NCBI RefSeq assembly: GCF_029989365.1
Contig: NZ_JAPRAQ010000002.1
Span: forward strand, 1-64,000
Source of the DNA: Bradyrhizobium sp. Arg816
GTDB lineage: Bacteria > Pseudomonadota > Alphaproteobacteria > Rhizobiales > Xanthobacteraceae
Direction of reading: 5' to 3'
DNA length: 64,000 nt
A program made the position numbers and the translations under genes. Of this stretch, positions 1 to 64,000 are shown piece after piece (position 1 is the stretch's first letter; every line of letters begins with the position of its first letter). The notes beneath the pieces were generated by a model. It was not told the origin of the DNA, searched no databases, and saw only the letters and a program-made list of their open reading frames with translations.

Positions 1-1
1 G

Positions 2-988
2 ATCAACTGCCGCGCCGACGTCAACCAGCTGCTTCCGCTGAAGTACAAATGGGCCTGGGAGAAGTATCTCTCAGGCTGCAACAATCACTGGATGCCGACC
101 GAAGTCTCGATGCAGGCCGACATCGCGTTATGGAAGTCGCGGGACGGGCTGACGGAGGACGAGCGGCGCGCGATCAAGCGCAATCTCGGCTTCTTCGCAG
201 CCTCGGAATCGCTCGTTGCCAACAACATCGTGCTGGCGATCTACCGTCACCTCACCAATCCGGAGTGCCGGCAGTACCTCCTTCGGCAGGCCTTCGAGGA
301 GGCGGTGCACACCCACACCTTCCAGTATATCGTCGAAAGCCTCGGCCTCGACGAAGGCGAGCTGTTCAACATGTACCGCGAGGTGCCGTCGATCACGGAC
401 AAGGCGGCCTGGGCGCTCAAGCACACGCAGCACCTGGACGATCCGTCGTTCCAGACGGGGACGCCGGATAGCGACCGCGCCTTCCTGCGCGATCTCGTCG
501 CCTTCTATGTCGTGTTCGAGGGGATGTGGTTCTACACCGGCTTCGCGCAGATACTGTCGCTTGGCCGCCGCAACAAGATGGTCGGCATCGCCGAGCAGTA
601 TCAATACATCCTGCGCGACGAGAGCATCCATCTCAACTTCGGCATCGACGTGATCAACCAGATCAAGATCGAGAACCCGCATCTGTGGACGGCGGCGTTC
701 CAGGATGAGGTTCGCGGCATGATCCGCGACGCAGCCGAGCTGGAAGCCGCTTACGGACGCGATACGATGCCGCGCGGCTTCCTCGGCCTGAATGCTGCGC
801 TCTGCGAGCAGTACATGCACTTCATCGCCAACCGGCGCTGTGCGCAGATCGGGCTCGCTCCGGTGTTCGCCGAGGTCGAGAACCCATTCCCGTGGATGTC
901 CGAGGCAATGGACCTGAAGAAGGAGAAGAACTTCTTCGAGACCCGCGTCATCGAATACCAGAATGGTGGTGCGCTGACTTGGGAATAG
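2..988 (+). CDS. nrdB: Ribonucleoside-diphosphate reductase beta subunit, class Ic-type (5' partial)
   Basis: Open from the window edge (first codon at 2), 328 residues visible; the start lies upstream. This is the metal-cofactor subunit that generates the oxidant used by NrdA to reduce ribonucleotides to deoxyribonucleotides in the cytoplasm. Counting from the Met at 92, the dimetal ligands read E39, E70, H73, E143, E177 and H180. The position of the tyrosyl radical (seven after E70) is Phe77. These spacings match the Chlamydia trachomatis R2c protein (E89, E120, H123, F127, E193, E227, H230) with a constant offset of 50. The C-terminus ends in a short tail of the kind that docks into the alpha subunit. 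Family assignment is very secure. Use of a Mn/Fe cofactor is inferred from Phe77. Confidence 0.95.
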
Positions 989-1063
989 CGCCGATAATGG
1001 CTATGCCGCGGGCGTGTCACCTGCGCTTAAGCGGTGGCACGCGTGCGACAGCAGGGGGATGAG

Positions 1064-1522
1064 GTGGAGATCAGACGAGACGATCCGACGGCGCCCTATG
1101 TCGCCGACCTGTTGGCACATCATCTCGAGGAGCTGCGCAGCGTCATGGCCGAGCGCGCCTTCGCTCTCGATGCCACCGGCCTTTCGGCTGCCACCGTGAC
1201 CTTCTGGACGGCTTGGCAGGACGATATCCTGCGCGGGTTCGGTGCGCTGAAGGAGCTGGATCATACCCATGGCGAGGTGAAGTCGATGCGTGCCGCGCCG
1301 GCTGCGCGGGGCACCGGGGTAGGGCGCGCACTGCTGAGCCATATCGTCGCTGAAGCCCGCAGGCGGGGTTACGTGCACCTCAGCCTGGAGACCGGCACGG
1401 CAGCACTGCATGCGCCCGCCATCTCGCTCTACCGCAGCGCCGGTTTCGTCTCCTGCGCGCCGTTCGCCGACTATGAGGCAAGCCCACACAACCAGTTCAT
1501 GAGGCTCGACCTGACGGATTGA
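1064..1522 (+). CDS. GNAT family N-acetyltransferase
   Basis: Cytosolic acetyl-CoA-dependent acyltransferase of the GCN5 superfamily; substrate not predictable. The acetyl-CoA pyrophosphate-binding motif is visible as APAARGTGVGRALL, followed by the usual helix and a C-terminal ALYRSAGF-like strand (SLYRSAGF). I chose GTG 1064 (152 aa) because AGGGGG lies just upstream; an in-frame GTG at 1034 would add 10 residues with no clear ribosome-binding site. It follows nrdB by 75 nt on the same strand, but nothing suggests a functional link. Confidence 0.8.
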   Translation: MEIRRDDPTAPYVADLLAHHLEELRSVMAERAFALDATGLSAATVTFWTAWQDDILRGFGALKELDHTHGEVKSMRAAPAARGTGVGRALLSHIVAEARRRGYVHLSLETGTAALHAPAISLYRSAGFVSCAPFADYEASPHNQFMRLDLTD

Positions 1523-1954
1523 ACTGCCTTCGCCTGCGGCGCATTTGCGGGTGGGCTATTGTTACGGTCCGGAGAGGGTGGGGTATCGCCGACAAAGGAG
1601 GGCGGCACCGACTCACCTTAGTGCGCTTCGTCATCGAGTCGAAGTCAGGTGCGCCAAGCCTAGGAAGCGATCTTGAGTTGTGGATCGTCATCTTCACGAG
1701 GGTATCTCAGTAGTCCCGCGCGTGTCCTTCGAGCCACGATTGTGCCGTCTCTGCAACACTCATCTTGGATTAAACCCTTATCTCCGTCCGTTCGCATCAG
1801 CGCCGCTTTTTAGCCACACCCGAACATGAATAAAATCGCTCTAAAGTTTGAAGGGCATCGGCGGTCTTCGAAGGACGGGAAATCCCAAGGTCGATTCAAA
1901 TCTTGGCTCTGATTTTTCGGGTCTGAAAGGGTTGGCCGGGGAAACTGGTTTGCG
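1523..1954. other. Non-coding gap upstream of ilvD
   Basis: 432 bp between the GNAT gene and ilvD. It is AT-richer than its surroundings around 1740-1860, as expected for a promoter region. I see no convincing ORF, attenuator, leader peptide or riboswitch. Weak short ORFs at 1519-1713 and 1497-1697 have no recognisable family. Confidence 0.4.
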
Positions 1955-3679
1955 ATGGACGCGAAGACCGACATCAAGCAGAGGCTGCCGAGCCGTCATG
2001 TGACGGAAGGCCCGACGCGCGCGCCGCACCGGTCCTACTTCTACGCCATGGGTCTGACCACCGAGCAGATCCACCAGCCCTTCGTCGGCGTCGCCTCCTG
2101 CTGGAACGAGGCCGCCCCCTGCAACATCTCCCTGATGCGCCAGGCTCAGGCGGTGAAGAAGGGCGTGGCATCCGCCGGTGGCACGCCCCGTGAATTCTGC
2201 ACCATCACCGTCACCGACGGCATCGCCATGGGCCATGACGGCATGCGCTCGTCGCTGCCGTCGCGCGAGTGCATCGCCGATTCCGTCGAGCTGACCGTGC
2301 GCGGCCACGCCTATGATGCGCTCGTGGGCCTTGCCGGTTGCGACAAGTCGCTGCCGGGCATGATGATGGCGATGGTCCGTCTCAACGTGCCCTCGATCTT
2401 CATCTACGGCGGCTCGATTCTGCCCGGCAATTTCCGCGGCCAGCAGGTCACCGTCCAGGACATGTTCGAGGCGGTCGGCAAGCACTCGGTCGGCGCCATG
2501 TCGGACGAGGACCTCGACGAGATCGAGCGCGTAGCGTGCCCCTCGGCGGGCGCCTGCGGCGCGCAGTTCACCGCCAACACCATGGCGACCGTCTCCGAGG
2601 CGATCGGGCTGGCGCTGCCGTACTCGGCCGGCGCCCCGGCACCGTATGAAATCCGCGACGCCTTCTGCATGACCGCGGGCGAGAAGGTCATGGACTTGAT
2701 CGCCTCCAATCTCCGGCCGCGCGACATCGTGACACGGAAGGCGCTGGAGAACGCCGCCGCCGTGGTCGCGGCGTCCGGCGGCTCGACCAATGCTGCACTG
2801 CACCTGCCGGCAATCGCGCATGAGTGCGGCATCAAGTTCGACCTGTTCGACGTCGCCGAAATCTTCAAAAAGACACCATATGTCGCGGATTTGAAGCCGG
2901 GTGGCCGTTATGTCGCCAAAGACATGTTTGAAGTAGGTGGCATACCGCTTCTGATGAAGACGCTGCTCGACAACGGATTTCTCCACGGCGACTGCATTAC
3001 GGTCACCGGTCGAACGATCGCCGAAAACCTCAAAAGCGTGAAGTGGAATCCGCACCAGGATGTGGTGCACCCGGCAGACAAGCCGATCACCGTCACAGGT
3101 GGTGTGGTCGGTCTGAAGGGCAATCTGGCGCCAGAAGGTGCGATCGTGAAAGTCGCGGGAATGTCTAACCTGAGGTTCACCGGTCCGGCGCGATGCTTCG
3201 ACCGGGAGGAGGACGCCTTCGAGGCCGTCCAGAACCGCACCTACAGGGAAGGCGAAGTCATCGTGATCCGCTACGAGGGCCCCAAGGGCGGTCCCGGCAT
3301 GCGGGAAATGCTCCAGACCACCGCGGCGCTGACCGGCCAGGGCATGGGCGGCAAGATCGCGCTCATCACCGACGGCCGCTTCTCCGGCGCCACCCGCGGC
3401 TTCTGCATCGGCCATGTCGGGCCGGAAGCCGCCATCGGCGGCCCGATCGGGCTGCTCGAGGATGGCGACATCATCGAGATCGACGCGGTCGCAGGTACCC
3501 TTAACGTAAAATTGAGCGACCAGGAGCTCGCCCAGCGCAAGACCAAATGGAGCGCTCGCGCGACTAACCACACGTCGGGTGCGCTCTGGAAGTATGCTCA
3601 GCAGGTTGGACCAGCGGTCGGTGGGGCAGTAACCCATCCGGGCGGCGCGCACGAGAAACAGTGCTATGCGGACATCTAG
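1955..3679 (+). CDS. ilvD: Dihydroxy-acid dehydratase
   Basis: Converts 2,3-dihydroxy-3-methylbutanoate (or -methylpentanoate) to the 2-keto acid in valine, isoleucine and leucine synthesis; cytoplasmic Fe-S enzyme. The 574-aa length is normal. The three conserved cluster cysteines are visible at C49 (ASCWNE), C129 (GCDKS) and C201 (GACGAQF). The C-terminal region carries DGRFSG and GPEA motifs. ATG 1955 gives the family's usual N-terminus. The stop overlaps the next gene by 14 nt. Start and frame are unambiguous. Confidence 0.97.
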   Translation: MDAKTDIKQRLPSRHVTEGPTRAPHRSYFYAMGLTTEQIHQPFVGVASCWNEAAPCNISLMRQAQAVKKGVASAGGTPREFCTITVTDGIAMGHDGMRSSLPSRECIADSVELTVRGHAYDALVGLAGCDKSLPGMMMAMVRLNVPSIFIYGGSILPGNFRGQQVTVQDMFEAVGKHSVGAMSDEDLDEIERVACPSAGACGAQFTANTMATVSEAIGLALPYSAGAPAPYEIRDAFCMTAGEKVMDLIASNLRPRDIVTRKALENAAAVVAASGGSTNAALHLPAIAHECGIKFDLFDVAEIFKKTPYVADLKPGGRYVAKDMFEVGGIPLLMKTLLDNGFLHGDCITVTGRTIAENLKSVKWNPHQDVVHPADKPITVTGGVVGLKGNLAPEGAIVKVAGMSNLRFTGPARCFDREEDAFEAVQNRTYREGEVIVIRYEGPKGGPGMREMLQTTAALTGQGMGGKIALITDGRFSGATRGFCIGHVGPEAAIGGPIGLLEDGDIIEIDAVAGTLNVKLSDQELAQRKTKWSARATNHTSGALWKYAQQVGPAVGGAVTHPGGAHEKQCYADI

Positions 3680-4496
3680 GCGTGCCATAGTTGCGTTTGT
3701 GTTGGGGGCCGGAGCGCTGGCCGCGCCGGCGCTCGCCTTTGACGGCTCGGCCAGCAAGGATGCGGCCCTTCCGGTCGTGACCACCTTGCCGGGCGCCGCG
3801 GGTGCCGTGCGCAGCAAGGTGGCGGCACCGGCGACCACGCCCCAGGAAACCTCGCTCAGCGCCCTGCAATATGCCGCCGAAGGCGGTCATCCCGGCGCTC
3901 AGTTCAAGCTTGGCCGCATGTATGCCAACGGCGACGGCGTCGCCCAGGACGACGTGCGCGCCTTCGAATATTTCAGCCGCATCGCCAATGCGCATGCCGA
4001 GGACAGCCCGTCGGCGCCGCAGGCGCAGGTCGTGGCCAACGCCTTCGTCGCGCTCGGCCGCTATTATCTGAGCGGTATCCCGAACTCGAAAATCAAGCCG
4101 GATACGGACCGGGCGCGGGAGATGTTCTCCTATGCGGCCTCCTATTTCGGCAACGCGGATGCGCAGTACGATCTCGCCCGGCTGTATCTGAAGACCCCGG
4201 ACGCCTCGCGCGAGGATTTCCGCTATGGCGCGCGCTGGCTCGGCCTTGCCGCCCAGAAGGGGCAGCACGAGGCGCAGGCGCTGCTCGGCCAGATGTTGTT
4301 CAATGGCGACCGCCTGCCGCGGCAGGCCGCGCGCGGCCTGATGTGGCTGACGCTGGCGCGTGACAGCGCCGGTATCGAGGAAACCTGGATCAAGGAAAGC
4401 TACAACCGCGCTTTCGCAAAGGCCTCGGATGACGACCGCGCCATGTGCCTGCAAATGCTGGAACAGTGGGTGCAGGGCGTTCAGGGCCGCCGGTAG
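3666..4496 (+). CDS. Periplasmic Sel1-repeat protein, ExoR-like
   Basis: 276 aa with an N-terminal signal peptide (RRAIVAFVLGAGALAAPALA, cleavage about residue 24), so periplasmic. It contains several Sel1/TPR-like helical repeats, for example AAEGGHPGAQFKLGRMYANG near residues 70-90, NADAQYDLARLY near 160 and GQHEAQALLGQMLFNG near 195-215. The pattern and length resemble rhizobial ExoR, the periplasmic inhibitor of the ExoS/ChvI system controlling exopolysaccharide and motility. That similarity is from memory of the family, so I leave the symbol blank. ATG 3666 sits inside the end of ilvD, a 14-nt overlap implying co-transcription. Confidence 0.8.
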   Translation: MRTSRRAIVAFVLGAGALAAPALAFDGSASKDAALPVVTTLPGAAGAVRSKVAAPATTPQETSLSALQYAAEGGHPGAQFKLGRMYANGDGVAQDDVRAFEYFSRIANAHAEDSPSAPQAQVVANAFVALGRYYLSGIPNSKIKPDTDRAREMFSYAASYFGNADAQYDLARLYLKTPDASREDFRYGARWLGLAAQKGQHEAQALLGQMLFNGDRLPRQAARGLMWLTLARDSAGIEETWIKESYNRAFAKASDDDRAMCLQMLEQWVQGVQGRR

Positions 4497-4527
4497 TAGG
4501 TACCCCCGCCGGGTAGGTTAGCCCGCG

Positions 4528-4573
4528 GCTGCGCAAAGCGCAGTCCGCCGGCTGCGCGAAGCGCAGTCCGCCG
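4528..4573. repeat. Two tandem 23-bp hairpin units
   Basis: Two head-to-tail 23-bp copies (4528-4550 and 4551-4573) differing at one base. Each contains a 6-bp stem CTGCGC/GCGCAG with a 3-nt loop (AAA or GAA). They lie between the convergent Sel1-protein and xthA genes, where they could act as a bidirectional terminator or mRNA-end stabiliser; no T-run follows. Confidence 0.6.
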
Positions 4574-4601
4574 GCGCCATCCAGCGCCTCCAGGCATCAG
4601 C

Positions 4602-5399
4602 TCAAGCCGCCTCCAGATCCAGATCCGCCCATACCGGCACGTGGTCCGACGGCTTCTCCCAAGCCCGCACATAGCTGTCGATGCCGACATTGGCGAGCCG
4701 GTCGCTGGCCTGCGGCGACAGCAGCAGATGGTCGATCCTCAAGCCATGGTTCTTCTGCCAGGCGCCGGCCTGGTAGTCCCAGAAGGTGTAGAGCCCGGGT
4801 TCGTCGGTGACTGCGCGCAGGGCGTCGGTGAGGCCGAGGCCCAGCAGGGACTGAAAGCTCTCCCGCGTCTCGGCCTTGAACAGGGCGTCCTCGGTCCAGG
4901 CGGCCGGGTTGTGGACGTCGCGGGCATGCGGGATGACGTTGAAGTCGCCTGCGAGGATCAGCGGCTCCTCGGCCTTGAGGCGCTCCCTCGAATACTCAAG
5001 AAGCCGCGACATCCATTTGAGCTTGTAGGGATATTTCTCGGTCCCGACCGGATTGCCGTTGGGCAGATAGAGGCAGGCGATGCGCATCACACCGTGCTTG
5101 AGCGTGACCACGCCCTCGAGGAAACGGGCGTGAGCGTCCTCGTCGTCGCCGGCGAGCCCCGACTTGGTCTCGTCGAAGCGGAGCTTCGAGAGCAAAGCGA
5201 CGCCGTTGAAGGTCTTCTGACCGTGGGTGACCACGTTGTAGCCCAGCGCCTCGATCTCCAGCCGCGGAAAGGCCTCGTCGACGCATTTGATCTCCTGCAG
5301 GCAGACGATGTCCGGCTGGCACTCCTTCAGCCAGGTCAACAGCAGGTCGATCCGCTGCCGGACCGAGTTCACGTTCCAGGTAGCAACTCTGATGGGCAT
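4602..5399 (-). CDS. xthA: Exodeoxyribonuclease III
   Basis: AP endonuclease / 3'-5' exonuclease of the endonuclease-exonuclease-phosphatase fold; acts in base-excision repair in the cytoplasm. 265 aa, close to the E. coli length (268). Visible motifs in order: TWNVNS at the N-terminus, CLQEIK with the metal-binding Glu, YLPNGN, AGDFNV, LRIDHLL, and the C-terminal SDHVPV with the catalytic Asp-His. It is divergent from the histidine kinase gene, with a 133-bp intergenic region containing a 16-bp palindrome. Confidence 0.96.
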   Translation of the reverse strand: MPIRVATWNVNSVRQRIDLLLTWLKECQPDIVCLQEIKCVDEAFPRLEIEALGYNVVTHGQKTFNGVALLSKLRFDETKSGLAGDDEDAHARFLEGVVTLKHGVMRIACLYLPNGNPVGTEKYPYKLKWMSRLLEYSRERLKAEEPLILAGDFNVIPHARDVHNPAAWTEDALFKAETRESFQSLLGLGLTDALRAVTDEPGLYTFWDYQAGAWQKNHGLRIDHLLLSPQASDRLANVGIDSYVRAWEKPSDHVPVWADLDLEAA

Positions 5400-5484
5400 T
5401 GGTGGGGCTCCGGGCAGGGGCCATGGTTAGAACAAACTGCAAACGCGCCCGTCAAGGACGCCGCAAAATCTCCCACAAAATTAA

Positions 5485-5500
5485 CCCGGCTTAAGCCGGG
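5485..5500. promoter_or_regulatory. 16-bp perfect palindrome between xthA and the hybrid kinase
   Basis: CCCGGCTTAAGCCGGG reads identically on both strands and has no loop, which suits a protein-binding dyad better than an RNA hairpin. It lies 33 nt before the kinase start codon and 86 nt before the divergent xthA start. The binding protein is unknown. Confidence 0.3.
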
Positions 5501-5532
5501 CTCGGGCCATTGATACCGAAAAGGTTTTTCGA

Positions 5533-7863
<2,331 letters not shown>

Positions 7864-7869
7864 GCGCTC

Positions 7870-7900
7870 AGATCGAGAAGCTGGTCCCGCAGCCGCAGGA
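7870..7900 (-). pseudogene. Fossil copy of the erpA 3' end (left 31-bp direct repeat)
   Basis: Exactly 31 bp identical to 9858-9888. On the minus strand it encodes SCGCGTSFSI, the C-terminus of the ErpA/IscA protein, followed by its own TGA stop (7868-7870), whereas the intact gene uses TAG. It is 7 nt past the kinase stop. With the intact erpA end it brackets a ~2-kb segment, as expected for insertion at a gene 3' end. Confidence 0.75.
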
Positions 7901-7940
7901 TGGCTACGAGCGCGTACGCCGGCAATGTAACGCTGCGCCG

Positions 7941-8843
7941 TTACAGTTTTCCATAGACGCGCCCGGCGACCGCCCTCAGGCGCTCGACCGAGCCGGACTC
8001 GGGATGCGGCTTGACCGGCGCAAACAGGATCGAAGCCTGCCGGCCGCTCTTCCAGACATAGATGTTGACGGCGTTGCCGTTGCCCTTGGTGCAGGAATGC
8101 TCGCCGAACGCTTCACTGCCGAGCTCGGGTATCGTCACGTGTTTGCACGGGCCGGGGCGTTTCATCATGCCGATGACCGTGTCGCGCGAGATCGCGATCA
8201 CCGCGACGGTCATGGTGTTGGCCTCGCGATCGAACATCATGCAGCTACCCGCGCCGGTCCGCTGGACCGTCAGCGTGCCCTTGTCGAGAAAGCCGTCGGC
8301 ATCGGCGGCAGTGAGCCACTCGCAATTGCCGAACCGTTCGCTGCTCTTGCTCACGTTGGCGATGGCAACGCGCGCGGCTTCGGCGATCGGCCCGAGCAGC
8401 GCGCCATCGGCGCGCCGGCCGATCGGATAGACGCTGATCTGCAGAATGTAATCGCCGGACAAGGCGACGACCGAGGCCTCCTGGCGCTCTGCGCCGGCGA
8501 CGCTCGTTCCGACCCGTCCTTCGTCGCCGATGTCAGCGACTGCGTTAAGCGGCAAGCGCTCGCCAAGCGTCTTGACGAAGGTCACGTACAATTCCCTGGC
8601 GCGGTCCTTGTCGGGATTGCGGAATACGGTCAACATCATCGTGTCGCCGCGTCCGCCCTGATAGATGCAGCCGCGGCCGTCCTGATTTGAAATCAGTGAC
8701 CATTTGAGCGCCGGCATCGCGCCGGCGAGCTCCTGGGCGCTGATGAATCGGCAGGTTTCGGCAGCGCTCACGGAAAACACCGGGACGGCTGCCATTGCAA
8801 GGAATAGAGCGAGGCAAGAGAACAGACGATCAATAATACGCAT
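7941..8843 (-). CDS. Secreted protein of unknown function with an internal duplication
   Basis: I do not recognise a named family. From ATG 8843 (300 aa) the protein begins with a signal peptide (MRIIDRLFSCLALFLAMAAV, cleavage after VSA), giving an exported or periplasmic product. Two halves look alike: each starts with a Cys, a short hydrophobic segment and Ala/Asp-rich helix (CRFISAQELAGAM near 30, CEWLTAADADGFL near 175), then a second Cys (CIYQGG; CMMFDR) and a strand (MMLTVFR; MTVAVIA). This suggests two copies of one small disulfide-containing domain. It lies within the segment flanked by erpA-tail repeats. An upstream extension to 8924 is unlikely because it would bury the signal peptide. 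Confidence 0.7.
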   Translation of the reverse strand: MRIIDRLFSCLALFLAMAAVPVFSVSAAETCRFISAQELAGAMPALKWSLISNQDGRGCIYQGGRGDTMMLTVFRNPDKDRARELYVTFVKTLGERLPLNAVADIGDEGRVGTSVAGAERQEASVVALSGDYILQISVYPIGRRADGALLGPIAEAARVAIANVSKSSERFGNCEWLTAADADGFLDKGTLTVQRTGAGSCMMFDREANTMTVAVIAISRDTVIGMMKRPGPCKHVTIPELGSEAFGEHSCTKGNGNAVNIYVWKSGRQASILFAPVKPHPESGSVERLRAVAGRVYGKL

Positions 8844-9082
8844 TGGATAATTTAATACCGCTGTTGGCACGCCACGGCAGATGAAGATGGGCACTACTTG
8901 CTTCGTCGTGGCGGTATGATGCAACGTTCAATTTTGCTCGGCTGCTGCCCAGGGCGGACGTGAGCCGCCGATGCTGCTATGATGATCAACCGGATTTTGG
9001 ATGGGGCCACCGCCTACTTCCGCTGAACGCGCTGACCGGACATGGCTGCATTAACATTGCGACAGGACGGGAAGGAGGTGCC

Positions 9083-9604
9083 GTGCGGAAAACGATCGCG
9101 GTATTGGGCTCTGCCCTCTTCTTTGCGGTTGCGCCTAGCTCGGTGGCGGGGCTCGTTCCCTGGTGGATTACGCGTTGGGAGTTTCGGCCGCCCTTCTTCG
9201 ATCTCGACGCGACACGCGCCATCGGGATCCTGTTGATCGTTGCCGGTCTACCCGGGCTTGTCGACTCGTTTGCACGCTTTGCGCTGCAAGGATTGGGCAC
9301 GCCGGCGCCGATCGCACCGACGCAGAACCTCGTGGTGACGGGTCTCTATCGCTATGTGCGCAATCCTATTTACGTTGCCCTTGTCGCCGTCATTTTGGGC
9401 CAAGCGGTCTTGTTCGGCGACCAGCGCCTTCTTGGGTACGGTGTGTTGGTGTGGCTTGCCTTCCACGCGTTTGTCGTGGGGTACGAGGAGCCGGCGCTCG
9501 TTCGTAGCTTCGGAACGGAGTACGAGGATTTCCGGGCCAATGTCCCGCGCTGGATTCCGCGGCTCACGCCCTGGCGAGCCGCACGACGCCGGAATCATTC
9601 GTGA
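9083..9604 (+). CDS. Small membrane methyltransferase, isoprenylcysteine/phospholipid methyltransferase-like
   Basis: 173 aa, several hydrophobic segments (about residues 3-25, 45-65, 95-135). The conserved NLVVTGLYRYVRNPIYVAL segment and a C-terminal EEPALVRSFGTEYEDFRANV segment are hallmarks of the ICMT/PEMT superfamily, which methylates small substrates with S-adenosylmethionine at the membrane; the bacterial substrate is unknown. I chose GTG 9083 because AAGGAGGT lies 4 nt upstream; the ORF extends back to 8960 without a better site. It lies inside the repeat-flanked segment and is divergent from the secreted-protein gene. Confidence 0.75.
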   Translation: MRKTIAVLGSALFFAVAPSSVAGLVPWWITRWEFRPPFFDLDATRAIGILLIVAGLPGLVDSFARFALQGLGTPAPIAPTQNLVVTGLYRYVRNPIYVALVAVILGQAVLFGDQRLLGYGVLVWLAFHAFVVGYEEPALVRSFGTEYEDFRANVPRWIPRLTPWRAARRRNHS

Positions 9605-9855
9605 CGCGGGCGCCACCGCGGGAAGGGCGTAGGAGCGTGCCCGTCGTAAAATGGCGCGAGAATGATTGGACTGCGGCAGGGGCCGCTTCGGCGTCAGACT
9701 GTATCGGACCCGCCGAGCCCCCTTGGGGACCTCGCGATGATCACAAGTTACCCCTGATTTGCCCGACGCGTCAAACGGTTTTCGTAAAGTCCGAAATGCA
9801 TCGTGCCGACTCCCGGCTACTGTGCATGGGGTTGTTTTTCAGATTTTAAGTCGGG

Positions 9856-10185
9856 CTAGATCGAGAAGCTGGTCCCGCAGCCGCAGGACGCCGTCGCGTT
9901 GGGATTGTTGACGCGGAACGAGGCGCCGATCAGATCATCGACGAAATCGACCTGCGAGCCCGCCAGGAACGGCTGAGAGGCGGAATCGACCAGCACGACC
10001 GCATTCTCCTGCTCGATCACGAGATCGTCGTCGGTGCGGTCGCGGTCGATGTCGAACTTGTACTGGAAGCCCGAGCAGCCGCCGCCCTCGACGGAGATGC
10101 GCAGCATCGCGCCAGAACCTTCGCCCTTGAGGATCTCCCCAATCCGGCGTGCGGCGCGGTCACTGATGGTCACGTCAGTCGTCAT
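9856..10185 (-). CDS. erpA: A-type Fe-S cluster carrier (ErpA/IscA/HesB family)
   Basis: 109 aa cytoplasmic carrier that accepts Fe-S clusters and delivers them to apoproteins. The three invariant cysteines are present: C37 (GGGCSGFQY), C101 and C103 (SCGCGTSF). Length and spacing are normal. I call it ErpA because of its place beside dgt in related genomes, but IscA-type naming is possible. It is divergent from dgt; the intergenic region holds an inverted repeat. Its last 31 bp are duplicated at 7870-7900. Confidence 0.9.
   Translation of the reverse strand: MTTDVTISDRAARRIGEILKGEGSGAMLRISVEGGGCSGFQYKFDIDRDRTDDDLVIEQENAVVLVDSASQPFLAGSQVDFVDDLIGASFRVNNPNATASCGCGTSFSI
9858..9888. repeat. Right copy of the 31-bp direct repeat
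   Basis: Lies within the 3' end of erpA and is identical over 31 bp to 7870-7900 in the same orientation; similarity stops abruptly on both sides. The distance between copies is 1,988 bp start to start. Confidence 0.85.
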
Positions 10186-10211
10186 AGCTCGTCTCCGATA
10201 GTCCCGCGGTC

Positions 10212-10244
10212 ATACCAAGTTCACTTGCCCAATTCATTTGGTAT
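10212..10244. promoter_or_regulatory. Inverted repeat between erpA and dgt
   Basis: ATACCAA at 10212-10218 and TTGGTAT at 10238-10244 are perfect inverted arms separated by 19 bp, in the 123-bp region between the divergent erpA and dgt starts. This could be an operator or part of a dispersed palindrome. I cannot match it to a known iron or Fe-S regulator site. Confidence 0.3.
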
Positions 10245-10308
10245 CCCGGGTCCGGCATAGTTAAGTGCAAGCATACGCAGAATCAAATGGATAGGGACTA
10301 AATTCGTC

Positions 10309-11517
10309 GTGTCCGTCGGAATGGCAGCCCCTCATGCGCCCTATGCCTGCGACCCCGACCGCAGCCGCGGCCGGCTGGTCGCGGAGCCGCCGAGCCGGAC
10401 CCGCAGCCCGTTCCGGCGGGATTGCGACCGGGTGATCCACTCCACCGCGTTCCGCCGCCTGAAGTACAAGACCCAGGTCTTCGTGTTCCACGAGGGCGAC
10501 CACTACCGCACCCGGCTGACCCATTCGCTGGAGGTGGCGCAGATCGCTCGCGCCCTGGCCCGGCAGCTCGGACTGGACGAGGACCTCACGGAAACGTTGG
10601 CGCTGGCTCATGATCTCGGCCATCCGCCGTTCGGGCACGCCGGCGAGCGGGCGCTGGATGCCTGCCTGAAGGATTTCGGCGGCTTCGACCACAACGCCCA
10701 GACCTTGCGCGTCGTCGCTTCGCTCGAGCATCGCTACCCGGAGTTCGACGGTCTCAACCTGACCTGGGAGTCGCTGGAGGGCATCGTCAAGCACAATGGC
10801 CCGCTGACGGATCGCAGCGGCGCGCCGGTCGGGCCCTATCGTGAGCATGGCATTCCGGTCGGCATCGCCGACTACATCAAGACCTACGATCTCGAATTGT
10901 GGAGCTTCGCCTCGCTGGAGGCACAGGTCGCCGCGATCGCCGACGACATCGCCTATGACGCCCACGACATCGATGACGGTCTGCGCGCCGGCCTGTTCCA
11001 TCTCGATGATCTCAAGGTGATGCCGCTGACGGCGGAGATCATCGCCGAGACCTCAGCGCATTATCCAGATCTCGAAGACGTCAGGCGGGGCGCCGAGCTG
11101 GTGCGCGAGCTGATCTCGCACCTCATCGGTGCAGTGTTTGCGGAGGCGCAGAAGAACCTCGCCTCCGTGAGACCGCAATCGGCCCAGGATGTGCGCCAGC
11201 AGAGCCGGGCGCTGGTCACGTTCCCGGCCGCGGTTGCCGAGGAGGAGGCCGCCATCAAGCGGTTTCTCTATCAGCACATGTACCGCCACAAGCGGGTGAT
11301 GCGGGTGATGGGGGAGGCGGAACAGATCCTGTTCGACCTGTTCGCAAAATACCTGACATCGCCCGGTGAGCTGCCACCGGAATGGCTGCTGGGGGCGGAG
11401 GCGGACAATGAGGGCGACCGGGCCCGCCGGATCGGCAATTTCATTGCCGGAATGACCGACCGTTTCGCCCTGACCGAGCACCAGCGGCTCTTTGACTCGA
11501 CCCCGGATTTGCGTTAG
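10309..11517 (+). CDS. dgt: Deoxyguanosinetriphosphate triphosphohydrolase-like protein
   Basis: 402-aa HD-domain enzyme that hydrolyses dNTPs to deoxynucleoside and tripolyphosphate. The metal-binding HD pattern is visible: [44 protein letters not shown] and later [13 protein letters not shown]. It belongs to the type-2 (bacterial, shorter) subfamily. Start GTG 10309 gives [12 protein letters not shown] 10321 is an alternative. argS follows after 9 nt, so the two are probably co-transcribed. Confidence 0.93.
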
Positions 11518-11526
11518 GCGGCGGCC

Positions 11527-13317
11527 ATGCCCGACACATCCTCAGCACTGCACCTGTTCGCCGACGTGCTCGCACGCGTGCACGCCGCCTGCCGCGCGCT
11601 CGCAGCGGACGCCAACTGGCCCGAGGGTATCGATTTCTCGCGCGTGGTGGTCGAGCCGCCGCGCGATGCCTCCCATGGCGACATGGCGACCAACGCCGCC
11701 ATGGTGCTTGCGAAAGAGGCAAAGGCAAAGCCCCGCGACCTCGCCGAGCAGATCGCCGAGCGGCTCCGAGCCGACGCGCTGATTGCCAAGGTCGACGTCG
11801 CCGGTCCCGGCTTCATCAATCTGACGCTGAAGCCGGCCGCCTGGGCCGAGGCGCTGCGGACGGTGCTGCGCGAGGGGGCTGACTACGGCCGCGTCCGCGG
11901 TGGCACCAAGGTCAATGTCGAATACGTCTCGGCGAACCCGACCGGACCGATGCATGTTGGCCATTGCCGCGGCGCCGTGTTCGGCGACGCGCTGGCAAGC
12001 CTGCTCCAGTTCGGTGGCCACGACGTCACCCGCGAATATTACATCAACGATGCTGGCGCCCAGGTCGACGTGCTCGCGCGTTCCGCCTTCCTGCGGTATC
12101 GCGAGGCGCTTGGCGAGGATATCGGCGCGATTCCCGAGGGATTTTATCCCGGCGACTATCTGAAGCCGGTCGGGCAGGCGCTTGCGAAGGAGCACGGCGA
12201 CAAACTGCGCGCGATGAGTGAAGCCGAGTGGTTGCCGATCGCGCGTGCCAAGGCGATCGCGATGATGATGGACGAGATCAGGGACGATCTTGCTGCCCTC
12301 AACATCCGCCACGACGTGTTCTTCTCAGAGCGCTCGCTGATCGAGAGCGGCAACAATAAGGTTGCCGAGACCATCGATTTCCTGCGCGCCAAGGGTGATA
12401 TCTACGAGGGCCGCCTGCCTCCGCCGAAAGGCGCGCCGGTCGAGGACTGGGAAGACCGCGAGCAACTGCTGTTCAAGGCGACGGCTTACGGCGACGACGT
12501 CGATCGTCCGCTGATCAAGTCGGACAATTCCTACACCTACTTCGCCTCCGACATTGCCTATCACAAGAACAAGTTCGACCGCGGCTTTGCCGAGATGATC
12601 GACGTGTGGGGCGCCGACCATGGCGGCTACATCAAGCGCATGCAGGCGGCGGTGAAGGCAACCACCTCCGGTAAGGGGGCGCTCGACGTCAAGATCGTCC
12701 AGCTCGTCAAGCTTCTGCGCAATGGCGAGCCGGTGAAAATGGGTAAGCGAGCCGGTAACTTCGTCACCCTTCGTGAGGTGGTGGACGAAGTCGGCCAGGA
12801 CGCTGTTCGCTTCATGATGCTCTACCGCAAGAACGACGCGGTGCTGGATTTCGACCTCGCCAAGGTTATCGAGCAGTCGCGCGACAACCCGGTGTTCTAC
12901 GTCCAGTACGGCCATGCCCGCGGCCACTCGATCTTCCGCAACGCCCGGGCCGAGGTGTTCCCGGAACTGCCGGAGGATACCGGCAAGCGCATCGCGTGGC
13001 TCGGCGAGTCGGCCGTGGAACGACTGTCGGACCCGGTCGAGCTCGAGCTGCTCAAGCGCCTCGCAATTTTTCCTCGCATGCTGGAGGCCGCCGCAGCAGC
13101 CCATGAGCCGCACCGAATTGCCTTCTATCTCTATGACTTAGCGAGCGAATTTCACGCGCTTTGGACGAAGGGGCGCGATTTGCCCTATTTACGCTTCATT
13201 ATCAATAATGATGCAGATCTTACAAAGGCGCGACTGGCCATGGTCCAGGGCGTCGTCTCTGTCCTGGCATCGGGCCTCGCCATCCTCGGCGTCCATGCTC
13301 CGGACGAGATGCGGTAG
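11527..13317 (+). CDS. argS: Arginyl-tRNA synthetase
   Basis: Class I aminoacyl-tRNA synthetase charging tRNA-Arg, 596 aa. The HIGH signature appears as HVGH at 143-146 within [18 protein letters not shown]; the KMSK-like loop is KMGK at about 404. An N-terminal Arg-tRNA-synthetase additional domain and C-terminal DALR anticodon-binding helices are recognisable. ATG 11527 follows dgt by 9 nt. Confidence 0.97.
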
Positions 13318-13458
13318 TTTGGGGCGAACTACTTAAGGGGAATTTTGGGGGGAACCGGCAGAAGCCGGACCGCTTAGACTTGGTTGAATGCCTTGTGGGT
13401 CGAAAGCCGCGCCTTGGTCGAGGGGCGCGCGGCTTTCCCGAAGGGACGCATCATCACG

Positions 13459-15045
13459 ATGGCCGAACGATATCAGGACAGAACGTTTCCTTCCGATGGC
13501 TATGGTCGCGCTAGCGATCAGCATGGGAAGGCGGACAACGATCCCTTGGCCGAACTCGCCCGCCTGATCGGACAGACCGATCCATTCGCTGCGCAGGGGC
13601 GACCGAGCACGCAGCCGCCGGCACCGCCAGCCCAGAGCTATCAGGACCACGACTATCCGCAGGACTATGCCGAGCAGGCTCCGCCGGCGGTTCCGCCCGG
13701 ACCGCCCTCATGGATGCGGCGCGCCAACGTGCAGCCGCAGCCGGCGCCCGAGCCCGACTATCCCGTTTCCGTGAACCCGGTTCATCCATTGCACCGCTAT
13801 TCAGCCCAGCCGACCGCGCCCGAGCCTGATTTCCATCAGCCGCAGGCCTATCAGGACCACGCTTACCAGGATCAGGCCCATCAAGCGCAGGCCCATCAGG
13901 ATCAGGCCCATCAGGGCCGCGCTCAGCAGCAGCATGATCAGGCCTACCAGGAGCAAGCCTATCAGGAGCCGCATCAGCCACCCGATCCGGCGCGCTACGA
14001 CGACGCGCTCTATGGACGGCTGGAGGGTGGCGAGCAGGATTATCAGCGCGATCCCGCCTATCCGGACGATCCTTACGCGTTCCAGAGCGACTATCCCGAG
14101 GCCGATCTCGACGAGCCGAAGAAGCCGCGCGGCGGCATGATGACGGTCGCGGCGATCCTCGCGCTTGCCGTGGTCGGCACTGGCGCGGCCTTCGCCTACA
14201 AGACCTATGTCGGTTCGCCCCGCAGCGGCGAGCCGCCGATCATCAAGGCTGACAACACGCCGACCAAGATCGTGCCGGCGCCGACCGACTCCTCGGCCAA
14301 GGTGCCGGATCGCATGGCGAGCGGCGACGGCTCCGAGAAGATCGTGCCGCGCGAAGAGGCGCCTGTCGACGTCGCTGCCAAGGCGGGCGGCCCGCGCGTG
14401 GTCTTCCCGCCGCTGAATCAGAACGCGAACCCGCCGTCGGTGGCGAGCGTCGCGCCTTCCACGATCCCGCCGCCAAGCGCGGGTCCAATCCCGAGCAACG
14501 GCACGCTGCCGGCCAACACGCCGCGCTCGATCAGGACTGTGGCCGTGAGGGGCGATCAGACCGATAGCACCACGCCGCAATCCGCAGCCGCCAAGCCGAC
14601 GGCAGCCGCGCCGAAGCCCGTTGCCGTGCCCGCCGCGCCGCCTGCGCCGCGCAATCCGCCGTCTTCGGCCAATGCCAGTGCCAACCAGCCGCTCTCGCTT
14701 GCACCGCAATCGACGCCGGTTGCGGAGGTGCCGCAGCGGATGGCTGCGACCAACCCGACGCAACTCACGCCCGCCACCAATGGTGGTGGCGGCTACGTCG
14801 TGCAGGTCTCCTCGCAGCAGAGCGAGGACAGCGCGGCCGCGTCCTACCGGGTGCTTCAGAGCAAATATGGCAGCGTGCTTGGATCGCGCTCGCCGGTGAT
14901 CAAGCGGGTCGATCTGACCGACAAGGGCAAGGGGGTCGTCTATCGCGCCTTCGCCGGACCCTATGGTTCGGCCGAGGAAGCGACGCAGGCTTGCAACAGC
15001 CTGAAGTCCGCTGGCCTGTCCGCCTGCTTCGTCCAGAGGAATTAA
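13459..15045 (+). CDS. SPOR-domain membrane protein
   Basis: 528 aa, single transmembrane helix (MMTVAAILALAVVGTGAAFA, about residues 227-246), giving a cytoplasmic N-terminus and a long Pro/Ala-rich periplasmic linker ending in a SPOR domain (about 445-528, starting GGYVVQVSSQQSEDSAAASY). SPOR domains bind glycan strands stripped of peptides at division septa. The N-terminal part has a Gln/His/Tyr-rich low-complexity run. I chose ATG 13459 over an upstream TTG (13384). Located between argS and nagZ, the usual alphaproteobacterial position. Confidence 0.85.
   Translation: MAERYQDRTFPSDGYGRASDQHGKADNDPLAELARLIGQTDPFAAQGRPSTQPPAPPAQSYQDHDYPQDYAEQAPPAVPPGPPSWMRRANVQPQPAPEPDYPVSVNPVHPLHRYSAQPTAPEPDFHQPQAYQDHAYQDQAHQAQAHQDQAHQGRAQQQHDQAYQEQAYQEPHQPPDPARYDDALYGRLEGGEQDYQRDPAYPDDPYAFQSDYPEADLDEPKKPRGGMMTVAAILALAVVGTGAAFAYKTYVGSPRSGEPPIIKADNTPTKIVPAPTDSSAKVPDRMASGDGSEKIVPREEAPVDVAAKAGGPRVVFPPLNQNANPPSVASVAPSTIPPPSAGPIPSNGTLPANTPRSIRTVAVRGDQTDSTTPQSAAAKPTAAAPKPVAVPAAPPAPRNPPSSANASANQPLSLAPQSTPVAEVPQRMAATNPTQLTPATNGGGGYVVQVSSQQSEDSAAASYRVLQSKYGSVLGSRSPVIKRVDLTDKGKGVVYRAFAGPYGSAEEATQACNSLKSAGLSACFVQRN
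13837..13980 (+). repeat. Gln-rich degenerate tandem repeat within the SPOR gene
   Basis: Codes for an irregular series of units such as AYQDH, AYQDQ, AHQAQ, AHQDQ, AHQGR, AYQEQ, AYQEP, built from 15-bp steps around (C/T)A(T/C)CAGGA. The copies are imperfect. This is likely to be a length-variable linker. Confidence 0.7.
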
Positions 15046-15091
15046 CGGCCGTTTCCTTGACCCCCTCGCGGGGCAGGGTTAATCGGCCGTT

Positions 15092-16120
15092 ATGAGCACG
15101 CGGGCCTTCATTACCGGTGTATCCGGAACGGAACTAACCGCCGCCGAGCGGGAGTTTATCCGTGCCGAACGCCCATGGGGCTTCATCCTCTTCAAGCGCA
15201 ATGTCGCGACGCCGGCTCAAGTCGCTGCGCTGGTTGCGGAATTGCGGTCGGTTGCGGACGCGGCTGACGCGCCTGTCCTGATTGACCAGGAGGGGGGCCG
15301 GGTGCAGCGGCTGGGCCCGCCGCACTGGCCGGTCTATCCGCCGGGCGCGATTTTCTCGACCTTGTACGACGCTGATTCGGTCCTTGGATTGGCGGCTGCG
15401 CGCCTCAGCGCCCGGCTGATTGCGTCGGATCTCACCGATCTCGGCATTACCGTGGATTGCCTGCCGCTGGCTGACGTGCCGGTGCCGGGGGCCGATGGCG
15501 TCATTGGGAACAGGGCTTACGGCACTGAGCCGGGCAAGGTCGCCGCGATCGCGCGCGCGGTCACCGAGGGCCTGGAGCAGGGCGGCGTGCTGCCCGTTCT
15601 CAAGCACATTCCCGGTCATGGACGCGCCACCGCCGACACCCATTTCAAGCTGCCGACGGTCGATGCCCCGAGGGACGAACTCGACCGGACCGACTTTGCG
15701 GCGTTCAAGCCGTTGGCCGACCTGCCGATGGCCATGACTGCACATGTTGTGTTTAGCGCGGTCGACCCCGCCCATCCGGCGACGACTTCTGCGACAATGA
15801 TCACTCAGGTGATTCGCGGCGTGATCGGGTTCCAGGGTTTGTTAATGAGTGATGACGTGTCGATGAACGCGCTGTCGGGGAATATCGCCGAACGGACCCG
15901 CGCCATCTTCGCGGCCGGCTGCGACATGGCCCTGCATTGCAACGGCAACATCGAGGAGATGCGCGAGGTCGCCGGCCAGACACCTGAGCTGTCCGGCACG
16001 GCGCTGGCGCGGGCGAAGGCCGCACTTGCGTCGCGCAAGGCACCGCAGCGGTTCGACCGGGCGGCCGCACGCGCCGAACTGGACGCATTGATCGCACGGG
16101 CAAACACGGCATCCGCATGA
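15092..16120 (+). CDS. nagZ: Beta-N-acetylhexosaminidase (GH3)
   Basis: Removes N-acetylglucosamine from 1,6-anhydro-muropeptides during cytoplasmic cell-wall recycling; its products can control beta-lactamase induction. 342 aa, GH3. The signature KHIPGHG starts at K171 (His176 region is the acid/base loop) and the nucleophile Asp is in MSDDVSM (254-255). No signal peptide, as expected for NagZ. The stop overlaps scpA by 4 nt (ATGA). Confidence 0.95.
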   Translation: MSTRAFITGVSGTELTAAEREFIRAERPWGFILFKRNVATPAQVAALVAELRSVADAADAPVLIDQEGGRVQRLGPPHWPVYPPGAIFSTLYDADSVLGLAAARLSARLIASDLTDLGITVDCLPLADVPVPGADGVIGNRAYGTEPGKVAAIARAVTEGLEQGGVLPVLKHIPGHGRATADTHFKLPTVDAPRDELDRTDFAAFKPLADLPMAMTAHVVFSAVDPAHPATTSATMITQVIRGVIGFQGLLMSDDVSMNALSGNIAERTRAIFAAGCDMALHCNGNIEEMREVAGQTPELSGTALARAKAALASRKAPQRFDRAAARAELDALIARANTASA

Positions 16121-16956
16121 CCGCAGAAATCCTATCGTTTGAAACCGGGCGGCCTGCAGAGCTCGCCGAGGGTGAGCCGGCGCTGGTCGTGGACGTCGAG
16201 GGCTATGAGGGCCCGCTCGACCTGCTGCTCGCGCTGGCGCGGCAGCAGAAGGTCGATCTCGCCAAGATCTCGATCCTGGCGTTGGCCGACCAGTACCTCC
16301 ACTTCATCGAAGCCGCGCGAAAGATCCGGCTTGAGCTTGCCGCCGATTACCTCGTGATGGCGGCTTGGCTCGCCTTCCTGAAGTCGCGCCTATTGCTGCC
16401 GGAGCCGCCGAGTGCGGAAGGCCCGAGCGCCGAAGAGATGGCGACCGCACTCGCCAACCGCCTGCGCCGGCTGGAAGCCATTCGCGAAGCCGCCAACCGG
16501 CTGATGAACCGGCAGCAATTGCTGCGCGACATCTTCCCGCGCGGCGAGCCCGAGCAGATCGCCGAGATCAAGCACCCGAAATACACCGCGACGCTGTACG
16601 ACCTGCTCACTGCCTATGCCGCGCAGCGCCAGTCGCGCGTGCTGGCGAGCGTGCATCTGGCCAAGCGCACGGTGTGGTCGCTCGCCGAGGCGCGCGCCAC
16701 GCTGGAGCGGCTGGTCGGCAGCATCAGCGAACAGGACGACTGGGGCGTTCTCGACGACTTCCTGGTCCGCCACGTCGCCGATCCGACGCAGCGCGCGACG
16801 GTGTTCGCTTCGAGCTTTGCCGCCGCGCTCGAGCTGGTGCGCGAAGGTCAGCTCGAGCTGAACCAGAAAGAGGCGTTCGCGCCGATCTATTTCCGGAAGG
16901 GGCGCCCGAAACCGGTCGTGGACGCAGCTCCTGCGCCTGATGCGCCGGTCGGTTAA
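16117..16956 (+). CDS. scpA: Segregation and condensation protein A
   Basis: Kleisin subunit that bridges the SMC dimer in chromosome condensation, 279 aa. Visible features: the N-terminal YEGPLDLLLALARQQKVDLAKI motif of ScpA, a central acidic linker and a C-terminal winged-helix ending VREGQLELNQKEAFAPIYF. Translationally coupled to nagZ by an ATGA overlap and followed by scpB. Confidence 0.95.
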   Translation: MTAEILSFETGRPAELAEGEPALVVDVEGYEGPLDLLLALARQQKVDLAKISILALADQYLHFIEAARKIRLELAADYLVMAAWLAFLKSRLLLPEPPSAEGPSAEEMATALANRLRRLEAIREAANRLMNRQQLLRDIFPRGEPEQIAEIKHPKYTATLYDLLTAYAAQRQSRVLASVHLAKRTVWSLAEARATLERLVGSISEQDDWGVLDDFLVRHVADPTQRATVFASSFAAALELVREGQLELNQKEAFAPIYFRKGRPKPVVDAAPAPDAPVG

Positions 16957-16977
16957 GTGCAAGAAGGAGAAGCTGCC

Positions 16978-17727
16978 ATGGCAAGCCTGGCTGAAGTGCG
17001 GGTAGAAGAGGCCGAGCCGATGGAGAACGAGTCCCAGGCACGTCCTGAAGAGCTGCGGCTGCTGGAAGCGCTGCTGTTTGCTTCGAATGAACCGCTGGAC
17101 ACCGCGACGCTGGCCAAGCGCATGCCTGATGGCGTTGACGTCAAGGCCGCGCTCGAACAGCTCCAGGCAGACTATGCCTTGCGCGGCGTCAATCTCGTGC
17201 GTGTCGCCAACAAATGGACCTTCCGCACCGCCGGCGATCTCGCCTGGCTGATGACGCGGGAGAGCACCGAGACCCGCCGCCTGTCGCGTGCCGCGATCGA
17301 GGTACTGGCGATCATTGCCTATCACCAGCCGGTGACGCGCGCCGAGATCGAAGAGATCCGCGGCGTCGTCACCTCGAAAGGCACGCTCGACGTGCTGCTG
17401 GAAACCGGCTGGATCAAGCCGCGCGGTCGTCGCAAGACGCCCGGCCGCCCCTTGACCTTCGGAACCACCGAGGACTTCCTGTCGCAGTTCACCCTGGAAC
17501 AGCTTGGCGATCTGCCGGGCCTGGAAGAGCTGAAGGGCACGGGCCTGCTGGATTCGCGCCTGCCGACTGGATTCAGCGTGCCGACCCCGTCGGATGACCC
17601 GCAGCTGCGCGAGGACGAGGATCCGCTGGAACCGGGCGAGGACCTGGATCTGGCGCTGGCGCCTGCGGTCGAGCCCGAGACGCCGGAAGGCGGCAATGAG
17701 GGCGGCGAGGGTGGCAGCGAGGACTGA
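16978..17727 (+). CDS. scpB: Segregation and condensation protein B
   Basis: Partner of ScpA in the SMC-ScpAB complex. 249 aa from ATG 16978, chosen because AAGGAG lies 8 nt upstream; GTG 16957 is in frame but poor. Two winged-helix domains are recognisable: EALLFASNEPLDTATLAKRM and the central AAIEVLAIIAYHQPVTRAEI plus TFGTTEDFLSQFTL. The C-terminal tail is acidic and low-complexity. Confidence 0.95.
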   Translation: MASLAEVRVEEAEPMENESQARPEELRLLEALLFASNEPLDTATLAKRMPDGVDVKAALEQLQADYALRGVNLVRVANKWTFRTAGDLAWLMTRESTETRRLSRAAIEVLAIIAYHQPVTRAEIEEIRGVVTSKGTLDVLLETGWIKPRGRRKTPGRPLTFGTTEDFLSQFTLEQLGDLPGLEELKGTGLLDSRLPTGFSVPTPSDDPQLREDEDPLEPGEDLDLALAPAVEPETPEGGNEGGEGGSED

Positions 17728-17783
17728 CGTCCCGGCCGTTAAGAGAGGCCCCCTGCGACCAGTTAACACTGGCAAGATTACGT

Positions 17784-17806
17784 AGCGCCAACAGCGAATT
17801 GGCGCT
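17784..17806 (+). terminator. Hairpin after scpB
   Basis: AGCGCCAA (17784-17791) pairs with TTGGCGCT (17799-17806), an 8-bp perfect stem with a 7-nt loop. A T-rich stretch follows around 17811-17824. It could end the nagZ-scpAB transcript before tatA. Confidence 0.4.
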
Positions 17807-17895
17807 GCCTTGGTCCTTGTTTTTGAGGCCTGCCGCGCCTAGGTTTCGGGAAGATCGGCCGGGTCCCCGGCCAAGTGTGTTTGGAGGGTTGCAGG

Positions 17896-18132
17896 ATGGG
17901 TTCGCTTAGCATTTGGCACTGGATCCTGGTGATCGCAGTCGTCCTGCTGCTGTTCGGCCGCGGCAAGATTTCGGATCTGATGGGCGACGTGGCGCAGGGC
18001 ATCAAGGCCTTCAAGAAGGGCATGCAGGACGACGACAAGGTCGCCGACAAGCCTGAGCCGGCCAAGTCGATAGAGCACAACACCGCGCCGCCGACCGCGG
18101 CCCGGTCCGACGTCGGCAGCAAGGCCGTCTGA
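17896..18132 (+). CDS. tatA: Sec-independent translocase subunit TatA
   Basis: Forms the protein-conducting part of the twin-arginine translocase in the inner membrane. 78 aa from ATG 17896 with GGAG upstream. Short N-terminal membrane helix ([14 protein letters not shown]), the FGRGK hinge, then an amphipathic helix ([19 protein letters not shown]) and a charged tail. First gene of tatABC. Confidence 0.95.
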
Positions 18133-18218
18133 GCAGGCGTACGCGAGACGCGGGTGACGGCGCCGATCCTAAGCGCGAAGGATTGGGCCGGTCGCGGCTG
18201 GCGTGAACGGAAGACCTC

Positions 18219-18781
18219 ATGTTCGACATCGGGTGGAGTGAACTGGTCCTGATCGGGGTCGTGGCCCTGGTCGCCATCGGCCCGAAAGAGCTGCCGGGCG
18301 TGCTGCGCATGGTCGGGCAGTGGATGGGCAAGGCCCGCAAGATGGCTGCCGAATTCCAGGGCCAATTCCAGGAAGCGATGCGCGAGGCCGAAATGGCCGA
18401 CCTCAAGAAGAGCTTCGACGAGGTCAAGGAAGCCGCTTCCGGCTTTGCCGGCAACAACCTGATGACCTCGCTCCAGAAGGATGTCAGCGACGCGCTCCGC
18501 GTCGATGCGCTGGACAAGCCGGCCGAAACCTCCACGACCTCGGCCGTCGAAACGCCGGCGACTTCAAGCGAAACGCCGGCGATTGCAAGTGAAGCGCTGG
18601 CGATTTCAAGCGAAACGCCGGCGACACCGACCACGCCGGAGGCGCCGACGCCCGAGACCTTCGTGGAGGCCGAGGCGCATGCGGCCGTGAACGAGCCGCT
18701 CGCGATCACCCGCGAGGTCGAGCAGGCTCAGGTCATGCAAGACACTGCGCCATCCGAGGCGATCAAGGACGTCAAAGCGTC

Positions 18782-18785
<4 letters not shown>
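18219..18785 (+). CDS. tatB: Sec-independent translocase subunit TatB
   Basis: With TatC forms the receptor for twin-arginine signals. 188 aa: N-terminal helix [19 protein letters not shown] followed by the GPKELP hinge, then an amphipathic helix and a long, poorly conserved C-terminal tail. The tail holds four 7-residue repeats (110-137). Its stop overlaps the tatC start by 4 nt. Confidence 0.95.
18546..18629 (+). repeat. Four 21-bp tandem repeats in tatB
   Basis: Four successive 21-bp units encode [21 protein letters not shown] and SETPATP in the TatB tail. They keep the reading frame, so copy number could vary without inactivating the gene. Confidence 0.75.
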
Positions 18786-21122
<2,337 letters not shown>

Positions 21123-21232
21123 CGCGTTTTCGAGCGAAGTCGATACCGGTTCGCGTCAAGAAAACACCTCAAACAAGATAAAAATCTGGACTCACGTTCC
21201 GATTCTATCGGAACGGGAGTTCAGGGCGTGCT
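21123..21232. repeat. Dispersed intergenic repeat with hairpin after serS
   Basis: Starts CGCGTTTTCGAGCGAAGTC and ends with a hairpin (GTTCCGAT 21196-21203, loop TCT, ATCGGAAC 21207-21214, extendable by outer CTGGACTC/GAGTTCAG arms). I recognise this type of element from many Bradyrhizobium and related intergenic regions. It may serve as the serS transcript end. Confidence 0.55.
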
Positions 21233-21319
21233 GCCCGGCTGTCACGCAGAAACGTTTGGTTGCGAAGATCGGGCGGCTGGTTATTCTGCCGGCCACCCGA
21301 CAACACGAACTCACTGTTC

Positions 21320-21682
21320 ATGGCCTTGCACCGCGACATCTTCTGGGTCGGCAGACAATGGGCGGTGACAGGTGCCGGTATCCAGGCTGTCGATCAGCGT
21401 CTGCGTGGTGTGCTCGACATCGCGATCGCGCGGCTCTGGGATGACGATCTCGTGTGCAGCCGGCGGGCCAAGCCCGGCGTGAATGCTGCGGATTTCGACA
21501 AGGCGCTGACCGTGGCGCGCGAACGCTTTCCGCAGACGCCGGAGCCGGACCCGATCCTCGCGCATATGAAGGCGCTCGGGGTGATCGAGGCCCCGGTCGT
21601 GAGCCTGGTGGTGCCGGCGATGAAGCTGCGTGCGGAAGGCAGGCTCGCGCGCTTCCTGCCGCAATGGCGGATCCGCAGGTAG
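21320..21682 (+). CDS. Conserved hypothetical protein
   Basis: 120 aa from ATG 21320; no named domain recognised. No signal peptide or membrane helix. The sequence (MALHRDIFWVGRQWAV...) is rich in Arg, Trp and Ala and looks globular. It sits between serS and surE on the same strand. The high-GC third-position pattern supports coding, and the shadow frames are less regular. Function unknown. Confidence 0.65.
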   Translation: MALHRDIFWVGRQWAVTGAGIQAVDQRLRGVLDIAIARLWDDDLVCSRRAKPGVNAADFDKALTVARERFPQTPEPDPILAHMKALGVIEAPVVSLVVPAMKLRAEGRLARFLPQWRIRR

Positions 21683-21787
21683 CAGGACCAGGCCGGGAAC
21701 CCGCCGCCGGCCCCAGTCGGCCGGTTTGCCTGATCGGCCCCGGCCGGATAAGACGGTTCAGACCCGCTTCAGGAATCGACCCCCGGC

Positions 21788-22555
21788 ATGCGCATTCTCT
21801 GCACCAATGACGACGGCATTCACGCCCCCGGCCTCAAGGTCGTGGAGGAGATCGCACGTGCATTGTCCGACGACGTCTGGGTCGTGGCGCCCGAACTCGA
21901 CCAGTCCGGCGTGTCGCATTCGCTCTCGCTGAACGATCCGCTGCGCCTGCGCGAGGTCGGACGAAACCACTTCGCGGTGCGCGGCACGCCGACCGACTGC
22001 GTCATCATGGGCGCGCGCCATATCCTCGGCACCAAGCCACCGGACCTCGTACTGTCCGGCGTCAACAAGGGCCGCAACGTCGCCGAGGACGTGGTCTATT
22101 CCGGCACCATCGCCGGCGCGCTGGAGGGCACCATCCTGGGGCTGCCGTCTTTCGCCCTGTCGCAGGAGTTCAGCGTCGAGACGCGCGAGCACCCGCTTTG
22201 GGACACCGCGCTCAAATTCGGACCCGACATCCTGCGCAAGGTGATCGCCGCCGGCATCCCGAAGGACACCGTCATCAACGTCAATTTCCCGGCCTGTACG
22301 CCGGAAGAGGTGCTCGGCATTCGCGTCACGCGCCAGGGCAAGCGCAATCTCGGCTTCCTCAGGATCGACGAGCGCAGGGACGGCCGCAACAATCCCTATT
22401 TCTGGATCGGCTTCGAGCGTGCCGCGATGATGGATACGCCTGCCGAAGGCACCGATCTGGCGGCGCTGCGCGAGCGTTATGTCTCCGTTACGCCGCTCCG
22501 GCTCGACCGCACCAATGAGGCGTTTTCCGAAGCGCTGAGCGCGACGCTGAAGTAA
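21788..22555 (+). CDS. surE: 5'-nucleotidase SurE
   Basis: Metal-dependent nucleoside monophosphate phosphatase, cytoplasmic, 255 aa. The N-terminal ILCTNDDGIHAPG carries the metal-binding Asp pair; QSGVSHSLSLN and SGVNKGRNVAEDVVYSGTI (Asn ligand) are the other signatures. In many bacteria surE lies directly before pcm; here a convergent response-regulator gene intervenes. Confidence 0.96.
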   Translation: MRILCTNDDGIHAPGLKVVEEIARALSDDVWVVAPELDQSGVSHSLSLNDPLRLREVGRNHFAVRGTPTDCVIMGARHILGTKPPDLVLSGVNKGRNVAEDVVYSGTIAGALEGTILGLPSFALSQEFSVETREHPLWDTALKFGPDILRKVIAAGIPKDTVINVNFPACTPEEVLGIRVTRQGKRNLGFLRIDERRDGRNNPYFWIGFERAAMMDTPAEGTDLAALRERYVSVTPLRLDRTNEAFSEALSATLK

Positions 22556-22558
22556 TCG

Positions 22559-22930
22559 CTAGCCGCCGCGAAGGGCGGCTTCGATGGTCTTGCTGAGCGC
22601 GTCGAGCTGGAACGGCTTCTGCAGCGCCGGCCGGTCGCGGTACTGCTCGGGCAGACCGGAGGAGCCGTAGCCGGTGGCGAAGATGAACGGGCACCCCTTC
22701 GCCTTGATGACATCGGCGACCGGAGAGATGACCTTGCCGTTGACGTTGACGTCGAGGATGGCGATGTCGAACTCGGTCGCCTGGGCGAGCCGCAGGGCCT
22801 CGGTGATATCGCCGGCCTCGGCAGCCACCTGGTAGCCGAGCTCTTCGAGCATATCCGCGACCATCATCCTGATCATCACCTCGTCCTCGACGAGGAATAC
22901 GGAGCGGCCCGATGGCCCGGTCGCGGTCAT
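22559..22930 (-). CDS. Single-domain response regulator
   Basis: 123 aa CheY-like receiver with no output domain: acidic pocket EDE (15-17), phospho-acceptor Asp60 (DIAILDVNVNG), switch residue region FATGYG and the conserved Lys in LQKPF. The VNVNG loop and ATGYG are typical of receivers used with HWE/HisKA2 kinases in rhizobia. ATG 22930 is chosen because AAGGA precedes it; upstream in-frame starts to 23062 lack one. It is convergent with surE (3-nt gap) and divergent from pcm. No kinase is adjacent. Confidence 0.85.
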   Translation of the reverse strand: MTATGPSGRSVFLVEDEVMIRMMVADMLEELGYQVAAEAGDITEALRLAQATEFDIAILDVNVNGKVISPVADVIKAKGCPFIFATGYGSSGLPEQYRDRPALQKPFQLDALSKTIEAALRGG

Positions 22931-23167
22931 AGTCGTTGAGTCCTTGCCCATTTGCGGAAAACGTTCGCAGATAACGCGAATCGACGCAATGCGCGTTTCG
23001 GCGAGCGGACACCTGAAAATGGTCTTTGCAGCCAACCCGTTGCAAGCCGATTTATGGTCCAATACCGCGCCCGAAAGGCTATCATGGGTTCCTGGGTAGG
23101 AACAGGATTCCCGCCCCGGGTCTTAACGAGACAAGTGGCCCCGGACCCGACGAAACGATAAGCAGCA

Positions 23168-23818
23168 ATGACCTCCGATCAGCACCCGCCGGAAAAGATG
23201 ATGTTTCAGCTCTCGCTGAGGCGCCGCGGCATCAGCGATCAGGCGGTGCTGCGGACCATGGAGGAGGTGCCGCGCGATCTGTTCGTCGAGGAGACCGATC
23301 GCGACGCCGCCTATCGTGACAGCGCGCTGCCGATCGCCTGCGGGCAGACCATCAGCCAACCCTTCGTCGTCGCCTACATGACCGAGCAGCTCCAGCTCCA
23401 GAAGAAGCACCGCGTGCTCGAGATTGGCGCCGGCTCGGGCTATCAGGCCGCCGTGCTGTCGCGGCTCGCGGGCCAGGTGCTGACCGTCGAGCGCTACCGC
23501 AAGCTTGCGGAGGCGGCACGCGCCCGGCTTGAAAAGCTCGGCTGTCACAATGTCGAGGTGATGCTCGGCGACGGCCTCAACCTGCCGGCCAATATCGGCC
23601 CGTTCGACCGCATCATCGTGACCGCCGCGATCGAGCAGCTTCCGGAGAACCTGGTCGAGCGGTTGGAGGTCGGCGGCATCCTGATCGCGCCCATCGGCCC
23701 GCACCATGGTGTGCAGACGCTGGTCCGTCTCAGCCGGACCGAAGCCGGGATCGAGCGCAAGGAACTCGTCGAGGTCCGCTTCGTGCCGGCGCTGCCCGGG
23801 GTGGCGCGGGAACTCTAG
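23168..23818 (+). CDS. pcm: Protein-L-isoaspartate O-methyltransferase
   Basis: Repairs isoaspartyl damage in proteins using S-adenosylmethionine; cytoplasmic. 216 aa. Visible: VPRDLFV, the substrate loop [13 protein letters not shown], and SAM motif [16 protein letters not shown] followed by VERYRKL. Precedes the LytM lipoprotein gene as in many proteobacteria. Confidence 0.95.
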
Positions 23819-23926
23819 ATTTCCGGATCGGCTGTGCTGCCAACATCTTATGGGAGGGTTAAGCCGTTATTTACTCGCGACGTGTTTACTTAAAAGATCA
23901 GTTCTGTTGCGTACGAGTGAGTAACC

Positions 23927-25306
23927 ATGTCTGTTGTCGCCGAGTTGCTTTACTCGCGCCGCGTGCCGCAGGTTGCGGTCTTGGCGCTGATCTCGTTCAG
24001 CTTTGCAGGGTGCAGCGCCGACATGCAGTCGCGGCTGTCCCAGTCGAACTTCTCCAACCCCTTCTCGTCTGATCAGACCGGTACGGTGCAGCAGGCGCCG
24101 CCGCAGCAGCGTGAGCTGCCGCAATATTCGCGGCCGCAGACGCAGCCCGGTTATTATCAGTCGCAGCCCTTGCCGCCGCCGGCGGTCTCCGCGCCGCAAT
24201 CCTATCCCGTTGCGGGAGGTGGTGGCGTGTCCGGAGGCGGCCGTGGCGTCAGCTCCTACGCGTCCCCGGCGCAGCCGCATCTGGAGACCACGGCCACCGT
24301 GCCGCCGCGCTCGGTCGCCGCCGCCCAGGCGGCCGGCGGGACCAAAATCATCGTCGGCACCAGCGACACGCTCGACGTGCTCGCCAAGCGCTATCGCGTC
24401 ACGCCGCAGGCGATCCTCGCCGCCAACGGCTACAAGGGCCCGCGCGCGCTCTCGCCCGGTCAGCAACTGATCATCCCGCATCCGGCCACAGCCGCTGCGC
24501 CCGCACCGGCGATGGCTCCTGTCGCGGCGGCTCCCGCGATGGCGCCTGCTGCGAAGCCGGTTGCAGTCGCAGCGCCGCCGAGCACGCACTTCGTCAATCA
24601 CGGCGACACGCTCGCCAGCATTGCCCGCAAGAACCATATCTCGTCGGCTGAGCTTGCCCGTGCCAACGGCCTCGATCCGTCGGCCAAGCTCAAGCTCGGC
24701 ACCAGGCTGACCGTACCCGGTGCCAAGACCGCTGCCCTTGCGGTGCCGGTTGCCGCTGCTCCCGTCGCCGGGACGCTGCAGCCCGTTGCGGTTGCTCCCG
24801 CACCCGCCACCAAGATGGCCGCTGTCGCCGCACCGGTGCAAAGCGCGCGTCTGGCCCAGGCCACGGCCAATGTCGAAGAGAAGGCCGCGGAGGCTCCGGC
24901 GAAAGCTGCGGAGACCACCAGCGCGCTGCCGACCTTCCGCTGGCCGGTGCGCGGCAAGGTGGTCACGACCTACGGCGCCAAGACCAATGGCAAGTCCAAT
25001 GACGGCATCAATCTCGCGGTGCCCGAGGGGACGCCGGTCAAGGCGGCTGAAGACGGCGTCGTCGCCTATTCAGGCAACGAGCTCAAAGGTTACGGCAATC
25101 TGGTCCTGGTTCGGCACTCCAACGGCTACGTCACCGCATATGCCCATGCGAGTGAGCTGATGGTGAAGCGCGGCGATACCATCAAGCGCGGTCAGGTCAT
25201 TGCCAAGTCGGGTCAATCCGGGGAGGTGGCGTCGCCGCAGCTCCACTTCGAGATCCGTAAGGGATCGAGCCCGGTTGACCCGCTTCAATTCCTGAACGGG
25301 GCGTGA
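23927..25306 (+). CDS. nlpD: LysM/LytM (M23-like) lipoprotein, NlpD-type
   Basis: 459 aa. Lipoprotein signal with lipobox FAGC (Cys29); two LysM glycan-binding domains (about 139-185 and 220-265); an Ala/Pro linker; and a C-terminal M23/LytM domain (about 334-459). The first metal ligand of active M23 enzymes is replaced (SNDGINLAV where HxxxD is expected), as in E. coli NlpD, so it more likely activates cell-wall amidases than cuts peptidoglycan. LHFEIRKG near the end is the conserved second motif. Position after pcm supports the NlpD name. Confidence 0.88.
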   Translation: MSVVAELLYSRRVPQVAVLALISFSFAGCSADMQSRLSQSNFSNPFSSDQTGTVQQAPPQQRELPQYSRPQTQPGYYQSQPLPPPAVSAPQSYPVAGGGGVSGGGRGVSSYASPAQPHLETTATVPPRSVAAAQAAGGTKIIVGTSDTLDVLAKRYRVTPQAILAANGYKGPRALSPGQQLIIPHPATAAAPAPAMAPVAAAPAMAPAAKPVAVAAPPSTHFVNHGDTLASIARKNHISSAELARANGLDPSAKLKLGTRLTVPGAKTAALAVPVAAAPVAGTLQPVAVAPAPATKMAAVAAPVQSARLAQATANVEEKAAEAPAKAAETTSALPTFRWPVRGKVVTTYGAKTNGKSNDGINLAVPEGTPVKAAEDGVVAYSGNELKGYGNLVLVRHSNGYVTAYAHASELMVKRGDTIKRGQVIAKSGQSGEVASPQLHFEIRKGSSPVDPLQFLNGA

Positions 25307-25346
25307 GGCGCGGGCCCGGAGTAGGGCACGCGATCACCACGCGTAT

Positions 25347-25400
25347 GCTGTCATCGCCCGCCTTGTGCGTATTGCGCACTGGAGCGGGCGATCCAGTATT
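25347..25400. repeat. Dispersed palindromic repeat
   Basis: ATCGCCCGC (25353-25361) and GCGGGCGAT (25384-25392) are perfect arms around an inner GTGCG/CGCAC stem; flanks TGTCATCGCCC and GATCCAGTA match the family seen at 19607-19710. Confidence 0.55.
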
Positions 25401-25620
25401 TCAGAGGCGGCGGTCGCCAAGCCGAGAAACTGCCTCGAACCGTGGCGTACTGAGGCTTTTGTGTCCGGACAATCAATTATCGAAAAACAACCCCATGCAA
25501 AGTAGCCGATGGCTGCCGGTGGCATGTCCTAATGTTCTGAATCTGCTTCGGTTTCGATGGCGCAGCGGACATGGCAGCGCTTGCTGGCGACCCAGCGCCG
25601 TCGTGACCCGATCAGGACCC

Positions 25621-25634
25621 TTGATCTAGATCAA
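25621..25634. promoter_or_regulatory. FNR/FixK-type box upstream of the FGE-sulfatase genes
   Basis: TTGATCTAGATCAA is a perfect 14-bp palindrome that fits the CRP/FNR-family FixK consensus TTG(A/C)-N6-(T/G)CAA. Its centre is 73 nt before the FGE start codon. A class II arrangement (-41.5) would put transcription start near 25669, with TATCCG at 25655-25660 as the -10 element. This predicts induction at low oxygen. Inference from sequence only. Confidence 0.6.
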
Positions 25635-25700
25635 CCGGGAAGTCTGGCGTTCCGTATCCGTAGCGGCGCAGGCCAATGACGCTCGGGTCCGGAGATCGGC

Positions 25701-26696
25701 ATGAAGCTGGCTGATGCGAAATCGTCGCCTGATTCCGGACAATCGGTCCAGCATCCAGCAGGTGAGGGGATGCTGTACGTGCCAAACGGCACGTTTCGCA
25801 TGGGTTCGGATCGGCACTATCCGGAGGAAGCGCCGGTCCACCGCGTCACCGTGGATGCGTTTTGGATGGATTGCCATCCAGTGACCAACCGGCAATTCAA
25901 GGCGTTCGCCAAAGCTACCGGCCACGTCACCGTTGCCGAGATCACGCCCGATCCAAAGGACTATCCGGGAATACTCCCGCACATGGTCTATGCGGGCTCG
26001 CTGATGTTCTCTCCGCCCGCTTATCCGGTCAGTCTCCGGGACTTCAGCCAGTGGTGGACCTTCGCCAAAGGCGCGGACTGGCGGCATCCCTACGGGCCGG
26101 GCAGCGACATCCGTGGGCTGGACGATCATCCCGTCGTGCATGTGGCCTTCAGCGATGCGCTCGCCTACGCAAAATGGGCCGGCAAGGATTTGCCAACCGA
26201 GGCGGAATGGGAATTCGCGGCGCGCGGCGGGCTGGACGGCGCCGAGTTCGCATGGGGGGATGAATTTGCGCCCGGGGGCCGTCACATGGCCAACACCTGG
26301 CAGGGCGAATTTCCACGCCAGAACACCAGGGACGACGGATACGAACGGACATCGCCGGTCACCGCATTTCCGCCGAACGGTTACGGGCTGCACGATCTGA
26401 TCGGCAACGTCTGGGAATGGACGTCCGACTGGTACTCGCCTCGGCATGAGGCTGACGCAGCAAAAGCCTGCTGCATTCCAGAGAACCCGCGCGGCGGCCG
26501 CGAGGCCGATAGCTACGACCCCAGAACGACCAACGTCAAGATTCCACGCAAGGTCATCAAGGGCGGCTCGCATTTGTGCGCGCCGAACTACTGCCGACGC
26601 TACCGGCCGGCAGCGCGACACGCGGAGCCGGTCGACACATCCACGAGTCATCTTGGATTTCGGTGCATCAGGCGAGGAGCCTCTGACGCATCATAA
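25701..26696 (+). CDS. Formylglycine-generating enzyme family protein
   Basis: 331 aa, SUMF1/EgtB-fold sulfatase-modifying factor. Oxidises the active-site Cys of sulfatases to formylglycine using O2. Visible: the N-terminal GTFRMGSDRHYPEEAPVHRVTVDAF block, the central DLPTEAEWEFAARGG and GNVWEWTSDWY motifs, and the C-terminal GGSHLCAPNYCRRYRPAARH where Cys293 and Cys298 match the catalytic Cys pair of human FGE (C336/C341). No signal peptide, so it acts on nascent or unfolded sulfatase in the cytoplasm. First gene after the FixK-like box and 15 nt before a sulfatase gene; GGAG precedes ATG 25701. Confidence 0.93.
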   Translation: MKLADAKSSPDSGQSVQHPAGEGMLYVPNGTFRMGSDRHYPEEAPVHRVTVDAFWMDCHPVTNRQFKAFAKATGHVTVAEITPDPKDYPGILPHMVYAGSLMFSPPAYPVSLRDFSQWWTFAKGADWRHPYGPGSDIRGLDDHPVVHVAFSDALAYAKWAGKDLPTEAEWEFAARGGLDGAEFAWGDEFAPGGRHMANTWQGEFPRQNTRDDGYERTSPVTAFPPNGYGLHDLIGNVWEWTSDWYSPRHEADAAKACCIPENPRGGREADSYDPRTTNVKIPRKVIKGGSHLCAPNYCRRYRPAARHAEPVDTSTSHLGFRCIRRGASDAS

Positions 26697-26711
26697 CGGG
26701 AGAGCGACGTC

Positions 26712-28487
26712 ATGTTGAATTGCATATTCGATGACAAGCTGTCGACCGCAACGCCGCACAAGACGCCCAGTTGTCACAAGAGGTCCTGCGCCTCGCTGCT
26801 TGGCGCGACGATGTTGATGTCGCTGTCCGGAACAGCCAGCACTCCGGCGACCGCACAGCCGGCGCAAAAGCCCAACATCCTCTTCATCATGGGTGACGAC
26901 ATCGGCCTGTACCAGCCAAGCATCTACCATCGCGGATTGATGGTCGGGGAGACGCCCAACATCGATCGCATCGGCAATGAAGGCGCGATATTCACGCATT
27001 ATTATGCCGAGCAGAGCTGCACGGCAGGGCGGAACGCTTTCTTCACCGGCATGCACCCGTTGCGCACCGGTATGATCCCCCCACAACTGCCCGGCAGTCC
27101 GTCCTATCTGCGGCCCGGCACCCCGGCGCTCGCCAAGTTCCTGCTCGATCTCGGCTACAACACCGGCGAGTTCGGCAAGAACCATCTCGGCGATCACACC
27201 GACGCGCTGCCGACCGCGCATGGCTTCCAGGAATACTGGGGCTATCTGTATCACCTCGATGCGATGCAGGGCGTGAGCTTCCCGGACATCAACAAGTCCC
27301 CCACCCAGCAGACAGTTGCCCCGCCATGCAAGAATACGCCGATCCCCGGCATCCCGGAGGTACCGGGCGCGGTCGATCCGAAAACGTCGGTTTGCCTGAC
27401 GCCTCCGCGCAACGTCCTGTCGTGCAAGTCGGATGGCACATCCAGGACTCAGCAGTGTATCGACCAGGGCCCGCTGACGCTCGAGCGATCGAAGGGGGTC
27501 GACGAGGAAATCTCGGCCAAGGTCGTCGACTTCATCGATCGCAACGATCCGAAGACGACGGGTAAGCCGTTCTTCGTCTGGTACAACCCCGCGCGTATGC
27601 ACATCACGACCGTGCTGAATGACAAGTACGCGGCCATGGTCGGCGAGCCCGGCGGCAAGGACTGGGGCCTCAACGAGGCCGGCATGAAGCAGCTCGACGA
27701 TAACATCGGCGTGGTGCTGAAGAAGCTCCAGGACATGGGCCAGCTCGACAACACGATCGTGGTGTTCACGACCGACAACGGTGCCGAAACCATCACCTTC
27801 CCGGACGGCGGCACAACTCCGTTCAAGGGCGGCAAGCTGAGCACCTGGGAAGGCGGCATGCGCGCTCCGGCGCTCGTTCGCTGGCCCGGGGTTATCAAGC
27901 CCGGCACCATCAAGAACGACATCTTCGCTTCGCTCGACTGGCTGCCGACGTTTGTCAACATCGCGGGCGGCGCAAAGGGAGATGCGCTGAAGAAGCGCAT
28001 CGAGGCCGGCCAATATCCCGGCATCGTGAAGACGACGCTCGATGGCGTCGATCAGACCGAATACCTCTCCGGGCGTTCGGAAACGTCGGCGCGCGATACC
28101 TTCTTCTACTATTCGGGCAAGGACCCGTCGGCCGTCCGCTACAAGAACTGGAAGATCTACTTTACGATGGTCTCCGACGCGCCGCAGGGCTTCATTGCCG
28201 GCGCGCTTCCCTATCACTGGGCCCAGGTCGTCAATATCAAGCGAGACCCGTTCGAGACCTCCATTGGTTCACAATTCAAGACACTCATAGGCGTGGGCGG
28301 CTCAATCGGCAATCCTTCCACAGCCTACATCTATGACTGGAACATGCTGCCCATCGGGCAGGCGCTGTGGCTGAAGGAACTCGAGAGCTATATTGCTTAC
28401 CCACCGCTGCAGGACCCGGCGAGCTACAACCTCGATCAGGTGCTGCAACAGGTCAAGCAGGCCAAAGTTGCCGGTCGCAGCGACTAG
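26712..28487 (+). CDS. Arylsulfatase, exported (type I, Cys-type)
   Basis: 591 aa alkaline-phosphatase-fold sulfatase that hydrolyses sulfate esters. The formylglycine motif is C103-T-A-G-R. Metal-site motifs MGDDIG (N-terminal), FGKNHLGDH and TTDNGAE are present. Signal peptide region: hydrophobic stretch CASLLGATMLMSLSG (26-40) with cleavage near ATA|Q (48), preceded by an unusually long polar N-region; no clear twin-arginine. ATG 26712 is supported by GGGAGAG upstream and by alignment of this spacer with that of the next sulfatase. Likely co-transcribed with the FGE gene. Confidence 0.93.
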   Translation: MLNCIFDDKLSTATPHKTPSCHKRSCASLLGATMLMSLSGTASTPATAQPAQKPNILFIMGDDIGLYQPSIYHRGLMVGETPNIDRIGNEGAIFTHYYAEQSCTAGRNAFFTGMHPLRTGMIPPQLPGSPSYLRPGTPALAKFLLDLGYNTGEFGKNHLGDHTDALPTAHGFQEYWGYLYHLDAMQGVSFPDINKSPTQQTVAPPCKNTPIPGIPEVPGAVDPKTSVCLTPPRNVLSCKSDGTSRTQQCIDQGPLTLERSKGVDEEISAKVVDFIDRNDPKTTGKPFFVWYNPARMHITTVLNDKYAAMVGEPGGKDWGLNEAGMKQLDDNIGVVLKKLQDMGQLDNTIVVFTTDNGAETITFPDGGTTPFKGGKLSTWEGGMRAPALVRWPGVIKPGTIKNDIFASLDWLPTFVNIAGGAKGDALKKRIEAGQYPGIVKTTLDGVDQTEYLSGRSETSARDTFFYYSGKDPSAVRYKNWKIYFTMVSDAPQGFIAGALPYHWAQVVNIKRDPFETSIGSQFKTLIGVGGSIGNPSTAYIYDWNMLPIGQALWLKELESYIAYPPLQDPASYNLDQVLQQVKQAKVAGRSD

Positions 28488-28515
28488 CTGCGTGAGACGA
28501 ACGGGATCTGACGAA

Positions 28516-28543
28516 GCGGGCGCCCCACGACGGGGGCGCCCGC
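28516..28543 (+). terminator. Intercistronic hairpin between the sulfatase genes
   Basis: GCGGGCGCCCC (28516-28526) and GGGGCGCCCGC (28533-28543) form a perfect 11-bp stem with a 6-nt loop. No T-run follows, so it may stabilise or attenuate rather than end the transcript. A similar GCGGGCGC/GCGCCCGC hairpin (30403-30431) lies after the second sulfatase. Confidence 0.4.
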
Positions 28544-28570
28544 CAACGGAATTGCGAGCAAAGTGATAAC

Positions 28571-28630
28571 GGCCCGCGCGGGCCGGTCGGCACCTCCACA
28601 AGCCATTTCGGCTTCCGATGCATCAAGCGA
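28571..28630 (+). pseudogene. Remnant of an FGE gene 3' end
   Basis: From 28583 this reads PVGTSTSHFGFRCIKR, matching the C-terminus PVDTSTSHLGFRCIRR of the FGE at 25701-26696. Similarity continues through the spacer up to the next ATG (GCATCA-AACGG-AGAG-ACGTCATG in both). The rest of the FGE copy is gone. It shows that the second sulfatase arose with, or was recombined from, an FGE-sulfatase unit. Confidence 0.8.
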
Positions 28631-28667
28631 ACAGAACAAATTGCATCACAACGGAGAGGAGCACGTC

Positions 28668-30377
28668 ATGAGTAACAAGCTTCCGCCAGAAGAATCCCAC
28701 GACGTTGCGCCGCAATCGGGCGGCGGAATGAAACGCCGCGATCTGCTGCTGAGCGGCAGTTCGCTTGTGGCCGCTTCGGCACTCACCGCGGTCGGGCTAA
28801 CAAGTTCTGCGCATGCGCAGCAACCAACGCCGTCACCCGCGCCAGCCGGGCAGCGGCCGAACATCGTCTTCATCATGGGTGACGACATCGGCATGTGGAA
28901 TATCGGCGCTTATCACCGCGGCCTGATGGCCGGCCGGACGCCCAATCTCGACAAGCTCGCCGCCGAAGGCATGCTGTTCACCGATTACTATGCCGAGGCG
29001 AGCTGCACGGCAGGTCGCGCCAACTTCATCACCGGTGAATTGCCAATCCGCACCGGCATGACCACTGTCGGCCAGGCCGGCGCTGCCATCGGCATACCCG
29101 CGCAGGCCGTGACCATCGCCACGGCGTTGAAAGGAATGGGTTACGCCACCGGCCAGTTTGGCAAGAATCACCTCGGCGACAAGAATGAATTCTTGCCGAC
29201 AGTGCACGGCTTCGACGAGTTCTTCGGTTACCTCTATCACCTCGACGCAATGGAAGACCCCGCGCACCCAAACTACCCGCAGGATCTGCTGAACGTCGTC
29301 GGTCCACGCAACATGCTTCATACTTATGCGACCAACGTGGATGACCCCACGGTGGACCCGCGTTGGGGCAAGGTTGGAAAGCAGAAGATCGAGGATGCTG
29401 GAACGCTCTATCCCAAGCGAATGGAGACCGTGGACGACGAAATCCGCGACCTGGCGATCAAGTTCATCGAGAAGGCCAAGGCCGACAACAAGCCGTTCTT
29501 CCTGTGGCTCAATCCAACCCGGATGCACATCGTAACGCATCTTTCACCAAAGTACGAGGCGACGCGCAACTCCAAGAACGGCTGGTCGATACATGAAGCC
29601 GGCATGGCGCAGCTCGATGACGACATCGGCATCGTGATGCAGAAGCTCAAGGATATGGGTGTGGACGACAACACCATCGTGGTCTTCACCACCGACAACG
29701 GCACCGAGGTCTTCACGTGGCCCGACGGCGGACAGACGCCTTTTGCGCAGAGCAAAGGCACCGTCATGGAAGGTGGCTTCCGCGTCCCCTGCATGATCCG
29801 TTGGCCGGGCAAGGTGCCGGCCGGCAAGGTCGAGAACGGCATCATTTCCGGCCTGGACTGGTTTCCCACCTTCCTGGCGGCGGCCGGCAACCCGAACATT
29901 GCAGAGGAGCTGAAGAAGGGCAAACAGATCGGTGACACGACCTATAAGTGCTATCTGGACGGCTATAACCAGATCGACATGATTACCGGCAAGGGGCCGT
30001 CGAACCGGCACGAAATCTTTTACTTCGGAGAGAGCGAACTCGGGGCCGTGCGCATCGACGACTTCAAGTATCGTTTCATCGACCAGCCTAGAGGCTGGCT
30101 CGGTGAAAAAACCAAGGCTGACGTGCCCTACTTGACGAACCTTCGCCTCGATCCGTTCGAGCGCACGGGCTGGCCCGATAGCGGGTCGAAAGAGGGCGCG
30201 CAGCAATACTTCGACTGGTTCAAATACGAATTCTGGCGCTTTGTGTTTGTTCAGCAGCAGGTCGAAAAGCTGGCGATGACAGCGATCGAGTTTCCGCCGA
30301 TGCAAAAGGGCGCGAGCTTCAACCTCGATGCCGTGAAGGCGAAAATCGAGGCGGCCCGGGCGGCAGTGAGTAGGTAG
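28668..30377 (+). CDS. Arylsulfatase with twin-arginine signal
   Basis: 569 aa paralogue of the upstream sulfatase. N-terminal KRRDLLLSGSSLVAASALTA (22-41) is a twin-arginine-type signal (R23-R24) with cleavage near AHA|Q (50), so export is probably by TatABC after folding. The formylglycine motif is C113-T-A-G-R; MGDDIGMW, FGKNHLGDKNEFLPTVHGF and TTDNGTE mark the metal and substrate site. ATG 28668 follows GGAGAGGAG and aligns with the start of the first sulfatase; Met21 is possible. The FGE at 25701 would supply formylglycine in the cytoplasm before export. Confidence 0.93.
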   Translation: MSNKLPPEESHDVAPQSGGGMKRRDLLLSGSSLVAASALTAVGLTSSAHAQQPTPSPAPAGQRPNIVFIMGDDIGMWNIGAYHRGLMAGRTPNLDKLAAEGMLFTDYYAEASCTAGRANFITGELPIRTGMTTVGQAGAAIGIPAQAVTIATALKGMGYATGQFGKNHLGDKNEFLPTVHGFDEFFGYLYHLDAMEDPAHPNYPQDLLNVVGPRNMLHTYATNVDDPTVDPRWGKVGKQKIEDAGTLYPKRMETVDDEIRDLAIKFIEKAKADNKPFFLWLNPTRMHIVTHLSPKYEATRNSKNGWSIHEAGMAQLDDDIGIVMQKLKDMGVDDNTIVVFTTDNGTEVFTWPDGGQTPFAQSKGTVMEGGFRVPCMIRWPGKVPAGKVENGIISGLDWFPTFLAAAGNPNIAEELKKGKQIGDTTYKCYLDGYNQIDMITGKGPSNRHEIFYFGESELGAVRIDDFKYRFIDQPRGWLGEKTKADVPYLTNLRLDPFERTGWPDSGSKEGAQQYFDWFKYEFWRFVFVQQQVEKLAMTAIEFPPMQKGASFNLDAVKAKIEAARAAVSR

Positions 30378-30402
30378 TCGCCAGGGCTTCGACTGATTTA
30401 TG

Positions 30403-30431
30403 GCGGGCGCGCCGAATTTCCGTGCGCCCGC
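30403..30431 (+). terminator. Intercistronic hairpin after the second sulfatase
   Basis: GCGGGCGC (30403-30410) and GCGCCCGC (30424-30431) form an 8-bp stem with a 13-nt loop, 24 nt before the HAD gene. No T-run. Its arms resemble those of the hairpin between the sulfatases. Confidence 0.3.
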
Positions 30432-30454
30432 TGGGCAATGGAAAGGCGTCGACC

Positions 30455-31492
30455 ATGAAGCCGATCATCCGTTTACCTGCTATCGATCGCCGCGTTCTTC
30501 TCTCGTCCTTGGCGATGCTTCCGGTACTGTCCGTTTCACTCCGTTCCAACTCCGCAATGGCACAAGCGCAGAGCGATCCACTGCCATCATGGAACGACGG
30601 CGCGACCAAGGCCTCGATCCTCGACTTTGTTGCGCGCGTCACGACGCAAGATGGGCCTTATTTCGTCCCGGTCGACCAGCGCATCGCGACCTTCGACAAT
30701 GACGGCACGCTCTGGATCGAGCAGCCAATGTACATACAGCTGGCCTTCGCACTGGACCGCGTGAAGGCCATGGCGCCCATGCATCCGGAATGGAAGACCA
30801 AGCAGCCATTCGCAGCGGTGCTCGACAACGATCTGAAGGCGCTGGCGGCTTCCGGCGAAAAGGGATTGGTCGAGATCATCGCGGTAACTCATGCCGACAT
30901 GACGACGGCAGAGTTCGAAAAAATCGTAACCGACTGGCTCGCGACCGCGCGCGACCGTCGCTTCAAGCGCCCTTATACTGAGCTCGTCTATCAGCCGATG
31001 CTCGAACTGCTCGCCTATCTCCGGGCCAGCGGCTTCAAGACCTTCATTGTGTCAGGCGGCGGCATCGAATTCATGCGGCCCTGGACCGAGCGGATCTACG
31101 GAATACCGCCGGAGCAGGTTGTCGGATCGTCGATCAAGACCCGATTTGAGATAAAGGACGGTGCGCCAACGCTCTTCCGGCTGCCCGATGTCAATTTTAT
31201 CGACGACAAGGCCGGCAAGCCAATCGGGATCAATAGCCACATTGGCCGGCGTCCGATTGCCGCCTTCGGCAACTCCGACGGCGATCTCGAAATGCTGCAA
31301 TGGGCGACGCTCGGCGCCAGTGGCGCGCGGTTCGGCCTGATCGTCCACCATACCGATGCGGAGCGTGAATATGCCTACGATCGCGACTCGCATTTCGGGA
31401 AACTCGACGTCGCGCTCGACGCCGCGGCCGTCAACAAGTGGGCGGTGGTCGACATGAAGAAGGACTGGAAGCGCATCTTTGCCTTCGACTGA
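30455..31492 (+). CDS. Exported HAD-superfamily phosphatase
   Basis: 345 aa. N-terminal AIDRRVLLSSLAMLPVLSVS with R12-R13 and cleavage near AMA|Q looks like a twin-arginine or Sec signal. HAD motif I is FDNDGTLW (nucleophile D81, D83), motif II is FIVSGGG, and motif IV GNSDGDLEML. Resembles phosphoserine-phosphatase-like HAD enzymes; substrate unknown. Co-oriented with the sulfatases, so possibly part of the same scavenging set for sulfate or phosphate esters. ATG 30455 chosen with GGAAAGG upstream; an earlier in-frame start (30422) would mask the signal. Confidence 0.85.
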   Translation: MKPIIRLPAIDRRVLLSSLAMLPVLSVSLRSNSAMAQAQSDPLPSWNDGATKASILDFVARVTTQDGPYFVPVDQRIATFDNDGTLWIEQPMYIQLAFALDRVKAMAPMHPEWKTKQPFAAVLDNDLKALAASGEKGLVEIIAVTHADMTTAEFEKIVTDWLATARDRRFKRPYTELVYQPMLELLAYLRASGFKTFIVSGGGIEFMRPWTERIYGIPPEQVVGSSIKTRFEIKDGAPTLFRLPDVNFIDDKAGKPIGINSHIGRRPIAAFGNSDGDLEMLQWATLGASGARFGLIVHHTDAEREYAYDRDSHFGKLDVALDAAAVNKWAVVDMKKDWKRIFAFD

Positions 31493-31514
31493 CATCCTCT
31501 AAGGACCCATAAGA

Positions 31515-31577
31515 GCCATCTGGACGGCCATAGCCGGTGGACATCGTTACCGGCAAGAGGCACCCAACGCATTCCGG
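31515..31577 (+). pseudogene. Short remnant of a sulfatase gene
   Basis: The DNA matches codons of the second sulfatase around its LDGYNQIDMITGK segment (29945-30000): here it reads LDGHSR and, after a one-base deletion, VDIVTGK. It is only ~60 bp, immediately after the HAD gene, and cannot be functional. Together with the FGE remnant it suggests a formerly longer tandem array. Confidence 0.6.
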
Positions 31578-31630
31578 ACTTGCACACCGACCATCTTCGT
31601 CGCCTGCGGCACTGCGCTCACAAATGCAGG

Positions 31631-31987
31631 CTATTCGTTTTGATCGAAGTTGGGTTTGCCCGTGAACGAGGTTCGGTTAGCCGACGCAAATGCCCCTGTG
31701 CGGACACCGGGGCGCAAGTCTGATTGTGCGTCAGCCTGGAAGTTATAGCCCGCCTGCACGCCTCCAACGAATTCGGTCAGGCCGCCATACAGATTGTTGC
31801 CGGGAAGGTTCAGGCTGCCGTTGGACCATCCCCCACCGAAGTTGGCGCCAACATAAAACTCTCCCCAATTATACAATGGTGCCGCGATTGGTGCTTTGTA
31901 TATTGGAGCTTTGACAGGCAGGTCGGACGCAAGAGCGGGTCCGCTCAACAATCCTGCGGCGATGCAAATGAGGAAGACTTTCTGCAC
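31631..31987 (-). pseudogene. Truncated outer-membrane beta-barrel protein (Omp25/RopB-like)
   Basis: From GTG 31987 (GAGGAGG upstream) a signal peptide (VQKVFLICIAAGLLSGPALA) leads into DLPVKAPIYKAPIAAPLYNW, then GEFYVGANFGGGWSNGSL and FVGGVQAGYNFQAD, the first strands of the Bradyrhizobium 8-stranded surface-barrel family. Homologues are usually about 200-280 aa; here similarity ends after ~87 residues and the reading frame stops at 118. The remaining strands are missing, so it is probably a broken gene, although a short secreted peptide could still be made. Confidence 0.65.
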
Positions 31988-32269
31988 CGTCGCCTCCTCA
32001 AGGTCGGCCACAACTCGCAAACATATGACCAAGAAGGTCTCTGACCAATCGACTTGTTTGATCTGCATCAAGCCGAGCTTGCTTTGTCGATGCAGGTGAC
32101 ATTTCGGCAACAACGAAATTGAGTCTTCGTGCCGCTTCGTGTTCTTTGAGTGAACATTGTTGTCTGACTTTGCGATCGTCTCCTGTTTGAGAACGCGCTG
32201 GGCGATCTGGCAGTGATGCATCGGAATTTGTGCCTATGGCGGTCATCAGCACCGCAATAGAAGTTTCGG
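31988..32269. other. Gap between gene remnants
   Basis: 282 bp, AT-richer than the window average. The ORFs extending through it are fusions of unrelated frames. No feature recognised besides the upstream region of the truncated barrel gene. Confidence 0.3.
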
Positions 32270-32440
32270 CTAACGAGGAGGTTGCTGCGTAGCCGGCGTC
32301 TCCACGCCTTGGCCGTACAGGGCCTTGGCGTAATCGCCTCTGGCGTGAGCATCGACGGCATCCTCGAATGGGCCAGCGGCCACAGGTGCGGCGAAGACTG
32401 ACGCTAGAACGACGCCGACGAGCGTGAGCTTGAGGTTCAT
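32270..32440 (-). pseudogene. Truncated TPR/Sel1-type periplasmic protein
   Basis: ATG 32440 begins a signal peptide (MNLKLTLVGVVLASVFAAPV, cleavage VAA|G) followed by GPFEDAVDAHARGDYAKAL, the start of a typical Sel1/TPR protein; after AKAL the sequence jumps to YGQGVETPATQQPP and stops at 56 aa. Full members run 200 aa or more. The join looks like an internal deletion. Confidence 0.5.
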
Positions 32441-32819
32441 CGTCTGCCAACTTTGCTCTTGGTCACACTCGATTACCAATAAGCAGTCGTGAGGCTCAAT
32501 ATGCGACCTAACAACGGCTGGCATCGCCAGCGAACGGCAATGCAAGCTTGCTTTTTTTCTCACTCGTTGGTGGGGGTCCGAAAATAGAATCGGTGGCACA
32601 AACTGCATACTCAACATTTCCAGCTATGAGAGGGTTGCAGTAGGTTTGCCGTGGCGCCCGATCGGACTTGGGTTACCGAATGTGGCTCTTTGGTCGCAGC
32701 ATTCATCTTTCTTGCGATAGATCTATCCCCGTTGAATTTTGCATGATGAGCCCCGCTCGCCTCGGGGGTACGCTGTCGCCGGATTGTATTCGGAGGTAAC
32801 ACATCTTACGAGGCGCGAC
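32441..32819. other. Gap upstream of the porin-like gene
   Basis: 379 bp of moderate GC. Contains CGGAGGTAAC (32791-32800) but no good start codon at normal distance. I see no other feature; it may be the promoter region of 32820-33938. Confidence 0.3.
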
Positions 32820-33938
32820 ATGACAGTGAGCATTGCACTGGCGGCGGGGCAGAGTGAGCGATCGAAATCAGCACGTCGACGCAGACTTGGGGTTGCTGCA
32901 TTCGTCTTGACGTCCGCGATCATGGGTTTTTCCCATTGCGCGTTGGCCGATGAAGGCGGCGTCAGCTTCTGGGTCCCCGGTTTTTTTGGAAGCCTGGCGG
33001 CTACACCGCTGCAGCCGGGTTGGTCGCTGACGAATATCTACTATCACACCTCCGTATCCGCCGGCGCCGACGTCGCGCGTGCGCGTGAATTCACGCTCAA
33101 TAGGGTTCCGGTCAACGGCACCCTCAATGCAAATCTGAATTTGAACGTCAACGCCACGGGCGATCTTGGCTTTGTGCTCCCGACCTATGTATTCGCGACG
33201 CCGGTGCTCGGCGGTCAGGCGTCGGTGTCCCTCCTGGGAGCCTATGGTGTCGTCGGCACCAGCTTGGCAGGGACTTTGTCCGGTGTGATCTCGGCGCCGC
33301 CGCTCGCAGCTGTTCCCTTCGCGCGGTCCGACACCATCAGCGACACCACATGGGGCTTTGGGGATGTGGCGCCGGTATTCCAATTGCGCTGGAACGCCGG
33401 CGTCCACAACTACATGACCTATATCATGGGCGACATCCCGGTTGGCGCTTACCAATCCACGCGCCTGTCGAATATAGGCATCGGACACGGCGCGATCGAC
33501 GCCGGCGGCGGCTACACCTATTTCAATCCGCAGACCGGCCACGAATTCTCCGGCGTGCTCGGCTTCACCTACAATTTCAAGAACACTGCAACGCAGTATC
33601 AGAATGGCGTCGACATGCATTTCGACTGGGGCGCATCGCAATTCCTGTCGAAGCAGGTCATGGTTGGCCTCGTGGGCTATGTCTACAGGCAACTCGGCTG
33701 CGACAGCGGTTCAGGTGACCGTGTCGGCTGCTTCCAGTCCCAAGTGGTCGGCATCGGCCCCCAGATTGGATTCCTGTTTCCGGTCGGCGACATGCAGGGC
33801 TATCTCAATTTGAAAGCTTACGGCGAGTTCGCTGCGGAAAACCGGCCATCGGGCTGGAATACCTGGGTCACCTTCTCTATCTCGCCGCCCGCGCCCGGAG
33901 CACCTCCGACGACAAAGCCCATCGTCAGAAAATACTAG
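32820..33938 (+). CDS. Outer-membrane channel-like protein (phenol MetA-pathway transporter family)
   Basis: 372 aa from ATG 32820. Signal peptide with a basic N-region (SARRRRLGVAAFVLTSAIMG, cleavage about ALA|D). The mature part starts EGGVSFWVPGFFGSLAATP and continues in alternating beta-strand pattern with Gly/Tyr/Asn-rich turns, typical of the Phenol_MetA_deg (transporter) outer-membrane family often found with aromatic or hydrocarbon catabolism. Substrate unknown. ATG 32739 is an alternative start. Last gene of the accessory island. Confidence 0.75.
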   Translation: MTVSIALAAGQSERSKSARRRRLGVAAFVLTSAIMGFSHCALADEGGVSFWVPGFFGSLAATPLQPGWSLTNIYYHTSVSAGADVARAREFTLNRVPVNGTLNANLNLNVNATGDLGFVLPTYVFATPVLGGQASVSLLGAYGVVGTSLAGTLSGVISAPPLAAVPFARSDTISDTTWGFGDVAPVFQLRWNAGVHNYMTYIMGDIPVGAYQSTRLSNIGIGHGAIDAGGGYTYFNPQTGHEFSGVLGFTYNFKNTATQYQNGVDMHFDWGASQFLSKQVMVGLVGYVYRQLGCDSGSGDRVGCFQSQVVGIGPQIGFLFPVGDMQGYLNLKAYGEFAAENRPSGWNTWVTFSISPPAPGAPPTTKPIVRKY

Positions 33939-34069
33939 CAGCAATCAAGCTGCGGCTTGTCAGTTTGCTGATCATTCTTTGCAACACGCGGGCAACCGGT
34001 GGCAGCAAGGCACGCGTTGACCCCCGCCTTCGGTGAAGGGCGGTACGTAGCCGGGTCACGATCCGACCG

Positions 34070-35074
34070 CTACTTCACCGTCAGCTTCACACCTAGCCGT
34101 CCCGCTAGCTCCTGCACGAACTGCCAGGCGACCCGGCCTGAGCGGGAGCCGCGCGTGGTCGACCATTCCAGCGCCTCGCGCTCCAGCGCCTCGTCGTCGA
34201 CCTTGATGCCGAAATGGCCGCAATAGCCCTGCACCATCGCGAGATATTCGTCCTGGCTGCAGCGGTGGAAGCCGAGCCACAGTCCGAAGCGATCCGACAA
34301 CGAGACCTTCTCCTCGACCGCTTCGCCGGGATTGATCGCGGTCGAACGCTCGTTCTCGATCATCTCGCGCGCCAGCAGATGGCGGCGGTTGGAAGTGGCG
34401 TAGAGGATGACGTTCTCGGGTCGGCCCTCGATGCCGCCTTCGAGCACGGCCTTGAGCGACTTGTAGGACGCATCATTGCCGTCGAAGGACAGGTCGTCGC
34501 AGAACACGATGAAGTAGAAGGACGAGGCGCGCAGCTGCTCCATCAGCGCGGGCAGGCTCTCGATGTCCTCGCGGTGGATCTCGATCAGCTTCAACTTGTC
34601 GGACGGTTTGCGCTCCGCGTTGATGCTGGCATGCGCCGCCTTCACCAGCGACGATTTGCCCATGCCGCGCGCGCCCCAGAGCAGGGCATTGTTGGCCGGC
34701 AGGCCGTTGGCGAAACGCTCGGTGTTCTCCATCAGGATGTCGCGCATCCGGTCGACGCCCTTCAGCAGGAACAGCTCGACGCGGCTGACCCGCGGCACCG
34801 CAGCGAGGCGGCCGTCGGGGTGCCAGACATAGGCGTCCGCCCGCTCGAACGATTCGCGCTCGACGGCCGGCTTGCCCTGGGCGGCGAGGTGCGCCGCGAT
34901 CGTCTCCAGCGCGCGGACGATACGATCCTGGGAGAGGTCCGGGACTGCCTTGGCGACGGCCTTATCGACTGCCTTAGGGGGGGCCTTGGGACGTTTTGCC
35001 GCGACGCGGGCAGGCATCCTGGCAGGGGTACGGGGGCCTTTGCCGGCCGGGCTTTTGCTTGGTTTTTTGGGCAT
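34070..35074 (-). CDS. AAA+ ATPase of the DUF815 family
   Basis: 334 aa from ATG 35074. The N-terminal ~50 residues are Lys/Ala/Pro-rich and probably disordered. Walker A is GARGMGKSS, Walker B FIVFCDDLSFD, and a sensor motif ILYATSNRRHLL follows. DUF815 proteins are conserved single-gene ATPases of unknown role, often beside sec genes in alphaproteobacteria. Divergent from yajC (181 bp). Confidence 0.9.
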   Translation of the reverse strand: MPKKPSKSPAGKGPRTPARMPARVAAKRPKAPPKAVDKAVAKAVPDLSQDRIVRALETIAAHLAAQGKPAVERESFERADAYVWHPDGRLAAVPRVSRVELFLLKGVDRMRDILMENTERFANGLPANNALLWGARGMGKSSLVKAAHASINAERKPSDKLKLIEIHREDIESLPALMEQLRASSFYFIVFCDDLSFDGNDASYKSLKAVLEGGIEGRPENVILYATSNRRHLLAREMIENERSTAINPGEAVEEKVSLSDRFGLWLGFHRCSQDEYLAMVQGYCGHFGIKVDDEALEREALEWSTTRGSRSGRVAWQFVQELAGRLGVKLTVK

Positions 35075-35255
35075 GTCCGAAGTTCCTGAGAATGCAGCCT
35101 TATCGGGCCTGAGGGCGCGCCGCAAGGTGGCCAAATCGACGGTCTGGCAGCGTTGCAATTGGGGCAATGGCCGCTATAGTCCGCGCGAATTTGACCGAAC
35201 CGGTCGCCTTTGAGGGCCTGACCGGTTTTCCCCCGTTTCCACGAGGATCGTCCGA

Positions 35256-35630
35256 ATGTTCATTACCCCTGCGTATGCCCAGGCCGCGGGCGCCGGCGAC
35301 ACCAACAGCATGTTGATGTCGCTGCTGCCGTTCGCCCTGATCTTCGTGATCATGTACTTCCTGATTCTGCGTCCGCAGCAGAAGAAGGTGCGCGACCACG
35401 CCGACCTCGTGAAGAACATCCGCCGCGGCGACACCGTGGTGACCTCGGGCGGCCTCGTCGGCAAGGTCACCAAGGTCGTCGACGACGACCAGATCGAGTT
35501 CGAGATTTCCGACGGCGTGCGCGTGCGGCAGATGCGCCAGATGATCTCCGGCGTGCGCGCCAAGGGCGAGCCGGCGAAAGAATCCAAGGATAGCAAGGAA
35601 GCCGCCAAGGACGACGCCGCGTCGAAGTGA
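35256..35630 (+). CDS. yajC: Preprotein translocase accessory subunit YajC
   Basis: 124 aa, one N-terminal membrane helix (MLMSLLPFALIFVIMYFLIL) followed by RPQQKKVRDH and a small cytoplasmic domain with GDTVVTSGGLVGKV, the YajC signature. Associates with SecDF and SecYEG. The tail is Lys/Asp/Glu-rich. Followed by secD after 47 nt. Confidence 0.96.
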   Translation: MFITPAYAQAAGAGDTNSMLMSLLPFALIFVIMYFLILRPQQKKVRDHADLVKNIRRGDTVVTSGGLVGKVTKVVDDDQIEFEISDGVRVRQMRQMISGVRAKGEPAKESKDSKEAAKDDAASK

Positions 35631-35677
35631 GCGCTTCCGCGAGCATCCCAAGTCTCCTGATCTGACAGGTCCAGTCG

Positions 35678-37282
35678 ATGTTGTATTTCACGCGGTGGAA
35701 GGCGCTCGGGATTATCCTGACGGCGCTGATCGTGTGCCTCTGCGCGGTCCCGAACTTCTTCCCCGAGGCGCAGGTCAAGACCTGGCCCGCCTGGGCGCAG
35801 CGTCGGCTCGTGCTCGGCCTCGACCTCCAGGGCGGCTCCTATCTGCTGCTCGAGGTCGATTCCAACTATGTGAAGAAGGAGAGGCTGGACCAGGTCCGCG
35901 ACGACGTTCGCCGGACGCTGCGCGATGCCAAGATCGGATTCACCGGCGGCGTGACCGTGCGCAACGACGCGGCCGAGGTTCGCATCACCAAGGAATCCGA
36001 CGTGCAGCCGGCGCTCGCCAAGCTGCGCGAGCTGTCCCAGCCGCTGGGCGGACTGATGGGATCCAGCGGTCAGCGCGACCTTGAGGTCACCGATGCCGGC
36101 GGCGGCGTGATCCGCCTGAGCATCCCGCAGGCCGCGATGCTCGACCGATTGCGCAAGACCATCGAGCAGTCGATCCAGATCGTCGAGCGCCGCGTCAACG
36201 AGCTCGGCACCGTCGAGCCCGTCATCCAGCGCCAGGGCAATGACCGCATCCTGGTGCAGGTCCCCGGTCTTCAGGATCCGACTCGCCTGAAGGAACTGCT
36301 GGGCAAGACCGCGAAGATGGAATTCCGCATGGTCGATGCGTCCGTGCCGCCGGATCAGGCGCAGCAGGGACGGTTGCCGCCGGAATCCGAGCTGTTGATG
36401 AGCGCCTCGCCGCCGCCCACGCCCTATGTGGTCAAGAAGCAGGTGCTGGTCGCCGGTGGCGACCTGACCGACGCCCAGGCGAGCTTCGACCAGCGCACGG
36501 GTGAGCCGGTCGTCAGCTTCAAGTTCAACACCTCGGGCGCGCGCAAATTCGCGCAGGCCACGCAGGAAAACGTCGGGCTGCCGTTCGCGATCGTGCTCGA
36601 CAACAAGGTGATCTCGGCGCCGGTCATCCGCGAGCCCATCACCGGCGGCCAGGGCCAGATCTCCGGCAATTTCACGGTGCAATCGGCCAACGATCTCGCG
36701 ATCCTGTTGCGCGCCGGCGCGCTGCCGGCCCCGCTCACGGTGGTTGAGGAGCGCACCGTCGGTCCGGGCCTCGGCCAGGACTCGATCGAGAAGGGCGAGC
36801 TTGCGGCCTATGTCGGCTCGATCCTGGTCATCATCTTCATGCTGCTGACCTACCGGCTGTTCGGCGTGTTCGCGAACATCGCGGTGGCCATCAACGTCGC
36901 CATGATCTTCGGCCTGCTGTCGCTGCTCAACGCCACGCTGACGCTGCCCGGCATCGCCGGCATCGTGCTCACCGTCGGCATCGCGGTCGATTCCAACGTG
37001 CTGATCTACGAGCGCATCCGTGAGGAGCTGCGGGGTGGCCGCAATGCGATCTCGGCGATCGACGCCGGCTTCAAGCGGGCGCTTGCGACCATCCTCGATT
37101 CCAACATCACCACCTTCATTGCCGCCGCCGTGCTGTTCTACATCGGCACCGGCCCGGTGCGCGGCTTTGCCGTGACGCTCGGCATCGGCATCATCACCAC
37201 GGTGTTCACCGCCTTCACGCTGACCCGGCTGATCGTGGCCTGGTGGGTGCGGTGGAAGCGGCCGCAGAGCGTGCCGATCTAG
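35678..37282 (+). CDS. secD: Protein translocase subunit SecD
   Basis: 534 aa RND-family membrane protein that uses proton flow to complete Sec-dependent export. N-terminal helix, then LGLDLQGGSYLLLEVD (D1), a large periplasmic domain, NFTVQSANDLAILLRAGALPAPL, and five C-terminal membrane helices including TVGIAVDSNVLIYERIREE (D4-D5). The stop codon overlaps the secF ribosome-binding site. Confidence 0.97.
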   Translation: MLYFTRWKALGIILTALIVCLCAVPNFFPEAQVKTWPAWAQRRLVLGLDLQGGSYLLLEVDSNYVKKERLDQVRDDVRRTLRDAKIGFTGGVTVRNDAAEVRITKESDVQPALAKLRELSQPLGGLMGSSGQRDLEVTDAGGGVIRLSIPQAAMLDRLRKTIEQSIQIVERRVNELGTVEPVIQRQGNDRILVQVPGLQDPTRLKELLGKTAKMEFRMVDASVPPDQAQQGRLPPESELLMSASPPPTPYVVKKQVLVAGGDLTDAQASFDQRTGEPVVSFKFNTSGARKFAQATQENVGLPFAIVLDNKVISAPVIREPITGGQGQISGNFTVQSANDLAILLRAGALPAPLTVVEERTVGPGLGQDSIEKGELAAYVGSILVIIFMLLTYRLFGVFANIAVAINVAMIFGLLSLLNATLTLPGIAGIVLTVGIAVDSNVLIYERIREELRGGRNAISAIDAGFKRALATILDSNITTFIAAAVLFYIGTGPVRGFAVTLGIGIITTVFTAFTLTRLIVAWWVRWKRPQSVPI

Positions 37283-37293
37283 GAGCTAAGACC

Positions 37294-38313
37294 GTGACTC
37301 ACTACGTTCTCATCGGGCTTGGCATTCTCATTGCCGTTCTCACCGTGGTCGCAGCACTCGGGCTGCTGCCGTCGCTGCGCATCGTCCCCGACGATACGCA
37401 TTTCGACTTCACGCGCTTCCGCCGGATCAGCTTCCCGATCTCGGCGGCGCTGTCGATCATTGCGATCACCTTGTTCTTCACCCATGGCCTGAATTTCGGC
37501 ATCGACTTCCGAGGTGGCACGCTGCTGGAGGTCAGGTCGAAGTCGGGCGCTGCCGACATCGCGGCGATGCGCACGACACTGGATGGCCTGCGCCTGGGCG
37601 AAGTCCAGATCCAGCAAATCGGCGATGCCGAGAACGTCCTGATCCGCGTTGCGGAGCAGCCGGGCGGCGATGCCGCCCAGCAGGAGGCCGTGCAGAAGGT
37701 CCGCACCGCGCTCGGCGATTCCGTCGAATATCGCCGCGTCGAGGTGGTCGGCCCGCGCGTCTCCGGCGAACTCCTGGCGTTCGGCATGCTCGGCCTGATG
37801 CTCGCGATCGTCTCGATCCTGATCTACCTCTGGTTCCGCTTCGAATGGCAGTTCGCGCTCGGCGCCATGATCGCCAACGTGCACGACATCGTGCTGACGA
37901 TCGGCTTCATGTCGATCAGCCAGGTCGATTTCGACCTGACCAGCATCGCGGCCCTTCTGACCATTCTGGGCTACTCGCTCAACGACACCGTCGTGATCTA
38001 CGACCGTATCCGCGAAATGCTGCGCCGCTACAAGAAGATGCCGATGCCGCAGCTGCTCAACGAGTCGATCAATTCGACCCTGTCGCGTTCGATCATCACC
38101 CACTTCACCGTGACGTTGGCGCTGCTGGCTCTGCTGTTGTTCGGCGGCCATGCCATCCACAGCTTCACGGCGGTGATGATGTTCGGCGTGGTGCTGGTCG
38201 GCACCTATACCTCGATCTTCATCGCGGCCCCGATCCTGATCTATCTCGGCGTCGGCGAGCATCGCGAAGATGCGCCCGATACGGCTACGCCGGCGAAGAA
38301 AAACAAGGCATGA
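37294..38313 (+). CDS. secF: Protein translocase subunit SecF
   Basis: 339 aa from GTG 37294, preceded by AGGAG (37281-37285). Six membrane helices; GLNFGIDFRGGTLLEVR and LTILGYSLNDTVVIYDRIRE are diagnostic. Works with SecD and YajC. The ORF continues upstream to 37243 but that overlaps secD and lacks a start signal. Confidence 0.96.
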   Translation: MTHYVLIGLGILIAVLTVVAALGLLPSLRIVPDDTHFDFTRFRRISFPISAALSIIAITLFFTHGLNFGIDFRGGTLLEVRSKSGAADIAAMRTTLDGLRLGEVQIQQIGDAENVLIRVAEQPGGDAAQQEAVQKVRTALGDSVEYRRVEVVGPRVSGELLAFGMLGLMLAIVSILIYLWFRFEWQFALGAMIANVHDIVLTIGFMSISQVDFDLTSIAALLTILGYSLNDTVVIYDRIREMLRRYKKMPMPQLLNESINSTLSRSIITHFTVTLALLALLLFGGHAIHSFTAVMMFGVVLVGTYTSIFIAAPILIYLGVGEHREDAPDTATPAKKNKA

Positions 38314-38373
38314 TCCGAACCGCATGCCCTCGCAGGCGTTTGCGAGGGCAGTAAGCTCATTCGGACGAAGCAC

Positions 38374-38757
38374 ATGGCCGGCGATCCCAACGCACCGCAT
38401 TTTCCCCGCTCGGCGCCGATCGAAGCCTATGGCAAGGGCGGCTTCGCCTTTGCCGGCATGTCGCATCGGGGATCGCTGCTGTGCCTGCCCGACGCGATCT
38501 GGGCCTGGGACGTGACGGACCCGACGAAGATCGACCGCTATTCGCTGGATCGCGTCTTCACGGCGGCCAACAGCATCGACACGCTTCTGATCGGCACCGG
38601 AACCGGCGTCTGGCTGCCGCCGCCGGACCTGCGGCAGGCGCTGAAGGCGGTGAGGGTGGTGCTGGATACGATGCAGACCGGTCCCGCCGTGCGCACCTAC
38701 AACATCATGATCGGCGAGCGGCGCCGCGTCGCGGCCGCGCTGATCGCCGTGCCATGA
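38374..38757 (+). CDS. Mth938-like (DUF498) protein, NDUFAF3-related
   Basis: 127 aa single-domain protein: IEAYGKGGFAFAGMSHRGSLLCLP, then DTLLIGTGTGVWLPPPDL and C-terminal AVRTYNIMIGERRRVAAALI. This fold is shared with mitochondrial NDUFAF3, a complex I assembly factor; the alphaproteobacterial gene is typically next to secDF. The biochemical role is unknown. Overlaps the next gene by 4 nt (ATGA). Confidence 0.88.
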   Translation: MAGDPNAPHFPRSAPIEAYGKGGFAFAGMSHRGSLLCLPDAIWAWDVTDPTKIDRYSLDRVFTAANSIDTLLIGTGTGVWLPPPDLRQALKAVRVVLDTMQTGPAVRTYNIMIGERRRVAAALIAVP

Positions 38758-39617
38758 GCAGCGCTGCGCCTCCGCCCGATTCCGTCGCCTTCTGCGCCGG
38801 CCTCGTGCGCAGCCATGACTTTCCGCGCTATGCCGCAACGCTGTTTGCGCCGGCCGTTGAGCGCCAGGCGCTGCTGGCGCTCTATGCCTTCAATGTCGAG
38901 ATCGTCCGCGTCCGCGACCAGGTGAGCCAGCCCTTGCCCGGCGAAATCCGCCTGCAATGGTGGACTGACATGCTGTCGGGCCACGTCCACGGCAGCGCCG
39001 AGGGCAATCCGGTGGCGGCGGAGCTATTGCGCGCGATCCACGATTTCGACCTGCCGGTCGAGCCGCTGTCGCTGCTCGCCGACGAGCATCAGTTCGATCT
39101 CTACAACGATCCGATGCCGACCATGGCGGCTCTGGAGGGTTATCTGGACGCGACCTGCTCGGCATTGTTTTCCCTCGCAGCACGGGTCATGGCGCCACCT
39201 TCGGAGGCGGCCGAGCATGTGGCAAGGCATGCCGGGCTCGCCCAGGGCATCGCGCAGGTGATTGCGAATCTGCCGCGCGACTCGGCGCACCGGCAACTGT
39301 TCCTGCCGCAGCAGCTGCTGGCGGCCCATGGCTGCCAGATGGAGGATGTGTTCGCCGGCAAGGAGACGCCAAATCTGCATGCGGTGCTCGGCCAGCTCGT
39401 CGGCGAAGCCGAGCAGCATTTGACGACGGCATTGTCGCTGTTGCCGGAGGTGCCGGCGCCGACACGGCCAGCGTTTCTGCTGCTGAGCCAGGTGCGGGGT
39501 GACCTCAAGCGCCTGTCGCAACCCGGGCGCAATCCGTTTGCGTCGCAGCCCACGTCGCGGCTGCGTACGCTATGGACGCTGTGGCGGGCTTCACGTTCCC
39601 GGGAATTTACCAAATAG
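38754..39617 (+). CDS. Squalene/phytoene synthase-family protein, NDUFAF6-like
   Basis: 287 aa isoprenyl-synthase fold. The two Asp-rich Mg-diphosphate motifs of true synthases are degenerate: the first region reads RVRDQVSQ and the second VIANLPRDSAHRQ instead of DxxxD-type motifs. Mitochondrial NDUFAF6 shows the same kind of degeneration and assists complex I assembly. The ATGA overlap with the NDUFAF3-like gene points to a joint function. Enzymatic phytoene synthesis is unlikely; no carotenoid genes are nearby. Confidence 0.82.
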   Translation: MSSAAPPPDSVAFCAGLVRSHDFPRYAATLFAPAVERQALLALYAFNVEIVRVRDQVSQPLPGEIRLQWWTDMLSGHVHGSAEGNPVAAELLRAIHDFDLPVEPLSLLADEHQFDLYNDPMPTMAALEGYLDATCSALFSLAARVMAPPSEAAEHVARHAGLAQGIAQVIANLPRDSAHRQLFLPQQLLAAHGCQMEDVFAGKETPNLHAVLGQLVGEAEQHLTTALSLLPEVPAPTRPAFLLLSQVRGDLKRLSQPGRNPFASQPTSRLRTLWTLWRASRSREFTK

Positions 39618-39662
39618 CGGCCGGCTTATCGCCTCAAACGGCCAAATGCTCTATGCTGTCCT

Positions 39663-40907
39663 ATGGCTGAGTTGTCCCAAAACACGTCCCCCGATCTCAG
39701 CGGCTTTCCGGTCGCTCTGGGCGACATTCATGCCGCCGCCGACACCATCCGCGGCGCCGTCGTCGAGACGCCCTGCAGCTACAGCCGCACGCTGAGCAAT
39801 ATCTGCGGCTGCGACATCTGGCTGAAATTCGAAAACCTCCAGTTCACCTCCTCGTTCAAGGAGCGGGGTGCGCTCAACCGGCTCACCGCGCTGACGCCGG
39901 AGGAGCGTGCGCGCGGCGTCATCGCGATGTCGGCGGGCAACCACGCGCAGGGCGTCGCCTATCACGCCAAGCGGCTCGGCATTCCCGCCACCATCGTCAT
40001 GCCGGTCGGCACGCCCATGGTGAAGGTCGAGAACACCAAGCACCACGGCGCCGAGGTGGTGGTGACGGGCGCAACGCTGGAGGAGGCGGCCGCCTATGCG
40101 CGAAGCCAAGGCGAGGCCCGCGGCATGATCTTCGTCCACCCCTACGACGACCCGCTCGTCATCGCGGGGCAGGGCACCGTCGGGCTCGAGATGCTGAAGG
40201 CGGTGCCGGAGCTCGATACGCTGGTGGTCCCGATCGGCGGCGGCGGCCTGATCAGCGGCATCGGCATTGCCGCGAAATCGATCAAGCCGTCGGTGCGGAT
40301 TCTTGGTGTCGAGGCCTGGCTCTACCCCTCAATGTACAACGCCATCCATGACGGCAATCTGCCCGCCCGCGGCGACACGCTCGCCGAGGGCATCGCGGTG
40401 AAATCGCCGGGCAAGATCACGACCGAGATCGTCCGCCGCCTCGTCGACGACATCGCGCTGGTGAACGAAGCCGAGCTCGAGCGTGCCGTCGCGACCCTGA
40501 TCTCGATCGAGAAGACCGTCGTCGAGGGCGCCGGCGCAGCCGGGCTTGCCGCGCTGATGTCCGATACGTCCCGCTTTGCCGGCCAGAAGGTCGGCCTCGT
40601 CCTGAGCGGCGGCAACATTGACACCAGGCTGATCGCATCCGTCCTGACGCGCGAGCTGGCACGCGAAGGACGGCTGACTCAGCTGTCGCTCGATATCCCC
40701 GACAGGCCCGGGCAGTTGGCTGCCGTCGCCTCACTGCTGGCCGAGGCCGGCGCCAACATCATCGAGGTCTCGCATCAGCGGACCTTCTCCGACCTGCCGG
40801 CCAAGGCGACGCTGCTTCAGCTCGTCATCGAGACCCGCGACAGCGCGCATCTCGACGAGGTCATGGCCAAGCTCGGCGCATCCGGCTTGAGCGCGCGCTG
40901 TACCTGA
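39663..40907 (+). CDS. ilvA: Threonine ammonia-lyase with C-terminal ACT domain
   Basis: PLP enzyme converting threonine to 2-oxobutanoate and ammonia, 414 aa. PLP lysine K66 in FTSSFKERGALN; SAGNHAQGVAYHA and the Gly-rich phosphate loop PIGGGGLISGIG are present. One ACT domain (about 335-414; LSLDIPDRPGQLAAVASLL) indicates amino-acid regulation and the single-ACT subfamily rather than E. coli biosynthetic IlvA with two. Convergent with the aminotransferase gene (13 nt apart). Confidence 0.93.
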   Translation: MAELSQNTSPDLSGFPVALGDIHAAADTIRGAVVETPCSYSRTLSNICGCDIWLKFENLQFTSSFKERGALNRLTALTPEERARGVIAMSAGNHAQGVAYHAKRLGIPATIVMPVGTPMVKVENTKHHGAEVVVTGATLEEAAAYARSQGEARGMIFVHPYDDPLVIAGQGTVGLEMLKAVPELDTLVVPIGGGGLISGIGIAAKSIKPSVRILGVEAWLYPSMYNAIHDGNLPARGDTLAEGIAVKSPGKITTEIVRRLVDDIALVNEAELERAVATLISIEKTVVEGAGAAGLAALMSDTSRFAGQKVGLVLSGGNIDTRLIASVLTRELAREGRLTQLSLDIPDRPGQLAAVASLLAEAGANIIEVSHQRTFSDLPAKATLLQLVIETRDSAHLDEVMAKLGASGLSARCT

Positions 40908-40920
40908 GTGGCGCGCGCCG

Positions 40921-42099
40921 CTATCGCGGCGCCAAACCCGCGAGGTGGTCGATCAGCCGGTCGATCTCGGCTTCCGTATTGTAGTAATGCGGGGAGGCCC
41001 GCACGACCGGCGGCAGCGAGCGGATTTCGGCATCGATGCGGGTGCTCGCCGGATCTGAAGCGCCGATGGTGATGCCCGCCGCAGCGGCGCTGCTGACGAC
41101 GGCGTCCGCTTCATACCCGTCCATTGTGAAGCTGACGATGGCGCCCGGTGCACGTCCGAGGTCGCGAATGGTCACGCCGCGAACGGAGGCGAGGCCGCCG
41201 CGAAGACGGTCCGCAAGCAGACGGCAGCGCTGCTCGATGGGGCCGAGGCCGATGGCGAGGGCATAATCGATGGCAGCGCCGAGACCGAGACGTGCCGCGT
41301 AATTGTTCTCCCAAGTCTCGAAACGGCGGGCATCGTCACGGAGCCGATATTCATCGCGCGAGACCCAGGGCGCGGCGAAGTGATCGATCATCGGCGGCTC
41401 GAGCCGTTGCAGCATCTCGCGGCGGACGTAGAGAAAGCCCGTGCCGCGTGGGCCGCGGAGGAATTTGCGCCCCGTCGCCGACAGCATGTCACAGCCGATG
41501 GCGTCGACGTCGACCGTCATCTGGCCGACCGCCTGGCAGGCGTCGAGCAGATAGGGAATCCCGTGCGCCCGCGCGATTCTGCCGATCGCCGCCGCGGGAT
41601 TGACCAATCCGCCATTGGTCGGAACCCAGGTGATGGCGATCAGCTTCACGCGCTCGTCGATCATGCGCTCGAGCGCGCGGACGTCGAGCTCGCCGCTGGC
41701 ATCGCTCGGCACGACATCGATGGTCGCGCCCGTGCGCCTTGCGACCTGAAGGAACGCGACGTAGTTGGCAGCGTATTCCGCTTCGGCGGTCAGGATCCGA
41801 TCGCCCTGGCGAAACGGAAGCGCGTAGAACGCCATCTGCCAGGCAATTGTCGCGTTCTCCATGAGGGCGATCTCATCGGGGGCGGCATTGAGCAGGCGCG
41901 CCACGGAGCCATAGACCGCATCGAGCCGATCGGACTCGCGGTCGGCAGCGGCATAACCTCCGATCTCGCCCTCCAGGTCGATATGCCCCTTCATTGCCGC
42001 GACGACGGCAGTTGGCATGAGGGCCGCGCCGGCATTGTGGAGATACGCGAGCCGGTCAGCGCCCGGCGTGTCGGCACGTATTTTGTCGATGTCGATCAC
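40921..42099 (-). CDS. Class V aminotransferase (cysteine desulfurase-like)
   Basis: 392 aa fold-type I PLP protein. The N-terminus reads RLAYLHNAGAALMP; the PLP-binding Asp is in LLDACQAVGQM and the lysine in SATGRKFLRGPRGTG, a pattern shared with SufS/Csd-like and isopenicillin-epimerase-like proteins. An obvious catalytic Cys loop of SufS is not seen, so it may be an aminotransferase or C-S/C-N lyase rather than a desulfurase. Substrate unknown. Confidence 0.82.
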   Translation of the reverse strand: MIDIDKIRADTPGADRLAYLHNAGAALMPTAVVAAMKGHIDLEGEIGGYAAADRESDRLDAVYGSVARLLNAAPDEIALMENATIAWQMAFYALPFRQGDRILTAEAEYAANYVAFLQVARRTGATIDVVPSDASGELDVRALERMIDERVKLIAITWVPTNGGLVNPAAAIGRIARAHGIPYLLDACQAVGQMTVDVDAIGCDMLSATGRKFLRGPRGTGFLYVRREMLQRLEPPMIDHFAAPWVSRDEYRLRDDARRFETWENNYAARLGLGAAIDYALAIGLGPIEQRCRLLADRLRGGLASVRGVTIRDLGRAPGAIVSFTMDGYEADAVVSSAAAAGITIGASDPASTRIDAEIRSLPPVVRASPHYYNTEAEIDRLIDHLAGLAPR

Positions 42100-42177
42100 C
42101 CACGCCTCCGCTTCCCGCGATCTTCGTTGATGAATTAGACGCGTCGAGGAGTGCGAGCAAGATGGCCCGGCCAGGTC

Positions 42178-42735
42178 TCAGATACAGAGGCCGAGCAGCT
42201 TGACGTGGCAGCTGCTGGATTTCGGCTTGCTGGCGGGCGCGGCCTCGCGCTTCACGGCAACCAACGGCTCCCCGTCCTTCTTGCCTTTGCCCTTGCCCTT
42301 CGGCTCGTAGTCGCCCGCGATCACCATGGCCCAATAGGTCCGCTTGCCGCTGGCATTTCTGGCGCTCGCGATACCGACGCGGGAGGCGTTGTGCAGCAGC
42401 AGGTTCTTGCGATGCCCGGACGAGTCGATCCACTGTCCGAGCGTCTTCTCGAAATTGTCGTAGCCGTAAGCGATGTTCTCGGCCGCGCGGCCCGCGCCGG
42501 CCGGTGCGACGCGCCGGTTGAACGGGCCGAGCGCGTCGTGGCTGAGGTCGTCCTTCGCCGCCATCGCGCGGGCCTGGTCCATGGCGATGCGGTCGAGGGT
42601 TGAATCGCGGACGACGCGGACTTCGCCGTGCTTGAGGCGGAAGCTGGAGATCTGTTCGGCGGGGGACTCGGCCATCGCGGGCGCGGCTGCGAGCAGCAGA
42701 AGGCCAGCGGTCACGCTGCCAATCACACGATGCAT
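42178..42735 (-). CDS. Secreted CAP (SCP/PR1) domain protein
   Basis: 185 aa from the third of three successive ATGs (42735), which has GGGGG six nt upstream; 42741 or 42756 are possible. Signal peptide MHRVIGSVTAGLLLLAAAPAMA. CAP signatures: DDLSHDALGPFNRR, AENIAYGYDNF and WIDSSGHRKNLLLHNASRVGIA. The C-terminus is basic (KGKGKGKK) and ends with two Cys. CAP proteins bind lipids or act outside the cell; role here unknown. Confidence 0.85.
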   Translation of the reverse strand: MHRVIGSVTAGLLLLAAAPAMAESPAEQISSFRLKHGEVRVVRDSTLDRIAMDQARAMAAKDDLSHDALGPFNRRVAPAGAGRAAENIAYGYDNFEKTLGQWIDSSGHRKNLLLHNASRVGIASARNASGKRTYWAMVIAGDYEPKGKGKGKKDGEPLVAVKREAAPASKPKSSSCHVKLLGLCI

Positions 42736-42826
42736 CATCATCCCCCGAATGCCCATGACCCGCCGCCCGAATGATCCGATCGCTTCTCTATCGCCAATGT
42801 GGACGCTTCAAGGCGCGAGCAACCCC

Positions 42827-43921
42827 TCAGCTCGCCGGCAGGTCCGCCTCGAAGTTGAAACGGTCCCGCAGGTTCTTCCGCTGTTCCAGGATGTCCTTGA
42901 GGAAGGCGCGGTCCTGGTCGTTCTTCATCATCGGCTCGATCAGGTCGAGCTGGTTCATGGCGACCAGTTGCAGGATCTCGGTCCGCGGCTTGCCGCTGGT
43001 ATCGCGGGGCAGCGCGTGTACGACCTGAATGTGCTCCGGCGGCTTTGGACCCTTGGCGGCCGAAAGCTCGCTCCGAAGCTCGCCTTCAAGCGTGGCCTGA
43101 TCGGCCTCGACGAAGGCATAGAGCCCGACGCCGGAGCGGCGGTCGGCGAAGGCGACGATGGCGGTGTCGCGCACGGCCGGGTTCTTGCGGATCAGCTCGG
43201 CCAGCACCGGCGCGTCGTTGACCAGCCGGCGGCCGCCGCCCTCGCGGTCGGTGAAGTTGAACAGGCCGCGCGTGATCGCACGGTACACCTTCTTGCCGGT
43301 CGCGAGCCACAGGCTGGCGGCGAATGATTTCTTCGCCAGGATTTTTCGCTCGCGCGGCGTCAGCGCCTCGGGTGCATAGGAGCGCTTGTGCTTGAGCAGA
43401 TGCCGCAGGTCCTCGTAGGCGAGGATGCGGTAGAGCCGGCCACGTCGGTTGAAGCAGGCCGCGAGCTGGAAGTCGGTCACGTAGGCGCGGCCGTCGCGGC
43501 CGACCAGCCAGTTCTGCTCCTTGGCGAGATCGTTGTGGCAGATTCCGGCGCGGCGCAGCCGGCGTAGCGCCGCCTTGGCCGAGCGGAAATAGGCGAGGTC
43601 GCCATGCGGCTTGGCCAGATGCAGCGCGACGCCGTCGACAAAGCCGCGCACGAGCGCCCGGCGACCGGCCCACAGCAAATCGGGGCCGACATTGAGGCCT
43701 TTGGCCAGCGCCAGCGCGTGCTTCTCACGCGCGAACAGGTGGCGCGCCAGGGGAAACGACCACCACGGCACTTCGTCGAGCCGGCGCAGCACGGCATCGA
43801 CCTCGCCGCTGTCGCCGCGGAAGCGGCCGCGCTCGACGGTTGAGAACACGTCGCGCTTGAGCAGCACGCCCTCGGTCCAGCGCGCCGACAGGGTCGCGGC
43901 GTCGTCTTTGGGAAGACTCAT
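42827..43921 (-). CDS. Kinase-like domain fused to an ANL-type C-terminal domain
   Basis: 364 aa. Residues ~15-215 resemble lipopolysaccharide-kinase/RIO-type folds: catalytic-loop-like ICHNDLAKEQNWLV (H129, D131, N137) and YVTDFQLA (D150) as the DFG-like motif. Residues ~240-320 match the C-terminal lid of acyl-CoA synthetases: VRDTAIVAFADRRSGVGLYA and the A10-type loop LPRDTSGKPRTEIL with Lys311. No adenylation core is present. Follows trmFO by 7 nt, so co-transcribed. Function unknown; the ANL lid might sense or modify an acyl substrate, or be an evolutionary leftover. Confidence 0.75.
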   Translation of the reverse strand: MSLPKDDAATLSARWTEGVLLKRDVFSTVERGRFRGDSGEVDAVLRRLDEVPWWSFPLARHLFAREKHALALAKGLNVGPDLLWAGRRALVRGFVDGVALHLAKPHGDLAYFRSAKAALRRLRRAGICHNDLAKEQNWLVGRDGRAYVTDFQLAACFNRRGRLYRILAYEDLRHLLKHKRSYAPEALTPRERKILAKKSFAASLWLATGKKVYRAITRGLFNFTDREGGGRRLVNDAPVLAELIRKNPAVRDTAIVAFADRRSGVGLYAFVEADQATLEGELRSELSAAKGPKPPEHIQVVHALPRDTSGKPRTEILQLVAMNQLDLIEPMMKNDQDRAFLKDILEQRKNLRDRFNFEADLPAS

Positions 43922-43928
43922 CGAAAAC

Positions 43929-45356
43929 TCACGCGGCTGCGGCGATGCGCAGGTGATCGGCGATCCAGCGATCGAGATCGGCGAGCGCCAGCGCGCTCAT
44001 CGCCTGCTTCTTGGCCACCGTCTTCTCGTTGCCGCGCAGGCGGGTGCCGTCGGGCTTCTTCGTTGGAGCATTCGCAAGCGGCGGGAACAGGCCGAAATTG
44101 ATGTTCATCGGCTGGAACGAGCGCGCACCGGGCTCGATGGTTTCGATATGGCCGCCGGTGATGTGACCGAGCAGCGATCCCAGTGCCGTCGTAGCCGGCG
44201 GGCTCGCCAGTGTCTCGCCGCGCGCATCCGCTGCCGCATAGAGACCGGCGATCAGGCCGACGCTGGCGGATTCCACATAGCCCTCGCAGCCGGTCATCTG
44301 ACCGGCGAAGCGCAGCCGCGGCTGCGCGCGCAGGCGCAGTTGGCCGTCGAGCAGCTTTGGCGAGTTGAGGAAGGTGTTGCGATGCAGGCCGCCGAGGCGG
44401 GCGAATTCGGCCTTCTCCAGCCCCGGAATGCTGCGGAAGATGCGCTGCTGTTCGCCGTATTTCAGCTTCGTCTGGAATCCGACGATGTTGTAGAGCGTGC
44501 CGAGCTTGTTGTCCTGGCGCAGCTGCACGATCGCGTAGGCCTTCGTGGCGGGATCGTGCGGGTTGGTGAGGCCGACCGGCTTCATCGGGCCGTGGCGCAA
44601 CGTCTCGGGGCCGCGCTCCGCCATCACCTCGATCGGCAGGCAGCCGTCGAAATAGGGCGTGTTGGTCTCCCATTCCTTGAACTCGGTCTTCTCGCCTGCG
44701 ATCAGCGCGGCGACGAAGCCGTCATACTGCTCCTTGGTCATGGGGCAGTTGATGTAGTCGGCGCCGGTGCCGCCGGGGCCGACCTTGTCATAGCGCGACT
44801 GGAACCAGGCCACTGACATGTCGATGGACTCGCGATGCACGATCGGCGCGATCGCGTCGAAGAAAGCGAGCGCGTTCTCGTCGGTGAGCTCGCGAATGGC
44901 GTCGGCGAGTGGCGCGGAGGTGAGGGGGCCGGTCGCAACGATGACGTTGCTCCAGTCGCCCGGCGGCAGGCCTGAAACCTCGCCGCGGGCGATCTCGATC
45001 AGGGGGTGGTCGTTGAGCGCCTTGGTGACGGCCGCCGAGAAGCCATCGCGGTCCACCGCGAGCGCGCCGCCGGCGGGCACTTGGTTGGCATCGGCCGCAC
45101 GCATGATTAGCGAGCCGAGCCGGCGCATTTCGGCGTGCAGCAGGCCGACGGCGTTGTTGGCGGCGTCGTCCGAGCGGAACGAATTGGAGCAGACGAGCTC
45201 GGCGAGCCCATCGGTGCGGTGCGCCTCGGTCATGCGGTCCGGCCGCATCTCGTGCAGCACCACGGGCATGCCGGATTTGGCCACCTGCCAGGCGGCTTCG
45301 GAACCGGCAAGGCCGGCGCCGATCACGTGCACAATGTTGGATTGGGGTCCTGTCAT
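43929..45356 (-). CDS. trmFO: Methylenetetrahydrofolate-tRNA-(uracil-5-)-methyltransferase
   Basis: Folate- and FAD-dependent enzyme making m5U54 in the tRNA T-loop, 475 aa. N-terminal FAD-binding [14 protein letters not shown], then [19 protein letters not shown] and later [19 protein letters not shown]-like residues ([14 protein letters not shown]) are the TrmFO signature. Start ATG 45356. Confidence 0.96.
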
Positions 45357-45430
45357 GGGGCGGACAGGTAGCGCTTTTCGGCGGTCAGTGGAATCGCCGA
45401 AATGGAGTTTTCTGCCATCAGAAACGACAA

Positions 45431-45449
45431 CGCCCGCACGAGGCGGGCG
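45431..45449 (-). terminator. Terminator-like hairpin after the DUF1127 gene
   Basis: CGCCCGC (45431-45437) and GCGGGCG (45443-45449) form a 7-bp stem with a 5-nt loop between the DUF1127 stop and the trmFO start. On the minus strand it is followed by TTGTCGTTTC, so it could terminate DUF1127 transcription. Confidence 0.45.
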
Positions 45450-45482
45450 CTATCGGTTCGTCCGGTGAAGGGCTGAACGATA

Positions 45483-45635
45483 TCAGCCCTGATACTGACC
45501 GGCGGCAACGCGCGGGATGTCCGAGCGATCGAGGCCGATGTCGGCCAGTTCGCGATCGCTGAGCTGGGACAGCTCGGCAACATTGCGCTGATAGTCCCGG
45601 AAAGCCTGGATCATGCGGATGAGCGAGAGCAGCAT
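45483..45635 (-). CDS. DUF1127 small protein
   Basis: 50 aa from ATG 45635 with AGGAG six nt upstream. Contains FRDYQRNVAELSQLSDRELADIGLDRSDI, the DUF1127 (YjiS-like) pattern. Small DUF1127 proteins in alphaproteobacteria influence phosphate or carbon metabolism and RNA turnover; Arg-rich versions can bind RNA. Separately transcribed in front of trmFO. Confidence 0.88.
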   Translation of the reverse strand: MLLSLIRMIQAFRDYQRNVAELSQLSDRELADIGLDRSDIPRVAAGQYQG

Positions 45636-46324
45636 TGGTAGTCTCCTGTAGTTCGATTCAGCCCTTGCCCGAGCCTCATCGTTGAAATGAATATAGGTGA
45701 GAGTGGTGCAGTGCGAAAGTTCCGATGTTGCGATGCAGCTAAGCGCGTGGTGCATAGCGTTGGTAACGGACGATTAACCCGAGAGCACTCCCGCCCAAAG
45801 GGTAGGCGGAATGGGGAATTGTTTGCCATAAATCACCGTGAATTCACGGGTTTACTGCAAGCATTCGCGTTTGCGGCAAGGTGGAAATAGGTCGCGTTCC
45901 AAGCGCTCGCAAGGCGATCAGTCAGCGCCTGTACCCAAGTCTCGCATGCACGAATCGCATGGTGATGGAATCATAAAGATGAATGTTAGTTCATACTTTT
46001 GAAGATACCGGGCGACGGCTCCGACTCGCTCTGGTTGGCGGATCACCAGACCGGGCGAGGAGCCCTGCCGAAACTCATCCTGCCTCGTTCCAGACCGCAA
46101 CCGCCTCTTTGGTGCGGCGCACACACGCCGAACGTGTGGCGTTCATTACAAGGGTGTAATGAAAATCAGAAATTTCGCATGGTGCCTCTGCGCCGCACGC
46201 AACATCACGCAATTCTCGCGAGGAATTTATTGCGGCAAGTTGCCGCGCCCGGAGGAAAGTCATGCCGCAGATTCCGGCAATGTCGCTGGTTCTGTCCCAA
46301 GAAAAAGAGAAGGAAAGTAACATC
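45636..46324. other. Long intergenic region
   Basis: 689 bp without a credible gene. It has a 14-bp perfect palindrome CCGTGAATTCACGG (45836-45849) and a small hairpin CATTAC/GTAATG (46144-46161) upstream of the next gene. GC is lower than in neighbouring genes. A small RNA is possible but I see no promoter-terminator pair that supports one. Confidence 0.35.
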
Positions 46325-46588
46325 ATGACGAAGTTACTCGGGGTTATCGCAATTGCCGCCGTCGCGTTCGCCGTCGCGCCGGCCCAGGCCGCCAAGCATG
46401 CCATGGGCGGCTGCAGCTCGGCCAATCTGGAGAAGACGGAGACCGCGATCGAGGCCATGGCCGACGGCGACAGCAAGTTCGTGGCGCAGAAGGAAATCGC
46501 GGCTGCGCAGGACGCGCTGCTCAACGGCAAAATGGGTGTGTGCGGCGCGCACCTGAACAAGGCGATGAACGCCACGATGGGTAAGTAA
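46325..46588 (+). CDS. Small secreted protein of unknown function
   Basis: 87 aa from ATG 46325 (AAGGAAAG upstream). Signal peptide MTKLLGVIAIAAVAFAVAPAQA, then a 65-residue mature helix-rich peptide with two cysteines (GGCSSAN, GVCGAHL) that could form a disulfide. No known domain recognised. A strong hairpin follows the stop, so it is probably a monocistronic unit. Confidence 0.75.
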   Translation: MTKLLGVIAIAAVAFAVAPAQAAKHAMGGCSSANLEKTETAIEAMADGDSKFVAQKEIAAAQDALLNGKMGVCGAHLNKAMNATMGK

Positions 46589-46600
46589 ACGCACCAAGAG

Positions 46601-46627
46601 AGGGCCGATCGCCGGGCGATCGGCCCT
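46601..46627 (+). terminator. Strong hairpin after the small secreted protein
   Basis: A perfect 12-bp stem (AGGGCCGATCGC 46601-46612 with GCGATCGGCCCT 46616-46627) and a 3-nt loop lie 12 nt after the stop codon and between convergent genes. There is no T-run, so it may be bidirectional or factor-assisted. Confidence 0.6.
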
Positions 46628-46648
46628 ACGCGTCCTGGCGGGCGCTAT

Positions 46649-47473
46649 TTAAGGGGCGCGTGCGAGCTGGGTTGCGAAATAGGCGACGGTCTTGGAGTAG
46701 ACTTCGCTCTTGTTCCACTGCTGCAACACCGCAAAATTCGGACTGCCCGGCTGCCAATCCTTGCCGCGCTGCCAGCCGTAGCCGGCGAGATAATTGGCGG
46801 TGGAGGCGAGCACGTCGGGTGCGTTGTGCAAGAGGTCGCGCTTGCCATTGCCGTCGAAATCGACGGCGTATTTCATCCAGGACGACGGCATGAACTGGGT
46901 CTGGCCGAGCTCGCCGGCCCATGCGCCCTTCATGTCGGCGGGGGCGAGGTCGCCGCGCTGGACGATGCGCAGCGCATCCAAGAGCTCGGCACGAAACTGG
47001 TCGGAGCGGCGGCAATCATAGGCCAGCGTTGCCAGCGAGCGGATGGTGGCGAACTTGCCGATGTTGACGCCGAAATCGGTCTCGAGACCCCAGATCGCGA
47101 CCAGCACCTCGCCCGGCACGCCGTAGGTCTGTTCGATGCGGGACAGCACCGAGCCGTACTGCTTCATCATGTTGGAGCCGCGCTGCATGCGCGGCGGCAC
47201 CATGCGGCCGGAGAACTCCTCGAAGGTCTGGGTGAAGACTTTTTGCGAGCGGTCCCGGTTAAGCACGCTCTGATCGAGCGTCACGCCGGCAAGCCCGGCG
47301 GCAACGGCCTGCTGCGAGACGCCCTTGGCCGTGGCGTCGGCTTTGAAGTCCGCGAGCCAGGCGTCGAAATTGCCCGAGCCGCAGGCAACAGCGGCGAGGG
47401 CTGGCTGGGCGGTTAGGATTGACGCGGAGAGGGCGAAGGCTGCGAGAGCGAGACGAGAAATCGTCGGGGTCAT
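46649..47473 (-). CDS. Lytic murein transglycosylase (MltB family)
   Basis: 274 aa from ATG 47473. Signal peptide MTPTISRLALAAFALSASIL, cleavage ALA|A. SLT_2/MltB domain: catalytic Glu131 in AIWGLETDFG, then GAWAGELGQTQFMPSSWMKYAVDFDGNGKRDL and the terminal PNFAVLQQWNKS. Cleaves peptidoglycan glycan strands in the periplasm with formation of 1,6-anhydromuramic acid. No lipobox, so soluble rather than membrane-anchored like E. coli MltB. Confidence 0.92.
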   Translation of the reverse strand: MTPTISRLALAAFALSASILTAQPALAAVACGSGNFDAWLADFKADATAKGVSQQAVAAGLAGVTLDQSVLNRDRSQKVFTQTFEEFSGRMVPPRMQRGSNMMKQYGSVLSRIEQTYGVPGEVLVAIWGLETDFGVNIGKFATIRSLATLAYDCRRSDQFRAELLDALRIVQRGDLAPADMKGAWAGELGQTQFMPSSWMKYAVDFDGNGKRDLLHNAPDVLASTANYLAGYGWQRGKDWQPGSPNFAVLQQWNKSEVYSKTVAYFATQLARAP

Positions 47474-47608
47474 CAGATGAAATGGATTCCGTGAAGTGAT
47501 CTGACCGGCGGGCGCAATTTCGATTGTAACCGCGGCCAAAGCAAGGCGTATGACAGCATGGAATCCTGCCCGAGCCGAGCCCGGGCAGGATCGCATGTCA
47601 CGATATCG

Positions 47609-48517
47609 TCAGGCGTCCGTCCGATTCCGCCAAGGGAAGAGGTTGGCGGGGAAGTCGGCGGCCGGCTTGCGCGGGCGATGCGGTGGGGGCGGCACCGGAC
47701 GTGCACCGGGCTCCGAGACGATCACCTTGCGGTAGAGGTGCCATGTGGCATGGCCGAGCAGGGGGATCACCACGGCAAGGCCAATGAACGCCGGGATCGT
47801 GCCGAGCGCCAGCAGCACCGCGACGATCAGGCCCCAGGCCGCCATCGGCACCGGGTTCTTGGCGACGACGCGCAGCGACGTCACCATCGCCTCGAACGCG
47901 CCGGCATGGCGGTCGAGCATCAAGGGGAACGACACCGCGCTGATGCAGAGCGCGGCAAGCGCAAACAGGAAGCCGGTGCCGCAGCCAACCACGATCAGCC
48001 ACCAGCCTTGCTGGGTTGTCAGCACGCGCGTCATGAAATCCGAGATCCCGGTCGCGCCCTCATAGCCGAACGCCGCGACATAGATCGCCTGAGCGGTCGC
48101 AACCCAGGTCACGAACAGAGCGAGCAGCAGTGTGCCGAGACCGAGCATGGCGCCGAACGAAGGCGAGCGCAGCACCTCCATGGCATCCCAGGCGCTGGCC
48201 TCCTCATAACGTTCGCGCCGGCTGGAGAGCTCATAGAGACCGAGCGCGGCGAACGGGCCGATCAGCGCGAAGCCTGCCGCCAGCGGGAACAACAGCGGCA
48301 GCACCGAATAGCCCATCACCGCGCGGGCGAGCACGAGGCCCAGCACAGGATAGATCACGCAGAGGATGATGGCGTGGCTCGGCACCGCCTTGAAATCTTC
48401 CCAGCCGCGCCTGAGCGCGTCGTGCAGATCGGACAGTTGGATGGTTCGGATCACCGGTCCAGCCGCATCCGCGGTCTGGGCCACAGTGGGGACATTGCCC
48501 GGGTAGAGTGTGGCCAT
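47609..48517 (-). CDS. DUF2189 membrane protein
   Basis: 302 aa from ATG 48517 (GGGAG upstream). About six hydrophobic helices between residues 45 and 265; RTIQLSDLHDALRRGWEDFKAVPSH near the N-terminus and GFALIGPFAALGLYELSRR-type block (FALIGPFAALGLYELSSRRE) are typical of DUF2189 proteins. C-terminus is Pro/Arg-rich and cytoplasmic. Function unknown. Confidence 0.85.
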   Translation of the reverse strand: MATLYPGNVPTVAQTADAAGPVIRTIQLSDLHDALRRGWEDFKAVPSHAIILCVIYPVLGLVLARAVMGYSVLPLLFPLAAGFALIGPFAALGLYELSSRRERYEEASAWDAMEVLRSPSFGAMLGLGTLLLALFVTWVATAQAIYVAAFGYEGATGISDFMTRVLTTQQGWWLIVVGCGTGFLFALAALCISAVSFPLMLDRHAGAFEAMVTSLRVVAKNPVPMAAWGLIVAVLLALGTIPAFIGLAVVIPLLGHATWHLYRKVIVSEPGARPVPPPPHRPRKPAADFPANLFPWRNRTDA

Positions 48518-48849
48518 GGTCGCTAGCTCCCTTGCCATGCGGCCGAATTCGGCGCCGGCAACGGCGCAAGCGGCCGCTTTTCTGAGTTTCGCGATTCCGG
48601 CCAGACGCGAATTCCGGACGTCATCGCGAGCTGAAGCTGGAGCCTACGCCCATTTCCGAGTCCTGTCCCACACGCTTGGTTGAGATTCGATGCCGCACCG
48701 CAACTTCAACGATGTCATTCGGTCGTCATTTCGCCGCAGATAAGCTGATGCTGGTTGTCAGTTCGCAGAACTTCGCGGGCGCAACGCAGTAACTTCGTCT
48801 ATAAGTGGCACTCAAGGCCCTTCCAACGGATCCTTTTCGGGGAGAAGAC
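48518..48849. other. Divergent intergenic region
   Basis: 332 bp between the DUF2189 and DUF3597 genes, which point away from each other. It must hold both promoters, but I can identify no convincing -35/-10 or operator. Confidence 0.3.
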
Positions 48850-49266
48850 ATGAGCATTTTCGGGAAAATCATGGGCGCGATCTTCGGCAGCCATCCGGCT
48901 TCAGCCGCGCCCGCAGGCAGTGCACCGTCGGGCAGCGCACCGTCGGGCAGCGCGCCCGCCGGCGCCGCGCCGGGCGGATCGGCGCCTGCTGCCGCGCCCG
49001 CGTCGACAGTGGACGTTGCTTCGATCGTCGATGCGGCGGTCGCCGCCCACAAGGGCGAGAAGCTCGAGTGGCGCACCTCGATCGTCGACCTGATGAAGGC
49101 GCTCGACATCGATTCCAGCCTCGCTGCGCGCAAGGATCTCGCCAAGGAGCTAGGCTACAGCGGCGACACCAACGATTCCGCGAGCATGAACGTCTGGCTG
49201 CACAAGCAGGTGATGTCCAAGCTCGCCGCCAATGGCGGCAAGCTGCCGCCGGAGATCAAGCACTGA
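48850..49266 (+). CDS. DUF3597 domain protein
   Basis: 138 aa from ATG 48850. MSIFGKIMGAIFG at the start, then a Gly-Ser-Ala-Pro repeat linker (GSAPSGSAPSGSAPAGAAP), then the compact DUF3597 helical domain (VDVASIVDAAVAAHKGEKLEWR to the end, MSKLAANGGKLPPEIKH). Cytoplasmic, function unknown. Followed by a clear terminator. Confidence 0.88.
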   Translation: MSIFGKIMGAIFGSHPASAAPAGSAPSGSAPSGSAPAGAAPGGSAPAAAPASTVDVASIVDAAVAAHKGEKLEWRTSIVDLMKALDIDSSLAARKDLAKELGYSGDTNDSASMNVWLHKQVMSKLAANGGKLPPEIKH

Positions 49267-49288
49267 CCGATTGCTCGGTCGTAAGCCA

Positions 49289-49316
49289 GGGGCCCGCGAT
49301 CTCGCGGGCCCCTTTT
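49289..49316 (+). terminator. Rho-independent terminator of the DUF3597 gene
   Basis: GGGGCCCGCGA (49289-49299) pairs perfectly with TCGCGGGCCCC (49302-49312), a 2-nt gap between arms, followed by TTTT. It lies 22 nt after the stop codon. Confidence 0.8.
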
Positions 49317-49320
49317 GCGT

Positions 49321-49590
49321 TCAGGCGACGAGGTCTGCCTCCTCCGGATGCCTGTCGAGATAGTCGACGACGAAGCCGCAGCCGGCGATCACCTTCTTGC
49401 CGTCACGGCGGATCAAGTCCAGCGCGCCCTTGACCAACTCGGATGCAATGCCGCGGCCGCGTAGCGCGCGCGGCGTCTCGGTATGGGTGATGATCACGGC
49501 CGACGGCGTCAGCCGGTAATTGGCGAAGGCGATTTCGTTGCCCGCATCGAGCTCGAAGCGACTCCTGTCCTTGTTGTCCCGTACCGCCAT
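49321..49590 (-). CDS. Mini-GNAT acetyltransferase (YjdJ-like)
   Basis: 89 aa, short GNAT family lacking the N-terminal strands: FELDAGNEIAFANYRLT, THTETPRALRGRGIASELV (acetyl-CoA loop RGRGIA) and a C-terminal DRHPEEADLVA. Such proteins resemble human NATD1. A paralogue lies at 50856-51131. Start ATG 49590. Confidence 0.88.
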   Translation of the reverse strand: MAVRDNKDRSRFELDAGNEIAFANYRLTPSAVIITHTETPRALRGRGIASELVKGALDLIRRDGKKVIAGCGFVVDYLDRHPEEADLVA

Positions 49591-49694
49591 GCCAGATCCC
49601 TTCGAAGCGCTGCGTGTTCTCTGATCTAGGCGCCTGAACCGGCCCTTGCCAAGGTGCGACCAAGGGAGGTTGTCGCAGGGGAGATATCCGGAAA

Positions 49695-50236
49695 ATGCGT
49701 GTCCCGCTCAGCCTTGATGCGCTGCTTGCGGCGCTCGCCTCGACCGCGCCGGTATCGGCTGCGGCCGAAGGCGGTCCGGCCTGGAGGCCTGCGTCGGGCT
49801 GGCCAGCACGCCGGACGCGCGCATCAAAGCCTGCTCGAACGTGATTGATACCAGGAGCGAAAGCGGGCAGAGGCTCGCCGGCGCCTATTGCAATCGCGGC
49901 CATGGGCTCACCGAGAAACGCGAACTCGACGCCGCATTGTCCGATCTCGATGAGTCGGTTCTGCTCGATCCCGGCTATGCCTGCGCCTGCAACAATCGCG
50001 GCCGCGTCTACAGCTTCAAGCGCGACTATGATCGTGCCATCGCCGACCACGACAAGGCGCTGCAATACGATCCCTCCGACGTGTTCTCCTGGAACAACCG
50101 CGGCCAGGCCAGGCTGCGCCTCGGCGACAGGCAGGGCGCGATTGCTGATTTCCGGAAGGCGCTGGAATTGCGTCCAGGGCTGCCGTCCGCCCATGATGCA
50201 CTGCAGAAGCTCGGGGCGCTAACGCGTGAGCCATGA
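49695..50236 (+). pseudogene. TPR-repeat periplasmic protein, frameshifted
   Basis: ATG 49695, with GGGGAG upstream, starts a signal-peptide-like sequence (MRVPLSLDALLAALASTAPV SAAAEG in two parts). From about 49780 the expected continuation ACVGLASTPDARIKACSNVI and three TPR units (AYCNRGHGLTEKRELDAALSD; CACNNRGRVYSFKRDYDRAI; SWNNRGQARLRLGDRQGAI) run in another frame to 50236. The shift (one base missing or two extra) lies near 49768-49785. Family members in Bradyrhizobium normally have the two parts joined. Either a mutation or a sequencing error. Confidence 0.7.
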
Positions 50237-50407
50237 TTGGCTCGTTGTTTCGCTTGCAAAAAACATTGGTCAGTCTTGCAATCGTGCACCCGGTTCCCCA
50301 GGTGTTGTTTCAGGACATACGCCCGAATGCGGCCGGCAGGGTCGCTAGACGTTCGGAGTATGATGATTGCCAGCCGCCGACGTATGCCTCTTTTGTAGGA
50401 GGGTACG

Positions 50408-50806
50408 ATGTCGGACTTTAGTTTCTTCAATACTCATCGAACGTGGGAAGATTGGTGCGGGATGCTGCTCGGCGCGCTGATCGTCGCGTCGCCGTGGTTC
50501 CCCATCCAGGATCACGCGCCGGTCGTCGAATACCAGGTGATGGTCCTGAACACCGTCGCGATCGGCCTCGTCGTATTCGGCCTCAGCCAGCTCGAATATG
50601 TCGCGTTGCAGCGCTGGCAGGAGGTGGCGACGATCCTGGTCGGGCTCTGGCTCATCGTCTCGCCCTATGTGTTCGGTTATTCCGGCGAAGGTTTTCTCCG
50701 GATCTACCACACGACTCTGGGAGCGGTGGCGGTAATCCTCGGCGTGCTCCAGCTGTGGCAGGACTGGGATCTGAGTGACCAGGATATGCTGAAGCATGGG
50801 CAATAG
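50408..50806 (+). CDS. SPW-repeat membrane protein
   Basis: 132 aa, AGGAGG upstream of ATG 50408. Two similar halves, each with W-x(6-9)-LLG/ILVG-x-W/L-IV-SP-(W/Y): WCGMLLGALIVASPWF and ATILVGLWLIVSPYVFG, the SPW-repeat signature. Four membrane helices predicted by hydrophobicity. Function unknown. Confidence 0.9.
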   Translation: MSDFSFFNTHRTWEDWCGMLLGALIVASPWFPIQDHAPVVEYQVMVLNTVAIGLVVFGLSQLEYVALQRWQEVATILVGLWLIVSPYVFGYSGEGFLRIYHTTLGAVAVILGVLQLWQDWDLSDQDMLKHGQ

Positions 50807-50855
50807 GCGGTAGATTTGAGCAGGCCCGCCGCGCGCTCGGTGGGCCTGCGCTCGC

Positions 50856-51131
50856 CTAACTCTTCACCAAATCCGCATACTCAGGATGTTTTTCGATCCA
50901 TGCCTTCACGAACGGACATTGCGGGATCAGCTTCAAGCCGGCCGCGCGGACCTGATCGAGCGCGCCTTGCACCAGCTTCGAGCCGACGCCCTTGCCGCCG
51001 AGCTCCTTCGGCACGTCGGTATGCTCGAAGGTGATGACGTTGCCGTCGAGCTTGTAGTGTTCGGTCGCGAGATGGCCCTCCGCCTCCAGCTCGAAGCGAT
51101 GATCGGCCTTGTTATCGATGACGTCGCTCAT
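50856..51131 (-). CDS. Mini-GNAT acetyltransferase, paralogue
   Basis: 91 aa from ATG 51131 with GGGAG upstream. FELEAEGHLATEHYKLD, HTDVPKELGGKGVGSKLVQ (acetyl-CoA loop GGKGVG) and HPEYADLVKS align along the whole length with the protein at 49321-49590. Starts 11 nt after the DUF3828 gene on the same strand, so in one transcript. Confidence 0.88.
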   Translation of the reverse strand: MSDVIDNKADHRFELEAEGHLATEHYKLDGNVITFEHTDVPKELGGKGVGSKLVQGALDQVRAAGLKLIPQCPFVKAWIEKHPEYADLVKS

Positions 51132-51142
51132 GGTATCTCCCG

Positions 51143-51658
51143 TCAGGTCTTCAACGAGTCCGTCAGCATCTTGCGGATCGACCAAGCCTCGCCGTCGGAC
51201 GAGCCCTTGATGTCGTCGATCCGCCAGCTATTGGCCTCGCGCACGAAGTCATAACGCACGATCTGGTCGGCGGGTTTGCGGTCGTTGCGGTGGCCGTTGA
51301 TGGTCACCGCGATCGTCGCCTTGTCGGCCTCCATCTTCTCCGCGTCAACCTTGAAGGATTTCACGTCCGGTTCCTGCGAGTTGGTGACGGGATCGAAATC
51401 GACCGGTCCGACATCGCCCTTCGGCGTATGCGCATCCGCCTTGGCCCACAGCGCGACCAGCGCCTTGGAGAGATATTTTGTCTTGGCCGCCTTGTTCTCG
51501 ATGATGAAGGCGCCGCCGCCATCGCCTTTGCCCTTGGCTGCGCGGGTGTAGATGGCGGTCAGGATCGCGACGGGATCGCTGGAGACAGGCATCACGGCGA
51601 ATGCCGGGGAGGCGGCGGCAAGCAGAGAGGCGGCGACGAAGGTCCGACGGGTGAACAT
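51143..51658 (-). CDS. DUF3828 protein with twin-arginine signal
   Basis: 171 aa. N-terminal MFTRRTFVAASLLAAASPAF has the (S/T)RRxFxx twin-arginine pattern (R4-R5) and a cleavage site near AFA|V. The mature region (ILTAIYTRAAKG ... NSWRIDDIKGSSDGEAWSIR) resembles DUF3828 lipocalin/cystatin-like proteins of unknown function. Upstream partner of the mini-GNAT. Confidence 0.8.
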   Translation of the reverse strand: MFTRRTFVAASLLAAASPAFAVMPVSSDPVAILTAIYTRAAKGKGDGGGAFIIENKAAKTKYLSKALVALWAKADAHTPKGDVGPVDFDPVTNSQEPDVKSFKVDAEKMEADKATIAVTINGHRNDRKPADQIVRYDFVREANSWRIDDIKGSSDGEAWSIRKMLTDSLKT

Positions 51659-51750
51659 GAAATGTCTCTGAGATAATGATGTGCGACCGCAGGGCCGGAC
51701 CGGCCGGCGTCAGCGCGTATCTCTGTAGACCGATGGAGCGGCCGTTCGGT

Positions 51751-52113
51751 TCAATCGGTCGCTTTGGCGAGCCTGGAATCTTCAGATTGCGGCTGCGGGC
51801 GGAGGCAACCCTGGCAGATGACGAGGGAGCGGGTGACCCTGGCGTCCTGCTCGGCCTCGATGCCGTCCTGGGCCTGCCACCATTCCTTCGAATAGGGCTG
51901 AAGTCCGGCTTGCGACCTGTTGCGCTCGGAGCCAGCGTCGGCGCGCGTGGCACGCGGAGCCCCGGAACGTGGCTGGTTGGGATCCTCGCCGGCGCCATCC
52001 CAGGCATAGCGCGCAGGCTTGAAGGCGGGGTCTGCGGAGAGGTGCGCCTGAGGCGCCACGGCACATCCGGCGAGCGCCAGCGACAACAGGAGGAAGGCGG
52101 GCGCTTTGACCAT
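51751..52113 (-). CDS. Putative lipoprotein
   Basis: 120 aa from ATG 52113. Signal with lipobox LAGC (MVKAPAFLLLSLALAGC). The mature part has no recognisable domain; it contains YSKEWWQAQDGIEAEQDARV and a late Cys pair (ICQGCLRP) that could be redox-active or bind metal. Divergent from the next gene. Conserved hypothetical at best. Confidence 0.65.
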   Translation of the reverse strand: MVKAPAFLLLSLALAGCAVAPQAHLSADPAFKPARYAWDGAGEDPNQPRSGAPRATRADAGSERNRSQAGLQPYSKEWWQAQDGIEAEQDARVTRSLVICQGCLRPQPQSEDSRLAKATD

Positions 52114-52207
52114 GATGCGGCACTCTGTACGCGAGAACTGAGCGAAGTTGCGCCGATCATGTTTAAAATTCCCTGAACGGTTGCGGCTACGCCGGCGACA
52201 AACGCGA

Positions 52208-52708
52208 ATGCGATATCTGGCCCTCCTGCTCACACTGCTCGCCGCCGCTGCGCGCGCCGATGATGCAAAACCGTTCAATCCGGCCGACTATCCGCCCGCC
52301 GTGCAGAAGGCGTTGCGCTACGCCAATGAGGAATGCGACAGCCAGGATGGCGGCCTGGTGACCTTCGCCCCGGACACCGTGCGCAAGATCGACCTGACCG
52401 GGGACGGCCGTGAGGATTACATCGTCGATTTCCGCGACACCAAATGCGGGGAGCGCGAGACCGCCTATTGCGGAACCGGCGGCTGCGTCATGAACGTCCT
52501 GGTGACTCTGCCCGATGGCAGCGTGCGCCCCGTGTTCGACGGCTATGTCCGCAGCTACAAGATTTTGCCGCCGCCGATGAAGCGTGGCGCGGCGCGCACC
52601 ATTCGCTTCGATCTGCACGGCAGGTATTGCGGCGGTTTCGGTGCGCAGGCCTGCTGGAAGCAGAAGGCCATCACGGCGACGCCGTTTGCGTTCAAGCAGC
52701 CGCAATAG
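52208..52708 (+). CDS. Exported protein with a Ca-binding-like DxTGDG loop
   Basis: 166 aa from ATG 52208. Signal peptide MRYLALLLTLLAAAARA. The motif KIDLTGDGREDYIVDF looks like an FG-GAP/EF-hand-type Ca-binding loop. Several cysteines (KCGERETAYCGTGGC, GRYCGGFGAQACW) suggest disulfides. No specific family known. An upstream TTG start (52148) would add a basic extension and is unlikely. Confidence 0.7.
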   Translation: MRYLALLLTLLAAAARADDAKPFNPADYPPAVQKALRYANEECDSQDGGLVTFAPDTVRKIDLTGDGREDYIVDFRDTKCGERETAYCGTGGCVMNVLVTLPDGSVRPVFDGYVRSYKILPPPMKRGAARTIRFDLHGRYCGGFGAQACWKQKAITATPFAFKQPQ

Positions 52709-52721
52709 CCGGGCGTTACCG

Positions 52722-53345
52722 CTATTTTCCCCACCAGCTCTTCAATTGGGTTGCGGTGCCGTTGTAGTTTTCGCGGTCGCAACGACCGATGCCGTCGACG
52801 TCGTGCGGCTGAGGTCCGACCCCGCCGTCAGTGTACTGCCACATCGTCCACGTGCTCCAGCATGGCGGGACGACCGGCGTCGGCCCGTACTGCGCGAGCC
52901 AGAACCAGCAGTTCTTGAGAATGGGATCGACTGTCGTTCCCAGGGCACGCTTGATGGTATGACCGCTGTAGAAGCCCGGCCAGCGGCCGAGCTTGTCGTG
53001 GACGTGGGTGACGAACGCGCGGGCCTCCTCCAGCGTCATGCTGGTGCCGGTCGGATTGTCCTCGAAGTCGAGCACGACCACCGTGCTGGCGTCGGGTTCG
53101 ACGACTTCGAGGAAATGCTCGGCCTGCGAGACGCCGTTGGCGCCGGTGCCGAAATGATACGCGCCGAACAGGAGTTGCGCTTCGAGGGCGGCATCCCTGT
53201 TCTTCTTGAAGGTCGGATCGGCATAGGCCTCGCCCTGTGTCGCCTTCTGGATCACGCCGATGATCCCGTCGGCCTGTGCCTTGTCGAAGCGAAGTCGCGT
53301 TCCGTTGTGATGCGACAGATCGATAACTGAGTTGCTGACTGGCAA
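52722..53345 (-). CDS. Glycoside hydrolase family 25 protein (muramidase-like)
   Basis: 207 aa. The start is TTG 53345, 5 nt after AGGAGG; no ATG in frame is plausible. GH25 features: SVIDLSHHNG at the N-terminus (Asp), FGAYHFGTGANG, catalytic DFED (VVVLDFEDNP) and LAQYGPTPV with WTMWQYTDGG at the C-terminus. Family hydrolyses the MurNAc-GlcNAc bond. No signal peptide, as in phage endolysins, but no other phage genes are near. Confidence 0.85.
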   Translation of the reverse strand: MPVSNSVIDLSHHNGTRLRFDKAQADGIIGVIQKATQGEAYADPTFKKNRDAALEAQLLFGAYHFGTGANGVSQAEHFLEVVEPDASTVVVLDFEDNPTGTSMTLEEARAFVTHVHDKLGRWPGFYSGHTIKRALGTTVDPILKNCWFWLAQYGPTPVVPPCWSTWTMWQYTDGGVGPQPHDVDGIGRCDRENYNGTATQLKSWWGK

Positions 53346-53541
53346 ATCATCCTCCTGTTGACGAAACAACGATGATTTGCGGCCACAGTCCGTGATTTGA
53401 TCGTGACCGGATCGTGAACGGGACAAGCAGCCGGCATGACGACCTGCGCCGGGCCGCCTTGCGACGGTTGCTCGGATCGCGATAAATGGGCTGCAAGGAG
53501 CGGGCGGCTCGTGCGCCGTCCGCCGTCGAAGAGGAAGCCCG

Positions 53542-55149
53542 ATGCAGCCCCTGCGCATGTCCCGCCGCGTCATGAATCTCGCTCACATGCTGACCCAGAA
53601 TGCGCGGCGGCATGGGTCGCGTCCCGGCTTCGTCTGGGGGGACAAATCCTGGACCTGGCGCGAGATTGATGCGCAGGTGTCGGCGCTGGCCGCTGCACTC
53701 GCCGCGCGCGGCATCGCCAAGGGCGACCGCATCCTCGTCCATTCCAAGAACGGCGACGAGATGTTCTTCTCGATGTTCGCCGCGTTCCGACTCGCTGCGG
53801 TCTGGGTGCCCACCAATTTCCGCCTGATGCCGGATGAGGTCACCTATCTCGCGCAGGCCTCCGGCGCGAAGGCGTTCCTGTGCCATGTCGATTTTCCCGA
53901 GCACGCTGCAGCCGTGAAGGGCGGTGCGCTGGAGTTCACCTGGAGCGTCGACGGCAAGGGCTCGTTCGGCGAGCGCTCGGTGGCGGAAGCCATCGCCTCG
54001 CAGGCTGGTGCAAGCGTTGCGAACGTCGCCGTCGAGCACGACGATCCCTGCTGGTTCTTCTTCACCTCCGGCACCACAGGCCGCTCCAAGGCCGCGGTGC
54101 TGACCCACGGCCAGATGGGTTTTGTCGTCACCAATCACCTCGCCGATCTCACCCCCGGCGTCACGGAAGCCGACGCATCGCTGGTGGTGGCGCCGCTGTC
54201 GCATGGCGCCGGCGTCCATCAGCTGGTGCAGACCGCGCGCGGCGTGCGCACCGTGCTGCTGCCGACGGAGAAATTCGACATCGACGAGGCGTTTCGCCTG
54301 ATCGAGGCGCATCGGGTCAGCAATCTCTTCACGGTGCCGACGATCCTGAAGATGATGGTCGAGCATCCCGCCGCCAGCAAATACGATCATTCCTCGCTGC
54401 GTCACGTGATCTACGCCGGCGCGCCGATGTACCGCGAGGACCAGAAGGCCGCGCTGAAGAAGCTCGGCAAGGTCATCGTGCAGTATTTTGGCCTCGGCGA
54501 GGTCACCGGCAACATCACCGTGCTGCCGGCGGCGCTGCATGATCCCGAGGACGGGCCTTATGCGAAGATCGGCACCTGCGGCTTCGAGCGCACGGCCATG
54601 CAGGTCTCGATCCAGGACGACGAGGGCCGCGAGCTGGCCGCCAATCAGAGCGGCGAGATCTGCGTGATCGGGCCTGCCGTGCTTGCCGGCTACTACGACA
54701 ACCCCGAGGCCAATGCGAAGGCGTTCCGCAACGGCTGGTTCCGCACCGGTGACCTCGGGCACATGGACGAGGAGGGGTTCGTCTACATCACGGGACGCGC
54801 CTCCGACATGTACATCTCCGGGGGCTCCAACATCTATCCGCGCGAGATCGAGGAGAAGATCTTGACGCATCCCGCGGTCGGCGAGGTCGCCGTGCTCGGC
54901 GTGCCCGATGCGACCTGGGGCGAGGTCGGCGTCGCCGTCTGCGTCGCGCGCGAAGGCGAGAAGCCGGTGAGCGAAGCGGAGATGGCTGCGTTCCTCCTGC
55001 CGAAGGTGCCGCGCTACAAGATGCCGAAGCGGTTCTTCTTCTGGGAAGCCTTGCCGAAGTCCGGCTATGGCAAGATCCCGAAGCGCATGGTGCGCGAAGA
55101 GCTCGAGGCGCGCGGGCTGCTCGATCTCGACAACAAGCAGGCGGGCTGA
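53542..55149 (+). CDS. Acyl-CoA synthetase (AMP-dependent ANL enzyme)
   Basis: 535 aa. Activates a carboxylic acid to acyl-CoA via acyl-AMP. Motif A3 FFTSGTTGRSKAAVLTH; A5 QYFGLGEVTGN; A7 GWFRTGDLGHMDEEGFVYITGRASDM; A10 SGYGKIPKRMV with the catalytic Lys. The chain-length class cannot be told. AGGAAG precedes ATG 53542. Followed after 9 nt by a tandem PPC gene that is probably in the same operon. Confidence 0.92.
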   Translation: MQPLRMSRRVMNLAHMLTQNARRHGSRPGFVWGDKSWTWREIDAQVSALAAALAARGIAKGDRILVHSKNGDEMFFSMFAAFRLAAVWVPTNFRLMPDEVTYLAQASGAKAFLCHVDFPEHAAAVKGGALEFTWSVDGKGSFGERSVAEAIASQAGASVANVAVEHDDPCWFFFTSGTTGRSKAAVLTHGQMGFVVTNHLADLTPGVTEADASLVVAPLSHGAGVHQLVQTARGVRTVLLPTEKFDIDEAFRLIEAHRVSNLFTVPTILKMMVEHPAASKYDHSSLRHVIYAGAPMYREDQKAALKKLGKVIVQYFGLGEVTGNITVLPAALHDPEDGPYAKIGTCGFERTAMQVSIQDDEGRELAANQSGEICVIGPAVLAGYYDNPEANAKAFRNGWFRTGDLGHMDEEGFVYITGRASDMYISGGSNIYPREIEEKILTHPAVGEVAVLGVPDATWGEVGVAVCVAREGEKPVSEAEMAAFLLPKVPRYKMPKRFFFWEALPKSGYGKIPKRMVREELEARGLLDLDNKQAG

Positions 55150-55158
55150 GCATACGCG

Positions 55159-56019
55159 ATGCGAAGTATCAAGCAGCCGGGCGCGCCTGTCCCCGAACGC
55201 ATCCAATGGGTCGAGGCGAGGGGGCGCGCGTTCTCGTTTAGGCTCGAAGCGGGCCTGCCGCTGCTCGAAGCCGCGCGGCGTGGTTTTGCGGCAGAGGGGT
55301 TTGCCAGTGGCGTGCTGAATTTTGGCGGCGCTGCGCTCGGACCATTCGCATATGTGATGCCGGCGCTGTCGAAGACAGGTGAGAACGCAGCGTTCTACAG
55401 TGACACTTTTCGCCCCAGCGGCGTGACGCGGACGAAACTCGCCAGCATGACGCTCGGTATGCGCGATGGCGCGCCGTTCTTTCATTGCCACGGGCTCTGG
55501 ACGGAGGCGGACGGCAAGGCAAGCGGTGGGCACATGCTGCCGGACGAGACTGTTGTCGCCGAGCCGTTCGAGGTCGAGGCTTTCGGCATCGACGGTGCAA
55601 TGTTCGCCGCGGAGCCCGATCCCGAGACCAACTTCAAGCTGTTCGGGCCGGTCGCGGCCGCGAGCACCGGCGCGCGCACGACGAGCAGCGCCTTCGCGCT
55701 GCGGCTGCGTCCCAACCAGGATTTTGCCGGCTGCCTCGAAGGTTTTTGCCGCGCGCACGGCATCGCCCGCGCGAAGATCCACGGCGGCGTCGGCTCGACC
55801 ATCGGCGCGCGCTTCACCCATGGCGGGGGGACCGAGCCGTTCGCGACCGAACTCGCAATAACGGCCGGTGCGATCGCGCCTGGCCCTTCCGGCGGGCTGG
55901 AAGCCGCGCTCGATGTTGCACTGATCGACTACACCGGGGGCATCGCCGAAGGTTGCTTGGTCCGCGGCGATAATCCCGTGCTGATGACCATGGAGCTGGT
56001 GCTCGAGGTGTTGGGCTAG
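55159..56019 (+). CDS. Tandem PPC/DUF296-domain protein
   Basis: 286 aa with two PPC (plants and prokaryotes conserved, DUF296) domains. Domain 1 (about 18-150): FSFRLEAGLPLLEAA ... FHCHGLWTEADGKASGGHML, the metal-binding HxH and GGHx pattern. Domain 2 (about 175-286): ALRLRPNQDFAGCLEGFC and KIHGGVGSTIGARFT, with the His cluster reduced. PPC domains bind DNA or small molecules; in bacteria alone they are uncharacterised. Adjacent to the acyl-CoA synthetase, suggesting a metabolic link. Confidence 0.82.
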   Translation: MRSIKQPGAPVPERIQWVEARGRAFSFRLEAGLPLLEAARRGFAAEGFASGVLNFGGAALGPFAYVMPALSKTGENAAFYSDTFRPSGVTRTKLASMTLGMRDGAPFFHCHGLWTEADGKASGGHMLPDETVVAEPFEVEAFGIDGAMFAAEPDPETNFKLFGPVAAASTGARTTSSAFALRLRPNQDFAGCLEGFCRAHGIARAKIHGGVGSTIGARFTHGGGTEPFATELAITAGAIAPGPSGGLEAALDVALIDYTGGIAEGCLVRGDNPVLMTMELVLEVLG

Positions 56020-56035
56020 TATCGGCGAGCGATCA

Positions 56036-58114
56036 TCAGTGAGCACGTAGCTTGGCGATGGCCAGGAACGTGGATTGACTTATCCCAGATAAGCCTGAGC
56101 TCGATCCTTGAAAGAGGTTGAGCAAGGGAGATTGACCCTGGTCGATGCTCTGGCTGTTTCTGACGTCATACATGGCGGAGAACCGGCTCAACAGTTTTTC
56201 AACCTTCGCCGGATCGGAAAGATCCTTGATCTTCATGAATTTGTCCACGACCTTGGCTTGCTGATCGATCTGCATCGAGGCCATCGAATCGGGCAAATCG
56301 AAAGCGGTCCTGAACACCTCCGAAAGAGCCTTGTCGGCAAGGATGTCGTATGCGGACGTGATTTCTCCCGCTCCCGCCTTTCGCTGGAAATAAAGCGCAA
56401 GGCGTACGCCGGGATTCGTATCCCCCTGCTGCTGCTCCAGGCTTTGCTGGAGATAGTTCGCCTGTGTTTCCCGGAATTGATCTCGCTTCTGAGGACCCAT
56501 CATCGGGAGGCGCGCGACGTTACCCTTGCTGTCGAAGTTGAACGACGACACGATGTCGGCAAAGCGAGGATCGCTCTGCGTGTTCGCGAAGCTCTTTGGG
56601 TTACTCAGGTCCGAGGCGAAGATCTTCTTGAGAAATTCGTTGCTGACCTTCTTAGGGTCCAACCCCTTGGCCAAGAGAATGAAATCGACCATCGGCCTGT
56701 TTGCGAGAAGCTCGGAAACGCTGTCGATGCCTGCGATTGCCTCTTGATAAGCCGTCGCATCTTTCGTGGCTAATGCCTTAACTGCCTTCTGATCCTGAGG
56801 GCTTGCCTGTTTCAGCGCAGCAACGACGTATTCCCTCGCGATCTGGAGGACCTGAGCCGAGTCCTGAGCCACCAAGGGGGTTGTCAGATTGCCTTTTGCG
56901 TCGAAGTTGAAGGCGCGTGCGAGTTCTACGTATCGATTGTCCTTGAGGGTATAGACGTAGCTCTTGGGGTTGTTGAGGTCGCTTTCGAGGACTGCCGTGA
57001 TTGTCGCCTTCGAGACCGTTCCGGGATCGAGGCCGACGGCGCCCAGCGCAAAATCATACACGCTAGGTGTCGATACGAACGCCTGGACTGAATTGATCTT
57101 GCTGAGGTCCTTTCTGAATTGCTTGATCGCCTGAGCTTCGTATATCGGACTTGCCGCCGCATAGACGGCGGCCTTGCTGTCGTCGAACTTCTTTTTCGTG
57201 AGCGTGATGTTTGCAGAAGTCTGCGCAGGTACACCCGACGGAAGTGACCCATCGGGCGAAAACTCGAACGCGCCGGCCAGGTCTACAAACCCGTTAATCG
57301 TCGTTATCTGGCCGCTGAGGCTGGAGATGCTCTTCGTAGATAATTCCAGGTGATATTTTTCGACCAGGATCTGGATGTTCAACTGGGTCACGTCGGCGCC
57401 CGGCTGCGATAGTTGCTTCGTGTAGTCGGATATCTTCAAATCGGCGGCGTTGGCATCTGCTTGGGCTTGAGCAAGATTGGCTTTGAGGCCGGTCAACTGA
57501 GAAGCGAAGGTGGTGTTGACGTAGCTATTTGGATCGGATGGATCGCTGCGCAGGACCTGGCTGATCGTGTCAGGCGGCCACTTGCTTTGATCGATCCCGT
57601 ATGCCGAATAGACATAGTTGCGAAGACGGTCGTTGTTCAGGAGTTGGTCAGCGCTGCTGATCTTGCCGATTTCAGCGCTGTAGTACTTCGAGTCGGCGGC
57701 AAGCGCATCGACCTGGTTCTTCTTGGTCGTCGTGTACAGACCGATCATCTCGTCGGTCTGGTCCCCCGATTGCGCAACCGGCGTTGCACCGCCATTGAAG
57801 GAGAATGCCGCGGCAAACTCCCGGTAGCGCTTGTCTACCAGCTTGTTGACGAAGCTCTTTGGGTCGGAGAGGTCGCTCTCCAGCACCTTCTTCATGAAAG
57901 CCTTGGCGTAGGCCATGTCTTCCAGGCCATATGCCTTCATTGCATAATGATACAGGCGATAATCCTTCATAAGATCATCGACGGTCCGCACCTTGCCGAT
58001 GTTGGCTTTGTAATAGGCGGATTCTCGCGCGACGTCGGGTTGCTGTTCAACCCGCGTCAGGGACTGCTTGAGATGGTGCGCAATGTAGTTGTAGCTGAAA
58101 TACGTTGATACCAT
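56036..58114 (-). CDS. DUF1217 multi-repeat protein (flagellar-associated family)
   Basis: 692 aa with five DUF1217-like modules at about 33-110, 143-285, 325-405, 450-530 and 565-650. Each has an AxxYYxxxIGKIxSxxxLLxDxRLxxYxxxAxGL-type core, a SDLSDPKSFVN-type segment, and (first four) FNFDxxGN. Module 2 carries an Ala/Gln-rich coiled-coil insert (about 205-270). DUF1217 genes usually occur in rhizobial flagellar clusters; none is near. The gene is AT-richer than its neighbours, suggesting transfer. GAGGAG precedes ATG 58114. Confidence 0.85.
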   Translation of the reverse strand: MVSTYFSYNYIAHHLKQSLTRVEQQPDVARESAYYKANIGKVRTVDDLMKDYRLYHYAMKAYGLEDMAYAKAFMKKVLESDLSDPKSFVNKLVDKRYREFAAAFSFNGGATPVAQSGDQTDEMIGLYTTTKKNQVDALAADSKYYSAEIGKISSADQLLNNDRLRNYVYSAYGIDQSKWPPDTISQVLRSDPSDPNSYVNTTFASQLTGLKANLAQAQADANAADLKISDYTKQLSQPGADVTQLNIQILVEKYHLELSTKSISSLSGQITTINGFVDLAGAFEFSPDGSLPSGVPAQTSANITLTKKKFDDSKAAVYAAASPIYEAQAIKQFRKDLSKINSVQAFVSTPSVYDFALGAVGLDPGTVSKATITAVLESDLNNPKSYVYTLKDNRYVELARAFNFDAKGNLTTPLVAQDSAQVLQIAREYVVAALKQASPQDQKAVKALATKDATAYQEAIAGIDSVSELLANRPMVDFILLAKGLDPKKVSNEFLKKIFASDLSNPKSFANTQSDPRFADIVSSFNFDSKGNVARLPMMGPQKRDQFRETQANYLQQSLEQQQGDTNPGVRLALYFQRKAGAGEITSAYDILADKALSEVFRTAFDLPDSMASMQIDQQAKVVDKFMKIKDLSDPAKVEKLLSRFSAMYDVRNSQSIDQGQSPLLNLFQGSSSGLSGISQSTFLAIAKLRAH

Positions 58115-58387
58115 CGCGCACTCCTCGCGGCGTTAAGGTCCCGGTCGTCCGTCAATCATTGCCGGGTCGCGGGTGTGGGCTGGCCTCATGCCAGCAAATT
58201 GTCTCACAGCTAAGTTTTCCAAGGGCGGTTTCCGGCCCACAAGCTTAGGTTTTGGTTTGTGTCCAACCGACCCATGTCGGGTTTATTTCTATCTGTTTCT
58301 AAATGTTTCTCAGATGCGGCTTTCGCGAGGGTTGTGTTCTTGATATGTTCCGTTCGAGCGACTGGTCGGAATGGGGGGAAGCCGGGC

Positions 58388-59155
58388 ATGAGCCGAAGAA
58401 GCAATCGCACAATCAATCTGCCGGCGCCGTATCTGAAACGGGTCTGGCTCGACCCGACGCAGGTTCACGATCGCGAGGCCTATCCGTTTTGCCTGCCCAT
58501 CTTCCCGGATGATTTCGAGCTCAACTTCGACGCCGCCATCACGATCATCGTCGGGGAGAATGGCACCGGGAAGTCCACGATCCTCGAGGGTATTGCAGCG
58601 CTGGCCGGCTACGACGATGCCGGTGGAGGCAAGGGCTACATGCCCGTCGACCATTCCGAAGCGCGGGAGAAGATGGGCGGCCAGCTTTCCAGGGCCTTGC
58701 GCGCAAGCTGGCTGCCGAAGATCACCAACGGCTGGTTTTTTCGCGCCGAGAGTTTTTTCTCGGTGGCGCGATATCTCGACAAGGCCGCACGTGATGCCGG
58801 CCAGGCCGGCCCCGACTTCCTGTCGCATTCCCATGGCGAAGGTTTTCTGCGCTTCTTCGAAGAACGCTGCCAGCGCCAGGGTATCTTCATCTTCGATGAG
58901 CCGGAATCGGCGCTGTCGCCGGCGCGTCAGATCGAATTCCTGAAGCTCTTGCGACGCATGGACGATTCCCGCATCTGCCAGGTCATCATGGCGACCCATG
59001 CGCCGATGCTGATGGCCTATCCAAATGCGCAACTGCTTCGGCTCGGAAAATACGGCCTGGAGCCGACGACGGTGGAGCAGACCGATCACTACCGGGTGAT
59101 GCGCGAATTCTGCGACGATCCACGCGGGTTCGTGGAGGCGACGCTGGCGGAGTAG
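58388..59155 (+). CDS. Small AAA/ABC-type ATPase
   Basis: 255 aa from ATG 58388. Walker A GENGTGKST, ABC-like signature region SHSHGEGFLRFF, Walker B GIFIFDEPESALS and H-loop ATHAP, so a complete single-domain P-loop ATPase related to OLD/SMC-like small ATPases. No partner nuclease or permease is adjacent. Function unknown. An upstream in-frame start (58259) is not supported. Confidence 0.85.
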   Translation: MSRRSNRTINLPAPYLKRVWLDPTQVHDREAYPFCLPIFPDDFELNFDAAITIIVGENGTGKSTILEGIAALAGYDDAGGGKGYMPVDHSEAREKMGGQLSRALRASWLPKITNGWFFRAESFFSVARYLDKAARDAGQAGPDFLSHSHGEGFLRFFEERCQRQGIFIFDEPESALSPARQIEFLKLLRRMDDSRICQVIMATHAPMLMAYPNAQLLRLGKYGLEPTTVEQTDHYRVMREFCDDPRGFVEATLAE

Positions 59156-59188
59156 TCGAGGCACGCACCCAGCGCTTGCTCCCTCCGT

Positions 59189-59268
59189 CGTCATTGCGAG
59201 CGCAGCGAAGCAATCCAGAATCTCTTCGCGGCGGCAGTCTGGATTGCTTCGCTGTGCTCGCAATGACG
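59189..59268. repeat. Inverted dispersed repeat
   Basis: 31-bp arms (59189-59219 and 59238-59268), starting CGTCATTGCGAGCGCAGCG, are inverted with one mismatch. The motif TCATTGCGAGCGCAGCGAAG-CAATCC is one I recognise as highly repeated in Bradyrhizobium intergenic DNA. Confidence 0.7.
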
Positions 59269-59289
59269 GTTTGGGCGACATGCTTCGTC

Positions 59290-59770
59290 TTCCGACTGGC
59301 GTTTGAACTCGCGGACACACTTTCTCGTTCTCGCGGCGTATTCCGCCCGAGCTTTGCGTCAGGTGCCGCCCTCGAAGATGCCGAGGGCGCAGGGAAGGCC
59401 GGGTGCCGGCTGGCACAAGCGGTCCACTGTGCGGAAATTGCGCTACGAAGTTTGCACAGCGGCATACAGGTGAAGCCAAACATCCGGCCTTCCCTGCGCA
59501 GTGGTTTGACGGCTTATGCCGAGCTCTCCCCGGGGAGCGATGCACTATTGCCCCCGTCGCCTTGCGGATGACTGATGTTGCGGACCCGGTCGGGCCGCCA
59601 CATCACCGCTAGACTTGGCGCACAGACCCCGGGCGCCAGGACGGCACGGTTTTACCGTACGCAGGCTGCACCGGTCGTGTGCGCGCGGCGTTCGCTCACG
59701 GTTGCCCGCCCTGCAAATCACCTTCGCGCCGACGCTGCCTGCGTCCACCACGTCCCATCCCGCGTGTCGT
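59290..59770. repeat. Long dispersed non-coding repeat
   Basis: ~480 bp whose six-frame peptides (DAEGAGKAGCRLA, HPAFPAQWF, ALPGERC) are familiar spurious ORFs found many times in Bradyrhizobium genomes. No conserved protein family supports translation; nothing indicates an active mobile element. With the inverted repeat before it and the AT-rich 59800-59860 stretch after it, it fills the 881-bp gap between genes. Confidence 0.55.
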
Positions 59771-60036
59771 GACGATCGCGATACGCCCCTCGGCCGGGCT
59801 GGGATGGCTTTCTATATGATAATCCGAAATACGGATAAAGAGAATTATTTCTGCGTGGGGTGGTTGACCCGCCCATTGGGTGTTTTGCCCGCCGGGCGGT
59901 GCAAGGGGTAGTGGGACGCGCGAGCGCGCGCCGCAGCGCCGCCACGAACAGGTCTCCCCTCGGCCGCAAAATGCGCTACCATGATCTCAGCGCGCCTCAA
60001 GTCGCGCAGGATCAACGAGACGCATGAGGAAACGAG
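59771..60036. other. Upstream region of the SRPBCC gene
   Basis: 266 bp with an AT-rich core (59810-59850, TATATGATAATCC...GGATAAAGAG) that may hold the promoter of the following pair. No defined site assigned. Confidence 0.3.
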
Positions 60037-60606
60037 ATGAGGGTGACGATTGGACGGCGCACGGTCATGGGCGCGGTGCTGACTGCCGCGGGCGCGGTGG
60101 CCTTGACGGCGGCGTTTGGCCCGGCCTGGGCGCATGGGCCGACCCGGCAGAAGGTGCGCGAATCCATCGAGATCAACGCAGCCCCGGCCAAGGTGTGGGC
60201 CGCGATCGGCAATTTCCAGGACATGAGCTGGCTGCCGCTTGTTACCAAGACCGAGGGCGAAAAGGGCAATGAGATCGAAGCGACGCGGCGGCTGACCCTG
60301 ACGGGAGGCGCCACCGTCGATGAGGAACTCTACAAGTTCGACGCTGCCGCGATGACCTATTCCTACCGGATCACCAAGGTGGACGTGAAGGTGCTGCCGG
60401 TCACCAATTATTCCTCGACGCTGACGGTGACGCCGAGCGCCGACGGCAAGAGCGCGACGCTGGAATGGGCCGGCGCGTTCTACCGTGGCTTCCCCAACAA
60501 CGATCCGCCGCCGGAGCTGAGCGACGAGGCCGCGGTGAAGGCGGTGAAGGGGCTCTATCAGGCCGGCCTCGAAGCGCTGAAGAAGAAGATCGAGAGCGGA
60601 AGCTGA
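60037..60606 (+). CDS. Exported SRPBCC-fold protein (MxaD-like)
   Basis: 189 aa. N-terminal IGRRTVMGAVLTAAGAVALT (R7-R8) is a twin-arginine- or Sec-type signal, cleavage near AWA|H (32). The mature part is an SRPBCC/START-like ligand-binding domain (ESIEINAAPAKVWAAIGNF at its start, GLYQAGLEALKKKIES at its end). MxaD-like proteins accompany PQQ-dependent alcohol dehydrogenases; the next gene fits that association. No dehydrogenase gene is in the window. Confidence 0.8.
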   Translation: MRVTIGRRTVMGAVLTAAGAVALTAAFGPAWAHGPTRQKVRESIEINAAPAKVWAAIGNFQDMSWLPLVTKTEGEKGNEIEATRRLTLTGGATVDEELYKFDAAAMTYSYRITKVDVKVLPVTNYSSTLTVTPSADGKSATLEWAGAFYRGFPNNDPPPELSDEAAVKAVKGLYQAGLEALKKKIESGS

Positions 60607-60608
60607 CT

Positions 60609-61562
60609 GTGCGGGCGCGGGTCCTGGCGGCGCTCGCCGCCAGCCTTTGCGCTGCCGGTATTGGCAGCGCGTCCGCTGAAGAGGCATTCGTCACCAACCA
60701 GCTCAGTGACGATCTGATGGTCGTGGACCTCGCGACATCGCGCAGCGTCGCGACCATTCCGATCGGCGGCAAGCCGGCCGGCGTGGCCGTCAGCGCGGAT
60801 GGGCGCTTTGCCTATGTGACCAGCCCCGACGCCAAGGCGGTGACCGTGGTCGACGCGGCAACGCGGCAGGTCTCGGGGCGGATCGAGGTGGGCGGCGGGC
60901 CGCTCGGCATTGCCGTGACGCCCGACGGCAAGACGCTCTACGTCGCGGATTGGTATGCCGCCGCGGTGCGGGTGATCGATACGGCCTCGCGCAGCGTCAC
61001 GGCCAGCATCGCGGTCGGCGCTTCGCCGTCCGGCCTTGCGGTGACGCCTGACGGCAGGCTGCTGCTCTCGGCGGACCGCGACGACGACAGCGTCTCGGTG
61101 GTGAATACCGCGACGCGTGAGCGCAAAGCGACCATCAAGGTCGGCACCCGTCCGTTCGGCGTCACCATCGATGCCGAGGGAAAACGCGCCTACACCGCCA
61201 ATGTCGGCTCCAACGACGTCTCGGTGATCGACATCGCCGCGAGCCAAGAGATCGGCCGCGTGCCGGTCGGGATGCGTCCCTATGCCGTGGCGCTGACGCA
61301 AGGGCGCGGCTTCGTCACCGACCAGTATGGCGGCACCGTCAGCGTGTTCGACCTGGCGACGCTGAAGCCGATCAAGCGGATCAATGTCGGCGACTATCCC
61401 GAAGGCATCAATGCGACCGCCGACGGCAAGCGCGTCATCGTCGCCTGCTGGGAGAGCAACACTCTGAGCATCATCGATGCCACTGAGCTGAAGGTGATCG
61501 GCGAGGTCAAGACCGGCGACGGCCCGCGGGCGTTCGGGGCGTTTCTCAGGCGGACGGAGTAG
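60609..61562 (+). CDS. YVTN-family beta-propeller protein
   Basis: 317 aa from GTG 60609, 2 nt after the SRPBCC stop, so translationally linked. Signal peptide RVLAALAASLCAAGIGSASA. About seven blades each with V-(V/I)D-x(2)-(T/A)-x(3)-(V/I)-x(2)-I-x(V/I)G-x(2)P and VTPDGK/ADGK repeats. Similar propellers occur with PQQ-dependent alcohol oxidation genes and copper or cytochrome proteins. Periplasmic, function unknown. Confidence 0.85.
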   Translation: MRARVLAALAASLCAAGIGSASAEEAFVTNQLSDDLMVVDLATSRSVATIPIGGKPAGVAVSADGRFAYVTSPDAKAVTVVDAATRQVSGRIEVGGGPLGIAVTPDGKTLYVADWYAAAVRVIDTASRSVTASIAVGASPSGLAVTPDGRLLLSADRDDDSVSVVNTATRERKATIKVGTRPFGVTIDAEGKRAYTANVGSNDVSVIDIAASQEIGRVPVGMRPYAVALTQGRGFVTDQYGGTVSVFDLATLKPIKRINVGDYPEGINATADGKRVIVACWESNTLSIIDATELKVIGEVKTGDGPRAFGAFLRRTE

Positions 61563-61578
61563 GGGGCGTGAAGCATCT

Positions 61579-61648
61579 GTAGCCTGCATGGAGCGAAGCG
61601 GAATGCGGGGACACTTTCCCGGATTGCGCTTCGCTCCATCCGGGCTAC
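61579..61648. repeat. Inverted dispersed repeat between convergent genes
   Basis: GTAGCC(T/C)GxATGGAGCGAAGCG at 61579 onward is inverted at 61618-61648 (CGCTTCGCTCCATCCGGGCTAC). Lies between the propeller and nucleoside-hydrolase stops, where it could form a bidirectional terminator. Another familiar Bradyrhizobium repeat type. Confidence 0.6.
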
Positions 61649-62580
61649 GGCGCTAAACCACTTTTAGATCCGGCAAACGCCTTCAACTTCAGGAAAAAGT
61701 CCTTCAGGATCGGGTTGCGATCCACATAGGTCACGTAGCGGATCGGATGCCGCCGGCGATCGATGCTCCACGTGATCTGATCCGTGAGAACCGGGGCCGG
61801 GATGATCACGCTCGGCGCCCAATCGGGATTGAGAAGCCAGCCGACCGGCGCCATGTCCCAGATCTCCTTGGCCCAGCCCAGATGATCAGACGAGTATTCC
61901 TTGAAGCGCATGGCGAGGAACGCGCCGATGCTGCCATGCGGTTCGACGTAGCGCTCGATCTCCGGCACCGTGCTGTGAAGGTGCGAGGTGACGCCCTTGC
62001 ATGGCACGAGCACGAGCGGCACGCCGCTGTCCAACAGCACCTGCGCGCCGCCGACGTCCTGCTTGAGGTTGAACTCGATCGTGTGCGGCCATTCCAGCGC
62101 ATGGCCGCCAAGCCAGACCACCACCACGCGGTCGATGATGTCGGGGGCCTTGAGCAGCGCCGAGGCGACATTGCTAATGGCGCCGATGGCAATGACGTAG
62201 AGCGGATTGTCCGGAGAGCCTGCGCGCGCCCGGGCCACGAGGTCGTTGACGGCGGGGGCGGCCTGCGCCGTCTTGCCGGGGCCGACATAGTCGGTGACGC
62301 CGCGATGAACCAGGCCTTCCGGCGCGACATTGAGGCGCTCGAGCAGGCGAAGGATTTCCTGGTAGCTCAGCTCCATGCCGTGGCCGGGACTTTTCGAGCG
62401 TGTGTTGAAGAACGGCGCGGCGTAGATCGCCTCGACGTCGAACCGGTCCTTCGACAGCAGCATCTGCACCAGCGCGAACTGATCGTCGATCTCGTTGTAG
62501 GTGTCGGTGTCGAGCACCACGCGCACCTTGCCCGCCGGCGGCTCCAGGAGTTTGAGGCGGGCTGCGTCCGTGAGTGTCAT
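61645..62580 (-). CDS. Nucleoside hydrolase
   Basis: 311 aa from ATG 62580 (GGGAG upstream). N-terminal VVLDTDTYNEIDDQFALVQ is the Ca-binding Asp cluster of inosine-uridine-preferring nucleoside hydrolases; AIGAISNVASAL and VVWLGGHAL also match. Cleaves ribonucleosides to base and ribose. Only the region up to the C-terminal His is certain. Second gene of a two-gene unit with the HAD gene. Confidence 0.9.
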   Translation of the reverse strand: MTLTDAARLKLLEPPAGKVRVVLDTDTYNEIDDQFALVQMLLSKDRFDVEAIYAAPFFNTRSKSPGHGMELSYQEILRLLERLNVAPEGLVHRGVTDYVGPGKTAQAAPAVNDLVARARAGSPDNPLYVIAIGAISNVASALLKAPDIIDRVVVVWLGGHALEWPHTIEFNLKQDVGGAQVLLDSGVPLVLVPCKGVTSHLHSTVPEIERYVEPHGSIGAFLAMRFKEYSSDHLGWAKEIWDMAPVGWLLNPDWAPSVIIPAPVLTDQITWSIDRRRHPIRYVTYVDRNPILKDFFLKLKAFAGSKSGLAP

Positions 62581-62615
62581 TGCCGTCTCCCTTGGCGGGG
62601 CGTGTCGATTGCGGA

Positions 62616-63257
62616 TCAGGCTTTGAGCGGAATCCGGCAGACCACGTCCGCAATCTCCTCCATCTGCGCGAACATGTGGTCGGGCGCAAGCGCCTGTAGC
62701 GCCGCCGGCGCGGCATAGCCCCAACTGACCGCGCCGCAGGCGATGCCCACGGCCCGCGCGGCCTCGATGTCGCGGACCTCGTCGCCGATGGCGATGACCT
62801 TGCCCGGCTCCACGCCCGCGCGCCGGACGACGCGCCGGAATTTTGCGGGCTTGCCGAACAGCGATGCCGCGCAGTCGAAATGCGCAAACAGGGCGGCGGA
62901 CTCGCCAAGCTTCTCGCGCGCATTGGATTCGCTGTCCGACGTCACCAGCGCGAGCTGCACGCCGTTATTGGCGAGCGTCTGCAGCATCGTCTCGACGCCC
63001 GCGAACAGGGGAATCTCCGCAGCCGCCTCCGCCTTCAGCCGCCGCGCATGTCGCGCGATCGCCGGCAGCTTCCACAGCGGGACCTCGAGCCGGGTGAGGA
63101 TCTCACGGCTCGAAGCATGCCGTAGCGCTTCGATTTCGTCATCCGCGACGCGACGAAAATTGAAGCGGTCGGCGACATCGTTGATGGTCCGCAGGAACCA
63201 TGGAAAGCTGTCGGCCAGCGTGCCGTCGAGATCGAAGATGGCGAGGGAGTAGGGCAT
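62616..63257 (-). CDS. HAD hydrolase, phosphoglycolate-phosphatase-like
   Basis: 213 aa. FDLDGTLADS (nucleophile Asp and acid/base Asp), LVTSDSESN (motif II), and GDEVRDIEAARAVGI (motif IV). A helical cap follows motif I. Substrate unknown; 35 nt upstream of the nucleoside hydrolase, so possibly dephosphorylates a sugar phosphate or nucleotide from that pathway. Start ATG 63257. Confidence 0.9.
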   Translation of the reverse strand: MPYSLAIFDLDGTLADSFPWFLRTINDVADRFNFRRVADDEIEALRHASSREILTRLEVPLWKLPAIARHARRLKAEAAAEIPLFAGVETMLQTLANNGVQLALVTSDSESNAREKLGESAALFAHFDCAASLFGKPAKFRRVVRRAGVEPGKVIAIGDEVRDIEAARAVGIACGAVSWGYAAPAALQALAPDHMFAQMEEIADVVCRIPLKA

Positions 63258-63330
63258 GGAGGAGGGTTTTGGAGTTCGCTGAAAAACGAGACGTGGCGTG
63301 CTATTATTTCAGGACAATTCAAGGACAGTC

Positions 63331-63550
63331 ATGCGACACGAGCACATTGAAATCAACCCTGCGATCATGGAGCAAGCCCGTCATCCGTGGGACGCGCGTG
63401 CCGGTCGAACTGGTGTTGCACGAACTGGAGGCTGGCATGGCCACCGAGGCCATCATAGCGGAGCACCCGCGGCTTACGCCGGATGATGTTCGGGCGGCCC
63501 AGGCCTTCGCGACCGATCATTGGGCCGCGGAAGACATCTTTTGTCGCTGA
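63331..63550 (+). pseudogene. DUF433 antitoxin, frameshifted
   Basis: ATG 63331 (AAGGA upstream) begins HEHIEINPAIM, the N-terminus of DUF433; then, in another frame from about 63373, SKPVIRGTRVPVELVLHELE and GMATEAIIAEHPRLTPDDVRAA complete the domain to 63550. Normal members read IMGGKPVIRGTR, so two bases are missing (or one is extra) near 63372. DUF433 proteins are antitoxins of DUF5615 toxins. Confidence 0.78.
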
Positions 63551-63553
63551 ATC

Positions 63554-63607
63554 GTGCTCTGGCTCGCGGACGAATGCGTCACCGCAATTTGCGCACGTGA
63601 ACATTGA
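63554..63607 (+). pseudogene. Remnant of a DUF5615 (PIN-like) toxin
   Basis: Directly after the antitoxin stop, GTG 63554 reads VLWLADECVTAICAREH then stops; the first nine residues match the LWLADE(N/C)V start of DUF5615 toxins, including the catalytic Asp-Glu. The other ~100 residues are missing. It overlaps the 3' end of the antisense gene 63579-63911. Confidence 0.55.
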
Positions 63608-63911
63608 TGTCGAGATCGATGTTGCTGACGCAGGTTTGAGTAGTCCGGTGAGAGCCGCCCTCGTGCCAGGGACCATCGCGTGTGCGGGCGTTGGTGATAT
63701 TGGCGAGCTTCAGGCATCGCCATTGCGGCAGCGGTCCGCTGCTCTCGCCGGCGAACTGCCAAGCCAGTACGGCTTCCTCACCGATCTTGTTGGTACCGAT
63801 GATATGCGGACAAAGTTCGCGATAGCGCCCCTCGTAGATGCAGGTCATCTGCTGCTCGGCGAGGATTGCCTTGCGGAAGAGCATGTAGGTGCGGCTGGGC
63901 ATCGCGGACAC
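63579..63911 (-). CDS. Conserved hypothetical, WYL-like nucleic-acid-binding candidate
   Basis: 110 aa from ATG 63911. The sequence RTYMLFRKAILAEQQMTCIYEGRYRELCPHII and GEEAVLAWQFAGESSGPLPQWRCLKLANI resembles the core of a WYL domain (binds ssDNA/RNA or nucleotides), but the signature residues are not all visible, so I give no name. Regular third-position GC supports coding. Its 3' end overlaps the toxin remnant. Confidence 0.65.
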   Translation of the reverse strand: MSAMPSRTYMLFRKAILAEQQMTCIYEGRYRELCPHIIGTNKIGEEAVLAWQFAGESSGPLPQWRCLKLANITNARTRDGPWHEGGSHRTTQTCVSNIDLDINVHVRKLR

Positions 63912-63943
63912 TTACAGCCTTTCCCCGATGATCCCGCGGACGA

Positions 63944-63966
63944 GGCGGAGTGAATTCTACTCCGCC
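63944..63966. terminator. Hairpin at the end of the partial minus-strand gene
   Basis: GGCGGAGT (63944-63951) and ACTCCGCC (63959-63966) form an 8-bp stem with a 7-nt loop that includes the stop codon of the gene entering from the right edge. No T-run. Confidence 0.4.
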
Positions 63967-64000
63967 GCCTCGCTCGTGCTCCGCCGCTTCGGCTTCCTTG
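63957..64000 (-). CDS. C-terminal end of a gene (partial)
   Basis: The minus strand from the window edge reads RKPKRRSTSEAAE and stops at TAG (63957-63959). Basic residues followed by a short acidic end look like a genuine protein terminus, but only 13 codons are visible, so no family can be named. Confidence 0.35.
   Translation of the reverse strand, partial: RKPKRRSTSEAAE

Follow-up and report, generated by a model that had tools for sequence, protein, structure and literature searches.

A remnant of an FGE gene in front of the second sulfatase gene at a Bradyrhizobium locus

The locus and its FGE remnant

The window, which is the whole 64,000-nucleotide stretch of Bradyrhizobium sp. Arg816 DNA analysed here, contains a gene for an intact FGE homologue (FGE1) followed by genes for a first sulfatase (S1), a second sulfatase (S2) and a hydrolase of the HAD family (Table 1). 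FGE converts the active-site cysteine of a sulfatase to formylglycine. The ATG of S2 lies 180 nt beyond the stop codon of S1, and within this gap we note a G+C-rich hairpin, which was not detected by a terminator scan, and a short stretch that resembles the end of an FGE gene. S2 has both marks of a type I sulfatase, a PF00884 domain and a Cys-x-Pro/Ala-x-Arg motif (SCTAGR), and it opens with a leader (MKRRDLLL) that we take to be Tat-like.

Table 1. Features of the FGE1–S1–S2 locus (positions in the window)
Feature	Position	Strand	Basis
FGE1, intact FGE homologue, 331 aa	25701..26696	+	PF03781, 281.6 bits (cut-off 23.3); human FGE by phmmer, 1e-77
S1, first sulfatase, 591 aa	26712..28487	+	PF00884, 139.1 bits
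G+C-rich hairpin 3′ of S1, terminator-like, without T run	28516..28543	+	Sequence; stem retained at nearly all of 12 loci
FGE remnant, 17 codons, GPVGTSTSHFGFRCIKR	28580..28630	+	Alignment with FGE 3′ ends
Invariant core, TCCGATGCATCAAGC	28614..28628	+	Identical in 12 of 12 scar loci
Spacer from Cys codon to ATG, 46 nt; S1-type start, last 20 nt S2-type	28622..28667	+	Alignments with S1- and S2-linked spacers
Shine–Dalgarno-like, GGAGAGGAG	28653..28661	+	Sequence; mostly conserved across scar loci
S2 leader coding region, MKRRDLLL, part of the constant module	28668..28787	+	Identity comparison of copies
S2, second sulfatase, 569 aa, SCTAGR motif, ATG at 28668	28668..30377	+	PF00884, 182.8 bits; motif from translation
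HAD-family hydrolase, usual downstream neighbour	30455..31492	+	PF12710, 46 bits; synteny at most loci compared

A reading made earlier from the letters of this DNA (the sequence-only reading) had proposed that positions 28571–28667 mirror the 3′ end of the intact FGE gene together with its spacer before the first sulfatase, and had suggested a pairwise alignment as a check. Local alignment of positions 26560–26720 with 28540–28680 gave a score of 80 and extended through the FGE codons and the spacer up to the ATG, a similarity far above chance that bears the proposal out. The scores of 2000 dinucleotide shuffles had a mean of 19.6 (s.d. 3.2) and never exceeded 37; elsewhere in the window, the best unrelated match reached 38. 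Chance similarity, which the shortness of the stretch might favour, is effectively ruled out by this shuffle test.

The coding part of the stretch, taken as far as the cysteine of GFRC, was also compared with FGE genes from other loci. Against 40 S1-linked FGEs the mean score was 49 and the best 61, the top of 60 shuffles being 24; against 26 S2-linked FGEs the corresponding values were 48, 61 and 25. The scores are equal, and the coding part does not tell the two kinds of FGE apart. The homology to FGE coding sequence is significant and in register with the coding 3′ ends (GPVGTSTSHFGFRC) of these 40 S1-linked and 26 S2-linked genes. The bulk of the gene, its catalytic part included, is missing: 17 codons are left, and the open reading frame extends over only some 60 codons, which marks a remnant and not a gene. 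No intact counterpart was found at this locus in the relatives examined, but intact FGEs are present directly before S2 relatives elsewhere. Positions 28580–28667, referred to below as the scar, are the remnant of an FGE gene. As in known pairs of FGE (SUMF1, PF03781) and a type I sulfatase, intact FGE1 stands before S1 and intact FGEs stand directly before S2 relatives; the locus differs in that S2 is preceded by 17 FGE codons and a spacer, and in that the intact proteins have proline at the position of human Cys341.

The spacer and the distribution of the scar in the genus

The scar spacer (46 nt) has the length usual in S1-linked units (44–48 nt in 39 of 40) and not that of S2-linked units (19–25 nt in 24 of 26). 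Twelve loci that apparently repeat other loci were excluded from the unit alignments, the spacer tests and the tree described below. Global alignment indicated that the window spacer is homologous to 39 S1-linked spacers (z 5.4–5.9), and the same test over the scar loci gave z values of 3.9–7.4 for eight loci and 3.7–7.1 for all 12. When the window spacer was aligned locally and on its own, it scored 27 against S1-linked spacers, which did not exceed the shuffles (28), and 30 against S2-linked spacers, which did (22). This discord between the local and global alignments arises because the two halves of the spacer differ in type. Over its first 26 nt the window spacer resembles S1-linked spacers (z 4.7), whereas the last 20 nt score better with S2-linked spacers (mean 11.8, z 5.3) than with S1-linked ones (5.8, z 2.6). 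Mean scores place the last 20 nt nearer the S2-linked spacers in ten of the 12 scar loci; in L229 and L232 they favour the S1 side. In 31 of 40 S1-linked units, 15–17 nt separate the FGE stop from the sulfatase; of 29 S2-linked units, 16 have an overlap of 4 nt between the two genes and nine a longer one, three are unscored and one is spaced. As judged from these alignments, the scar consists of the tail of an S1-type FGE and, from a point within the spacer, a start of the S2 type: the spacer is S1-type in length and in its first half and S2-type at its end, from which it would follow that S2 became attached to the tail of an S1-type FGE.

We searched 265 Bradyrhizobium genomes with positions 28560–28760 and scored the three best candidates in each. 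Some match was present in 55 genomes, and a match across the FGE-like part in at least 12 (at least 14 copies): G000, which is the genome of the window, G007, G177 (two), G198 (two), G122, G204, G031, G209, G024, G229, G113 and G001. The remnant stands behind S1 in 12 genomes, in three of which S2 is broken or missing, the scar being retained 5′ of a broken S2 in G229 and before an S2 reduced to its ends in G113 and G001. Among the best 80 named loci, a scar lies behind S1 in L085 (B. barranii subsp. apii, two copies), L087 (B. lablabi) and L104 (B. liaoningense). From the hairpin into the scar, an alignment of these 12 scar-bearing genomes' loci is continuous, small gaps aside, and none of them holds a longer FGE remnant. 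A plain locus of FGE1, S1 and the HAD gene, with neither scar nor S2, was found in ten loci. G187 has lost the FGE part and keeps the ribosome-binding site with 31 S2 codons, and in G053 the match is to the spacer part only, which lies between a further gene, read by eye, and S2. G177 and G198 each carry two tandem S2 genes with a scar apiece, the second scar following the hairpin of the first S2.

The segment of about 40 nt between the hairpin and the scar has strong matches only at scar loci and their remnants, in addition to weak short matches. It matched no FGE 5′ region, and so gives no sign of where the opposite end of a deleted FGE would lie. A plasmid collection gave zero matches to positions 28488–28760, and a search of the open-licence literature by title and abstract returned nothing concerning this locus.

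Loss of FGE beside S2 and the origin of the scar

The state of the DNA upstream of S2 was mapped on a tree of 118 S2 homologues with at least 60% identity. This is a quick tree with SH-aLRT support only, and it omits rows below 60% identity and the one-residue S2 row L143. An intact FGE was found in 29 cases, a fragment in 15, a scar of the window type in 11 and none in 58, where 'none' denotes no FGE match within 1.7 kb; the other five have too little upstream DNA to be judged and were left unlabelled. The S2 of the window is nested in successive branches with intact-FGE members, namely L060, L059 with L062, L054, L053 and L051 (support 80–97). The fragment state changes 11 times on the tree, and at least ten of these changes are forced by well supported branches. 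In L084 both ends of the FGE are kept and the middle is gone, in L057 and L092 the FGEs before S2 have internal gaps, and in L058, L081 and L236 54–82 FGE codons are left. As read from the tree and these gene structures, FGE genes have indeed been lost, and repeatedly, next to sulfatases that were retained. L050, which has an S2-type FGE tail, is placed among S2 bodies of the window type, so that bodies and scars are not matched one to one. In L078 an S1-type FGE tail of 44 codons, with a leader that is S1-like by eye, is joined to an S2 body.

The remnants in L045, L050, L061, L067, L068 and L286 start near the same codons, and the region before ATGAG stays similar. These six longer remnants include a stop in one, a frameshift in one, loss of a codon in one and GFWC in one, on the strength of which the idea of a conserved mini-FGE was dropped, protein-level selection being judged by eye. 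On contig 39 of the genome of the window (G000:C39:35468-37325) an FGE tail of about 41–44 codons, with another breakpoint, precedes an S2 paralogue (88% identical).

Truncated gene remnants can persist because they hold the ribosome-binding site of the next gene. The mostly overlapping stop and start codons of S2-linked units place the start signals within the last codons of the FGE, and this would explain the survival of at least the tail in such units; remnants of the contig-39 type likewise keep the start signals. The scar of the window differs from these cases in that its spacer is at first of the S1 type and in that its last 60 nt or so are part of a leader module common to three sulfatase bodies.

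The sequence-only reading had gone on to propose an ancestor with two FGE–sulfatase units, one FGE of which was deleted. Part of this stands, as the FGE 3′ end is real, S2 relatives have an intact FGE and half-deleted forms recur. What was found nowhere at this locus is a pair of intact FGEs: a second intact FGE is absent from it both in the genome of the window and in the 18 genomes that were scanned for PF03781, all 11 other scar-bearing genomes among them. Two full units, which the same reading had suggested seeking in relatives, do exist elsewhere, in that L318 has two intact FGE–sulfatase units about 10 kb apart. In L317 two FGEs lie 4.2 kb apart and an ORF separates the second from its sulfatase. 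An FGE stands between S1 and S2 at the other loci L051, L069 and L070, the last of which has a further sulfatase between.

The explanation that we favour, at a probability of roughly 60%, is that the 5′ leader region of S2 holds the 3′ end of an S1-type FGE and part of its spacer as a dead remnant, and that S2 was joined to it in the spacer, preferably by a junction. The hybrid spacer calls for a recombination junction on either view, and a complete second FGE would be an extra step; with no such FGE found at the locus and no FGE 5′ end, the junction is given more weight. Behind the hairpin of S1, an S2 gene would have become attached to the tail of an S1-type FGE at a point in the spacer, and this hairpin may be the homology at which units of scar and S2 were added. 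The joining would predate the split of the sampled scar-bearing genomes, or would have spread among them by transfer. The route that we prefer would be a recombination or partial-duplication junction that never involved a complete second FGE. A close alternative would be a full FGE that was cut down later, and it is possible that the tail was once part of a complete second FGE at this place. The ribosome-binding-site region of S2 presumably could not be lost.

Several points count against the favoured explanation. The intact FGE directly upstream of the close relatives of S2 makes loss in place simple, spacers can change length, the coding part fits both kinds of FGE, the last 20 nt of L229 and L232 are nearer the S1 side, and L050 breaks the match between bodies and scars; the general variability of the +120 segment and the low identity of some copies over −120 to −61, described below, also weigh against it. 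An arrangement FGE1–S1–FGE′–S2 with two complete FGEs, in which a deletion left only the last codons of FGE′, is a serious competitor, although we hold it to be the less probable course. It would agree with the intact FGE that the nearest outgroups carry before S2, the FGE between S1 and S2 in L051, L069 and L070, the half-deleted FGEs 5′ of S2 in L084, L057 and L092, and the two units of L318 within about 10 kb. It has to contend with the lack of two intact FGEs at the locus in the window genome and the 18 scanned, and of any longer remnant in the 12 scar loci. Furthermore, the S1-type tail and first half of the spacer would require FGE′ to have been a second S1-type copy that was already joined to S2.

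Conservation of the scar and the sulfatases behind it

The 15 nt core TCCGATGCATCAAGC is invariant in all 12 loci, three with a destroyed S2 among them. The proportion of invariant four-fold sites is 19–33% (FGE1, 37 of 111; S1, 38 of 180; HAD gene, 15 of 79 in 11 loci). Pairs of scars average 82% identity, compared with 72, 74 and 66% at the four-fold sites of FGE1, S1 and the HAD gene, and scar identity is the higher in 47 of 66, 60 of 66 and 55 of 55 pairs, respectively. Invariant coding runs in the same loci reach 18 nt in FGE1 and 15 nt in S1, and where S2 is complete (nine loci), it is the hairpin and not the core that gives the longest invariant intergenic run. Since FGE1 and S1 have comparable invariant runs, and since homogenisation of the scars by recombination would look alike, this conservation is only a hint of selection.

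A conserved regulatory sequence common to the two sulfatase genes, and not a relic of FGE, would account for a core that is invariant in 12 of 12 loci when four-fold sites are not, but we regard it as very improbable. The scar aligns in register with the 40 S1-linked and 26 S2-linked FGE 3′ ends, Rfam gave 0 matches at gathering score in 24000–32000, no sigma-70-type promoter-like site was found in 28400–28800, and the RNA fold is weak (z −1.2; 24 of 200 shuffles fold as well). In the alignment fold, changes on both sides occur in two of 36 pairs, with a covariation term of +0.56. The 22 nt core pattern has a single occurrence in the genome of the window within three mismatches.

Several scar loci have other sulfatases behind the scar, here termed S2x (the S2 genes of G007, G122 and G209, at L225, L227 and L229, respectively) and S2a (the first S2 genes of G177 and G198). 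A hairpin like that at 28516–28543 is also found 3′ of S2a in G177 and is followed by the second scar. In L225, L227 and L229 a sulfatase body of 64% identity follows a scar and leader of the window type, the border being near codon 40. Compared with the window, S2a and S2x are 83–98% identical over the last 60 nt before the ATG and 90–100% identical over the first 120 nt of S2, and after +120 the identity drops to 67–72%. From −120 to −61 the G007 copy is 100% identical to the window, whereas S2a and the L227 and L229 copies are only 66–70% identical. The +120 segment is generally variable, being 70% identical also in L049/G024, the body of which is otherwise window-like, and the scar taken as a whole is variable too. 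The contrast with the C6-type sulfatase is clear: the S2a body goes with it, whereas the leader of S2a resembles that of the window, from which the C6-type leader departs (48 and 80%). S2x, S2a and the S2b of the window fall in three parts of the tree.

On these identities, the last 60 nt or so and the S2 leader region (about 180 nt in all) are constant before three different sulfatase bodies. The mosaic pattern suggests that, once S2 had been joined to the FGE tail, this segment would have stayed constant while the bodies behind it were exchanged or added by recombination, and the locus would then mark a site of sulfatase gene exchange in these bacteria. A bolder proposal is that the FGE tail was taken over as a selected 5′ element, the scar end, Shine–Dalgarno sequence and Tat leader forming a fixed docking module that supplies swapped-in sulfatase bodies with signals for expression and export and with homology for recombination, one FGE serving all. 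We consider this rather unlikely; if it were true, the locus would gain sulfatases of new kinds through the exchange of cassettes, with no need for additional maturases.

The active-site cysteine of S2 would presumably be oxidised in trans by FGE1 or by a paralogue (C2:350361, C6:8068). A passage of PMC11500405 proposes that the acesulfame sulfatase of Shinella is matured by an FGE on another replicon; that enzyme, as described there, resembles S2 in having no adjacent FGE of its own and differs in that an FGE sits two genes upstream in the window. The scar illustrates how FGE–sulfatase units can lose the maturase yet keep the client, one FGE serving several sulfatases, and it is a warning for annotation that sulfatases with no neighbouring FGE may once have had one.

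The PF03781 score of FGE1 is far above the cut-off, and the protein lacks the second copper cysteine: it has YCRRYRP where human FGE has YCYRYRC, the two human cysteines being 336 and 341 in the numbering given in PMC4505483. The motif C-x-R-Y-R-P ends in proline in 43 of 43 S1-linked and 33 of 34 S2-linked intact rows (duplicates included), the remaining row being without the motif, and in cysteine in none. For the studied FGEs, a section of PMC12123546 describes copper bound by a two-cysteine site; given proline at the Cys341 position, the chemistry of the present homologues is only putative. On the client side, SCTAGR is present in 184 of 195 sulfatase rows, and the other 11 have no match in the first 170 residues. 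The genome of the window also encodes sulfatase-like proteins with CSPTR and CGPSR on C11 and C22 (L309 and L311), and no C341-type FGE was seen among those of its FGE loci that were compared. A one-cysteine FGE with CXAXR clients is a separate lead.
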